A stretch of 36,238 nt of DNA from Nitrososphaerota archaeon (GTDB lineage: Archaea > Thermoproteota > Nitrososphaeria > Nitrososphaerales > UBA57): contig JAPUKB010000106.1 of NCBI GenBank assembly GCA_027295865.1, forward strand, positions 1 through 36,238, written 5' to 3'. Below are positions 1-36,238 of the stretch, one piece after another. Every line of letters starts with the position of its first letter. Positions within the stretch are counted from its first letter, which is position 1. Position numbers and translations under genes: made by a program. The notes under the pieces were generated by a model, which worked only from the letters and a program-made list of their open reading frames with translations, was not told the origin of the DNA and did not search any database.

Positions 1-98
1 AAATGAGAGTGTTCACCAGCGGATGGAAGAAACTTATATCGACCGAGACGCTGGAAAAGATACTAGGCCTCGTGAAAGAGGCTTACAAGCAAGAATAA
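1..98 (+). CDS. 3' end of a gene, possibly RNA polymerase subunit Rpb4/RpoF
   Basis: Only the last 31 codons are in the window; the open frame runs from the left edge to a TAA at 96-98 and ends with a helix-like tail (LEKILGLVKEAYKQE). The C-terminal helices of archaeal Rpb4 have this kind of amphipathic ending, and in many archaea rpoF lies immediately before the DUF655 and ksgA genes found next in this window. The identification therefore rests on gene order and a weak tail resemblance, not on a diagnostic motif. It could be another short gene of the L21e-Rpb4 neighbourhood. Confidence 0.4.
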   Translation, partial: MRVFTSGWKKLISTETLEKILGLVKEAYKQE

Positions 99-130
99 CC
101 ACTCCTATCATGAGAATTTTCGATCAATAA

Positions 131-139
131 GGTTTATAG
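131..139 (+). promoter_or_regulatory. TATA-like promoter element
   Basis: GGTTTATAG in an AT-rich context just after the preceding stop codon. A start site about 25 bases downstream (near 160) would place the 21-codon frame at 174 and then the DUF655 gene on one transcript. Inference from spacing only. Confidence 0.4.
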
Positions 140-173
140 GCGAATTCTCCTCATTTTCATTGAAGGAATTGAC

Positions 174-239
174 ATGCCATCCGAATATCCAAGAATCGAT
201 AGCAGGGTTCGAACGTTTTTGGCTGTTGTCCAGTCGTAA
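174..239 (+). CDS. possible 21-residue leader peptide or unannotated RNA region
   Basis: An ATG at 174 opens a 21-codon frame ending at a TAA (237-239): MPSEYPRIDSRVRTFLAVVQ and one more residue. It sits about 39 bases after a TATA-like element and 31 bases before the DUF655 ATG. A purine-rich GAAGGA lies about eight bases upstream of the ATG. No domain is recognisable and so short a frame may be chance. The stretch could equally be an untranslated leader or a small RNA. It contains GGGTTCGAAC, which resembles a tRNA T-loop, but no cloverleaf can be built. Confidence 0.2.
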   Translation: MPSEYPRIDSRVRTFLAVVQS

Positions 240-270
240 CTAACCCGACCAGCATAGTGTGATATTCAAG

Positions 271-834
271 ATGAGTACATCTCTTCTCCCCAAGAAGTAT
301 GAAGAATTTGCATTTGTCCTAGACTCGATACCGCACGGTAGGTCTATGATCATCCGAGGAAGGGAGGGTCCAATTGTGCAAGCCATTGGAGAGGACCGAC
401 TTACTCTCCTGGAGATACTCGCTCTAGCTGACTCGACCTTCGAAATCGGTGAGAGAATTGGAATCGGCAAACAAGATAGGGTGAAAGTGATGAGTGTATT
501 GGGTAAACTTTCACATGACGAGCTAACTACCGACGCAAAAGACGACCTCTCAATTGTTGTTGAAAAGCTTGTTATCGCAAATGAATCAAGATTTGTTGCG
601 TACTTCAACGAAGCTCAGCCTGTGACGCCAAGACTCCACGCACTAGAAGTTATTCCAGGGATTGGAAAAACCTTCATGATGCAAATACTCAGAGAGAGAG
701 AAAAGAAACCGTTCGATAGCCTCGATGATCTTCAGAGGAGGGTTGGTGTCAGGGAGCCGGCAAAGCTAATTACCAGACGTATACTTGAAGAAATCTCTGG
801 CGGCTCCAGGATTAGCCTATTTGTGCAGAGATAA
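271..834 (+). CDS. DUF655 family protein (archaeal helix-hairpin-helix protein)
   Basis: This 187-residue protein matches the archaeal DUF655 family: an N-terminal beta-rich part beginning KKYEEFAFVLDSIPHG, and a C-terminal helix-hairpin-helix segment around residues 125-175 (ALEVIPGIGKTFMMQILRER, then a second hairpin near GVREPAKLITRRILEEI). HhH segments usually bind nucleic acid non-specifically. The family is often found beside rpoF and ksgA, as here, and is presumed to act in RNA or ribosome metabolism, but its biochemical role is not established. The frame stays open to a GTG at 259; I prefer the ATG at 271 because family members start close to the KKYEEF segment. Confidence 0.8.
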   Translation: MSTSLLPKKYEEFAFVLDSIPHGRSMIIRGREGPIVQAIGEDRLTLLEILALADSTFEIGERIGIGKQDRVKVMSVLGKLSHDELTTDAKDDLSIVVEKLVIANESRFVAYFNEAQPVTPRLHALEVIPGIGKTFMMQILREREKKPFDSLDDLQRRVGVREPAKLITRRILEEISGGSRISLFVQR

Positions 835-878
835 GGCTAACCCTCCGATTCATTGATAAGCCTGGACTAACCTAGTAA

Positions 879-1286
879 ATGTCGTGGGCCTTCTTGAAAC
901 ATGATATCTATTCACAACTCTTTAACTTGGTTGTGACGGCTGGGCGCCAGGGGATTTCGCAACGCGGGCTCTTGGAGTCAACCTCGCTCAAAAGTAATCA
1001 GATCTCGAAAATAGCTATTCGACTGGAAAAGAGCGGATTAATTGCACGGGAACGATCCCTGGAGGACGGCCGCTGGACCTTCCTTCTCAAGGCTGCTAAT
1101 GCCATGAACCTGGGACCATACGAATCCAATCCGTGTATGAGATGTCACCTCGAGGATCGTTGTGAGCCGGGCGGTATAGTTACTCCCGAACGGTGTGCCT
1201 TGGAAATACATGAACAGGGGCTCTCTGATTGGGTCGTACGGGAGTATAGACGAGAGAAACCCATGTTGCTCCCCCCCACATCATGA
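879..1286 (+). CDS. TFE-beta-like transcription initiation factor (Rpc34/RPC39 homologue)
   Basis: A 135-residue protein with an N-terminal winged helix (residues 1-70; recognition-helix region SLKSNQISKIAIRLEKSGLI and wing DGRWTFLL), followed by a four-cysteine motif, C86-x2-C89-x5-C95-x10-C106. Archaeal TFE-beta, the homologue of eukaryotic RPC39/Rpc34, has the same order: winged helix, then a cysteine cluster that binds an Fe-S cluster. It works with TFE-alpha to open DNA at RNA polymerase promoters. TFE-beta is typical of Thermoproteota and Thaumarchaeota. The protein is short and has one winged helix. An unrelated wHTH protein with a metal site is the alternative. Confidence 0.65.
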   Translation: MSWAFLKHDIYSQLFNLVVTAGRQGISQRGLLESTSLKSNQISKIAIRLEKSGLIARERSLEDGRWTFLLKAANAMNLGPYESNPCMRCHLEDRCEPGGIVTPERCALEIHEQGLSDWVVREYRREKPMLLPPTS

Positions 1287-1332
1287 CCGACGCGATGTGA
1301 CTCCGATCATCGAATTATGCCAAATACCATTA

Positions 1333-1340
1333 GTTTAAAT
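1333..1340 (+). promoter_or_regulatory. TATA-like promoter element of the 45-residue zinc-ribbon gene
   Basis: GTTTAAAT centred about 27 bases upstream of the TTG at 1364. That is the TATA-to-start distance of leaderless archaeal transcripts, so it supports both the gene and its TTG start. KsgA (1526) may be co-transcribed. Confidence 0.45.
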
Positions 1341-1363
1341 GGGTTAATGGAGGATAATTTCTG

Positions 1364-1501
1364 TTGTCTCAAGAAACAGTTGCCAGGTGTAGGAATTGCG
1401 GAGAAGAGATAATTTGGATGAGAACTAAGAGGAAGTCTATTCCCATGAACCTTTCAGGCACGCCGCACAGATGCCTGCGCCCCGCAGAATTTCGCCAGTG
1501 A
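1364..1501 (+). CDS. small zinc-ribbon protein, 45 residues
   Basis: This short frame uses a TTG start at 1364 and ends with TGA at 1499-1501. The product contains C9-x2-C12 (ARCRNCGEEIIW) and a later H35-x-C37 pair (GTPHRC), which together could form one zinc site; the middle is basic (MRTKRKS). Such mini zinc ribbons are common and usually uncharacterised in archaeal genomes. It lies between TFE-beta and ksgA, 24 bases before the ksgA TTG, and has a TATA-like box at the leaderless distance. The spaced Cys/His ligands argue against a random frame. Function unknown; RNA or ribosome binding is a guess from context. Confidence 0.5.
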   Translation: MSQETVARCRNCGEEIIWMRTKRKSIPMNLSGTPHRCLRPAEFRQ

Positions 1502-1525
1502 CAGAACCTGCCAGAACCATGAGCC

Positions 1526-2296
1526 TTGACTGAGGTCAAGACCTCGGTATTCAGAAGACGGAGATACGGTCAGCATTTTTTGAAGGATCGCAAAATAATT
1601 CAGAGAATGATTGATCTTTCTAACGTAGGTCCTCACGATACAGTTTATGAAATAGGAACAGGAACTGGGAATCTTACGGAAAGATTATGTGCCAGGGCTC
1701 GCTTTGTAATCTCATCAGAGATTGATGCATCCCTTTTCAAGAAAGTCAGAGTGAAGCTCTCTGGACTGCGCAACTTGAAATTGGAAAATATAGATGGATT
1801 TGGAACGGACGTAAGATTTGAGTTTCTGGTCGCCAGTCTTCCCTACTCTGCGTCACGGAGGTTCATTGAGTGGCTGGCCTGCTTGACCTTCACAAGAGCT
1901 ATAGTGCTCATGCAACAAGAATTCGCAGAAAAGATTCTATCACCTCCAAAAACATCCGACTACTCTGCAGTTTCTGTGATAGCTCAAAGTTGTTTGCGTG
2001 TACGAACTGAAGAATCTGTTTCGCGCTCGGCATTTACTCCTCCTCCCCAAGTTGATTCTGTGATCTTGGCACTCGAACCACGTAATCCAGCTACGCCAGA
2101 ACTAATCCGGATGATTAACAAATTCTTTTCATTCAAGCGTAAATTAGCATCCTCAATGCTGGCGACCCTCGCACGACAGCACAATATCGATCTCAGCGTA
2201 TCCATCCATCTGATTCGTCAACAACGTGTTACTGACCTATCTCCCGATGAATTATTCGGTCTGGCAGCCACGGTGTACAACAAAATCAAGGCATAA
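1526..2296 (+). CDS. ksgA: 16S rRNA adenine dimethyltransferase KsgA/Dim1 family, with altered NLPY motif
   Basis: The family dimethylates two adjacent adenines in the 3' terminal hairpin of small-subunit rRNA using S-adenosylmethionine. Seen here: the N-terminal GQHFL signature (residues 15-19), SAM-binding motif EIGTGTGNLTERL (42-54), EID (65-67), and a C-terminal helical domain with PPPQVDSVI and FSFKRKLASSML. The usual catalytic NLPY/NIPY is replaced by S104-L-P-Y107 in LVASLPYSAS, and the acidic residue normally before it is poorly conserved. At 256 residues the length is typical for archaea. The TTG at 1526 is chosen because an in-frame TGA lies two codons upstream. The Asn-to-Ser change leaves it uncertain whether dimethylation is normal. 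Confidence 0.85.
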   Translation: MTEVKTSVFRRRRYGQHFLKDRKIIQRMIDLSNVGPHDTVYEIGTGTGNLTERLCARARFVISSEIDASLFKKVRVKLSGLRNLKLENIDGFGTDVRFEFLVASLPYSASRRFIEWLACLTFTRAIVLMQQEFAEKILSPPKTSDYSAVSVIAQSCLRVRTEESVSRSAFTPPPQVDSVILALEPRNPATPELIRMINKFFSFKRKLASSMLATLARQHNIDLSVSIHLIRQQRVTDLSPDELFGLAATVYNKIKA

Positions 2297-2299
2297 CCT

Positions 2300-2842
2300 A
2301 TGCAACCATACTTCCCCGGCGAAGACACGTTCCTCCTGGCCGACATAGTGGACCGCTATCCTGCTAAGAACTCTCTCGAGATTGGAGTAGGACGAGGTCT
2401 AATTACAACATACTTGGCGAAAATGAGTGAGTACGTGGTCGGGGTAGACCTAAGCGTCGATGCCATCGAAGAGACCAGTAGAGTTCTTGCGAAGCTTCAA
2501 CTTCTCCAGAAAGTTGATCTCCTAATAGGCGATGCCGCAACATCCCTTACTCCTGAATCTTTCGACCTGGTAGTCTTCAACCCTCCATACCTACCTTCTG
2601 AAGAAACTATGGATAGGAATGTCGATGGCGGCCGGGGAGGAATCTCCGTCCCAATACGATGGTTTACAAACTCTCTCGTAGTAATCAAGAAAGCCGGAAG
2701 GGTACTGATGGTCCTTTCAACAGCCTCCAAACTTGAGGAGGCAATTGCCTTTTTTTCAAGACAGTGCAGTGTGAGAATCGTCGCAAGAAGAAGGCTCTTT
2801 TTTGAGGAACTGGTCGCAATTGAGATCACCAGGCATGGCTAG
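2300..2842 (+). CDS. HemK/Mtq2-like class I methyltransferase
   Basis: A 180-residue SAM-dependent methyltransferase. It begins with PGEDTFLLADIV, the archaeal/eukaryotic Mtq2-type N-terminus (often PSEDTFLL), has motif I in SLEIGVGRGLITTYLA and the catalytic VFNPPYLP at about residues 92-99, followed by a WxDGGxxG-like region (NVDGGRGG). The eukaryotic counterpart Mtq2 methylates the GGQ glutamine of release factor eRF1, and the archaeal protein is expected to do the same for aRF1. It starts three bases after the ksgA stop, so the two are surely co-transcribed. Its TAG stop shares CTAG with the stop of the facing tRNA methyltransferase gene. Confidence 0.85.
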   Translation: MQPYFPGEDTFLLADIVDRYPAKNSLEIGVGRGLITTYLAKMSEYVVGVDLSVDAIEETSRVLAKLQLLQKVDLLIGDAATSLTPESFDLVVFNPPYLPSEETMDRNVDGGRGGISVPIRWFTNSLVVIKKAGRVLMVLSTASKLEEAIAFFSRQCSVRIVARRRLFFEELVAIEITRHG

Positions 2843-4005
2843 TCCTTCTTCAAGAGCCAAAAGGCCCGAAGAACTTTCGCCTCCTTTGCATGGCGGGGAA
2901 ACAGAGGGAATCTGACAAATTCATCGGAGACACGTAGGCCGGCCTCTCCTACCAAATTTCGGAAATTGAACGTAATAGTCTGTTGACCCGCTATCCGTAG
3001 ATATGGAGTTACTATAGAGATTGTTCCTTTTTGCCTCAGCACTCTTTGCATAGCCACAAGAGAATCCAGATAAATTTTTCTTGATTTTTCGATCATCTCA
3101 TGGCCCGATCTTTGATCTGGATACTTGGTGAGTCTCGGGATCAAGATTGGTTCGGTAGCGATACCATCAATAGATTCTTCATTTATCCCAACTAGTTTCC
3201 TAGCGTCACCCTTCTTAATCCTCCTCCCAAAGCTTTCCGAAGAGAGTCGCTTCATATTAGCAAGCCAATAGAGGTTCTCCTTCGTCCCATTAATCCTCTC
3301 TAGATTCGAGTCTACTCCAGAAACATTCATCCCCAGCGTTAATGCCTCCATGAGGATTGTCCCGGTCCCGCAAAAAGGGTCCAGAACTTTCTTCCCTGAA
3401 GGAAGCGACAAAAGGTTAACCAGGATTCGGGCAAGTCTTGGGGGCATGCTTATCGTTGATTCCTGAAATGGGCGGTCTAGATCTCTCTCTCTGAATGAAT
3501 CAGAGGGAATATTCGTTATGGTTCTTCCTTGATAATACTTGTTGCCGCCTTTTGCCAGTAATACATCGAACATGTCATTATCCAGCCTCTTGGAAGAAAC
3601 CTCAATTAACCCCTGTTCCGAAATATCTTGTTGAATTCTTCGGGCTTTCACCGCCCCTCCAGCTTTCAGCTTCTCGGCCAAAATCCCTTCCGTTTCTCTG
3701 ATAAATTCGTCCTTAATTCCTGGGATCGAATAATAGCTGACGCTCCATCGAAGTTTCGAGGGCAACCATCCAATTTCTGCGTTTGCTACGACTTCAGTTA
3801 GTCGATCGCCCTCGGTTGAGATCTCTCCGACCTTGAATATACCTCCCAAATTTAGAAACTCCTTAGTTTTGACACTAGGGATTTCAAGGATGGCGAACCT
3901 ATCTGTTGAGGTTGTGACTGTGAACTGTATGCCCCTTCCCCTCAGATATTGTTCGATCTCCAGAAAGGAGAGAGAACCATCGGAGAGTACGAAAATGAAT
4001 CTCAC
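2839..4005 (-). CDS. THUMP-domain tRNA (guanine-N2) methyltransferase, Trm11/TrmG10 family
   Basis: A 388-residue protein with an N-terminal ferredoxin-like plus THUMP region (about 1-160) and a C-terminal Rossmann methyltransferase. The SAM motif is VLDPFCGTGTILMEALTLG, followed by GVDSN. Relatives make N2-methyl or N2,N2-dimethyl guanosine at tRNA position 10. The catalytic motif, usually DPPYG in this family, appears here as GIATEPILIP. I believe a TEP-type variant occurs in some archaeal relatives, but this is from memory. The frame otherwise looks intact and runs convergently into the HemK-like gene with a 4-base overlap. It may have a different target or altered chemistry. Confidence 0.75.
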   Translation of the reverse strand: MRFIFVLSDGSLSFLEIEQYLRGRGIQFTVTTSTDRFAILEIPSVKTKEFLNLGGIFKVGEISTEGDRLTEVVANAEIGWLPSKLRWSVSYYSIPGIKDEFIRETEGILAEKLKAGGAVKARRIQQDISEQGLIEVSSKRLDNDMFDVLLAKGGNKYYQGRTITNIPSDSFRERDLDRPFQESTISMPPRLARILVNLLSLPSGKKVLDPFCGTGTILMEALTLGMNVSGVDSNLERINGTKENLYWLANMKRLSSESFGRRIKKGDARKLVGINEESIDGIATEPILIPRLTKYPDQRSGHEMIEKSRKIYLDSLVAMQRVLRQKGTISIVTPYLRIAGQQTITFNFRNLVGEAGLRVSDEFVRFPLFPRHAKEAKVLRAFWLLKKD

Positions 4006-4037
4006 TTACTACCTCTTCCAAATAGTTGTGATGCATG

Positions 4038-4045
4038 TTTAATTA
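4038..4045 (+). promoter_or_regulatory. TATA-like promoter element of L10e
   Basis: TTTAATTA centred about 31 bases upstream of the L10e ATG at 4073, in the short divergent gap between the tRNA methyltransferase and L10e. Predicted from spacing and composition only. Confidence 0.4.
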
Positions 4046-4072
4046 GTAGAGAGCTACGATTAACAAACGCCA

Positions 4073-4579
4073 ATGAAGGGCTCAAATTATCGACGGCCCA
4101 ATGGGATGCCTCTCACACACAGAGATTATGCTGGCGGAGTCCCCAATTTACGAATTGCGAGGTTCTCAACAGGTTCCGCAAGAAAAGATTATGAAGTCAG
4201 GCTCGAGATGCGCTCAAAAGAGATGGCGCAAATAAGAGATAATGCTATCGAAGCCGCTAGAGTTGCTGCCAACAAGAAGATGAACCCTATAGGTGAAGAT
4301 AACTATCGCCTCACTGTGAAACAATATCCCCACGTAATAATTAGCGAAAACAAAATGATTGCTACTGCGGGCGCGGACAGGCTGCAGGAAGGGATGAGGA
4401 GGGCGTATGGCAAACCTATCGGCCGAGCCGCACGGGTACGTCCCGAGACAGTTATCATGGTGATCGAAACTATGCAAGCTCACTTGTCTCTGGCCAAGAA
4501 AGCTTTCGCGACAGCAGGCTCAAAGATGCCAATGCCCGTCAAAGTGAATGTTGCTTTCACGACTAATTCTGGAACTTAG
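4073..4579 (+). CDS. rpl10e: 50S ribosomal protein L10e (uL16)
   Basis: A 168-residue protein recognisable across its length: N-terminal YRRPNGMPLTHRDYAGGVP, the LRIARF segment, an NRYRLTVK-like stretch (EDNYRLTVKQYPHVI), then GADRLQEGMRRAYGKPIGRAARV and a basic tail. L10e/uL16 lies in the 60S-type large subunit near the A-site tRNA and helps shape the peptidyl transferase environment. It stands alone here with its own promoter rather than in a large ribosomal operon. It faces the cdc48 gene across 24 bases. Confidence 0.95.
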   Translation: MKGSNYRRPNGMPLTHRDYAGGVPNLRIARFSTGSARKDYEVRLEMRSKEMAQIRDNAIEAARVAANKKMNPIGEDNYRLTVKQYPHVIISENKMIATAGADRLQEGMRRAYGKPIGRAARVRPETVIMVIETMQAHLSLAKKAFATAGSKMPMPVKVNVAFTTNSGT

Positions 4580-4603
4580 GCTGATCTGAAAGCTAGCCTA
4601 ATC

Positions 4604-6826
<2,223 letters not shown>

Positions 6827-6860
6827 TTAGATTACCTCAAAAAAACAGGGAAGGGTCGAC

Positions 6861-7376
6861 CTACTCGACCCTTATAGTCTTGTCCTTCTTTGGCTTCTTT
6901 AGAGAGAACTCGAGTTCTAGGACCCCGTTTGTGAGTTTTGCAACCGGTGTTTGCGAATCTACGTCTGCTGGAAGGTCTACCTCGGCATGATAGTCCCGGG
7001 TGTCGTGCTTCGCGGTAATGCTTACCGACTTCTCGCCAGCGTTGATTTGGACGTCTTCCTTCCTCACTCCAGGCAATTCCGCAAGAATTCGGACTTTGTT
7101 TGTCTTGTCGTCACGTACTATCTCAGTGTAAGGTTCCGTTGCTTCGCCGTCTGGTAACCTTCCGCCTCGCTGTTCAGGCCTCATGTTACCGAATTCTCTC
7201 ACAATTGGCTGACCGTCCGATCCTAGCGTGACACTGTACCCATACACATACGGGCCATAGCTTCGCACATCCATCCCTCTACTTCCAGACGAGAGAGCCT
7301 CACCGATGCTCATCTCCATTTCATGGAAAATCTCATCAAAGAGCTTTCCAAAGGACCTGTTGTCATTCCATGTCAT
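6861..7376 (-). CDS. hsp20: small heat-shock protein, Hsp20/alpha-crystallin family
   Basis: A 171-residue ATP-independent holdase. The N-terminal region (1-80) is variable and rich in Gly/Tyr (GPYVYGYSVTLGSDGQP). The alpha-crystallin domain covers about 85-165, with ILAELPGVRKEDVQI, the strand SVSITA, and the LTNGVLELEF signature (the A-x-x-x-n-GVL motif). It ends in KKDKTIRVE, close to a C-terminal I-x-I/V anchoring motif. The ATG at 7376 has a purine-rich AGGAAGTGA upstream. It heads an operon with cdc48. An inverted repeat covers the predicted start site, arguing for repression in unstressed cells. Confidence 0.92.
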   Translation of the reverse strand: MTWNDNRSFGKLFDEIFHEMEMSIGEALSSGSRGMDVRSYGPYVYGYSVTLGSDGQPIVREFGNMRPEQRGGRLPDGEATEPYTEIVRDDKTNKVRILAELPGVRKEDVQINAGEKSVSITAKHDTRDYHAEVDLPADVDSQTPVAKLTNGVLELEFSLKKPKKDKTIRVE

Positions 7377-7392
7377 TATTCATTCACTTCCT

Positions 7393-7415
7393 GTTAGTAA
7401 CATTATGTTACTAAC
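7393..7415 (-). promoter_or_regulatory. perfect inverted-repeat operator of hsp20-cdc48
   Basis: GTTAGTAAC (7393-7401), five bases, then GTTACTAAC (7407-7415): a perfect 9-bp inverted repeat with a 5-bp spacer. It lies between the TATA box (7419-7430) and the hsp20 ATG (7376), on the predicted transcription start. A dimer of a winged-helix protein would fit the 14-bp centre-to-centre spacing and block the polymerase. A related 23-bp site lies upstream of the neighbouring ArsR-type regulator and shares the 12-mer GTTACTAACTAG. Confidence 0.75.
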
Positions 7416-7418
7416 TAG

Positions 7419-7430
7419 ATATATATAAAC
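7419..7430 (-). promoter_or_regulatory. TATA box of the hsp20-cdc48 operon
   Basis: On the minus strand GTTTATATATAT, a strong archaeal TATA box. Initiation about 25 bases downstream would be near 7400, inside the inverted repeat at 7393-7415, leaving a short leader with AGGAAGTGA ahead of the hsp20 ATG. Confidence 0.65.
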
Positions 7431-7444
7431 GTTCCTAGATTAGA

Positions 7445-8158
7445 TTACGTCCAAAGGAGCTGAATGGAGAATCGACGCTCCAGTTCCTCGATCGTTTCCT
7501 TGATCTCCTTCTCGCGTATGTTGAGCTCTTCCGAGAGTACTTCGATGTCTGGCCTCTCGGAGGATCCAAGCATTGAATAGAGAATCCGTCTTCCTAGTCC
7601 ATCTTCCAAAGATTCCCGTATCATGGTATGAGCCTTTTGCAGTGCTTGCTGCTTCACTCTCAGTAGGGCAAACTTTTCTTCCTCCAGCTCCTTGGTCCTC
7701 TCATCTAAGTCGTGCACCAATGAATCAGTTTTCTTCAGGACCGTCGCGATCTCTTTGGCTTTTTCGACCGCCTTTAACTCGGACAGGAGTTCTCTAAAGC
7801 CTGCCGTACTAGAGGGTGAGGAGAGCGCTTCTTCTCCACTACCTGCCAAGCTTTGGATATCTATGTTGACTGCATCACCCGAAATGCCAACGCTCAAAGA
7901 CAGTGACTTGCTAAGTCTATAGTACTTGCGGTCAGGGGCCGCTAGATCGCTCTTTGCCCGAAACGAGCTGACCAGGCCAAACTCTACGAGCAGAGATAGG
8001 TGCTTCAGGACTGCTTGCTGACTTACCCCGAGCTCTCTAGAAAGCTGAATGAAATACTTTGGTTCGTTAGCCAGTATCTCCAAGATCCGTCTTCTTGTAA
8101 CATTCCCGAGTAAGTCCAGTAGGGTACCAGCTTCATCATCCATTCCTGAACATATCAA
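7445..8158 (-). CDS. ArsR-type winged-helix regulator with coiled coil and second C-terminal helix-turn-helix; probable heat-shock regulator
   Basis: A 237-residue regulator. The N-terminal winged helix (about 8-75) has LGNVTRRRILEILANEP, recognition-helix region QLSRELGVSQQAVLKHLSLL and wing RKYYRLS. A middle segment (about 120-185) is a long charged coiled coil (DERTKELEEEKFALLRVKQQ). A C-terminal HTH-like part carries IEVLSEELNIREKEIKETIE. It sits directly upstream of hsp20-cdc48 on the same strand, 68 bases away, and both promoters carry related inverted repeats. This resembles the logic of the euryarchaeal Phr regulator, which controls hsp20, an AAA+ ATPase and itself. The TTG at 8158 lies 25 bases from a TATA box; an ATG at 8143 is an alternative start. 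Confidence 0.8.
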   Translation of the reverse strand: MICSGMDDEAGTLLDLLGNVTRRRILEILANEPKYFIQLSRELGVSQQAVLKHLSLLVEFGLVSSFRAKSDLAAPDRKYYRLSKSLSLSVGISGDAVNIDIQSLAGSGEEALSSPSSTAGFRELLSELKAVEKAKEIATVLKKTDSLVHDLDERTKELEEEKFALLRVKQQALQKAHTMIRESLEDGLGRRILYSMLGSSERPDIEVLSEELNIREKEIKETIEELERRFSIQLLWT

Positions 8159-8178
8159 TCTCCAATTGGAGATGATCT

Positions 8179-8186
8179 CTTATAAG
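8179..8186 (-). promoter_or_regulatory. TATA box of the ArsR-type regulator
   Basis: CTTATAAG, palindromic, centred 25 bases upstream of the TTG at 8158 and 40 bases upstream of the ATG at 8143. A second weaker TAGTATA (minus strand, 8195-8201) abuts the operator-like repeat and is an alternative. Confidence 0.5.
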
Positions 8187-8200
8187 CTTTCTCTATACTA

Positions 8201-8223
8201 GTTAGTAACTTACCGTTAGTGAG
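8201..8223 (-). promoter_or_regulatory. operator-like repeat upstream of the ArsR-type regulator
   Basis: Plus-strand GTTAGTAAC (8201-8209), five bases, then GTTAGTGAG (8215-8223). One half-site is identical to that in the hsp20 operator and, with its flank, extends to a shared 12-mer (minus strand GTTACTAACTAG). The other half matches at six of nine positions when aligned in the same orientation. Spacing is the same 9-5-9. It lies upstream of the TATA box and overlaps the 3' end of ncs6. It suggests autoregulation, possibly with weaker binding. Confidence 0.55.
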
Positions 8224-9187
8224 ACTTCCCTTCTCGTGACCTCTCGACAAGATCAATCCGTTGCCAGTCAGATACGACATTCCTCATTTGACATACAGAA
8301 CAAACAACCCCAGAGGTTGGGAATCCGCACTCCGCGCACAAGTTGATCTCCCTCTGCTGGACGTTTTCGATGTTGCTCGCCACTTTGAGGACTGATCTGA
8401 GACCGATATACTTCATTCCAGGGTGGGCCCTCTCAAGTTTGTTCAGTATCTCCCTCATTTCGGATCTTATGCTTTCATTCATATGAGGGCATGTCTCAGA
8501 TTGTAACGGTAAATTGTTGGTGAATGCGTAAAACGCGATCTCCTCTTCGTATATCTCCATGAAAGGTTTGATTCGTCTGAAAGCAAAATCAGTGTTGTGT
8601 TTGATCGCTGGATCCATCCATCTAATCCTTTCCACATCACCGCTGAATAGATTCATGAGAAAAGTCTGAAGGAAATCATCGAGATTATGACCCGTCGCAA
8701 TTACATCTGCTCCAACCTTTTGTGCGCCTATCTCAAGTGCCCTCCGACGAAATGTTCCGCATACCGTGCATGAGGCGATTCTCTTTCCCTTCCTTTTTTC
8801 TAAAACGTCGTCGAGCCCGGTTCCAAATAGCTCCTTAAACGAGACAGTAATCTGCTTCACCCCCAGCCGGGAAGATAACTCAATCGCGTTCTGAATCGCC
8901 TCGTCTCGATACCCCTCAACCCCCTCATCGACCGTTACAGCGAATAATTCTGAACCGTGCGGAATAACTATCTTGCTCAGCACATGGAGGAGAGAGAGGC
9001 TATCCTTCCCGCCTGACACTCCAACGGCCATCTTAGTACCATACTCGAGCATACCGAACTTTGAGATGGTCCTCCGTGTCTTCTCTATGATTGAATGAGA
9101 ATAGCATGGGGAGCAAAGTTTGACCCCCGAATATCTTCGCCCATACACTGCCCCCTTACCACATTTACTACACGGCCTTTCGTTCAT
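8216..9187 (-). CDS. tRNA 2-thiolation enzyme, TtuA/Ncs6 (Ctu1) family
   Basis: A 323-residue PP-loop ATPase of the group that adds sulfur at C2 of tRNA uridine or thymidine. Motifs: N-terminal zinc site C6-x2-C9 and C25-x2-C28, PP-loop SGGKDS at 58-63, C140-x2-C143 with C233 (the three cysteines that hold a [4Fe-4S] cluster in TtuA), GHNLDD at 166-171, and a second zinc site C284-x2-C287 with C296-x2-C299. Whether the target is U34 (Ncs6) or U54 (TtuA) cannot be decided from sequence alone. A TATA-like box lies 27 bases upstream of the ATG, so the transcript is probably leaderless. Confidence 0.9.
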   Translation of the reverse strand: MNERPCSKCGKGAVYGRRYSGVKLCSPCYSHSIIEKTRRTISKFGMLEYGTKMAVGVSGGKDSLSLLHVLSKIVIPHGSELFAVTVDEGVEGYRDEAIQNAIELSSRLGVKQITVSFKELFGTGLDDVLEKRKGKRIASCTVCGTFRRRALEIGAQKVGADVIATGHNLDDFLQTFLMNLFSGDVERIRWMDPAIKHNTDFAFRRIKPFMEIYEEEIAFYAFTNNLPLQSETCPHMNESIRSEMREILNKLERAHPGMKYIGLRSVLKVASNIENVQQREINLCAECGFPTSGVVCSVCQMRNVVSDWQRIDLVERSREGKSH

Positions 9188-9210
9188 CCAAGTATCCTGG
9201 GCGGAGAGCG

Positions 9211-9217
9211 TAAATAG
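9211..9217 (-). promoter_or_regulatory. TATA-like element of the ncs6/ttuA gene
   Basis: Minus-strand CTATTTA centred about 27 bases upstream of the ATG at 9187, in the short divergent gap with marC. Spacing fits a leaderless transcript. Confidence 0.4.
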
Positions 9218-9221
9218 GTTT

Positions 9222-9863
9222 ATGGTTCAAGGTCCGAAGACCAAACTGTTGCTACCCCCCGACCCACTGCTAGATCAGAACTTGCTCCTCTTTCTACAAT
9301 CGCTTTTCACGCTATTTGCTATTTTTGATCCAATAGGCAATCTCCCAATTCTCTTCTCTTTAACTTCTGATATGGGGGAGGCCGAGAGGAAAAAGCTCGT
9401 ACGTAAGTCATCTCTTGTTTCTTACGGCATCCTCTTGACTTTTGGTTTTCTTGGCGAGCTGCTCTTCATCCTTTTAGGAATCACGATTGCGGATTTCAAA
9501 GTAATAGGAGGAATAATCCTTCTCATCTTCTCGATTGAATATGTACTAGGGAGAGGATCGTTTAGAGTTCATGAGAGAGGCCCTAATGAAGACCTAGCAG
9601 TTTTTCCATTGGCTACCCCCCTTCTTGCGGGACCTGGTAGCATAAGTTTCGTAGTTCTGATGCCGGGCTTCCTCACCAAATTCGTTGTTGTTACACTAAT
9701 CGTCGCCATATCTTGGTTCATTTTGCACTTCGGGACTGGTCTTCTCAGATTCTTTGGGCCGCAGGGATCATCTGTAGTATCAAGAATCATGGGTCTTTTG
9801 ATTGGTGCGGTTGCGATCAGATTCATTAGAGAAGGCTTAATTGAGATTCTACTAATGGTGTGA
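9222..9863 (+). CDS. MarC family integral membrane protein
   Basis: A 213-residue, mostly hydrophobic protein with about six membrane segments. MarC-family features: LFAIFDPIGNLPIL near the N-terminus (the DPIGN signature of the first helix) and PLATPLLAGPGSISFVV in the middle, then the last helix MGLLIGAVAIRFIREGL. The family is widespread in bacteria and archaea; its transport substrate is not established. The frame stays open to 9120 but would overlap the divergent ncs6 start, so the ATG at 9222 is chosen. A few residues more or less at the N-terminus are possible. Confidence 0.88.
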   Translation: MVQGPKTKLLLPPDPLLDQNLLLFLQSLFTLFAIFDPIGNLPILFSLTSDMGEAERKKLVRKSSLVSYGILLTFGFLGELLFILLGITIADFKVIGGIILLIFSIEYVLGRGSFRVHERGPNEDLAVFPLATPLLAGPGSISFVVLMPGFLTKFVVVTLIVAISWFILHFGTGLLRFFGPQGSSVVSRIMGLLIGAVAIRFIREGLIEILLMV

Positions 9864-9900
9864 GAATCTGCGCCGTCATGTTTTCATCTCATTCGTCATC

Positions 9901-10764
9901 TTGAGCCTCCTTATCCATTCATCTTTTGGCAGACAGATCGGGAACTCAGAAGGCCAAGTCGAAGCCGATTTTGAAACAGTGGACATTAAGGTAATTGTTT
10001 ACAGGGATGGTGTTTCAGTGATAAGCCAAAACATCACCGTGATCGACATTGTTCCACAGGTAAGTGTAGGCCTACTATCGGTGGAGGCAGAGAACGTATT
10101 GGTGGGAGACGAAGTCGGCGCTCCCCTGGGATACCAGATCCGCAACCGGACAATAATAATTGACACTCTTGGTGCCACTAGTGTATTTATCACCTATCAA
10201 ACCACCCAACTGACAGATAAGGATGGACCGATCTGGAGTTTTAATCTTAGCCTCCATAATCCTGCGAGTATAATTCTTCCAGATAGATCAACGATCGTCT
10301 TTCTTAATGAGATCCCTGATTCCATTACCACTCTTCAAAACAGAACCGCCCTGTTTGTCGGAGAAGGGGATTGGCTCATAAAGTATATTCTGCCTTTACA
10401 GATCATACCAGGGCAGGGTGAAATCGATTCAGTCTCCAGATCTGAAGATCCTTTCGCATTTGTCAACAATAACCTGTTTCTCCCCGTCATTGTCGCTGCC
10501 ATTATGATTAGTGGTATTGCTATCTATATTCGCAGGTCCGGGCGGAGCCTTCGTCATGCTTCAGTGAATCTTAGACCAGAGGAAGAAGAAGTACTCAGAT
10601 TCATCAGGGAACAAGGTGGAATGGTCTTGGAGTCGGAGTTGAGGAAGAAGTTCATTCTGCCAAAGACCAGTATGTGGCGGATGGCAAAGCGACTCGAAAG
10701 AGCCGGCCTAGTCAAGATCAACAGAGTCGGCCTCCAAAATGAAATTGAACTCGTTAGGCGGTAA
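9901..10764 (+). CDS. membrane-anchored winged-helix transcription regulator
   Basis: Domain order: an extracellular beta-rich domain of about 185 residues with several N-x-S/T sites, one membrane helix (about 190-209, FLPVIVAAIMISGIAIYI), and a cytoplasmic winged helix of about 65 residues (RPEEEEVLRFIREQGGMVLE, then SELRKKFILPKTSMWRMAKR). This layout matches archaeal membrane-associated one-component regulators, which sense outside and bind DNA inside. The only ordinary start is TTG 9901, which cuts a signal peptide in half. Reading upstream in frame to a CTG at 9868 gives LRRHVFISFVILSLLIHSSF, a convincing signal peptide. The true start may be that CTG, four bases after the marC stop. The sensed signal is unknown. 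Confidence 0.75.
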   Translation: MSLLIHSSFGRQIGNSEGQVEADFETVDIKVIVYRDGVSVISQNITVIDIVPQVSVGLLSVEAENVLVGDEVGAPLGYQIRNRTIIIDTLGATSVFITYQTTQLTDKDGPIWSFNLSLHNPASIILPDRSTIVFLNEIPDSITTLQNRTALFVGEGDWLIKYILPLQIIPGQGEIDSVSRSEDPFAFVNNNLFLPVIVAAIMISGIAIYIRRSGRSLRHASVNLRPEEEEVLRFIREQGGMVLESELRKKFILPKTSMWRMAKRLERAGLVKINRVGLQNEIELVRR

Positions 10765-10807
10765 GTCCCGCGAGATTTGACCACTATCTCTAATTACATG
10801 GAGACTA

Positions 10808-11182
10808 ATGCGTAGCTCATTGGGAACGAAAATTACTGGAAGGCTCGTGTTCTCCACCTATCGCACCAAGAGGGAGGCATCAAAGATTGCTCGCAAGGCT
10901 GTATCCGACAGACTTGCAGCTTGTGCTAACATCTTTCCTATATATTCAATCTATGCCTGGGAAGGGAAAATAGAGGAGGGAATCGAGGTTATGGTTCTCT
11001 ACAAAACCACCTCAACAAAACTGAGACTGTTACGACGCTATATCCGAGACTCACACGGCTATAGAGTCCCAGAAATCGTGGACCTAGAAATGAAAAGTGT
11101 CAATAGGAGTTACCTGGAGTGGCTGGTCTCCGCAACATCATCGGACTCGGGAGTACCTCAGCAACGCCACAACACCGCCTAG
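10808..11182 (+). CDS. cutA: CutA1 divalent-cation tolerance protein
   Basis: A 124-residue protein with the CutA1 pattern: VFSTYRTKREASKIARKAVS, the LAACANIFPIYSIYAWEGKI core, EVMVLYKTTSTKLRLL and HGYRVPEIVDLEM. CutA1 is a stable PII-like trimer linked to copper and other divalent-ion tolerance in bacteria, but its biochemical role remains uncertain. The last 45 bases overlap the 3' end of the facing pelota gene, so the tail after the conserved core (SGVPQQRHNTA) is probably non-conserved. A GGAG lies just before the ATG. Confidence 0.92.
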   Translation: MRSSLGTKITGRLVFSTYRTKREASKIARKAVSDRLAACANIFPIYSIYAWEGKIEEGIEVMVLYKTTSTKLRLLRRYIRDSHGYRVPEIVDLEMKSVNRSYLEWLVSATSSDSGVPQQRHNTA

Positions 11183-12202
11183 CGATTCTATCTGTTTGCC
11201 TGCGTCTGTGGAATTGTCCACTAAAATGGTCTTTCCCCCGAATTTCTCGACAGAGTTCAGTAGTTCAACAACTTGTTCCTCGTTTCCAGTCTCAAATATT
11301 TTGCTCGATACAAGTAGAGACTCCACCGACCCTACGGTACTTGCCTCGTTGCTCTCTTTCACAGAGAATGTTACTCTAGTATCATCCTGCGATATTCTGG
11401 CGATTGCTGTCGCCAGGAGCTCTTGAGCACTCGCGAGCGTTGTATCTTGCATAATCTGCCTCAGTTCCTTAGATCTGAGAGAGGTGAAGACGCCATCCTC
11501 CCCAGTGACATCAAGTCCATCAATTACCAAAACCTCCCGGGCAATTTCTTTGTCTGCTCCCTCTATGAAATTAGCTAAAGCTTTCTTTACTTCACCGGGG
11601 CCGACACAGACTATCTTTACACCCTTTTCGTAGATATTTTTTATCGAATTCGTAATCCTAGCAAGATACGCCTGAATGGATACATTCTTGGTTGTGTATA
11701 GTTTTCCTCCTAGGCCCGAGTTAATCGTGGGGAAGATCTTCAAGTGAGTGCCTATCACCTTCCCGATCCCAGCTTCTCTTCTGTCTAGGGCCACTATTAT
11801 GATTCTGTCTATTGGAGACGAGCTCTTCTTCAGAAGGCTCATGTGAAAGTCGGGAAATACATCCTTTCTTAGCGCAAATGTGTTTCCTAGTGAGAGTGTG
11901 AATGAGTGCCGCGAAGATTTTGTGACGAAATTCTCCGAAACATCAAGAATCTTGCCCGAGACCCTAAGGCGGTCAATGCTGCTGTCCAGCTTAACCTTCT
12001 CAACCTCTATGCTCAGCCTTACCCTAATTCTTTCCCCTTTATCCGGTCTTGCGAAGTCGTTGTTTTCCTTGATGACCCTGCTTGTATCTCCCGTAAGGAT
12101 ATCATCTGGTGAAATTATTCTCCTAAGCGTCCAAAGGTCTTCAGGACTTTCTGGTGTGATTGTGGCTAGTCCTGGCCTTCTTTGGAGCCGATGGATTCGC
12201 AT
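11138..12202 (-). CDS. pelA: Pelota, mRNA surveillance and ribosome rescue factor
   Basis: A 354-residue protein matching archaeal Pelota. It has an Sm-like N-terminal domain (about 1-125: LQRRPGLATITPESPEDLWT, then ISPDDILTGDTSRV), a central RNase H-like domain, and a C-terminal domain ending GGVVALLRYSRVR. It resembles release factor aRF1 without the GGQ motif, as expected. With aEF1A (or ABCE1) it splits stalled ribosomes. It follows dnaG by 18 bases on the same strand and is likely co-transcribed. Its 3' end overlaps cutA. Confidence 0.93.
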   Translation of the reverse strand: MRIHRLQRRPGLATITPESPEDLWTLRRIISPDDILTGDTSRVIKENNDFARPDKGERIRVRLSIEVEKVKLDSSIDRLRVSGKILDVSENFVTKSSRHSFTLSLGNTFALRKDVFPDFHMSLLKKSSSPIDRIIIVALDRREAGIGKVIGTHLKIFPTINSGLGGKLYTTKNVSIQAYLARITNSIKNIYEKGVKIVCVGPGEVKKALANFIEGADKEIAREVLVIDGLDVTGEDGVFTSLRSKELRQIMQDTTLASAQELLATAIARISQDDTRVTFSVKESNEASTVGSVESLLVSSKIFETGNEEQVVELLNSVEKFGGKTILVDNSTDAGKQIESLGGVVALLRYSRVR

Positions 12203-12220
12203 AACTGCTTGGATAAATCC

Positions 12221-13375
12221 CTATTCCAGACCAATCTCATGGAAGGTTGCCATCACGAAGGAAGCTGGAGCCCCTTTGATCTCACCAGTTCGGTGGCCCA
12301 CGATTCCTATAACTCCAGAATTGCTTGCTGCATCGATGAGTCTCTGAGTAATTATTCCATCAAATACTACATACTTTGCATCCTTGGTCGATTCAAGGTT
12401 CTTCACCAGCTCACTAACGGGGATCCTGTTTATCTCAATAATCGATTTATCCAGAATTACTGCCTCTAGAGTTCCATCAATTTTTGGAAATATTTCTTTT
12501 GTCTTCGAATTTAGCTCATCGGGAATCTTCCTTCTAACTTCTTCTTTCCGGACCTTCTCCTCTCTCACCGGCTTGGGGTGTTCCCTTTGTCTGACTATTG
12601 CAAGTGCTTCCACAGGCGAGAGCTCCTCTACCTCCTTCCCTGCCGGCGCTCGAAGAACTCTCTCAAGCTTTACCACCTGTTGCAATTCCCGTAGAATCAG
12701 GTCACCCCCTCTGTCCCCGTCCAGAAAAGCTGATAGTTTCTTCTCCTTTCCCAGTCTAATTATCGAATCTGGGATATTTGTGCCCTCAACAGCCACGACG
12801 TTCTCGATCCCTGCCTTTAAGAGGACGATAACATCTGCACGGCCCTCAACGATAAGGACACGGTCAGAGGAGAACACTCCCGGCCCTGCGGGAAGATCCT
12901 CCTTGCCATATGTCACCAGTCGTGCTCTCCTCCCTGACTCCATTACATCCTTTAGGACATCTTCCCCTTCGCTAAGTGACTTTGACGACCATTGCTTCAT
13001 TATACTTTTGGCGCGATCTACGATGGCCTTTCTCTTCGACGCTCTTACGTCGTCAATTGAGGAAAGTTTGAAGTGAGCCTGGCATGGCCCGACCTTCTCA
13101 ACACCTTCTACAGCGGCAGCAATGAGGGAGGCGGTAGAGATGTCAGTGCTCATCGGGATGATAACATCTCCACCAGTCTTCCCGTTCCTCGAGACAAGGT
13201 TTATTTCGATCCTGCCGACTTTCCAACTCTTCTGAAGCTCGTTCAGATTCATGTCTGGCCCAAAAAGACCCTCAGTTTGTCCGAAGATCGCCCCGATCAG
13301 ATCGGCCTTGTCGACTACACCATCAATATCGAACTTCAGTATTACGTGATATTTTACTATCCCTTGGTCTGGCAA
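12221..13375 (-). CDS. dnaG: archaeal DnaG primase, TOPRIM-domain, exosome-associated
   Basis: A 384-residue archaeal-type DnaG. The archaeal N-terminal domain (1-160) has VKYHVILKFDIDGVVDKADL and GLFGPDMNLNELQKSWKVGR. The TOPRIM domain has VLIVEGRADV (catalytic E177) and FLDGDRGGDL (D219 and D221). A charged linker (HPKPVREEKVRKEEVRRK) leads to a C-terminal domain. Archaeal DnaG can synthesise short primers in vitro and is a stable part of the RNA exosome, where it aids poly(A)-rich RNA degradation. The start is a TTG; a TAG lies two codons upstream in frame, so no earlier start is possible. Confidence 0.95.
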   Translation of the reverse strand: MPDQGIVKYHVILKFDIDGVVDKADLIGAIFGQTEGLFGPDMNLNELQKSWKVGRIEINLVSRNGKTGGDVIIPMSTDISTASLIAAAVEGVEKVGPCQAHFKLSSIDDVRASKRKAIVDRAKSIMKQWSSKSLSEGEDVLKDVMESGRRARLVTYGKEDLPAGPGVFSSDRVLIVEGRADVIVLLKAGIENVVAVEGTNIPDSIIRLGKEKKLSAFLDGDRGGDLILRELQQVVKLERVLRAPAGKEVEELSPVEALAIVRQREHPKPVREEKVRKEEVRRKIPDELNSKTKEIFPKIDGTLEAVILDKSIIEINRIPVSELVKNLESTKDAKYVVFDGIITQRLIDAASNSGVIGIVGHRTGEIKGAPASFVMATFHEIGLE

Positions 13376-13438
13376 ACACTAAATCACCGGTTACAAATCC
13401 ATCAGTCAATCGTAATCACGATCATGGACAAACGTACC

Positions 13439-13447
13439 AAATATAAG
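13439..13447 (-). promoter_or_regulatory. TATA-like element upstream of dnaG
   Basis: Minus-strand CTTATATTT. With initiation about 25 bases downstream (near 13417), the dnaG transcript would have a leader of around 40 bases, longer than at most other genes here. Confidence 0.4.
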
Positions 13448-13490
13448 CCTTCCAACTCTATTCGCCGAATTTTGAAGCCATGAAAGGCTG

Positions 13491-14507
13491 TTAGCCCTTG
13501 ATAATAGCCCTAAGATCGTTCAGCTTAACTTTCATCCCGAACCTGTCCTCCTGAGTCCTCATGGTTTGATACGTGTTCCACATCAACCTCGCATGCCTCA
13601 ACGTACTCAGTTCATCATTGATTTTCAATTTGATTAACCTATACACGTCATGGAAGACCTTGAATTTTTTCAGGACGCTAACCTCATACTGTGGGATAGC
13701 CTCCAGATTCTCGACCAACAATTCGGCGCAATGGAGAGAGGGTATGATGCCCTCCCCCAAGATTGGAAACACGGTTCCGATCGACTCTCCCACGCCTACC
13801 ACGTTACCCTGAGAAAAAGGCTGGCACAGGAATGGTGAGGATAGCCTGACCGGTCGCCCTATTTTCTTTTTAATGGTTCCACCATGCTCGCTGTTAAATG
13901 CATCCAGAACATCGTTATGCTTCCTGAAATAATCTCCTGCACCGACATAGGCTACATGGTCACCCAAGGGAAAATACCAAAAGTATCCACTGTTACGCGG
14001 GAATGGTTTTACGAAGAAATCGTTGTACGGGGTCATTCCATGTTCGTGATAATCTATCATGTACTCCACACATGGAACAAGCATCTGTTCCTTGATTCTT
14101 GGCAGGAGAGCTCTCTGTAGGCTGGTTGCATCTATGACCAAATCATACTTTGAGTAGGGGAAGGTCTCTCTAGAAACCCTGACTCCATAATTGGCGTTCT
14201 TCCCCTTTGTCAGGTCAAGTTCCAATTGGTGTTTGTCATAAGCGGCCAAGCCCTTGAGTGGGATTTCTAGTGTTTTCTGCGAGAGCTCGATCTGCAGCGT
14301 TCCTCCATCAAATAAAACATAACCCGAGAATTCTACACCGATTCTCGAAAAGATTGAGGAAAGTTCCACCTTCGAACTGCCCCACGCACATACCGCATCG
14401 AATTGTCCTTCTTGTTGCATCTCATAACCGACGACATCATGGTCTTTACTCAAAACATTGAGAAGGTAAGATCCTGCAACGCCTAGACCAACGATCGCGA
14501 TCTTCAT
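13491..14507 (-). CDS. geranylgeranyl-reductase-like FAD-dependent oxidoreductase
   Basis: A 338-residue flavoprotein. The N-terminal dinucleotide fold MKIAIVGLGVAGSYLLNVL (GxGxxG) and the substrate-pocket pattern SGYFWYFPLGDHVAYVGAG match the geranylgeranyl reductase group (the family PxxYxWxFP motif), followed by GVGESIGTVFPILGEGIIPS, the usual FAD-binding GD/GE motif. In archaea such enzymes saturate the isoprenoid chains of membrane lipids or quinones. The family is broad and the exact substrate is unknown. The frame is open to 14612, but the dinucleotide fold starts at the ATG at 14507, which I choose. TTTAAGGC is directly repeated upstream (14524 and 14535), near its promoter. Confidence 0.8.
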   Translation of the reverse strand: MKIAIVGLGVAGSYLLNVLSKDHDVVGYEMQQEGQFDAVCAWGSSKVELSSIFSRIGVEFSGYVLFDGGTLQIELSQKTLEIPLKGLAAYDKHQLELDLTKGKNANYGVRVSRETFPYSKYDLVIDATSLQRALLPRIKEQMLVPCVEYMIDYHEHGMTPYNDFFVKPFPRNSGYFWYFPLGDHVAYVGAGDYFRKHNDVLDAFNSEHGGTIKKKIGRPVRLSSPFLCQPFSQGNVVGVGESIGTVFPILGEGIIPSLHCAELLVENLEAIPQYEVSVLKKFKVFHDVYRLIKLKINDELSTLRHARLMWNTYQTMRTQEDRFGMKVKLNDLRAIIKG

Positions 14508-14563
14508 GTTGCTTTCCTTTTCTTTTAAGGCCCCTTTAAGGCATTTCCCCCTTGGCAACCTAA

Positions 14564-14572
14564 GATAAATAT
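14564..14572 (+). promoter_or_regulatory. TATA-like element of the malic enzyme gene
   Basis: GATAAATAT centred 31 bases upstream of the ATG at 14599, consistent with a leaderless or near-leaderless transcript. Confidence 0.45.
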
Positions 14573-14598
14573 CCTGTTCTGTCCAGCCTGATCCATAC

Positions 14599-15939
14599 AT
14601 GATCGACGACAAGACTAGAGAACTAAACCTGGAGAGAGCGGAACTTCCAGGTAAGAGAGCGATGAAGCTTCACCCAATCTATAAGGGTAAAATAGAGATA
14701 GTTCCAAAGTGCCCAATTAGCTCGTTTGACGACTTCGCGGTATGGTACACGCCAGGTGTAGCAGAACCTTGTCTTGCGATAAAATCAGAACCGGATTCTG
14801 TTTTTGACTATACCAATAAGGGAAATTCAATAGCGATCATTAGCGATGGTTCAAGAGTCCTAGGCCTCGGAGACATAGGGCCTAAAGCCGGCCTTCCAGT
14901 AATGGAAGGCAAATCCTTGCTCTTCAAGTATTTGGGAGGAGTCGATGCGGTTCCGATCATGTTGGATACTAAGGACAAGGATGAGATTGTGAGGACATGC
15001 AAGATTCTGGCTCCATCGTTTGGAGGGATAAATCTTGAAGACATAGAAAGTCCTAAGTGTTTCGCGATCCTCGACGAGCTGCGGGACTCACTCGGCATTC
15101 CTGTCTGGCACGATGACCAGCAAGGGACTGCCGCTGTAGTCTTGGCAGGTCTCATAAACTCTGCTAAGATTGTTGGAAAGAAACTTTCGGACATGCGAAT
15201 AACCTTGGTCGGCAGCGGCGCAGCAAATGTAGTCTTGATAAGACTCCTCAGAATGGAGGGAGTCGATCCTCGGATGATGATTGTCGTCGATAGTAAGGGG
15301 ATAATCAACAGGAGACGGGGAGATCTTGAGTCAGATCCTGTTAAATGGCCACTGGCTCTGGATACAAATGAAGAACAAAGAGGCGGTACAATCGAAGAGT
15401 CACTAAAGGATAGTGATGCTTGTGTCGCCCTTTCGCGCTCCGGGCCGGGTGTAATCAAAACAGAATGGATAGCCCGAATGGCGGATAACGCCATCGTCTT
15501 CGCGTGTGCAAATCCAATCCCCGAGATCTGGCCCTGGGAAGCAAAGGAAGGAGGCGCCAAAATCGTTGCCACTGGAAGATCTGATCTGCCCAATCAGGCA
15601 AATAATTCCCTTGGATTTCCAGGCATTTTCAGAGGGGCCCTTGACGTTAGGGCAACAACGATTACAGACGGTATGTGCATAGCTGCTTCCCATGAGCTCG
15701 CATCGGTTGCGAGAGACGGTAATTTTAACGAGGAGAGAATCCTCCCTACAATGGAGGAAGAAGATCTTTACCCCAGAGAGTCCGTCGCGGTCGGCATTAA
15801 AGCCATCGAGGAGAAGGTAGCGACGATCCACAAGAGTCGAGAGGAGTTGTTCTCTACTGCATCCTCTGTCATCAAGAGAGCTAGAAATCTCCATAAGTCC
15901 ATGCTGTCGTCTGGCTTTATCGAACCACCTCCACCATAG
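14599..15939 (+). CDS. malic enzyme (oxaloacetate-decarboxylating malate dehydrogenase)
   Basis: A 446-residue enzyme of the short prokaryotic malic enzyme type, converting malate to pyruvate and CO2 with NAD or NADP. Seen: FAVWYTPGVAEPCLAI (catalytic Tyr), SDGSRVLGLGDIGPKAGLPV, IPVWHDDQQGTAAVVLAGL (metal-binding acidic residues), Rossmann motif VGSGAANV, and ATGRSDLPNQANNSLGFPGI near the end of the cofactor domain. No phosphotransacetylase fusion is present. Cofactor preference is not decided. It is divergent from the geranylgeranyl-reductase-like gene. Confidence 0.95.
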   Translation: MIDDKTRELNLERAELPGKRAMKLHPIYKGKIEIVPKCPISSFDDFAVWYTPGVAEPCLAIKSEPDSVFDYTNKGNSIAIISDGSRVLGLGDIGPKAGLPVMEGKSLLFKYLGGVDAVPIMLDTKDKDEIVRTCKILAPSFGGINLEDIESPKCFAILDELRDSLGIPVWHDDQQGTAAVVLAGLINSAKIVGKKLSDMRITLVGSGAANVVLIRLLRMEGVDPRMMIVVDSKGIINRRRGDLESDPVKWPLALDTNEEQRGGTIEESLKDSDACVALSRSGPGVIKTEWIARMADNAIVFACANPIPEIWPWEAKEGGAKIVATGRSDLPNQANNSLGFPGIFRGALDVRATTITDGMCIAASHELASVARDGNFNEERILPTMEEEDLYPRESVAVGIKAIEEKVATIHKSREELFSTASSVIKRARNLHKSMLSSGFIEPPPP

Positions 15940-15996
15940 ATGCTAAAAGATCTCACAAGGGGGCTTAAGCGACTTTCTTCTTAAACGAGCTTCGAC

Positions 15997-16368
15997 TTGA
16001 TTGAGTACAAGGCAGCCACTGATATCCGTGAAAAAGCGATTTCCATAATCTCAAAGCTGGGGTTCGATCACATAGACCAAGAACGACTTTATTTTTTCAG
16101 GAGTTTCGGCTCGAGGTCTAGATACACTCGGGCAAGAATACATGGTATTGCCAAAGTGTGGAACGAGGTATTACATTCTGGCCCACGTTATCTTATAGAG
16201 GTTGTTTCAGAGAAATTTGATAACCTGACATCTCACGAGAAAGAGAAGATCATAATCCATGAGCTCCTGCACATCCCCCGTGGTTTCACCGGAGGGTTTG
16301 TCACTCATGGTAAAGCGGTCTCCGACAGTAGAATCGAGAATCTTCACAGAGCATTCTGCACTAAGTAG
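15997..16368 (+). CDS. putative HExxH metallopeptidase-like protein
   Basis: A 123-residue protein with HELLHIPRGFTGGFVTH near the C-terminus: a zinc-type HExxH followed by another His after 11 residues, which could be the third ligand. The preceding region (RARIHGIAKVWNEVLHSGPR, YLIEVVSEKFDNLT) resembles the small putative metallopeptidases of archaea and phages. The substrate is unknown and activity is not proven. TTG 15997 lies about 31 bases after a GGGCTTAAGC element. The last 8 bases overlap the facing DHH gene. Confidence 0.6.
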   Translation: MIEYKAATDIREKAISIISKLGFDHIDQERLYFFRSFGSRSRYTRARIHGIAKVWNEVLHSGPRYLIEVVSEKFDNLTSHEKEKIIIHELLHIPRGFTGGFVTHGKAVSDSRIENLHRAFCTK

Positions 16369-17389
16369 CCCGTCTCCTCAAGGCCTTTCTGCGTTTCTGC
16401 TTCACCTTTGGATCCCGTGCAAGCTCCCTTCCTAAGAGATTTAGGAATTTCTCCATCTTCTCTACCGGTATCCTAGCCCCACTCGCCCTGGTATGGCCTC
16501 CCCCCATTCCGCCGAGAGTCTTAGTTATCTTAGATACGATCTCTCCCAGTTCGAACTCGGAGTCGTATCGTTCCCTCAAAGAAATCTCAACCATCCCGCT
16601 CACACTGTTCTCTCGATATGCAAAGGCTACAGGAACGGCGAAAATCCCTAGCAAGAGGTTCGCAACTAGTCCTAATGTAACCTTTTCAGACTTGAAATAT
16701 GCAAAGTTCTTTAGCTGTACCCCCTCTTTCTCCACCAAATCTAGCATGTCTTTCATGCGAGCCGCCTGCCTAGTTGCAAGTTTAGGGACTCCCTCGATCT
16801 CATGTGGAAATTTGAGTGACTGGAATGCATTCACAATCCGGTTTGAGAATGATACTCTATTTCTCTCGTGTGACATGGCGTATGAGAGCATCGTCGACTC
16901 CAGGAGTATCAGCTGGCGGTCAGAAGACCCTATAAGCTGCTTCGCTATAGGCTGATTATCGAGATAGTCCGTGACCGCCGCATAGCAAGCTATGAATGCG
17001 GCTCGACGCGGGAGCTCGTTCCTGAAATGTTGATAGGTTAAGACCCCGGCACATTCTTCCCTAGAATGGACCAGGTGGACTCCCGCCGCCTTTATTCGCT
17101 TCGAGGTTTTCCCGTCAAGAGGATGGTGATCGATGTAAGTAACCTTCCCACCTCCTTTTACTATTCTTCGAGTTTCAAGAACAAAGTCGTCAATTATGCT
17201 TTGATTCATTCCAAGGTCGCAAACGTACAGATTGGTTTCAGAGTTAAGGCTCCTGAGGATTTCGATCAATTCGTCGTAATTGGCAAGAAATACATCGGCC
17301 CCAGTTGCCAGTTTTACAAGCGAAGCTGACGCGATTCCGTCAACATCCTGCGCATGTGCGACACATACGGTCCTGGTTTTTCCCGGCAT
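16361..17389 (-). CDS. DHH/DHHA1 family phosphoesterase (RecJ/NrnA-like)
   Basis: A 342-residue protein with the DHH-family order: motif I HAQDVDGIAS (usually HxDxDG), motif II DLGMN, motif III YIDHHP (the DHH itself), and a C-terminal DHHA1 domain with GGMGGGHTRASGARIP. A lysine/arginine-rich tail (KVKQKRRKALRRRAT) follows. Members are nanoRNases, RecJ-type exonucleases or GINS-associated nucleases. Here the RPA gene lies nearby, which hints at nucleic-acid turnover, but does not distinguish RNA from DNA. The ATG at 17389 shares a divergent TATA-like element with the gene at 17459. Confidence 0.87.
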   Translation of the reverse strand: MPGKTRTVCVAHAQDVDGIASASLVKLATGADVFLANYDELIEILRSLNSETNLYVCDLGMNQSIIDDFVLETRRIVKGGGKVTYIDHHPLDGKTSKRIKAAGVHLVHSREECAGVLTYQHFRNELPRRAAFIACYAAVTDYLDNQPIAKQLIGSSDRQLILLESTMLSYAMSHERNRVSFSNRIVNAFQSLKFPHEIEGVPKLATRQAARMKDMLDLVEKEGVQLKNFAYFKSEKVTLGLVANLLLGIFAVPVAFAYRENSVSGMVEISLRERYDSEFELGEIVSKITKTLGGMGGGHTRASGARIPVEKMEKFLNLLGRELARDPKVKQKRRKALRRRAT

Positions 17390-17417
17390 CTTAATCTCCC
17401 CGATCCATTTTCATTCT

Positions 17418-17428
17418 CTTTATTTAGG
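17418..17428. promoter_or_regulatory. bidirectional TATA-like element between the DHH gene and the zinc-ribbon membrane gene
   Basis: CTTTATTTAGG on the plus strand, CCTAAATAAAG on the minus strand. It sits 34-36 bases from both start codons (17389 minus, 17459 plus), so one AT-rich box may serve both genes. Confidence 0.4.
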
Positions 17429-17458
17429 TTGATATGTGCAATGGGTCACTGACCCCAA

Positions 17459-17917
17459 ATGACTGCTACCGGCAAGATCTGCCCAAGGTGTGGCACGAAC
17501 AATGTCGAAGAGGCAGATTTCTGCATTAAGTGTGGGTTGAAAATTAGGTCTAGCGGAGAATCTCCGAATCATGAATCACTCGTTTATCTGCATATTCTCG
17601 GATCTTCATACCTTCTCTTTACAGCTCTTCTGAATAGACTAGTTCTTCCTTTGTTCTCGGCGGGTAGTGCTGGTCTGATAATCTACATTCTCCTTTACAT
17701 CATTCCCATTATTTCTGGCTTCTATGTGGCCTATGAAGTGAGTCGCAAGAGGACAAATCGAGCAGTCATTGCCATCTCTCTCTGGACGGCCGCTATGGGT
17801 GTCATTGGGACAGGCTGGCTTTTCGTTATAGGTCTGGAGCTAGGAGCTATAATTGGGCCTGCCTGGCTCATTTTTCTAGCTTCCGCGATCAAAACCACCT
17901 ACCTCATCAGGCGATAA
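17459..17917 (+). CDS. zinc-ribbon membrane protein
   Basis: A 152-residue protein. The N-terminal double-CxxC zinc ribbon is KICPRCGTNNVEEADFCIKC (two Cys pairs at about residues 8-27), followed by an extended linker and about four hydrophobic segments (for example IIYILLYIIPIISGFYVAYE and GWLFVIGLELGAIIGPAWLI). It ends in a short basic tail. Zinc-ribbon plus membrane-helix proteins are common in archaea and mostly uncharacterised. I do not recognise a specific function. Confidence 0.6.
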   Translation: MTATGKICPRCGTNNVEEADFCIKCGLKIRSSGESPNHESLVYLHILGSSYLLFTALLNRLVLPLFSAGSAGLIIYILLYIIPIISGFYVAYEVSRKRTNRAVIAISLWTAAMGVIGTGWLFVIGLELGAIIGPAWLIFLASAIKTTYLIRR

Positions 17918-17963
17918 GGAATGTCGGCGCAAAGAATCCTGCACACGAAGATATCGATGTACA

Positions 17964-19415
17964 ATGCCTGAAATTAGGAAGCTTTTAGACGACATAATGG
18001 CCAGAAGGAATGGTACCACTGAACCCGAGCTCTTAGGATTGATGAATGATAAGAAAAGCAAGGTTGGTGGAGGTTATCTCACCGATCAAGGAGCTCTGTT
18101 CTTAGTGGCGTCAGATCTCGGGATCACTCTTGACTATTCTAATACTCAGAAACTAGCGCTAAAAGATCTTTTTGTTGGAGCCAATGAGGTGACGGTGATC
18201 GGCCGAATCCTTTCCATTTATCCCCTCAAAGTTTATGACAAGAAAAACGGTTCCAGGGGGAAACTGAGGCGGCTCTGGCTTTTCGACGGAGAGGAACGGG
18301 CTAGGGTAACCCTATGGGATGAGAAGGCTGATCTCGTTGAGTCTGATTCATTAGAACCTGACATGGCAATAAGGATCAAGAAGGGCTCTGTTAAGGCTGG
18401 ATTGGACGGTTCGCCTGTTCTAAATGTTGGTTCAAGAGGAACCGTAGAGACCATTGATTATGTAGAAGGAGGAAACCTCTCAACCTTATCAGATGTTCGA
18501 CTAATGCCAAAGGATGTAACTCAGCTTAGAAAGGGACTTGTAATCGAATGCATTGTCAGGAGCCAGCCTAAGTACTCGGAGTTTCAAAGAAGCGACGGAA
18601 CTACTGGAAGTCTTACGCAGTTCATGATCGGCGATCCCAAAACTAACACTGAAACGAGGGTCGTGATATGGGATTACCAGGGGAAGGATCTAATGCAGAT
18701 TCCAGTGAATTCGAAGATGTCACTTCTAAATGTGAAATCCAAAATTCTCCCGCGCGGAGGCATCGAGCTCCACGGAGACTCTGGGACGAACTTCAAGGTC
18801 ATTGAGGTCGGAAGGAAAATCAATGTCGATCGGGGGAAGGAAATCAAGCTCACTGGAAAGATTCTCACTTGGGGTATGCCTCGCACTGCAAGGTCGGGTG
18901 TTCCATCAATCCAAGCGCTAATGATCAGCACCGAGTACAAACTATTCAATCTAATCTTGCTTGGAAAGGCGGCCGAACGCGCACCTTTTCTGAAGCCAGA
19001 GTCGATGATCGAACTTACTGGAAGGCAAGTTGAGGAGCTTAAAGTGATCTGTGACAATGATCTTCAGATACGAGAAGCTGGTGAATTGCCCAGCCTTGGA
19101 GATGTCAAGATCTCTAAGATAGATCAGCTTGATGACGAGACCCTTCCTGTCTTTGCAGACGTGATTGCCTTATCATCAACAAGCGTAACCGATATCACGA
19201 CAAAAGACGGAGAAAGTGTAACCCGTGCCGAAATACTAGTCGGGGATGAGACCGGGGAGATTAGAGTGACTGCCTGGCGAGAAGACATCAAGCTAATCGA
19301 AGGGATTCAGCCTGGGCAGAGACTGAAACTCAAAGGCCTTCAAGTTCGTCGTGGGGAAGATAGAGTACCAGCTTTGACCACAAAGGCATACTCCGCAGTG
19401 ATCTGGGAAAGCTAG
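17964..19415 (+). CDS. replication protein A-like single-stranded DNA-binding protein (multi-OB-fold)
   Basis: A 483-residue protein built of repeated OB folds after an N-terminal helical segment (about 1-55). Likely folds lie near residues 65-165 (EVTVIGRILSIYPLKVYDKK), 185-285, 290-375 and 380-483 (ARAEILVGDETGEIRVTAWR as the last). The pattern WxDGEER / VTLWDE-type strands repeats between folds. No zinc finger is seen, unlike many RPA70 homologues. It would coat single-stranded DNA in replication and repair. The ATG start at 17964 begins MPEIRKLLDDIMARRNG. The stop shares CTAG with the facing lhr gene. Confidence 0.87.
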   Translation: MPEIRKLLDDIMARRNGTTEPELLGLMNDKKSKVGGGYLTDQGALFLVASDLGITLDYSNTQKLALKDLFVGANEVTVIGRILSIYPLKVYDKKNGSRGKLRRLWLFDGEERARVTLWDEKADLVESDSLEPDMAIRIKKGSVKAGLDGSPVLNVGSRGTVETIDYVEGGNLSTLSDVRLMPKDVTQLRKGLVIECIVRSQPKYSEFQRSDGTTGSLTQFMIGDPKTNTETRVVIWDYQGKDLMQIPVNSKMSLLNVKSKILPRGGIELHGDSGTNFKVIEVGRKINVDRGKEIKLTGKILTWGMPRTARSGVPSIQALMISTEYKLFNLILLGKAAERAPFLKPESMIELTGRQVEELKVICDNDLQIREAGELPSLGDVKISKIDQLDDETLPVFADVIALSSTSVTDITTKDGESVTRAEILVGDETGEIRVTAWREDIKLIEGIQPGQRLKLKGLQVRRGEDRVPALTTKAYSAVIWES

Positions 19416-22159
19416 TCTTTCCAGAATCCTCTTGTAGTGACGTAGTTCTTCTCGGCAAGATACACATTCTTGAGGAACTCGTCTTCGTCTAAGCTCTTCC
19501 TCAAGACTCTTGCAGCGGTATCTGGGCCTACTCCAAACCCTGACAGCGCCATAACCGCTCTCGGTCCGAAATTCTGGACTAACGAAGAAGTCTTCCAGGC
19601 CTTCTTGAATTGTATGTCCTCATCATTGGTTAGCTGTTTGCCTCGTCTCTTTTTGATAACGATTGGTAGTAGACCATAGTTGCTGTAAAAAGTAGTGGTG
19701 ACTAGCCTTGATTTACATAACGGGCATAAGATTGGATTCTTCAGATCCTTGGGCTTGGCTATTGACTCCCATCTTCCACAGTGCATGCAGACGAGTCGAT
19801 TCTGTGTTCCCTCAAGTCTTTCCTTCACCAAATCGAGGATGCTTCTTTCGACTGTCAAAGGGAGGGCGGCGAAGGCAGAGGAGAATTCCAGAATGGGTTT
19901 TGCCAAGGAACTGAATTCAGGTACTGCTATTTCCCGAAGTCTAATTGTTCCCCGGGAAACTGCTCTCAACACCTCTGTAGTTCCAGCTATGTCATACTTT
20001 TCATGGATCAACTCTCTCATTATCTCTCGATATAATGGGGTATTTCGGTACCTTACTTGAATCAATCTCGCTGCCCTTCTATCGTATTGAGATTCCTTAC
20101 TCACGACACCAAATTTTTTCGCCACGTACCATGTTTTCCAATTTAGCGGGTGAGTACCTACCACCGCAACAGATAGTATTTCTTCGAGATTGAGATCTTC
20201 TCTTAGAGATGCTTTTAGATCGTCGTTCCCAATTCTTCCCTGAGACGATAGCATGATTCTGTATGGATCTGACCTTGCCTCTACCATGAATCCGGTCCGA
20301 GATGAGATCAACGTTGAGAGAACTGTTGCAATCGTCTGGTTTATTCTTGATCCATAGCAACAGTGGAGGACTACTATACCCTGCCCTACTTGTCTCTCGA
20401 TAACAAGGTTGAGCTCATCCGGGATAGTACCCAAAGTGTCTAATACACTGAGCAGGCGCTTCCTTTGATGTGGGCTTATCCTATTTTCAGACCCTGCGAT
20501 TATTGCTCTTCTCAAACGTCCAACCCTAATAGCAGTCCCCTGGTCGACGGGAATAAGTTCGCCAATCCAGTAAGGTATTGTTGAAATATCTCTAAACATA
20601 GGTTCGACATGGACTACTCTTTTTTCGTCATCGATGGAAACAATCCTCCAGGAATTGCCTCTCAGCACGAAGGGTTTGCCAGGTTCTCCATACTCTCCAA
20701 CGAACATTTGATCTAACCTACCCACAATTCTTTTCTTCGTTATGTCAATGACGTCGAATTGCATCAAATCTGGAATTGTTGAGATATTCTCGTAATAGTA
20801 CTGAAAAGTTCTCATGCTACGTCTAATTGTCTCTTCGTCAAATCTTATTACGCCTTGCTTGTCGAGAAGCGTTAATGTGTCCTTGACCTCATCAATATTC
20901 AGGTCTCTAAACGGGTAAGCCTTCTTGAAAGTCTCCAGTACCTCCCCGACGTCGACGCGGCCTTGTTCTATTGTTAGTCCAGTCGCGTGATGAGCGACCA
21001 CGTCATACGGCTTCTCGTGTATCTTACTGGGCTCCAGGTCATTCTCTTTGACCCTGTCAATGAGAGCTAGGGATTCGAGCTCATCATCATCTCGATGTCC
21101 TATTATCAACCCTTTTGCAGATTCCCCAACTTGGTGTCTACTTCTTCCAACCCTTTGGATCAACTTCACTGCCTGCCTCGGAGAACCAAGCTGGACAACC
21201 ATCTGTACTGCACCTATATCTAGTCCTAATTCTAATGATGAGGTGCAGACAACGATTCCAGCTTTTCCGCCCCTCATTTTAGCCTCTGTATCTTCCCTAA
21301 TCTCCGTCGAAAGGGAACCGTGATGCACCTCGACGGGAAATTCAGGAGATTTCGCCTTTAGGATAGCACCTATTGATTCTGCTTCGACCCTTGTGTTTGT
21401 GAAAAGGAGTATTGTTTCCCCGGACTTTTGGGTATCCTTGATTACTTCCAATAATTTGGCGGCAACATCGGGTAGAGTACCCTCGATGAATTTCGAGTCG
21501 ATATCATATCCCCGTACAGAGTGATCAATTAGAATAGCAGATTCCTTTCCAGTTCCTGCCAAGAATTTTGAAGCGACCGAAGGGTCGCCCAGTGTTGCGG
21601 AAAGACCCACTCTGACAAGCTCAGACTGAATTATCGCAGAAAGCCTCTCCAAGCTTAGAGAAAGGTGAGCACCTCTCTCACTCGTCATTAATTCATGGAG
21701 CTCGTCAATGACAATCCACTCGACGGATCTAAGACCAATCTTGGACCTCTTCCCTGTGAGAAGTATTGCGAGTGTCTCAGGAGTCGTGATCAGTAAATCG
21801 GGTGGGTTCTCAGTTATTCTTCTTCTAGCAGAGACGGAAGTATCACCATGTCTTACCTCAGCGGTTAGACCCGCTGCTCGAGTAACTTCAATTACCCGCC
21901 GAAAAATATCTCGATTCAGAGCACGGAGTGGAGTGATATACAAGGCCCTTATGCCAGGTCCTCGCTTCTCCTTCGAGGCAAGCGAAACAATAATTGGAAC
22001 CAGAGCAGCCTCAGTTTTTCCCGATCCTGTGGGTGCAACTAGGAGCGAATTCCTTCTGCGTAGGATGACTGGATATGCCTTACTCTGTATTGGAGTTAGT
22101 CGTTTCCACCCAAGTTTGCTAAACCGTTCTGAGACTTGATTTTCCAGGTCTGTTATCAA
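19412..22159 (-). CDS. Lhr-family superfamily 2 DNA/RNA helicase with C-terminal zinc ribbon
   Basis: A 915-residue large helicase-related protein. N-terminal helicase core: Walker A VAPTGSGKTEAALVP (about 41-55), ALYITPLRALNRD, LLITTPETLAILL, Walker B DELHEL, SATLGD, and the second RecA domain with VCTSSLELGLDIG and IQRVGRSRHQVG. Then a winged-helix domain and the Lhr core domain (GEYGEPGKPFVLRGNSWRIV region). The C-terminus has a zinc ribbon CMHCGRW ... CPLCKSRL. Lhr unwinds DNA and RNA-DNA hybrids; in archaea it is linked to repair and fork processing. The gene faces RPA and overlaps it by four bases. Confidence 0.93.
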   Translation of the reverse strand: MITDLENQVSERFSKLGWKRLTPIQSKAYPVILRRRNSLLVAPTGSGKTEAALVPIIVSLASKEKRGPGIRALYITPLRALNRDIFRRVIEVTRAAGLTAEVRHGDTSVSARRRITENPPDLLITTPETLAILLTGKRSKIGLRSVEWIVIDELHELMTSERGAHLSLSLERLSAIIQSELVRVGLSATLGDPSVASKFLAGTGKESAILIDHSVRGYDIDSKFIEGTLPDVAAKLLEVIKDTQKSGETILLFTNTRVEAESIGAILKAKSPEFPVEVHHGSLSTEIREDTEAKMRGGKAGIVVCTSSLELGLDIGAVQMVVQLGSPRQAVKLIQRVGRSRHQVGESAKGLIIGHRDDDELESLALIDRVKENDLEPSKIHEKPYDVVAHHATGLTIEQGRVDVGEVLETFKKAYPFRDLNIDEVKDTLTLLDKQGVIRFDEETIRRSMRTFQYYYENISTIPDLMQFDVIDITKKRIVGRLDQMFVGEYGEPGKPFVLRGNSWRIVSIDDEKRVVHVEPMFRDISTIPYWIGELIPVDQGTAIRVGRLRRAIIAGSENRISPHQRKRLLSVLDTLGTIPDELNLVIERQVGQGIVVLHCCYGSRINQTIATVLSTLISSRTGFMVEARSDPYRIMLSSQGRIGNDDLKASLREDLNLEEILSVAVVGTHPLNWKTWYVAKKFGVVSKESQYDRRAARLIQVRYRNTPLYREIMRELIHEKYDIAGTTEVLRAVSRGTIRLREIAVPEFSSLAKPILEFSSAFAALPLTVERSILDLVKERLEGTQNRLVCMHCGRWESIAKPKDLKNPILCPLCKSRLVTTTFYSNYGLLPIVIKKRRGKQLTNDEDIQFKKAWKTSSLVQNFGPRAVMALSGFGVGPDTAARVLRKSLDEDEFLKNVYLAEKNYVTTRGFWKD

Positions 22160-22169
22160 GGCTTAATGC

Positions 22170-22289
22170 CTAGGTCTGCCTCTCCCGTCTCTGTTCCTCG
22201 TATTCATAGACGAAGATGATCGCCAGAGTTGCCAGGAATAGTACTACAAGGAGGCCATTCAGGAAGCCAAAGTAGGCAGGGACAGTCAA
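22170..22289 (-). CDS. 39-residue single-span membrane peptide upstream of lhr
   Basis: Read on the minus strand from a TTG at 22289 to TAG at 22170-22172. The product has a short N-terminus (TVPAYFGFLNG), one strongly hydrophobic stretch (LLVVLFLATLAIIFVY) of about 16 residues, and a charged tail (EYEEQRRERQT). An in-frame TGA lies four codons upstream of the TTG, so this is the only start. A GTTAAA element sits about 33 bases upstream, a leaderless-type distance. It ends 10 bases before the lhr start, so the two may share a transcript. I do not know the function. The hydrophobic/charged pattern argues against chance, but there is no homology evidence. Confidence 0.45.
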   Translation of the reverse strand: MTVPAYFGFLNGLLVVLFLATLAIIFVYEYEEQRRERQT

Positions 22290-22386
22290 TCTGATACATC
22301 ATTGTTTAGAGTTTGAAGATTTAACTTTTTCTGAACAAGCTCCCAACTCTCTCAACGCTTACATATGACTGAGCGGGAAGAAGCCT

Positions 22387-23640
22387 GTGGGCAAAACCCT
22401 TGCCGAGAAGATTGTCGGCACACACACAGAGAGACCCGTTGTGGCTGGAGAGAGTGTGATTGCCAAGGTAGACTATGCGTTTACCCATGATGCCAGCGGG
22501 CCTTTGGTAGTGAGTCAGCTGAAAGAGCTAGGGTCAGACAAAGTCTTCGATCCCAAGAGAGTAATTGTATTCATCGATCACGCTGTACCGAGTCCCAGAA
22601 GGGAAAACTCAAATGATCAGGCTCTTCTTAAGATCTGGGCCGAATCTCGGGGAGTAAATTTCCATGGGGCGGGGACAGGGATTTGTCACCAAGTGCTCGC
22701 GGAACGCTATGCTTCCCCGAATACTCTGATAGTCGGCACGGATTCTCACTCCGTTATGGCCGGAGCCCTAGCTTCGTTTGCAACAGGTATGGGCGCCACA
22801 GACGTAGCAGTCTCCATGAGTTTGGGAAAAACCTGGCTCAGAGTGCCTGAAACTCTCCGTTTCATTCTGAACGGTACACTTCCTTCTGGAGTTTATGCCA
22901 AGGATGTGATACTCTACATTATCGGCATTTTGGGTGGAGATGGTGCAACTTACAAAGCTATGGAATTTTCTGGAAGTGTAGTGGACAAGATGGAAATGCA
23001 TGAAAGACTGACTTTGTCAAACATGGTCGTAGAGGCAGGGGCCAAGGTAGGCCTGATCGCATCTGACTCGAATACTAGGAGGTATCTCGAGACTAGAGGT
23101 AGAGAGGAGACCTTTTTGGAGATTCATCCAGATAGTGATGCGCACTATGAGAATACTTTCGAAATTACTGCAACCGATCTTAGTCCCATGGTTTCCTTCC
23201 CACATAGTGTAGATAATGTCAAAAGTATGGAAGAGATTGGTGAGGTGAAGATTAACGAGGTCTTTGTTGGTAGCTGCACCAATGCAAGACTTGAGGATCT
23301 CCAGATTGTTGCCTCCATCCTAGATGGTAAGCAAATCGATTCGAATGTTCGACTTATTGTCACACCCGCTTCAGGAGAGACCTATGCTACGGCGGTCAAA
23401 GATGGAACTATCTCGACCCTTTTGGATGCGGGTGCACTTGTGACGCCATCAGGATGCGGTGCGTGTTTCGGAGCCCTGGGTGGAATACCTGCTGATAACG
23501 AGGCCATCTTCACGACAACTAATAGAAATTTCATTGGAAGAACTGGAAACCCATCCGCTTCCACCTATCTTGGTTCACCTGCGACTGCTGCGGCAACTGC
23601 ACTAAGAGGTATGATAGCTGATCCACGGGAAGTTATCTAG
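22387..23640 (+). CDS. leuC: 3-isopropylmalate dehydratase / homoaconitase large subunit, LeuC family
   Basis: A 417-residue aconitase-superfamily large subunit. Fe-S ligands are seen at C297 (FVGSCTNARLEDL) and C357/C360 (SGCGACFG); other family motifs are VGTDSHSVMAGAL and FIDHAVPSP. In archaea the same family serves leucine (isopropylmalate) and lysine (homoaconitate) synthesis, so the substrate cannot be fixed here, and no leuA, leuB or lysine genes lie in the window. GTG 22387 is used; a CTTACATATG element about 25 bases upstream would fit a leaderless transcript. leuD begins two bases after its stop. Confidence 0.9.
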   Translation: MGKTLAEKIVGTHTERPVVAGESVIAKVDYAFTHDASGPLVVSQLKELGSDKVFDPKRVIVFIDHAVPSPRRENSNDQALLKIWAESRGVNFHGAGTGICHQVLAERYASPNTLIVGTDSHSVMAGALASFATGMGATDVAVSMSLGKTWLRVPETLRFILNGTLPSGVYAKDVILYIIGILGGDGATYKAMEFSGSVVDKMEMHERLTLSNMVVEAGAKVGLIASDSNTRRYLETRGREETFLEIHPDSDAHYENTFEITATDLSPMVSFPHSVDNVKSMEEIGEVKINEVFVGSCTNARLEDLQIVASILDGKQIDSNVRLIVTPASGETYATAVKDGTISTLLDAGALVTPSGCGACFGALGGIPADNEAIFTTTNRNFIGRTGNPSASTYLGSPATAAATALRGMIADPREVI

Positions 23641-23641
23641 A

Positions 23642-24133
23642 ATGTCGGGGAGAGCTTGGAAATTCGGTGATGGAATAAGTACCGATAACATTGCTCCAGG
23701 TCGATACTTTCATCTTAGGTCCAACCTGCCAGAACTCTCGAAGCATTGCCTCGAGGACGCAAGAGAGGATTTTACTTCTAATGTAGCAGAAGGAGACTTT
23801 GTGGTTGCAGGGAAGAATTTTGGCCTGGGCTCTAGCAGGGAACACGCTCCTATTATCATCAAGATGAAGGGAATACGTGCTATCATTGCCAAATCTTTTG
23901 CTCGTATCTTCTTTAGGAATTGCATAAACATCGGACTTCCAGCAGTGATGTTGGATACAGACGAGATCCAGGATGGAGATCGCCTGGAAATCGATCTAAG
24001 TGGAGGAAAAGTCATTGATCATTCTACCGCCAAGAACTTGAAATTTCCCCCTCTACCTATTGAAATGACCAGCATTCTCAGAGAGGGTGGTCTGATCCCA
24101 TTTGTTAAGAAATACGGGGACCTCAGATTCTAA
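23642..24133 (+). CDS. leuD: 3-isopropylmalate dehydratase / homoaconitase small subunit, LeuD family
   Basis: A 163-residue swivel-domain subunit. Motifs: FGDGISTDNIAPGRYFHLRS (the substrate-recognition loop after GRY), VVAGKNFGLGSSREHAP (the GSSREHA signature), and ARIFFRNCINIGLPAV. The loop usually compared between isopropylmalate and homoaconitate enzymes (YLRT, YLVY and similar) reads YFHLRS here, so it does not match a well-known class exactly. It forms the holoenzyme with the adjacent large subunit. Confidence 0.88.
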   Translation: MSGRAWKFGDGISTDNIAPGRYFHLRSNLPELSKHCLEDAREDFTSNVAEGDFVVAGKNFGLGSSREHAPIIIKMKGIRAIIAKSFARIFFRNCINIGLPAVMLDTDEIQDGDRLEIDLSGGKVIDHSTAKNLKFPPLPIEMTSILREGGLIPFVKKYGDLRF

Positions 24134-24143
24134 CCAAGGAAAT

Positions 24144-24371
24144 CTACTTCAGTTTAAGGAAGTCTTTCAACTGCGTCATCATTAGATCTCGATGCTCTTT
24201 GGTCGAAAGGTCGACTTTATATTCATTCATTAGTTTGATCTGTAGATCTTCCCACTCCTTCCAGCATTCCGCGCAGACCCCACTCATTATCCTCTTCCCA
24301 AGCTCGCCCACATATGGAATGTCTTGTGGGGGTTCTCTCTGATTTCCACACCTACCGCATTTTACAGTCAA
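24144..24371 (-). CDS. YggX-like Fe(II)-trafficking protein with zinc-ribbon cysteines
   Basis: A 75-residue protein closely following the bacterial YggX pattern after a cysteine-containing start: GELGKRIMSGVCAECWKEWE, LMNEYKVDLSTKEHRDLM, LKDFL. Bacterial YggX protects Fe-S proteins and may handle Fe(II). Unlike the usual bacterial form, this one has C5-x2-C8 at the start and C33-x2-C36 in the first helix region, which could hold zinc or iron. The start is TTG at 24371; a minus-strand ATTAATTG about 28 bases upstream suggests leaderless expression. It faces leuD. Confidence 0.78.
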   Translation of the reverse strand: MTVKCGRCGNQREPPQDIPYVGELGKRIMSGVCAECWKEWEDLQIKLMNEYKVDLSTKEHRDLMMTQLKDFLKLK

Positions 24372-24463
24372 TCAGTTTAGAAGCGTGGCGCGCACAATTA
24401 ATCCTTTCTACGAACGTTCAAAGAGACGAATAGTTAAACGGATATCGGGATATAGTAATCCTC

Positions 24464-24943
24464 ATGGAGACAGCTAGAGATGCATTGAGGCGTGTGCTGG
24501 GTACCTATGCCACGGGTGTTTCGATAGTGATGACCAAATCAAGGGGGGCGATTCATGGCCTGACTGTTAATTCTTTTACCTCGGTATCACTAGAGCCTCC
24601 GCTGATCCTAGTTTGTATCGATAGGCTGAATGCGACATATCCGCTAATAAAAGAGAGTGGGATTTTCAGTGTAAACATTTTATCCAAGATTCAGGAATCA
24701 CTTTCGAGATTGTTTTCGGATCCAGGGAACAAGTCAAGTATGTTACAAGGTTTGGAATATAGGCAAGAGGTAACTGGTGCGCCGATCATCATGGGTGTTC
24801 TAGGCTTCCTCGATTGTAGCGTGGAAGCGACATACCCAGCTGGTGACCATGACATCTTCTTAGCCAAGGTCGAGAAATTTGGATTGGGTGAAGATGGTGA
24901 TCCTCTGCTCTATTATAGAGGAGGATATCATGGTCTTCGCTGA
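24464..24943 (+). CDS. flavin reductase-like FMN-binding protein
   Basis: A 159-residue protein of the flavin reductase (DIM6/NTAB, HpaC-like) family. The N-terminus has ALRRVLGTYATGVSIVMTKS, then GLTVNSFTSVSLEPPLILVC, the classical FMN-binding pattern, and the end GDPLLYYRGGYHGL. Such proteins reduce free FMN/FAD with NAD(P)H for a partner oxygenase, or bind FMN as an electron carrier. No oxygenase is nearby, so the partner is unknown. The next gene starts nine bases after its stop, implying one transcript. Confidence 0.9.
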   Translation: METARDALRRVLGTYATGVSIVMTKSRGAIHGLTVNSFTSVSLEPPLILVCIDRLNATYPLIKESGIFSVNILSKIQESLSRLFSDPGNKSSMLQGLEYRQEVTGAPIIMGVLGFLDCSVEATYPAGDHDIFLAKVEKFGLGEDGDPLLYYRGGYHGLR

Positions 24944-24952
24944 ACGAAAATA

Positions 24953-25462
24953 ATGATTTCATCCAAGAAGAAGGCGCGGATTGCTGTATGCGGAAGTGAC
25001 GAGGCAATCTCCCCGAAAGTCGAGGCCGTTGCCAATCGAGTGGGAAGAAAAATAGCAGGGAATGGGGGAATATTGATCTGCGGAGGAAAGGGTGGCGTGA
25101 TGGAAGCAGCATCCAGGGGTGCCAAGGAGGCTAGCGGGGTTACGGTAGGAATACTCCCGGGTCCTGACTCGGAGGAAGCGAATCAGTACATTGACATTCC
25201 CATACCGACCTCGTTTGAGAGAGCTAGAAACTTCATAGTTGTAAGAGCAGCACAGGCAGTAATCGGGATCTCAGGAGGATGGGGTACCCTCTCGGAAATT
25301 GCGATGGCTATGAATCTCGGATTGCCAGTCATTCTAATTAGAGGTACAGGAGGAGTAGCTGACTGGCTGGCTAAGAATCCTTTGAGAATAAATCACAAGA
25401 CGTACACATTAACGGATGGGGCCGACGAGGCTGTCGAAAAGGCCATGGGTCTGATCCGATGA
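24953..25462 (+). CDS. LOG-like Rossmann-fold nucleotide-binding protein (TIGR00725-type)
   Basis: A 169-residue protein of the LOG/MoCo-carrier superfamily. Motifs: ICGGKGGVMEAASRGAKEAS (the PGGxGxxME-type loop), a mid segment FERARNFIVVRAAQAVIGIS, and GGWGTLSEIAMAMNLGLPVI (GGxGTxxE). In plants and bacteria relatives release cytokinin by phosphoribohydrolase activity or bind molybdenum cofactor. The TIGR00725 branch has no firmly known substrate. It follows the flavin reductase gene in one transcript. Confidence 0.8.
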   Translation: MISSKKKARIAVCGSDEAISPKVEAVANRVGRKIAGNGGILICGGKGGVMEAASRGAKEASGVTVGILPGPDSEEANQYIDIPIPTSFERARNFIVVRAAQAVIGISGGWGTLSEIAMAMNLGLPVILIRGTGGVADWLAKNPLRINHKTYTLTDGADEAVEKAMGLIR

Positions 25463-25486
25463 TAGACAGATCAGTGTAGCAGTCAA

Positions 25487-25495
25487 GATATATAT
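25487..25495 (+). promoter_or_regulatory. TATA box of the tubulin-like gene cluster
   Basis: GATATATAT centred about 27 bases upstream of the GTG at 25518, a strong archaeal TATA and leaderless spacing. It would drive the signal-peptide protein and, 14 bases further, the tubulin-like gene. Confidence 0.55.
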
Positions 25496-25517
25496 TGGAT
25501 TCAGATGATCCAAGATC

Positions 25518-26468
25518 GTGAGTTTAATTAGGGTTTACGCTAGCTCTGCTTTGGCAATCTGGCTCCTTTTCGCATTACTAACGGCGGGTTTTCTTCCTAC
25601 AGCTTTTGGTCAAGCTGCATCGCCTGCGATAATAACCGATCTCGTCGTGAGGGATCCCAATGGGAACGACGTGTCAAGTGAGCCGTTGGTCGCCGGAGGT
25701 GAATATACCGTAACATTCTCTATTGCCATTGGTGCCACCCTTGTTGATCGGATATTGTTAACCACAAACCTAGAACGTACCAGGGACGTGTTTTGGACCC
25801 TGGAAAGCAATTATGATGGCGTCGACTTAAACACCTGGACCCCAGGTTCCCCGGCCATTGACTTCGAAGCTCGGAGTGGAACCGCAGACTTCACACTGAC
25901 GGGCCGCATACCTGAGTTCATAACGGAGAAATTCTGGGACGAGAATGGAAGGACCATACACGCCATACAGCGATTTCAACTCCTGATTGTCTCGCTTGAT
26001 TCGAACAAAGAGATACTAGATCTCCGAGAGGCATCAATCACGGATCAGATAATCATCCGTTACGGTAATTTGCTACAGGAAAAGCGGACCATACTCGATA
26101 GCGTCCAGATGGACCCTCAATATGCAGCTCTCGCCCGAAGCATATTAGCTGAATCTGAGGGGTTGACGGCCGCGGGCTATTATGATGCGGCGATAACATT
26201 ACTCGAAAGTATCCCAAGCTCAGGGTTTCCTACACCGCCGGTGGTGACAAACATCTTTCTGGGATCGACTCTTGGATTGGCCGCAATTTCTGTTATCCTG
26301 GTGCTACTCTTTCTGAGGGCCAATCGAGGAAAGGGGTTCATTTCAAGACGCGTGGAAGATGAGGCTAAGAAGCTTGATTTATTACTTGTGAAAGCTACAA
26401 GAGTTGATAAAGCTCTTTCGACTGAGATTGAAACCATTAAAAGGGAATTACAGAATCTAGTTGAATAG
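25518..26468 (+). CDS. type I membrane protein with signal peptide, beta-rich ectodomain and cytoplasmic coiled coil
   Basis: A 316-residue protein not recognised by family. Residues 1-31 are a signal peptide (ALAIWLLFALLTAGFLPTAF, probable cleavage near FGQ-AA). Residues 33-190 are beta-rich, Ig-like in feel (IITDLVVRDPNGNDV, GGEYTVTFSI, GTADFTLTGRIPEF), followed by a helical stretch (EKRTILDSVQMDPQYAALAR). One membrane helix lies at about 244-266 (FLGSTLGLAAISVILVLLFL), then a 40-residue charged helical tail inside (EDEAKKLDLLLVKATRVDKA). It is the first gene of the cluster, 14 bases before the tubulin-like gene. It may anchor that protein to the membrane through the coiled-coil tail; this is inference. 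Confidence 0.7.
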   Translation: MSLIRVYASSALAIWLLFALLTAGFLPTAFGQAASPAIITDLVVRDPNGNDVSSEPLVAGGEYTVTFSIAIGATLVDRILLTTNLERTRDVFWTLESNYDGVDLNTWTPGSPAIDFEARSGTADFTLTGRIPEFITEKFWDENGRTIHAIQRFQLLIVSLDSNKEILDLREASITDQIIIRYGNLLQEKRTILDSVQMDPQYAALARSILAESEGLTAAGYYDAAITLLESIPSSGFPTPPVVTNIFLGSTLGLAAISVILVLLFLRANRGKGFISRRVEDEAKKLDLLLVKATRVDKALSTEIETIKRELQNLVE

Positions 26469-26482
26469 TGATCAGTGATTAG

Positions 26483-29185
26483 ATGGCAAATTATGCAAGC
26501 TCAATCCAGCTCGTGGGATTAGGAGGTACCGGCGCAAACGTTATTGAAGCGTTCGTAAGAAATCGGAAGGCCCTAATTCCCCTTTTGAAGAAAGAAGGGG
26601 TCAGAGTTTCGTTGCTTGCTCTGGACGTGGCAGATCATGACATCCGTAGTCTTGAGGCCGCCTATAAGAATCTCTCAGACCACCTTAAAGAAACTGGAAT
26701 CCCTGCGGATAAGATTAACCTTGTCGCAAAGACTGTGAAATTTCCGACACCGGAGACGATGTTCGATTTTGTTAGTAACTATCCGGAGTTCCTTGAAAGA
26801 GAAGGGGCGAAGGTTCCTGAAAATTATTCACCTTGGCTGACGTCGTCAATGGAAATACCACCACTTGCTGGAGGGGTCGGCCGAAAACGCGCTCTCTCGA
26901 AAGCTATCTACGGACTGAATTATCATCACCTTAAGCTCGTAGATAGCTATATGGATCTTTTCAAAGAACACGTATTCACTTCAACCCTTCAACCGATAAT
27001 TTTTCTGATCTACGGGTTTGGAGGAGGGACCGGGAGCGGAATAGCGCTCGATTTTACAAGACACTTGAGGAAGAAGGTTGGAAGCGGAATTCCAATAATC
27101 GGTCTAGGAATCCTCCCATGCGGAGGAGATGATCCACCTGCCAAAGGCGCTTCATGCTACGCGGCGCTAATCGAGCATGAGATGCTAATATCAAGAGAAC
27201 ATAACCTGCGTGTCACTAATGCATATTCTAAAGCCTATCAGAATCCATTTACTGCGATGCTGATGATGCCTTTGGGTCCGGCTTACAGTCGGACTGGGAG
27301 CGTGGTGGATGCACGAAAGCTCATTGATGACGCTATCGTCGATATACTTATGAAATCTTTGAGTTTCGATCTCGCGGACCTATTCAGCAACATCGGATCG
27401 AGTGTTGATCTGGGAGGTAAATGGGTCCATTTGATTTCGACCCTCAAGGTATCTTATCCAGTAGCGGAATTTATTGAGCTTACCAAGATCTACCTGGAAA
27501 AACTTGAGAGACTACGAGAGTTAAGACGGGAAAAGACGGAGATCTATGCTGGGCCGTCACGCGAGGAAGATGGAGGATTGCACAAGATACTATCCTCGTG
27601 CCTAGACGAGTTGAAGGCCGTCTACAAGAGACTCGCCATAGAACGAAATACATATGATGAGGTTAAGTTCGAATCAGATCTCAAGAATTTTATCACAGAG
27701 GGAAGGTCACTAGAGTCTGATCTTGTTATGCACTTGAAAGGCGTTGAGGAATCGGTAAAGTCTCAGGTGCAAGATCTTTCTCGGTCCGTGTTGTCGATCG
27801 GATTGGATGCGCCCGAGGGGACGGTTGAGGCAAGGATTAGGATGTTAGTTGAAGAGATTGTCGGATTAACTACTAACATTTCTCGGACATATCAGAAATT
27901 CCAGAGCCGTGTTAAAGACATTGCAGAAGACCTGCGAGGAATGGTTCCGAGCGCGCAGCAGCTGACCCCTCGTCAAGTTCAGATACTCAATGACGCCGTT
28001 GGTCTCGTTGAATTGATAGACAGGTACATAATTGGACTTAGGTTATACCTTCAGACAAATAGTCTTGCAGATAAGCTCAACAAGCAGCTAGCAAAAGCGG
28101 AAAAGACTGAGTTACACCAAGAGCTTGCAACGACAGTCCAAAGAATCCTCAATCCAGAACTTGTAATAGACTTTGCACTTCTTTCCTCCCTCCTATACCC
28201 AGTTGCTTCGGAGTTGAAGACTCTCGATTCTCGACTCAGTGATTGTAGAGTCATGAAGAGAGTCCTCACGGAAAGACTCGAGAAGCAACGGAATGAGGTA
28301 GAGTCATTGGAAATTAAGCAGAAGAGTAGGCAGCTCGAAATGGACAGGATTAGTGGTCAAGCCAGGAAGATTCGGTTTGGTTTCCTCGGTCCGAAGAAGA
28401 AATACATGGAAGGTAAGGCTAAGGAATTGGAGCACGAGATAAGAGTCCTCACAGCAGAGGGTGAGGTAGTTGTCGGCGAAAAAGAAAGATTAGAGACCAA
28501 GTTAAGCGAATATGGTCACGTTGAAAGCAAATTTGACGTAAACTCAACGTATAGAAAACTTGTCGCTGAAGCGCACAGCCTGGACGGGACATATTATGAG
28601 AAGATGAGCGCGTCCATGAAAGATAGGGGCTACTATGACAGAGTTGCGGAATTAACTGATGTCGAACAAATGAAAATCATGCAGAGGGTCCTAATGGAAG
28701 ACGAGGATTCTCTTACTGATGAAAATATCCTCAGAGAGATTGTAGACAGACGACACCTCAAGGAATATCTGGTCGGCGCCTTGGGCATTTTCAAGATCCC
28801 AGCGACACTTGGTCTAACTCCTGAATACCGAACTGATTACATTTGGTTCACCGTCGTGAGCCCGAGGGGCATTTGGGACAAAGACCTGGAATCTGAGTCA
28901 AAGGCCATACTCTCAGGCTACGTTAAACAAGACGCCTCGAAAAGTATCTACATAAGAGAAGTAGACTCTGACGATCCGTGGACAATGCGCTTCTTGATAA
29001 TTGCTGCTAAGGCCACCCCAGAGCTCCTAGAATCATACAAGGAAATGTCCATCCTTTATGGACAAACTACGCCGGGAGAGAGATTGCTTTCACACTCATT
29101 CCTCCTTGAACAGGGCGTCCATGTAACCAAGGGGGGAAAGACTACGCCAGTCATAACCCTTGAAGACACAAATCGGGCTGTCTAG
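26483..29185 (+). CDS. tubulin/FtsZ-superfamily GTPase-like protein, 900 residues, with coiled coil (FtsZl/Tubulin_2-like)
   Basis: The N-terminal 320 residues carry tubulin-superfamily motifs in order: glycine loop QLVGLGGTGANVIEAF (12-19 core), LLALDVADHD, a GGVGRKRA segment (130-137), the nucleotide loop GFGGGTGSGIALDF (GGGTGSG at 180-186) and a T7-like SLSFDLADLFSNI (FDLAD at 295-299; the two aspartates D296 and D299 match the catalytic ones of FtsZ NxDxxD). Residues 320-575 are helical, 575-680 a strong coiled coil (LTERLEKQRNEVESLEIKQK), and 770-885 a folded C-terminal domain. The canonical FtsZ C-terminal peptide is absent. It fits the diverse FtsZ-like families associated with membrane remodelling rather than division FtsZ or CetZ. 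Probably polymerising GTPase. Confidence 0.8.
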   Translation: MANYASSIQLVGLGGTGANVIEAFVRNRKALIPLLKKEGVRVSLLALDVADHDIRSLEAAYKNLSDHLKETGIPADKINLVAKTVKFPTPETMFDFVSNYPEFLEREGAKVPENYSPWLTSSMEIPPLAGGVGRKRALSKAIYGLNYHHLKLVDSYMDLFKEHVFTSTLQPIIFLIYGFGGGTGSGIALDFTRHLRKKVGSGIPIIGLGILPCGGDDPPAKGASCYAALIEHEMLISREHNLRVTNAYSKAYQNPFTAMLMMPLGPAYSRTGSVVDARKLIDDAIVDILMKSLSFDLADLFSNIGSSVDLGGKWVHLISTLKVSYPVAEFIELTKIYLEKLERLRELRREKTEIYAGPSREEDGGLHKILSSCLDELKAVYKRLAIERNTYDEVKFESDLKNFITEGRSLESDLVMHLKGVEESVKSQVQDLSRSVLSIGLDAPEGTVEARIRMLVEEIVGLTTNISRTYQKFQSRVKDIAEDLRGMVPSAQQLTPRQVQILNDAVGLVELIDRYIIGLRLYLQTNSLADKLNKQLAKAEKTELHQELATTVQRILNPELVIDFALLSSLLYPVASELKTLDSRLSDCRVMKRVLTERLEKQRNEVESLEIKQKSRQLEMDRISGQARKIRFGFLGPKKKYMEGKAKELEHEIRVLTAEGEVVVGEKERLETKLSEYGHVESKFDVNSTYRKLVAEAHSLDGTYYEKMSASMKDRGYYDRVAELTDVEQMKIMQRVLMEDEDSLTDENILREIVDRRHLKEYLVGALGIFKIPATLGLTPEYRTDYIWFTVVSPRGIWDKDLESESKAILSGYVKQDASKSIYIREVDSDDPWTMRFLIIAAKATPELLESYKEMSILYGQTTPGERLLSHSFLLEQGVHVTKGGKTTPVITLEDTNRAV

Positions 29186-29200
29186 AGCTGACTTAAACCT

Positions 29201-29210
29201 GTAATATAGG
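29201..29210 (+). promoter_or_regulatory. TATA-like element before the multi-span membrane gene
   Basis: GTAATATAGG centred about 25 bases upstream of the TTG at 29230, in a 44-base gap. It may give the membrane gene its own leaderless transcript in addition to read-through from the tubulin-like gene. Confidence 0.35.
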
Positions 29211-29229
29211 GCAGAGCTGTAGAGGGCTC

Positions 29230-31683
29230 TTGAGCGATCCGAAGATCATAGAACCAGATCAGACAAAGGATTCGCAGTCCGCATCTGTTATCGAGCGTTT
29301 TGGGCTACGACCATCACGCAGCATAGAGGATCCGATTGAGAGGGAACGCGAGTATCGCAAGACACTTGGACGACTCCTAATTTCGGCCCTTATTCTTCTA
29401 ACCACGACATTGCTTCTTCTGGTAATACCACTCTATCCTACTCCAGTGATTATTCTCTTTGGAATATTATCCGCACTCATTGGCTTTAGGGTTCCGATCG
29501 CCGGTTTCTTGATAGGGACGCTGGTATCTGCGCCGGCCTATGCATATCAAGCAGGTATTCCTCTCTGGTGGCTGTTCGTTTACATCTTCTTTATCGGCGC
29601 CTTCGCCGCCCGATCTGTGAGCGAGCCTCGAAATGTCATTTCCCCGCTGATGGGTCTTTTTGCAGGGGCGTTGGGTCTCACTCCATTGTACTTCGCAGCC
29701 ATCCCTCTTATGTTGATGGTTGCGCTACTCGAAGAGAGACGCAAACTGTTTGATCACCTGGGAATGGTTTTCATGTTTATCATGATATTCATCCCGTTCC
29801 ATGGCGTCGCCTTTTCCGAGAATTTGGTACTGACACTAGGCGACCAGATCAATTCAATGAGGCCTCAACAGATATACGACGCAATGAACGCTCTTCCTCT
29901 TCCACTCTTCACTCAGATCTTCTATACTCCGAATCCGTCCCTTACTTCTTTGGACATTCCAACGCTTCAAGCGACGTTCTCTTCCGCATTTGGAGCGAGT
30001 GAATTCTTCCATCCGTACTTATTCCTAATAATTGATAGGCTAATAATTCTCTACGTTCCCATCTTGTTAGCCCTATCCTTCTCCTTCATCTCAGTCGTAG
30101 ATCGCTTTTGGCCATGGTTAGTAGAACGGGGAATCGATGTTAGAAAGGTACTGAAATACTCATATGCACCTACTCTCCTAGTCGGAACATTCCTTTTTCT
30201 TGGCGCGTTACAAGCGACGAGTGGCACTCTTAGGTACTATACGAGTCTAAATCCGATCGCCACTGAAACGGCCGCCCTTTCCGGCGGCGTATCTTTTCTT
30301 GCCATAACAGTATCCGCAGTCTCGTTCGGATCGGCAATGGTCATCGGCTCGCTCAGATTGAGGAGAAGGGAAGAGGTTGCATTTCTCTCGTCAGGCCTAA
30401 TCTCGAAAGGGAGAAAATTGGCAGATAGCATTGCTTCATTTTTTACTAGTCTGAAGTTGATTGAAAGATCATCACCTGGGATCGACCTCTCTACAGAAAA
30501 TGCCTCCGCGAGTAAGTATCAGGAGCAGGTCCGAATCACTCTCGGTGGGATAGGCACTATGTCCTACAAAACCCTCCGGGAGAGAACTACTAGCCTATCG
30601 CAAATCAACGAGGAGCAAGAAAGAATTGCGTCTAGTACGTACCATCGGCTATATCAGTACCAGGTGGATAAAGTAGTGAAATATCAGAACGTCGTTTCTA
30701 CCATTACTCGGTTTGGAATTGAGCCTGGGGGCCTGCCGAACGTTAATTCAATTAGTGTCTCAGATCTTGCCGAGATGGGCCATGAGGAATCCCTCAAACG
30801 TCAAGAAGAACTGAATATCAAATTCCTCAAGGTTGCCGAGATAACAGTCGAGTTCGCAGCTAGGCTGATTGAGGCGATTAGGAAAGATTTTGACATCAAA
30901 TCAGATCCGACCGCCGTCGATGTAGCGAGAAACTTCCTTGCCGAGTCCGCCGGAGAGAGAGCCCTCGATCCGATAGTTACAAGCATCAGCTCGCTCAGTA
31001 ACCGATATCTCTCAGACAGTCATAAGATCGCCTCCAGTGTCCGAAAGCTTATACAGAGAATGCTCGAAATATACAATGCACATATTCTTCCCTTAAATGA
31101 ATCGCTAGGGAGGGAGGCCTCCGTCTCAAAGACTGCACAGGTCGCGATTGAACTCTCTAACCATGTTCATCAGCTGGAGAAACCAAAAGGGATTATCTAC
31201 CTCCCAGATATAATGCTCAAGCTTGAGTACCTCGAAATCGGGACAAGATCGATTCTTGGAGAATTATTGACCCTATTGAGAGACTTCGAGAAGCTCAACG
31301 ATTCGAGAGTATCTGAAGAATTCAACTGGGGGAAAAATACACAGCTTGTAGGTGACATAGATTCCTCCCTTCGTTTCCTTGATGACCAGGAAGCGAACGA
31401 AATAGACGAGCGGATAGATAACATAGAATACGTGATCAAGACTATAGAGGGAGCTGCGGCAACTCTCAAGAAGTACATAACCATGAATGAGTTCATCCTG
31501 AACTACCCAAATATGGAGCCTCTGATAATCTCAAAGCTCCATAAATCGGGTCATGTTAGTGCAAGGGAGCTACCAGTCCGACCCCGATATGCCTCACAAT
31601 ACCTCAAGCTATTCGCGATTAATCGCTATGGAGAGGTTGTCTTCGACAGCAAATACAGTAAGATACAGAGAAGAAAGAAGTAA
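29230..31683 (+). CDS. multi-span membrane protein with long cytoplasmic helical domain
   Basis: An 817-residue protein without a recognised family. A charged N-terminus of 45 residues precedes about eight membrane segments, near 49-68, 71-101, 112-127, 138-165, 175-192, 265-290, 311-330 and 348-376 (for example LLISALILLTTTLLLLVIPL). The loop 193-262 is probably outside. From 377 to 817 it is hydrophilic and mainly helical, with heptad-like stretches (INEEQERIASSTYHRLYQYQ and DERIDNIEYVIKTIEGAAAT), so a cytoplasmic scaffold is likely. Start is TTG. Its TAA directly abuts the stop of the facing PH-like gene. In context it may connect the tubulin-like filament to the membrane. Confidence 0.7.
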   Translation: MSDPKIIEPDQTKDSQSASVIERFGLRPSRSIEDPIEREREYRKTLGRLLISALILLTTTLLLLVIPLYPTPVIILFGILSALIGFRVPIAGFLIGTLVSAPAYAYQAGIPLWWLFVYIFFIGAFAARSVSEPRNVISPLMGLFAGALGLTPLYFAAIPLMLMVALLEERRKLFDHLGMVFMFIMIFIPFHGVAFSENLVLTLGDQINSMRPQQIYDAMNALPLPLFTQIFYTPNPSLTSLDIPTLQATFSSAFGASEFFHPYLFLIIDRLIILYVPILLALSFSFISVVDRFWPWLVERGIDVRKVLKYSYAPTLLVGTFLFLGALQATSGTLRYYTSLNPIATETAALSGGVSFLAITVSAVSFGSAMVIGSLRLRRREEVAFLSSGLISKGRKLADSIASFFTSLKLIERSSPGIDLSTENASASKYQEQVRITLGGIGTMSYKTLRERTTSLSQINEEQERIASSTYHRLYQYQVDKVVKYQNVVSTITRFGIEPGGLPNVNSISVSDLAEMGHEESLKRQEELNIKFLKVAEITVEFAARLIEAIRKDFDIKSDPTAVDVARNFLAESAGERALDPIVTSISSLSNRYLSDSHKIASSVRKLIQRMLEIYNAHILPLNESLGREASVSKTAQVAIELSNHVHQLEKPKGIIYLPDIMLKLEYLEIGTRSILGELLTLLRDFEKLNDSRVSEEFNWGKNTQLVGDIDSSLRFLDDQEANEIDERIDNIEYVIKTIEGAAATLKKYITMNEFILNYPNMEPLIISKLHKSGHVSARELPVRPRYASQYLKLFAINRYGEVVFDSKYSKIQRRKK

Positions 31684-32661
31684 TTATGCCAGGAAACTCG
31701 TTTCTCTCAGAGAATCCTGCAACGCATCCATGAGATATACGTTAAATTCGGATGCCATCTCCGCAAATCGCGCTTCGTTGCCTTCCGTTTTCAGATCCTT
31801 GAAAAGATCTTGGCTGAACTCGACCCCAAGAATAGGGATAAGCTTCTTTGCACTCGACAGAGCAGTCTGTTTCTCGCTTTCGAGTGCGTTCTCCTCAAAT
31901 GCAATACCCTCATTGACAGCAAGGGAAAAGAGGAAGAGGTAGGAGAGGGAATCCCAGTTAGGATTTTCCTGGTGGATGTAATCTTTCCATTCGCTTGCAG
32001 TAGGAGTAGTGGAGCTCAACTGATTCCCCACTCTATCAAGGAACCCGGAAATAGCTTCACCTACTTTTTCCGGCGACCTACTCTCCACCGATGTCCTTAT
32101 TAGATCTATTTCGTTGCTGAAATCGAATGAGTTCTCTTCTGAAAGACTGGCCGTTGTTCTTGAAAGCCTCTCAAATATGTCCTCTGCCCGATCCCAATCC
32201 TCAAATCCAAGGCCTCGCAACATGGACAGGGAGAGTGAAGTCAATTCCCAGACTTTTGACCCAGTGTCCAAGACGTACGAGAGGTATTTTGCTTTCGCCA
32301 TTTTCGAATCCTTCTCAGAAAGTTCGCTCTTATCTCTAATCAATTTCCTTTCACCTAGCATGGACGAAATAGTCTGGACTATCTCAATCGCATCAGTTGG
32401 ATTATTGGGAGTCACTTTGTGAGAAATAGTTTCTTTCTTCCCCTCATGAACTATCTTGACTCCGAAATCCTGAAGTTGCTCAACCGAAATGAGTGCCCGT
32501 GCATCAATTGTAACCTCTGAGATAACCTTGCTCGAGAGGATTCCTTTTTTCTTCTCAAAAATAATTCTTCGATCAGTAAGTACGAGCCGCCCCATACCCT
32601 TGCCTTCTAACTTGACTGACTCGTATTTTGAGATGATCCGCTCTGGAGTCTCGGAGCTCAC
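31684..32661 (-). CDS. PH-like domain protein with C-terminal helical domain
   Basis: A 325-residue protein. Residues 1-110 show the beta pattern of bacterial/archaeal PH or GRAM-like domains (GRLVLTDRRIIFEKKKGILS, then VISEVTIDARALISVEQLQD and GVKIVHEGKKETISHKV), the LTDxRIIF signature being typical. Residues 115-325 are helical and acidic, probably an interaction domain. PH-like domains of this kind bind membranes or proteins. It is the only minus-strand gene between the two tubulin-like genes, with a GTG start 27 bases from a TATA box. No catalytic motif is seen. Confidence 0.65.
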   Translation of the reverse strand: MSSETPERIISKYESVKLEGKGMGRLVLTDRRIIFEKKKGILSSKVISEVTIDARALISVEQLQDFGVKIVHEGKKETISHKVTPNNPTDAIEIVQTISSMLGERKLIRDKSELSEKDSKMAKAKYLSYVLDTGSKVWELTSLSLSMLRGLGFEDWDRAEDIFERLSRTTASLSEENSFDFSNEIDLIRTSVESRSPEKVGEAISGFLDRVGNQLSSTTPTASEWKDYIHQENPNWDSLSYLFLFSLAVNEGIAFEENALESEKQTALSSAKKLIPILGVEFSQDLFKDLKTEGNEARFAEMASEFNVYLMDALQDSLRETSFLA

Positions 32662-32684
32662 GACGCTTTCCTCGTCATGTTAAT

Positions 32685-32691
32685 CTATAAG
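32685..32691 (-). promoter_or_regulatory. TATA box of the PH-like gene
   Basis: Minus-strand CTTATAG centred about 27 bases upstream of the GTG at 32661. The divergent second tubulin-like gene has AAACTATTAT at 32721-32730, about 29 bases from its ATG, so the 93-base gap holds two promoters. Confidence 0.5.
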
Positions 32692-32754
32692 TCATATGGC
32701 TCATAGAGGTGGCTTACCGAAAACTATTATCATTGTATTCACTTAGGGACGGGG

Positions 32755-34119
32755 ATGGCGGCCGAACAGGTCCATAAGGGAGGATTCACACTTTGTCCCA
32801 GTGGGCATAAGAATGCTAGAGGGCTCGCCACGTGCGCAATATGCTCCCTGCCCCTCATTGAGTTTAAAGAGGAGTTGGCTTCGGCCGTAAAATTGATTAG
32901 ATCTCTGACCGCTGTTTTTTCCCGATCTAAGGAGGTTGTCAAATTTGGGCTCGGAGGCGCAGGATCTAAGCTCCTTCTCAATCTCGTTGCTGGTCAAGCG
33001 AATAGAGTTTCGTCGATTAATTTTCTGGCCATCGGAGCAGATGAGGGGGATGAAAAAGTCTTCAAGGACTGGTTATCCGAAGTTCATACCGAGGATGAAA
33101 CCGACAGAATTTACAGGACAGGACTTCATCGACTGAAAAGGTCAAAGGACAAGGGAGGTGGTGTCTGGAGCAGCACTTTGAAGAGTGCTACGAAAGACAA
33201 ACAACTTGATGATAAGATTAGGCGGATAGGCATCAGCGAAAGCGTTGAAGAACAGATTTCGATCTTCTTCGCTCCACTGGGGGAGAATATCACATCTGGT
33301 GTCGGGCCGCTTATCCTTGCGAAGATTAAGAACATAAACCCTGATGCATCAGGAATCGTCTTCGCCATCTTGCCCTCTGAAGAGGATACCGATCAGACCC
33401 ACTTCAATGCCTACTGTGCACTATCGCGCTTCCTAAAATCCGATGAACGCCTTGCCGACATTTTGATAGTTTCACAGGGAGACGCACTTCGAAAAATGAT
33501 TGGTATTGATAGGTCCGGGCGGAGGCTAAGTTCAGATATTCTTATCCCGCGTATCGTAGATCTCATCTTCGGACAAAATGAAGTAGACTTAGCAGAGATG
33601 GTACGACTTGCCCGATCATACAGAGTGCAAGTATTCTCTCCAGTCTACGCGTACGGAAGGAGCTACGAGATCTATGACAAGATCGGAAATATCCTCGATC
33701 ATGCGATCTCTTTCCCCCTCTCGCCTTTTGATTATGATTCAGTAGTCTTGAGCATTGCTATTGCAAGAGTGCCTGAAAAGATCGTAGACAAAGTCGGGGA
33801 GAAGCGACTTCAAGAACAGTTCAATGAATGGAATCGAAAGCGATTTCCTGTCCTCAAGGGAACGTCTTTGAAGGTTGTAAGGGTTAATGAAAACTCTGAT
33901 CGAATCGACGTACTCCTGCTTCTCGGGGGATCAAGCATATCAGATATTATCAGGCCACACAAGGATCCGTACAAGAGGTTCAGAGCCTATATCGAAAACC
34001 TTGACCTCTGGGGTGAATTTGCTCTCACCGAAGATCAATTAAAGAAAATTCAGAGCGGAATAGATACCTATGATAAGGGGATGGCAAGGCTGATACGTAA
34101 GACCGCTTCTGCTACTTAG
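32755..34119 (+). CDS. zinc-ribbon plus degenerate FtsZ/tubulin-like protein
   Basis: A 454-residue protein. Residues 14-30 form a zinc-ribbon-like site C14-x3-H18-x8-C27-x2-C30 (CPSGHKNARGLATCAIC). Residues 60-330 look like a tubulin-superfamily domain: VVKFGLGGAGSKLLLNLVAG (glycine loop at 65-72), LAIGADEGDEKVF, then APLGENITSGVGPLILAKI, where the usual GGGTGTG is replaced by GENITSGVG (176-184), and QNEVDLAEMV (near 274-283), where one T7 aspartate remains and the second is Glu. It probably does not hydrolyse GTP normally. A C-terminal beta-rich part follows. With the intact 900-residue relative it suggests an active/degenerate pair. The stop overlaps the facing gene by 8 bases. Confidence 0.65.
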   Translation: MAAEQVHKGGFTLCPSGHKNARGLATCAICSLPLIEFKEELASAVKLIRSLTAVFSRSKEVVKFGLGGAGSKLLLNLVAGQANRVSSINFLAIGADEGDEKVFKDWLSEVHTEDETDRIYRTGLHRLKRSKDKGGGVWSSTLKSATKDKQLDDKIRRIGISESVEEQISIFFAPLGENITSGVGPLILAKIKNINPDASGIVFAILPSEEDTDQTHFNAYCALSRFLKSDERLADILIVSQGDALRKMIGIDRSGRRLSSDILIPRIVDLIFGQNEVDLAEMVRLARSYRVQVFSPVYAYGRSYEIYDKIGNILDHAISFPLSPFDYDSVVLSIAIARVPEKIVDKVGEKRLQEQFNEWNRKRFPVLKGTSLKVVRVNENSDRIDVLLLLGGSSISDIIRPHKDPYKRFRAYIENLDLWGEFALTEDQLKKIQSGIDTYDKGMARLIRKTASAT

Positions 34120-36238
34120 CCCGACGTCCCCCAACCTCCATGATTCTGGACAATCCTCCCTGAACGCCAATCGCAACTGATCCGACTATGGCTAGAACAG
34201 AAGTCGTTATCAAAGCTACGGTAGAATCAGATCTGAATAGGTTTACGCTCACAATTAGGTCTCGGTCGGATACCAGTCTGGTTAGCCGCTGGGATTCTCC
34301 TCGATATCTCACGGTAACTTCATATTCACCTGGAACTAAATTAGTGAAAGTACTCTCCTCACTTACCCTGGTGTTGTTTCCAAGTGGTCCCTGGACCACA
34401 AGATCTGCACGGCCAATTTTCTGATTGAATGGATCCCTTATGTCGACTGTAAGTTTATAGGTCTTCAGATAGATTAATAGAACCCGTTCTGACATTTCAA
34501 TCGTTCCGATTTCCTCGCTATGTTCGTAGCTCATTCGAATGACTACATCGAGGCCCATGTCGATGACTTCAGCATTGGCAATCTTGCCATCTAAGACGAC
34601 CAATATTCTATCTAAGCTGGAGTCTATCTGATTTATGAGAGACTTGGAAAACGTTATGTTTATTGTACCTATAGTCCCTTGGCGGCCGCCAAGAGTTAGA
34701 CGCAACGCGTCTATCCGCTCCTCCACTCGCTCTTCAAGAATTGTAGAGTTTGAAGAGAGATAGATTATCTGATCTGGAGAAAACTGAACTTCTTGTACTT
34801 GGGTTATGAGGAATCGGTCTGGCTCTCCCGAAGACATTGATGAGGTTATCCTGTGCTCAGCTCTGGTCTTGGTAACTAGCGATGATTCCATAGAGCTTAG
34901 GATTGGCGTCCTTGTCGAAAGCCTTAGAACGTTTAGCCGATAGTCAAGACCTAGCTGCCCCTCAACAATCAGCGATATATCGCCGTCTTCGAAACCTTCT
35001 TCAACTAAAATTAGTTGCCCGACCGGTGCAAGAGTTTTTACATCCGTGGACTGTGGATCGAATGGTGTCCAGAGGAAGGAGAAAGGTATGCCACTGGCTA
35101 CAACATCCTCTCCAGAGATAATGTTAATTTCGACGAGTCCGTCAACAAACAACAAATACCCTGTCAGTTGTTCAGTTGCCATCATTCTATAATCCTGAGT
35201 GATATCGAGGAGCTGACCATCGTAGGTGATCGCCGTGAGCACCCCGCCCCAGGCTGGTAACAGATCGTAGACGAATTTTGGGTCAGTCAGCAAAGAATCA
35301 ATGTTCTCTGGTAGAGCAGCCCCTTTCCCATCTAAAAGTCCCAACATTGGATCAACGTGGACCCAGTCTTCTAACTTTATCTCTACCCAAGAATGGGCGA
35401 GGACAAAGGGCTCATCGAGAAGAGGGGAGGAATTCATAGCACCTATTACGGGACGAGCCTCGATCTCGAGGGATCTCATTAAGCCCCCAAACAGAATTTG
35501 AAATGTCGTAGAGTCTCCCTCTATCAAGTGAGTTCCCTCGACTCCCCCCCTGGCTTCGAGTTCTGAGATCATGCGCACGACATCTCTTTGGGGAAGGATC
35601 TCTTCTGAGAGGCTACTATGGCTCAACACAAAATCCAGGATCGCTCGGGCCTGCTGCATTTTCGAGGAATTGGCACTCAGACTGTTTGCTACAAGGATCC
35701 GTTCTGCAAATTCTCTAACACTCTCATCGGGCTGCATTAGTAGATCTATATTCGGTAGGAATTTAGCGCCTATCGCCATTCCGATTGCCCGGACTCTATT
35801 CTTCTCCTCAACGGAAAAGACTCGTAATTGGACAGAGATGGTGTCAGGCCCACCCGCTGTTTCTTCTATGAACACCTCGAAAGTTACCAGGCCTTCCCTG
35901 GCATAGAGCAACTCAAAGCCCACGGTTCTAGTCTCCCCAGGCCCCAGAAAGATGATTTGCGACGTCGGGAAAACTGTAACTCCATCAGAATTCCTAGTGA
36001 GGAGCTTTATCTCTCCCGCTCGTTCTATTGTGTTTGCAACTGTCACCCACGCATAGGTCGACTCGCCCTCAAATGCCGTTTTGGATTCGGTGACTTCCAG
36101 ATCTATGATTCCTACTTTTGGCAAGAGAACAAAATGAGCAGTAATCACTAAAGGTCCATCTACAATTATGCGAACGGGATTATCCTCACTCGTATTTCCA
36201 TCAAAAATCCAAAGACTGAAAACATAATCACCTATCCT
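34112..36238 (-). CDS. large surface protein with transglutaminase-like domain (Ser in place of the catalytic Cys), 5' truncated
   Basis: The frame is open to the right edge, so the N-terminus lies outside the window; at least 708 residues are present. Numbering from the GTG at 36148: residues 1-112 are beta-sandwich-like (GETRTVGFELLYAREGLVTF), 140-270 a transglutaminase-like domain with EGDSTTFQILFGGLMRSLEI (S213 where the catalytic Cys is expected), HSWVEIKLEDWVHVDPMLG (H252, D266), then more beta domains and a carboxypeptidase-regulatory-like segment (ADLVVQGPLG ... NLVPGEYEVTVRYRG). A C-terminal membrane helix (about 640-662, TVALITTSVLAIVGSVAIGV) and a short basic tail follow. Likely an outside-facing anchored protein. 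A catalytically inactive or binding role is inferred. Confidence 0.65.
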   Translation of the reverse strand, partial: RIGDYVFSLWIFDGNTSEDNPVRIIVDGPLVITAHFVLLPKVGIIDLEVTESKTAFEGESTYAWVTVANTIERAGEIKLLTRNSDGVTVFPTSQIIFLGPGETRTVGFELLYAREGLVTFEVFIEETAGGPDTISVQLRVFSVEEKNRVRAIGMAIGAKFLPNIDLLMQPDESVREFAERILVANSLSANSSKMQQARAILDFVLSHSSLSEEILPQRDVVRMISELEARGGVEGTHLIEGDSTTFQILFGGLMRSLEIEARPVIGAMNSSPLLDEPFVLAHSWVEIKLEDWVHVDPMLGLLDGKGAALPENIDSLLTDPKFVYDLLPAWGGVLTAITYDGQLLDITQDYRMMATEQLTGYLLFVDGLVEINIISGEDVVASGIPFSFLWTPFDPQSTDVKTLAPVGQLILVEEGFEDGDISLIVEGQLGLDYRLNVLRLSTRTPILSSMESSLVTKTRAEHRITSSMSSGEPDRFLITQVQEVQFSPDQIIYLSSNSTILEERVEERIDALRLTLGGRQGTIGTINITFSKSLINQIDSSLDRILVVLDGKIANAEVIDMGLDVVIRMSYEHSEEIGTIEMSERVLLIYLKTYKLTVDIRDPFNQKIGRADLVVQGPLGNNTRVSEESTFTNLVPGEYEVTVRYRGESQRLTRLVSDRDLIVSVNLFRSDSTVALITTSVLAIVGSVAIGVQGGLSRIMEVGGRRAK

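Follow-up and report, generated by a model that had tools for sequence, protein, structure and literature searches.

Gene Organization and Promoter Elements of the Locus

The window, i.e., the whole 36,238-nucleotide stretch of Nitrososphaerota archaeon DNA analysed here, carries four consecutive genes on its minus strand: an ncsA-like gene (8216-9187), the directly downstream gene of a regulator (7445-8158; 237 amino acids if read from a TTG codon, with a likely ATG start at 8143), hsp20 (6861-7376), whose product scores 148.2 bits against the archaeal small heat-shock protein model NF041800 (cut-off 140), and cdc48 (4604-6826), which encodes a VAT-type AAA+ ATPase passing the curated CDC48 cut-off (TIGR01243, 1016 bits). 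The hsp20 and cdc48 genes are spaced by 34 bp and are probably co-transcribed.

Upstream of hsp20 lies operator O1 (7393-7415, no strand assigned), a perfect 9-5-9 palindrome (GTTAGTAACATTATGTTACTAAC) whose arms, GTTAGTAAC-N5-GTTACTAAC, show no mismatch in the window sequence, and which was assessed by a shuffle test, a genome scan and comparison with relatives. The hsp20 TATA box (TTTATATA, 7422-7429, minus strand), assigned by TATA matching and from the sequence, stands 6 bp upstream of O1, and the gap from O1 to the minus-strand hsp20 ATG (at 7376) is 17 bp. The usual distance from the centre of a TATA box to the start of transcription is about 26 bp, so that hsp20 transcription is predicted to begin inside the palindrome. 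A first-pass annotation of this DNA had described a 9-5-9 repeat covering the hsp20 start site; the repeat is indeed perfect and, lying 6 bp past the TATA box and 17 bp before the ATG, it covers the predicted transcription start but not the start codon.

A second operator, O2 (GTTAGTAACTTACCGTTAGTGAG, 8201-8223, no strand assigned), is located 5' of the regulator gene, where it overlaps the 3' end of the ncsA-like gene. It differs from O1 by 3 mismatches and carries 13 of the 15 consensus letters; GTAAC-N5-GTTAG is contained in O2 and GTAAC-N5-GTTAC in O1. In agreement with the first-pass annotation, this is a related 9-5-9 site that has a 12-mer (CTAGTTAGTAAC) in common with O1, the two copies being on opposite strands. 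The probable TATA box of the regulator gene (CTTATAAG, 8179-8186, minus strand) lies 13 bp downstream of O2; this is a reading by eye, and the automatic TATA match at this gene chose a different spot.

Elsewhere in the window, a plus-strand gene (9901-10764) encodes a probable membrane-anchored regulator, which combines an outer part and a single hydrophobic segment (seen by eye) with a C-terminal winged helix that gives a DUF7343/MarR-like match below cut-off.

Occurrence of the Operator in the Window and Its Genome

At up to three mismatches, O2 is the only other match to O1 in the 36 kb of the window, and 100 dinucleotide shuffles of the window gave 0 matches at the same tolerance. In the organism's own genome (G000; 1.28 Mb, 84.9% complete) O1 is the only exact match. 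The observed palindrome pair is real and far above chance.

The first-pass annotation had pointed to chaperone genes elsewhere in the genome as places where the repeat might recur. The search did return one further match at up to three mismatches (G000:C78:1755), and no chaperone adjoins it: this operator-like site (L003, G000:C78:1755-1777; 14/15) is found downstream of an ORF that, by eye, looks metallo-beta-lactamase-like. A 2-mismatch scan of the own genome likewise returned C78:1755 (14/15), together with two contig-end matches and one on C103, with no recognised chaperone adjoining.

The Regulator Protein

A domain search matches the regulator to the HTH_5/ArsR winged helix. Among proteins of solved structure, its best homologue is Phr of Pyrococcus (2p4w; E of 1.3e-19 by sequence and 2.1e-33 with a profile), and the second best is SurR, aligned over most of the regulator length. 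Against the NCBIfam Phr model (NF053602) it scores 73.7 bits, under the curated cut-off of 320, and by that curated standard it is thus not a Phr orthologue. An AlphaFold2 model (41 sequences, mean pLDDT 87.8) comprises a winged helix and a long helix (residues 137-183), followed at the C-terminus by a small unit of helices (187-230). The top structure match to this model is again Phr 2p4w (164 residues aligned, with Z 14.1 and rmsd 5.6; Foldseek E of 3.3e-11 and 1.4e-10), and it covers residues 6-183, so that the putative C-terminal HTH falls beyond it. SurR is the next family, with an alignment that includes the C-terminal part, where the HTH profile PF22315 gives an E of 0.0099 and 16.6 bits, below its cut-off of 27.

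The model corresponds to a winged-helix protein of the Phr/HSR1 type, in which a long coiled coil follows the ArsR-type winged helix. The first-pass annotation had taken the coiled coil and a second HTH as departures from Phr. According to the model, Phr and the regulator have the coiled coil in common. The putative extra C-terminal HTH appears SurR-like rather than new. The Phr-like gene set that had also been proposed (regulator, hsp20 and AAA+ ATPase) is borne out by the gene order, the curated models for hsp20 and cdc48 and Phr as the best structure match.

Conservation of the Operator in Relatives

The exact pattern GTTANTAACNNNNNGTNANTAAC, with 15 fixed letters, was scanned in 400 genomes of the class Nitrososphaeria. 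It occurs in 9/400, at a single place each, and this place is directly upstream of hsp20 in 9/9; the reversed pattern occurs in 5/400. The regulator is found at E<=1e-20 in 8/9 of the exact-pattern genomes versus 73/400 overall. The ninth genome (G036) has a divergent related regulator (REG2-type) beside hsp20-cdc48 and no match to the window's type of regulator (REG), and the site is thus not proof of this regulator.

A broader set comprised 96 hsp20 upstreams (61 relatives searched, 56 genomes represented), a site being defined as at least 12 of the 15 letters or the core TAAC-N5-GTTA. Counted by gene, a site stands at 29/62 hsp20 upstreams with a regulator match in the genome versus 1/34 without; counted by genome, the figures are 29/38 and 1/18 (Fisher p 4.5e-7), the sole site-bearing genome without a regulator match being G036. 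The hsp20 site is absent in 9 regulator-bearing genomes. Among close relatives, where the first-pass annotation had expected the repeat to persist, it does so at hsp20 in G003 (14/15), G007 (14/15) and G008 (15/15) of the window's family, but not at the scored hsp20 genes of G002, G005, G006 and G009, which are among those 9; the regulator search gave no match in G001 and G004 of the same family. In G053, a 15/15 site lies 214 bp from hsp20 (L069), beyond the stretch scanned for hsp20 upstreams.

The operator was also sought in the 200 bp upstream of the regulator genes of named loci. The tree clade of the window's regulator (22 rows, support 95/81) extends to Hecatella and two further rows from Bathyarchaeota or Thermoproteota, and 20/22 of its rows carry a site of at least 12/15 upstream of the regulator, with L063 and L069 reaching 11. 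The core is present in 4/4 of the Marsarchaeota-type regulator rows. No site of at least 12/15 was found in the remaining rows (0/55), and the distant regulator clade (~30% identity, mostly Nitrososphaerales) was accordingly rejected as an operator carrier. Site-bearing rows have the recognition helix QQA[VI]LKHL (24/24); in most of the others it is QQLVAKHL or similar. Upstream of distant-clade regulators, TACAACC-N7-GATAAC, with the same 14-bp step, is seen in L027, L031, L102, L105, L119, L120, L132 and L134-L136.

Specificity was assessed over 22 loci picked for holding the regulator (the window, L058-L077 and L087; 260,815 bases), many of which are close kin and hence do not amount to 22 independent trials. 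Matches of at least 13/15 fall at 32 start positions, 32/32 of them upstream of REG, HSP20, CDC48 or THS, compared with a mean of 0.1 in ten first-order shuffles and 2-3 for three permuted patterns. As a separate target, cdc48 fared poorly: 3/28 of its upstreams (28 of 31 places) reach 12/15 and 0/28 reach 13, in keeping with its being the second operon gene in many of these genomes. An ACTAAC-N8-ACTAAC direct repeat (14-bp step) was considered as a separate site type; it fits the thermosome/regulator intergenic sites, yet forms part of the same 23-bp arrangement, and was set aside.

Other arrangements were encountered at these promoters. The REG2 clade (18 rows, support 100/99; L176-L189, L191-L193, L195) is divergent from hsp20-cdc48 and has the core in 14/18 promoters, and in some REG2 genomes the REG type is divergent from the thermosome (by eye); a division of labour between the REG and REG2 paralogues is possible. 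Variants of the 9-5-9 form with CAC/GTG inner arms, GTTAC[AT]CAC-N5-GTGAGTAAT and CTTACTCAC-N5-GTGAGTATC, occur at hsp20 promoters (L210, L213, L214; family f8) and cdc48 promoters (L295-L298). In lineages without the regulator, TGTAAT-N4-ATTACA (or TGTCAT-N4-ATTACA) lies just after the hsp20(-cdc48) TATA box in 8/10 upstreams inspected (L149, L163, L168, L169, L171, L235 and L238, family f10, and L158, f8), and the hsp20 upstreams of L239 and L150 have the form TGTCAT-N4-ATGACA. Such promoter palindromes suggest that these archaea use another heat-shock regulator.

Thermosome Promoters

The regulator gene and a thermosome gene are divergently oriented in L065-L068 and L071-L075, and the latter group has hsp20 and cdc48 after the regulator. 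In the thermosome direction, the site between the two genes usually reads GTTAGTG[AT]C-N5-GTTAGTATC and follows a TATA-like box by 7-14 bp, and L067 has a second thermosome gene with its own copy of the site. Within the window's family, the thermosome promoters of G002 and G005 carry GATACTAAC-N5-GTGATTAAG (13/15). Among thermosome upstreams in 19 regulator-bearing genomes, 7/30 reach 13 letters and 10/30 reach 12. Judging from these promoters, the regulon in sister families appears to include the thermosome. The regulon that the first-pass annotation had called self-contained is so in the window, but not, it appears, in those families.

The own genome holds three thermosome genes. Thermosome control there was rejected for the two that were scored (L055, L056), which reach 9-10 of 15; the promoter of the third (L057) was read by eye rather than scored. 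The regulons of Phr and HSR1 are stated to exclude thermosome subunits in the accessible part of one source (PMC10653856), and a search for thermosome control by the Phr/HSR1-type family found no paper within the portions of the literature it covered.

Comparison With Known Archaeal Systems

A review (PMC9133787) describes a CTAAC-N5-GTTAG site for Archaeoglobus HSR1, which precedes the HSR1 gene itself and has hsp20 as a downstream gene; for Phr, it lists the elements TTTA, TGGTAA and AAAA. Published accounts also describe hsp20 and AAA+ targets for Phr, with an operator over the start site (PMC9133787; PMC10653856), and place both Phr and HSR1 in arCOG01684, with the suggestion of an ancestral role (PMC5852551).

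O1 and O2 agree with the published HSR1 motif at 8/10 and 9/10 letters, respectively, and TAAC-N5-GTTA is present in both; given GTAAC-N5-GTTAC and GTAAC-N5-GTTAG in the window sites, their core is that of HSR1. Similar to HSR1 (AF1298) of Archaeoglobus fulgidus, as described in the review, the window's regulator is linked to hsp20 and an AAA+ ATPase and has an identical core site. Unlike in that system, hsp20-cdc48 and the regulator each have a separate operator-bearing promoter here, and the operator of the regulator's own gene lies upstream of the TATA box. Additionally, the window site has the extended form GTTA-n-TAAC-N5-GTTA-n-TAAC, a comparison made with the HSR1 motif as quoted in the review.

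The system also resembles that of Phr from Pyrococcus furiosus in the winged helix and long coiled coil of the regulator, in the linkage to hsp20 and the AAA+ ATPase and in an operator over the (predicted) start. It differs from Phr in that the regulator stays below the NF053602 cut-off and has its putative C-terminal HTH outside the Phr structural match, and in that TGGTAA is absent, by reading, from the window's hsp20 promoter, where the Phr site is not present. The first-pass annotation was thus right that the operator does not resemble the Phr site. A precedent exists nevertheless, the core of the operator being the published HSR1 site. Systems of this kind have been demonstrated experimentally in Pyrococcus and Archaeoglobus; new here are the very different archaeal lineage, a site extended to 23 bp, the operator placement at the regulator's own gene and, in relatives, the connection to the thermosome. 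As predicted from promoter sequences, the site is a conserved HSR1-type operator in Nitrososphaerales.

Proposed Mechanism and Alternatives

At chaperone genes of relatives the operator starts 3-14 bp after a TATA-like box (6 bp in the window), the transcription start being predicted rather than mapped, and at the regulator's own gene the best TATA match is 11-16 bp downstream of the operator in 9/11 rows (13 bp in the window by eye). Very probably, the adjacent Phr/HSR1-type regulator represses hsp20-cdc48 through O1 and is released on thermal stress, a reading that draws on the order of the genes, the predicted structure, the uniqueness of the site across the genome and its conservation in relatives. 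At normal temperature, a presumed dimer of the repressor would sit on O1, past the TATA box and over the start, where it would block the recruitment of RNA polymerase and keep hsp20-cdc48 expression low. Heat, the presumed signal, or unfolding stress would then release the repressor and induce hsp20-cdc48. Bound at O2, ahead of the TATA box, the regulator would also act on its own gene. Autocontrol from this position is probably not simple start-site occlusion, and either activation or neutral binding is conceivable.

Alternatively, the regulator could mainly sense another stress, be it redox, as does SurR, or metal, as does ArsR/SmtB, with the chaperones as a general stress output. Its winged helix is of the ArsR type, and its second-best homologue, SurR (PF0095 of Pyrococcus furiosus), combines an ArsR-type N-terminal HTH with a C-terminal HTH, as the regulator appears to do. 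However, the CxxC motif that serves as a redox switch in the HTH domain of SurR is replaced by EPKY in the regulator, whose single cysteine is near the protein start, and the apparent targets, which around the 22 regulators are chaperones and the regulator itself, also differ from those of SurR; we regard this alternative as unlikely. It is distinctly unlikely that the palindrome is a real hsp20-cdc48 site read by another protein, e.g., a REG2 relative, while the adjacent regulator serves something else. Such a reader would account for G036, where the exact operator accompanies a REG2-type regulator without a REG match, and for the core at 14/18 REG2-linked hsp20 promoters, but not for the site in the regulator's own promoter in 20/22 clade members or for the way the operator tracks the regulator's recognition helix, and a search of G000 with the REG query gave one match only. 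That short, AT-rich arms merely formed palindromes by chance in AT-rich promoters is scarcely credible and is ruled out by the comparative data, given 0 expected from shuffles and placement at hsp20 in 9/9 genomes.

Tentatively, and with rather more doubt than confidence, the HSR1-type regulator-operator pair could predate the split of Nitrososphaeria, Bathyarchaeia, Marsarchaeota and Archaeoglobi and, in Nitrososphaerales, run the whole core chaperone set, including the thermosome, in a position-dependent manner, acting as a repressor over chaperone starts and as an activator or neutral autoregulator upstream of its own TATA box. The predictions yield targets that can be tested, among them the thermosome of several families, and a regulon signature that can be computed for uncultured lineages. 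With an HSR1-type site conserved in Nitrososphaeria, Bathyarchaeota and Marsarchaeota-type loci alike, this control would reach another major archaeal branch.

Follow-up and report, generated by a model that had tools for sequence, protein, structure and literature searches.

FtsZl1 systems (described in 2010), paired tubulins and a degenerate thaumarchaeal FtsZ (Nmar_1262) are already known from the tubulin superfamily. Phage TubZ and CetZ have intact nucleotide loops and are self-assembling. Chloroplast ARC3, a plant protein with MORN repeats, contains an FtsZ-like domain that is reportedly without GTPase function and regulates FtsZ assembly; its link to the protein described here is claimed at the level of the superfamily only. 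In the 2010 description, FtsZl1 (Tubulin_2, PF13809) is surrounded by many genes for membrane and secreted proteins, and its H7-T7-H8 region could not be identified (Makarova and Koonin, PMC2875224). No worked-out mechanism for FtsZl1 systems was found in the literature since that description. Two tubulin folds that are encoded near each other and divide functions between them occur in alpha/beta-tubulin, Asgard AtubA/AtubB, the Heim alpha/beta pair (PMC13394414, PMC13371889) and BtubA/BtubB. The catalytic glutamate of alpha-tubulin, E254, completes the GTPase site of beta-tubulin, which itself has a lysine at this place (PMC13394414, PMC13371889). The FtsZ of Nitrosopumilus maritimus, Nmar_1262, has an altered T4 loop (AGKAGSA) and showed no polymerisation in yeast (PMC3684127).

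The window analysed here is a stretch of 36,238 nucleotides that forms contig C9 of a 1.28 Mb Nitrososphaerota genome. The nearest named record is the Thaumarchaeota MAG JACZWF010000073. The window carries a four-gene cassette composed of a secreted membrane protein, an FtsZl1 protein, a multi-TM protein and a zinc-ribbon pseudo-GTPase of the tubulin superfamily. The genes of this region were as follows (here and below, f numbers denote lineages and G numbers genomes):

25518..26468, plus strand: cassette protein 1, secreted or anchored, with a signal-like N-terminal helix and one TM segment near residue 246 (hydropathy); beside FtsZl1 in f1, f7, f9, f11, f12, f25 and f31
26483..29185, plus strand: partner FtsZl1/Tubulin_2 protein, 900 aa, with intact T1, T4 and T7 and a coiled-coil middle (PF13809, invariance, model)
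29230..31683, plus strand: cassette protein 3, with some seven TM helices at the N-terminus, followed by a long TM-less remainder (hydropathy); conserved beside FtsZl1 or the pseudo-GTPase
31684..32661, minus strand: bPH-like protein, 325 aa (PF14470 only at E 0.04), conserved in f1, where its gene separates those of cassette protein 3 and the pseudo-GTPase
32755..34119, plus strand: zinc-ribbon pseudo-GTPase with a tubulin fold, 454 aa, from ATG at 32755 to the stop at 34119 (open reading frame, homologues, AlphaFold2, Foldseek, dN/dS)
34112..36238, minus strand: extracellular transglutaminase-like protein (PF01841, E 1.6e-6), cut by the contig end, convergent with the pseudo-GTPase gene and syntenic in f1

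In f1 relatives the transglutaminase-like protein is about 1,450-1,480 aa long, and a full-length relative has a Big_1-like (Ig-like) domain.

The AlphaFold2 model of the pseudo-GTPase, with the family alignment as input, had a pLDDT of 84.8 and a pTM of 0.81, with lower confidence in the ribbon and in the linker up to residue 57. Foldseek gave 1,070 matches in the PDB at E<=0.001, headed by beta-tubulins (E 6e-16, TM 0.60-0.64) and with CetZ among the top fold matches. The alignments spanned about 450-470 columns, which is most of tubulin, so that they cover both the nucleotide and the activation domain; the last elements of the model are two long helices. AlphaFold2 and Foldseek together predict a two-domain tubulin fold, present in residues 60-330, where the first-pass annotation had expected it, and beyond. 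Pfam family PF00091 matched residues 61-249 (E 2.6e-4) with 21.8 bits, below the gathering cut-off of 33, and a full-length homologue in genome G029 scored above the cut-off (47.2 bits, E 4e-12); membership of the PF00091 superfamily is therefore assigned by homology and fold. A profile of 13 family members matched PDB chains of TubZ, Asgard tubulin, BtubB, FtsZ and CetZ at E 6e-8 to 2e-5, the best being TubZ (4xcq and 3v3t, 6e-8), Asgard tubulin (1e-6) and BtubB (3e-6). The relation to tubulin exceeds chance. TubZ (4xcq, 3v3t) and CetZ (3zid, 4b45) match the protein in sequence profile or fold but are without a zinc ribbon. The pseudo-GTPase did not match PF13809 and has no coiled-coil insert, which places it outside FtsZl1/Tubulin_2.

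Motifs of the pseudo-GTPase and its partner were located as follows:

32794..32844, plus strand: zinc ribbon of the pseudo-GTPase, C14, H18, C27 and C30 (family conservation)
32947..32970, plus strand: T1 loop of the pseudo-GTPase, GLGGAGSK, residues 65-72; of canonical form in this protein but changed in most f1 relatives, that of the same genus among them
33280..33300, plus strand: degenerate T4 phosphate loop of the pseudo-GTPase, GENITSG, residues 176-182, with acidic E177 (comparison with homologues)
33586..33597, plus strand: putative T7/H8 motif of the pseudo-GTPase, D278-L-A-E281, in model helix 276-288; DLAE resembles DLTE of alpha-tubulin (E254)
27020..27040, plus strand: T4 loop of the partner, GGGTGSG, residues 180-186; G180-G182, G184, S185 and G186 invariant in 17 sequences
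27365..27382, plus strand: T7 of the partner, FDLADL, residues 295-300, with acids D296 and D299; F295, D296, D299 and L300 invariant in 17 sequences

The T4 register of the pseudo-GTPase is gapless and anchored by a downstream proline (LGGGMGSGAAP in intact homologues, LGENITSGVGP here). The T4 signature [SAG]GGTG[SAT]G is absent, and the protein was therefore filed as a pseudo-GTPase relative and not as an FtsZ or tubulin. Within the family, only f5, f7 and f12 have a near-canonical T4 (GGGMGSG or SGGTGSG), and the loop is eroded in the other lineages. In f1 the loop reads [GS]E[NGPT][IL][TVA][SA][GA], where Glu replaces the second glycine in 9/9 members, and in f25 it reads [WS]DG[VFI][GS]SA, with an acid at this place in all seven readable members. 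Five held-out f25 members (WDGFGSA, WDGVGSG twice, WEGVGSA and WDGVASA), which were found later and played no part in forming the idea of an acid in T4, all carried an acid at the same place. It is very probable that the pseudo-GTPase no longer has a GTP-binding loop, and a negatively charged phosphate loop would be hard to reconcile with the binding of a triphosphate. The first-pass annotation had recognised the degenerate T4, its GENITSGVG extending two residues past the loop, and had called the N-terminal glycine loop intact; GLGGAGSK is indeed canonical but peculiar to this species, the same-genus relative having GFGRTGSK and others GLGLWGSK or GIGDFGSQ.

The same annotation proposed a fused zinc ribbon, which is genuine: the pattern C14-P-x-G-H18 ... 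C27-x2-C30, with all four ligands, is invariant in the 13 order-level members, and CxxGH...CxxCG is also present in three aligned members of the eroded f9/f11 form. With two conserved metal-ligand pairs (C14/H18 and C27/C30), a zinc ribbon is predicted from sequence. Homologues in f25 and f31 are without it, and the ribbon is thus not essential to the partnership with FtsZl1.

The partner matched PF13809 with E 2.9e-10 and 40.4 bits (cut-off 27) and has the N-terminal GTPase domain, long coiled coil and C-terminal domain of FtsZl1, with long helices at approximately 327-712 in the model (pLDDT 77.6; Foldseek CetZ2, E 1.4e-4). T1 was intact in every FtsZl1 sequence with a complete N-terminus. 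An intact relative of the pseudo-GTPase, as previously suggested, is thus encoded nearby, with T1, T4 and T7 all preserved, but it is not adjacent: it is encoded 3.6 kb upstream, and two genes intervene. In the FtsZl1 model an H7-like helix (274-292) is followed by the invariant FDLADL, a candidate T7; helix and motif would be the H7-T7-H8 region missed in 2010. A C-terminal segment at about 775-850, with the order strand-helix-strand-strand, could be a displaced activation domain. A profile comparison between the C-terminal domains of the two proteins, which bears on an activation domain split by the coiled coil, found nothing.

A clear homologue of the pseudo-GTPase was present in 13 of 101 related genomes of the order: nine in f1, and the remainder in f5, f7 and f12. 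An eroded form (alignment A2) was present in six genomes of f9 and f11; A2 aligned with the family by hhalign at a probability of 95.7 (E 1e-8), and its profile independently found two f1 members (E 1e-7 and 3e-6). Outside the class, the ribbonless f25 homologues were found at E values down to 1e-48, and f31 carried a very eroded form. A contig scan with the single sequence found the same-genus genome only. No relative was detectable in the viral contigs searched, where the fold matches were phage tubulins. None of the genes neighbouring the weak profile matches in G353, G486, G520 and G428 was recognised as belonging to the cassette, and these genomes were left out of the carrier counts. In G428 four neighbouring ORFs (locus L113, 2666-6592, minus strand) were weakly matched by the profile, a possible tubulin-like array.

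The cassette grouping recurs in several of the phylum's lineages: f1, f7, f12, f9, f11, f25 and f31. In f31 and f11 the four genes form one same-strand run, overlapping or abutting. In f25 the pseudo-GTPase gene is on the opposite strand, between the FtsZl1 and multi-TM genes. In f1 it is a transcription unit by itself and diverges from the bPH gene, an arrangement that counts against the pairing with FtsZl1 proposed below. FtsZl1 was present in all 13 order-level carriers and in 9/9 strong carriers of the phylum sample; the two genes were on different contigs in G004, G013 and G461. Three phylum genomes were first seen with FtsZl1 alone: two of these (f31) have an eroded pseudo-GTPase, and one (G366) has no cassette. 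Locus L126 of G366 (8408-11290, plus strand) encodes a 960-aa FtsZl1 relative that is not part of a cassette; the next ORF resembles a Cdc6/Orc-type AAA ATPase. By Pfam and layout the partner is an archaeal FtsZl1, and its surroundings are likewise full of genes for membrane and secreted proteins (PMC2875224). Unlike those systems, the cassette genes that were scanned here include none recognisable as vWA, P-loop GTPase, kinase or OmpA. Lineages with intact T4 (f7, f5 and f12) have an extra protein of 181-211 aa beside the cassette (L042:9845-10441, minus strand; L053:635-1180, minus strand; L045:5206-5841, plus strand); in f7 this protein weakly matches a double zinc ribbon (PF18912).

Against the same-genus genome, dN/dS was 0.129 for the pseudo-GTPase and 0.064 for FtsZl1 (partial gene). 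By region it was 0.168 for the nucleotide domain of the pseudo-GTPase and 0.088 for the C-terminal part, values that come from one genome pair and are indicative only. The C-terminal part was better conserved than the nucleotide domain in 6/6 f1 comparisons (e.g., 41.8 vs 32.4% and 53.0 vs 40.8%); in the ordinary FtsZ-type proteins of the same genome, the nucleotide domain was better conserved in 4/5 comparisons. The pseudo-GTPase is under purifying selection, and more strongly so in its C-terminal part than in its nucleotide domain. This is the pattern expected if the protein gave up nucleotide and kept its lower face.

The T7 stretch of the pseudo-GTPase reads N275-E-V-D278-L-A-E281, its second acid being a Glu, in a register derived from the resemblance of the motif and from where the helices of the model begin and end. 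Aligning profiles with alpha/beta tubulin did not confirm this register. Glu or Asp occupies this position in most of the family, f25 included. The Glu had been noted at first pass as a degenerate second T7 aspartate. The residue is there, but alpha-tubulin E254 is also a Glu and the family is mostly acidic at this place, and by this analogy the Glu need not mean decay; since it matches E254, it would argue for an alpha-like action on partner GTP and not for degeneracy.

As a protein that has very probably lost its GTP loop has stayed beside an intact, distantly related FtsZl1 for a very long evolutionary time, the two may pair, with only one of them using GTP. As a pseudo-GTPase and core part of an archaeal FtsZl1 membrane apparatus, the protein would hold no GTP, and its C-terminal/T7 face would dock onto the GTP face of FtsZl1. 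E281 would then be placed at the FtsZl1 GTP as alpha-tubulin places E254, and hydrolysis would be triggered or timed. With an upper face that carries no nucleotide, the result would be either a single-GTP-site heterodimer or a filament-end cap. In lineages having the ribbon, and only there, the ribbon may serve as an adaptor that tethers the protein to another cassette component, with the multi-TM protein and the bPH protein as candidates. The whole apparatus would act at the membrane, perhaps in its remodelling, as proposed for FtsZl1 systems generally. Of the readings considered, this pairing and mechanism is the most likely, with about even odds of being right. Catalysis in trans faces the objection that FtsZl1 has its own T7 acids and on sequence grounds would need no partner for hydrolysis. 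Nor could it be a universal role, because genus g3 of f1 has Asn or Ser at the T7 acid position and the motifs are untraceable in the f9/f11/f31 homologues. A more specific form of the proposal is put forward tentatively, as possible: a two-tubulin machine of archaea in this phylum, in which a conserved acid in the phosphate pocket would keep the pseudo-GTPase nucleotide-free while it activates or caps FtsZl1, and which would have arisen independently of alpha/beta-tubulin and gone further.

The main rival is a scaffold or adaptor, in which the fold has been repurposed and makes no longitudinal tubulin contact; the protein would bind either the coiled coil of FtsZl1 or the multi-TM protein, with the ribbon as a recruiting module. 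As this rival would have it, f9/f11 and f31 have lost T1 and T4 completely and have nonetheless kept the gene in the cassette, and the T7 acid is lost in g3. The gene order in f9/f11/f31, G029, f12 and f5 also speaks for it, as the pseudo-GTPase gene there directly follows the multi-TM gene and not FtsZl1. The full two-domain fold, however, and a C-terminal part that includes H8 are conserved in f1, and most lineages have kept the T7 acid. On this evidence the scaffold is rather unlikely.

A subunit with a fixed nucleotide, held permanently by the altered loop like the N-site GTP of alpha-tubulin, would fit the canonical T1 of this species, the FNA motif (residues 217-219), which is invariant in 13/13 order-level members, and the intact T4 of three lineages. 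It is nevertheless doubtful, as T4 residues 2-5 are replaced by Glu, Asn, Ile and Thr, the acid at the second glycine is conserved in f1 and f25, and T1 is broken in the sister species.

The pseudo-GTPase aligned with FtsZl1 by hhalign at E 1.6e-4 over 62 columns, and its family profile found the C107-type FtsZ-like protein at E 6e-7 in the same genome and 1e-9 in G015. These values do not suggest a tandem duplicate of FtsZl1, and the pseudo-GTPase appears closer to the C107 protein; the two partners are not the sister paralogues of an alpha/beta-type pair. Two further tubulin-superfamily genes are present in the genome, making four with the window pair: L051:4712-5875 (contig C107), with an intact GGGTGSG, and L052:5537-6583 (contig C51), with GGKVGSA, like the non-polymerising Nitrosopumilus FtsZ. 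On the FtsZl1 tree, whose branches are long and whose root is uncertain, the lineages with intact T4 were nearest to the outgroup and one T4 loss suffices. Several independent losses were not upheld on this tree, under the same long-branch warning. The closer profile match to the C107 type than to FtsZl1 would suit a regulator of the ordinary FtsZ-like proteins (C107, C51), acting in the manner of an assembly inhibitor and not on FtsZl1; gene neighbourhood and co-occurrence point to FtsZl1 instead and make such a regulator very improbable. A decaying copy on its way to a pseudogene, for which the lost signature motifs might speak, has a negligible probability and is ruled out by the dN/dS of 0.129, the full-length frames in relatives and conservation across families and classes.

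A pseudo-GTPase that pairs with FtsZl1 would resemble the alpha/beta-type pairs in the Glu at the T7 position of one partner. It would differ from them in that both of their subunits bind nucleotide and are sister paralogues, whereas here one protein has no phosphate loop and the partners come from distant families. The alpha/beta logic invoked at first pass thus holds for a degenerate loop beside an intact partner of the superfamily; it does not extend to sister paralogues or to a fixed nucleotide, as alpha-tubulin holds its nucleotide bound but fixed and the pocket here looks lost altogether. Because FtsZl1 keeps its T7 acids, the division here would be one of nucleotide binding and not of catalysis. 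Nmar_1262 (PMC3684127) is likewise a thaumarchaeal protein of the superfamily with an altered T4, but it looks like a separate family, represented here by the C51 protein (GGKVGSA), without a zinc ribbon and outside the cassette. In the accessible text of the 2010 FtsZl1 description (PMC2875224) there is no mention of a pseudo-GTPase tubulin with a zinc ribbon, and no description of the partner family was found in the literature searched, mostly open-access main texts.

It has long been asked why tubulins came to pair in such a way that their nucleotide sites are unequal. The family described here is a graded series in living archaea, with intact, half-lost and fully lost loops beside the same intact partner, and the steps from an active subunit to a pseudo-GTPase are therefore directly comparable and testable. 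FtsZl1 systems, in turn, gain a defined four-protein set for reconstitution.
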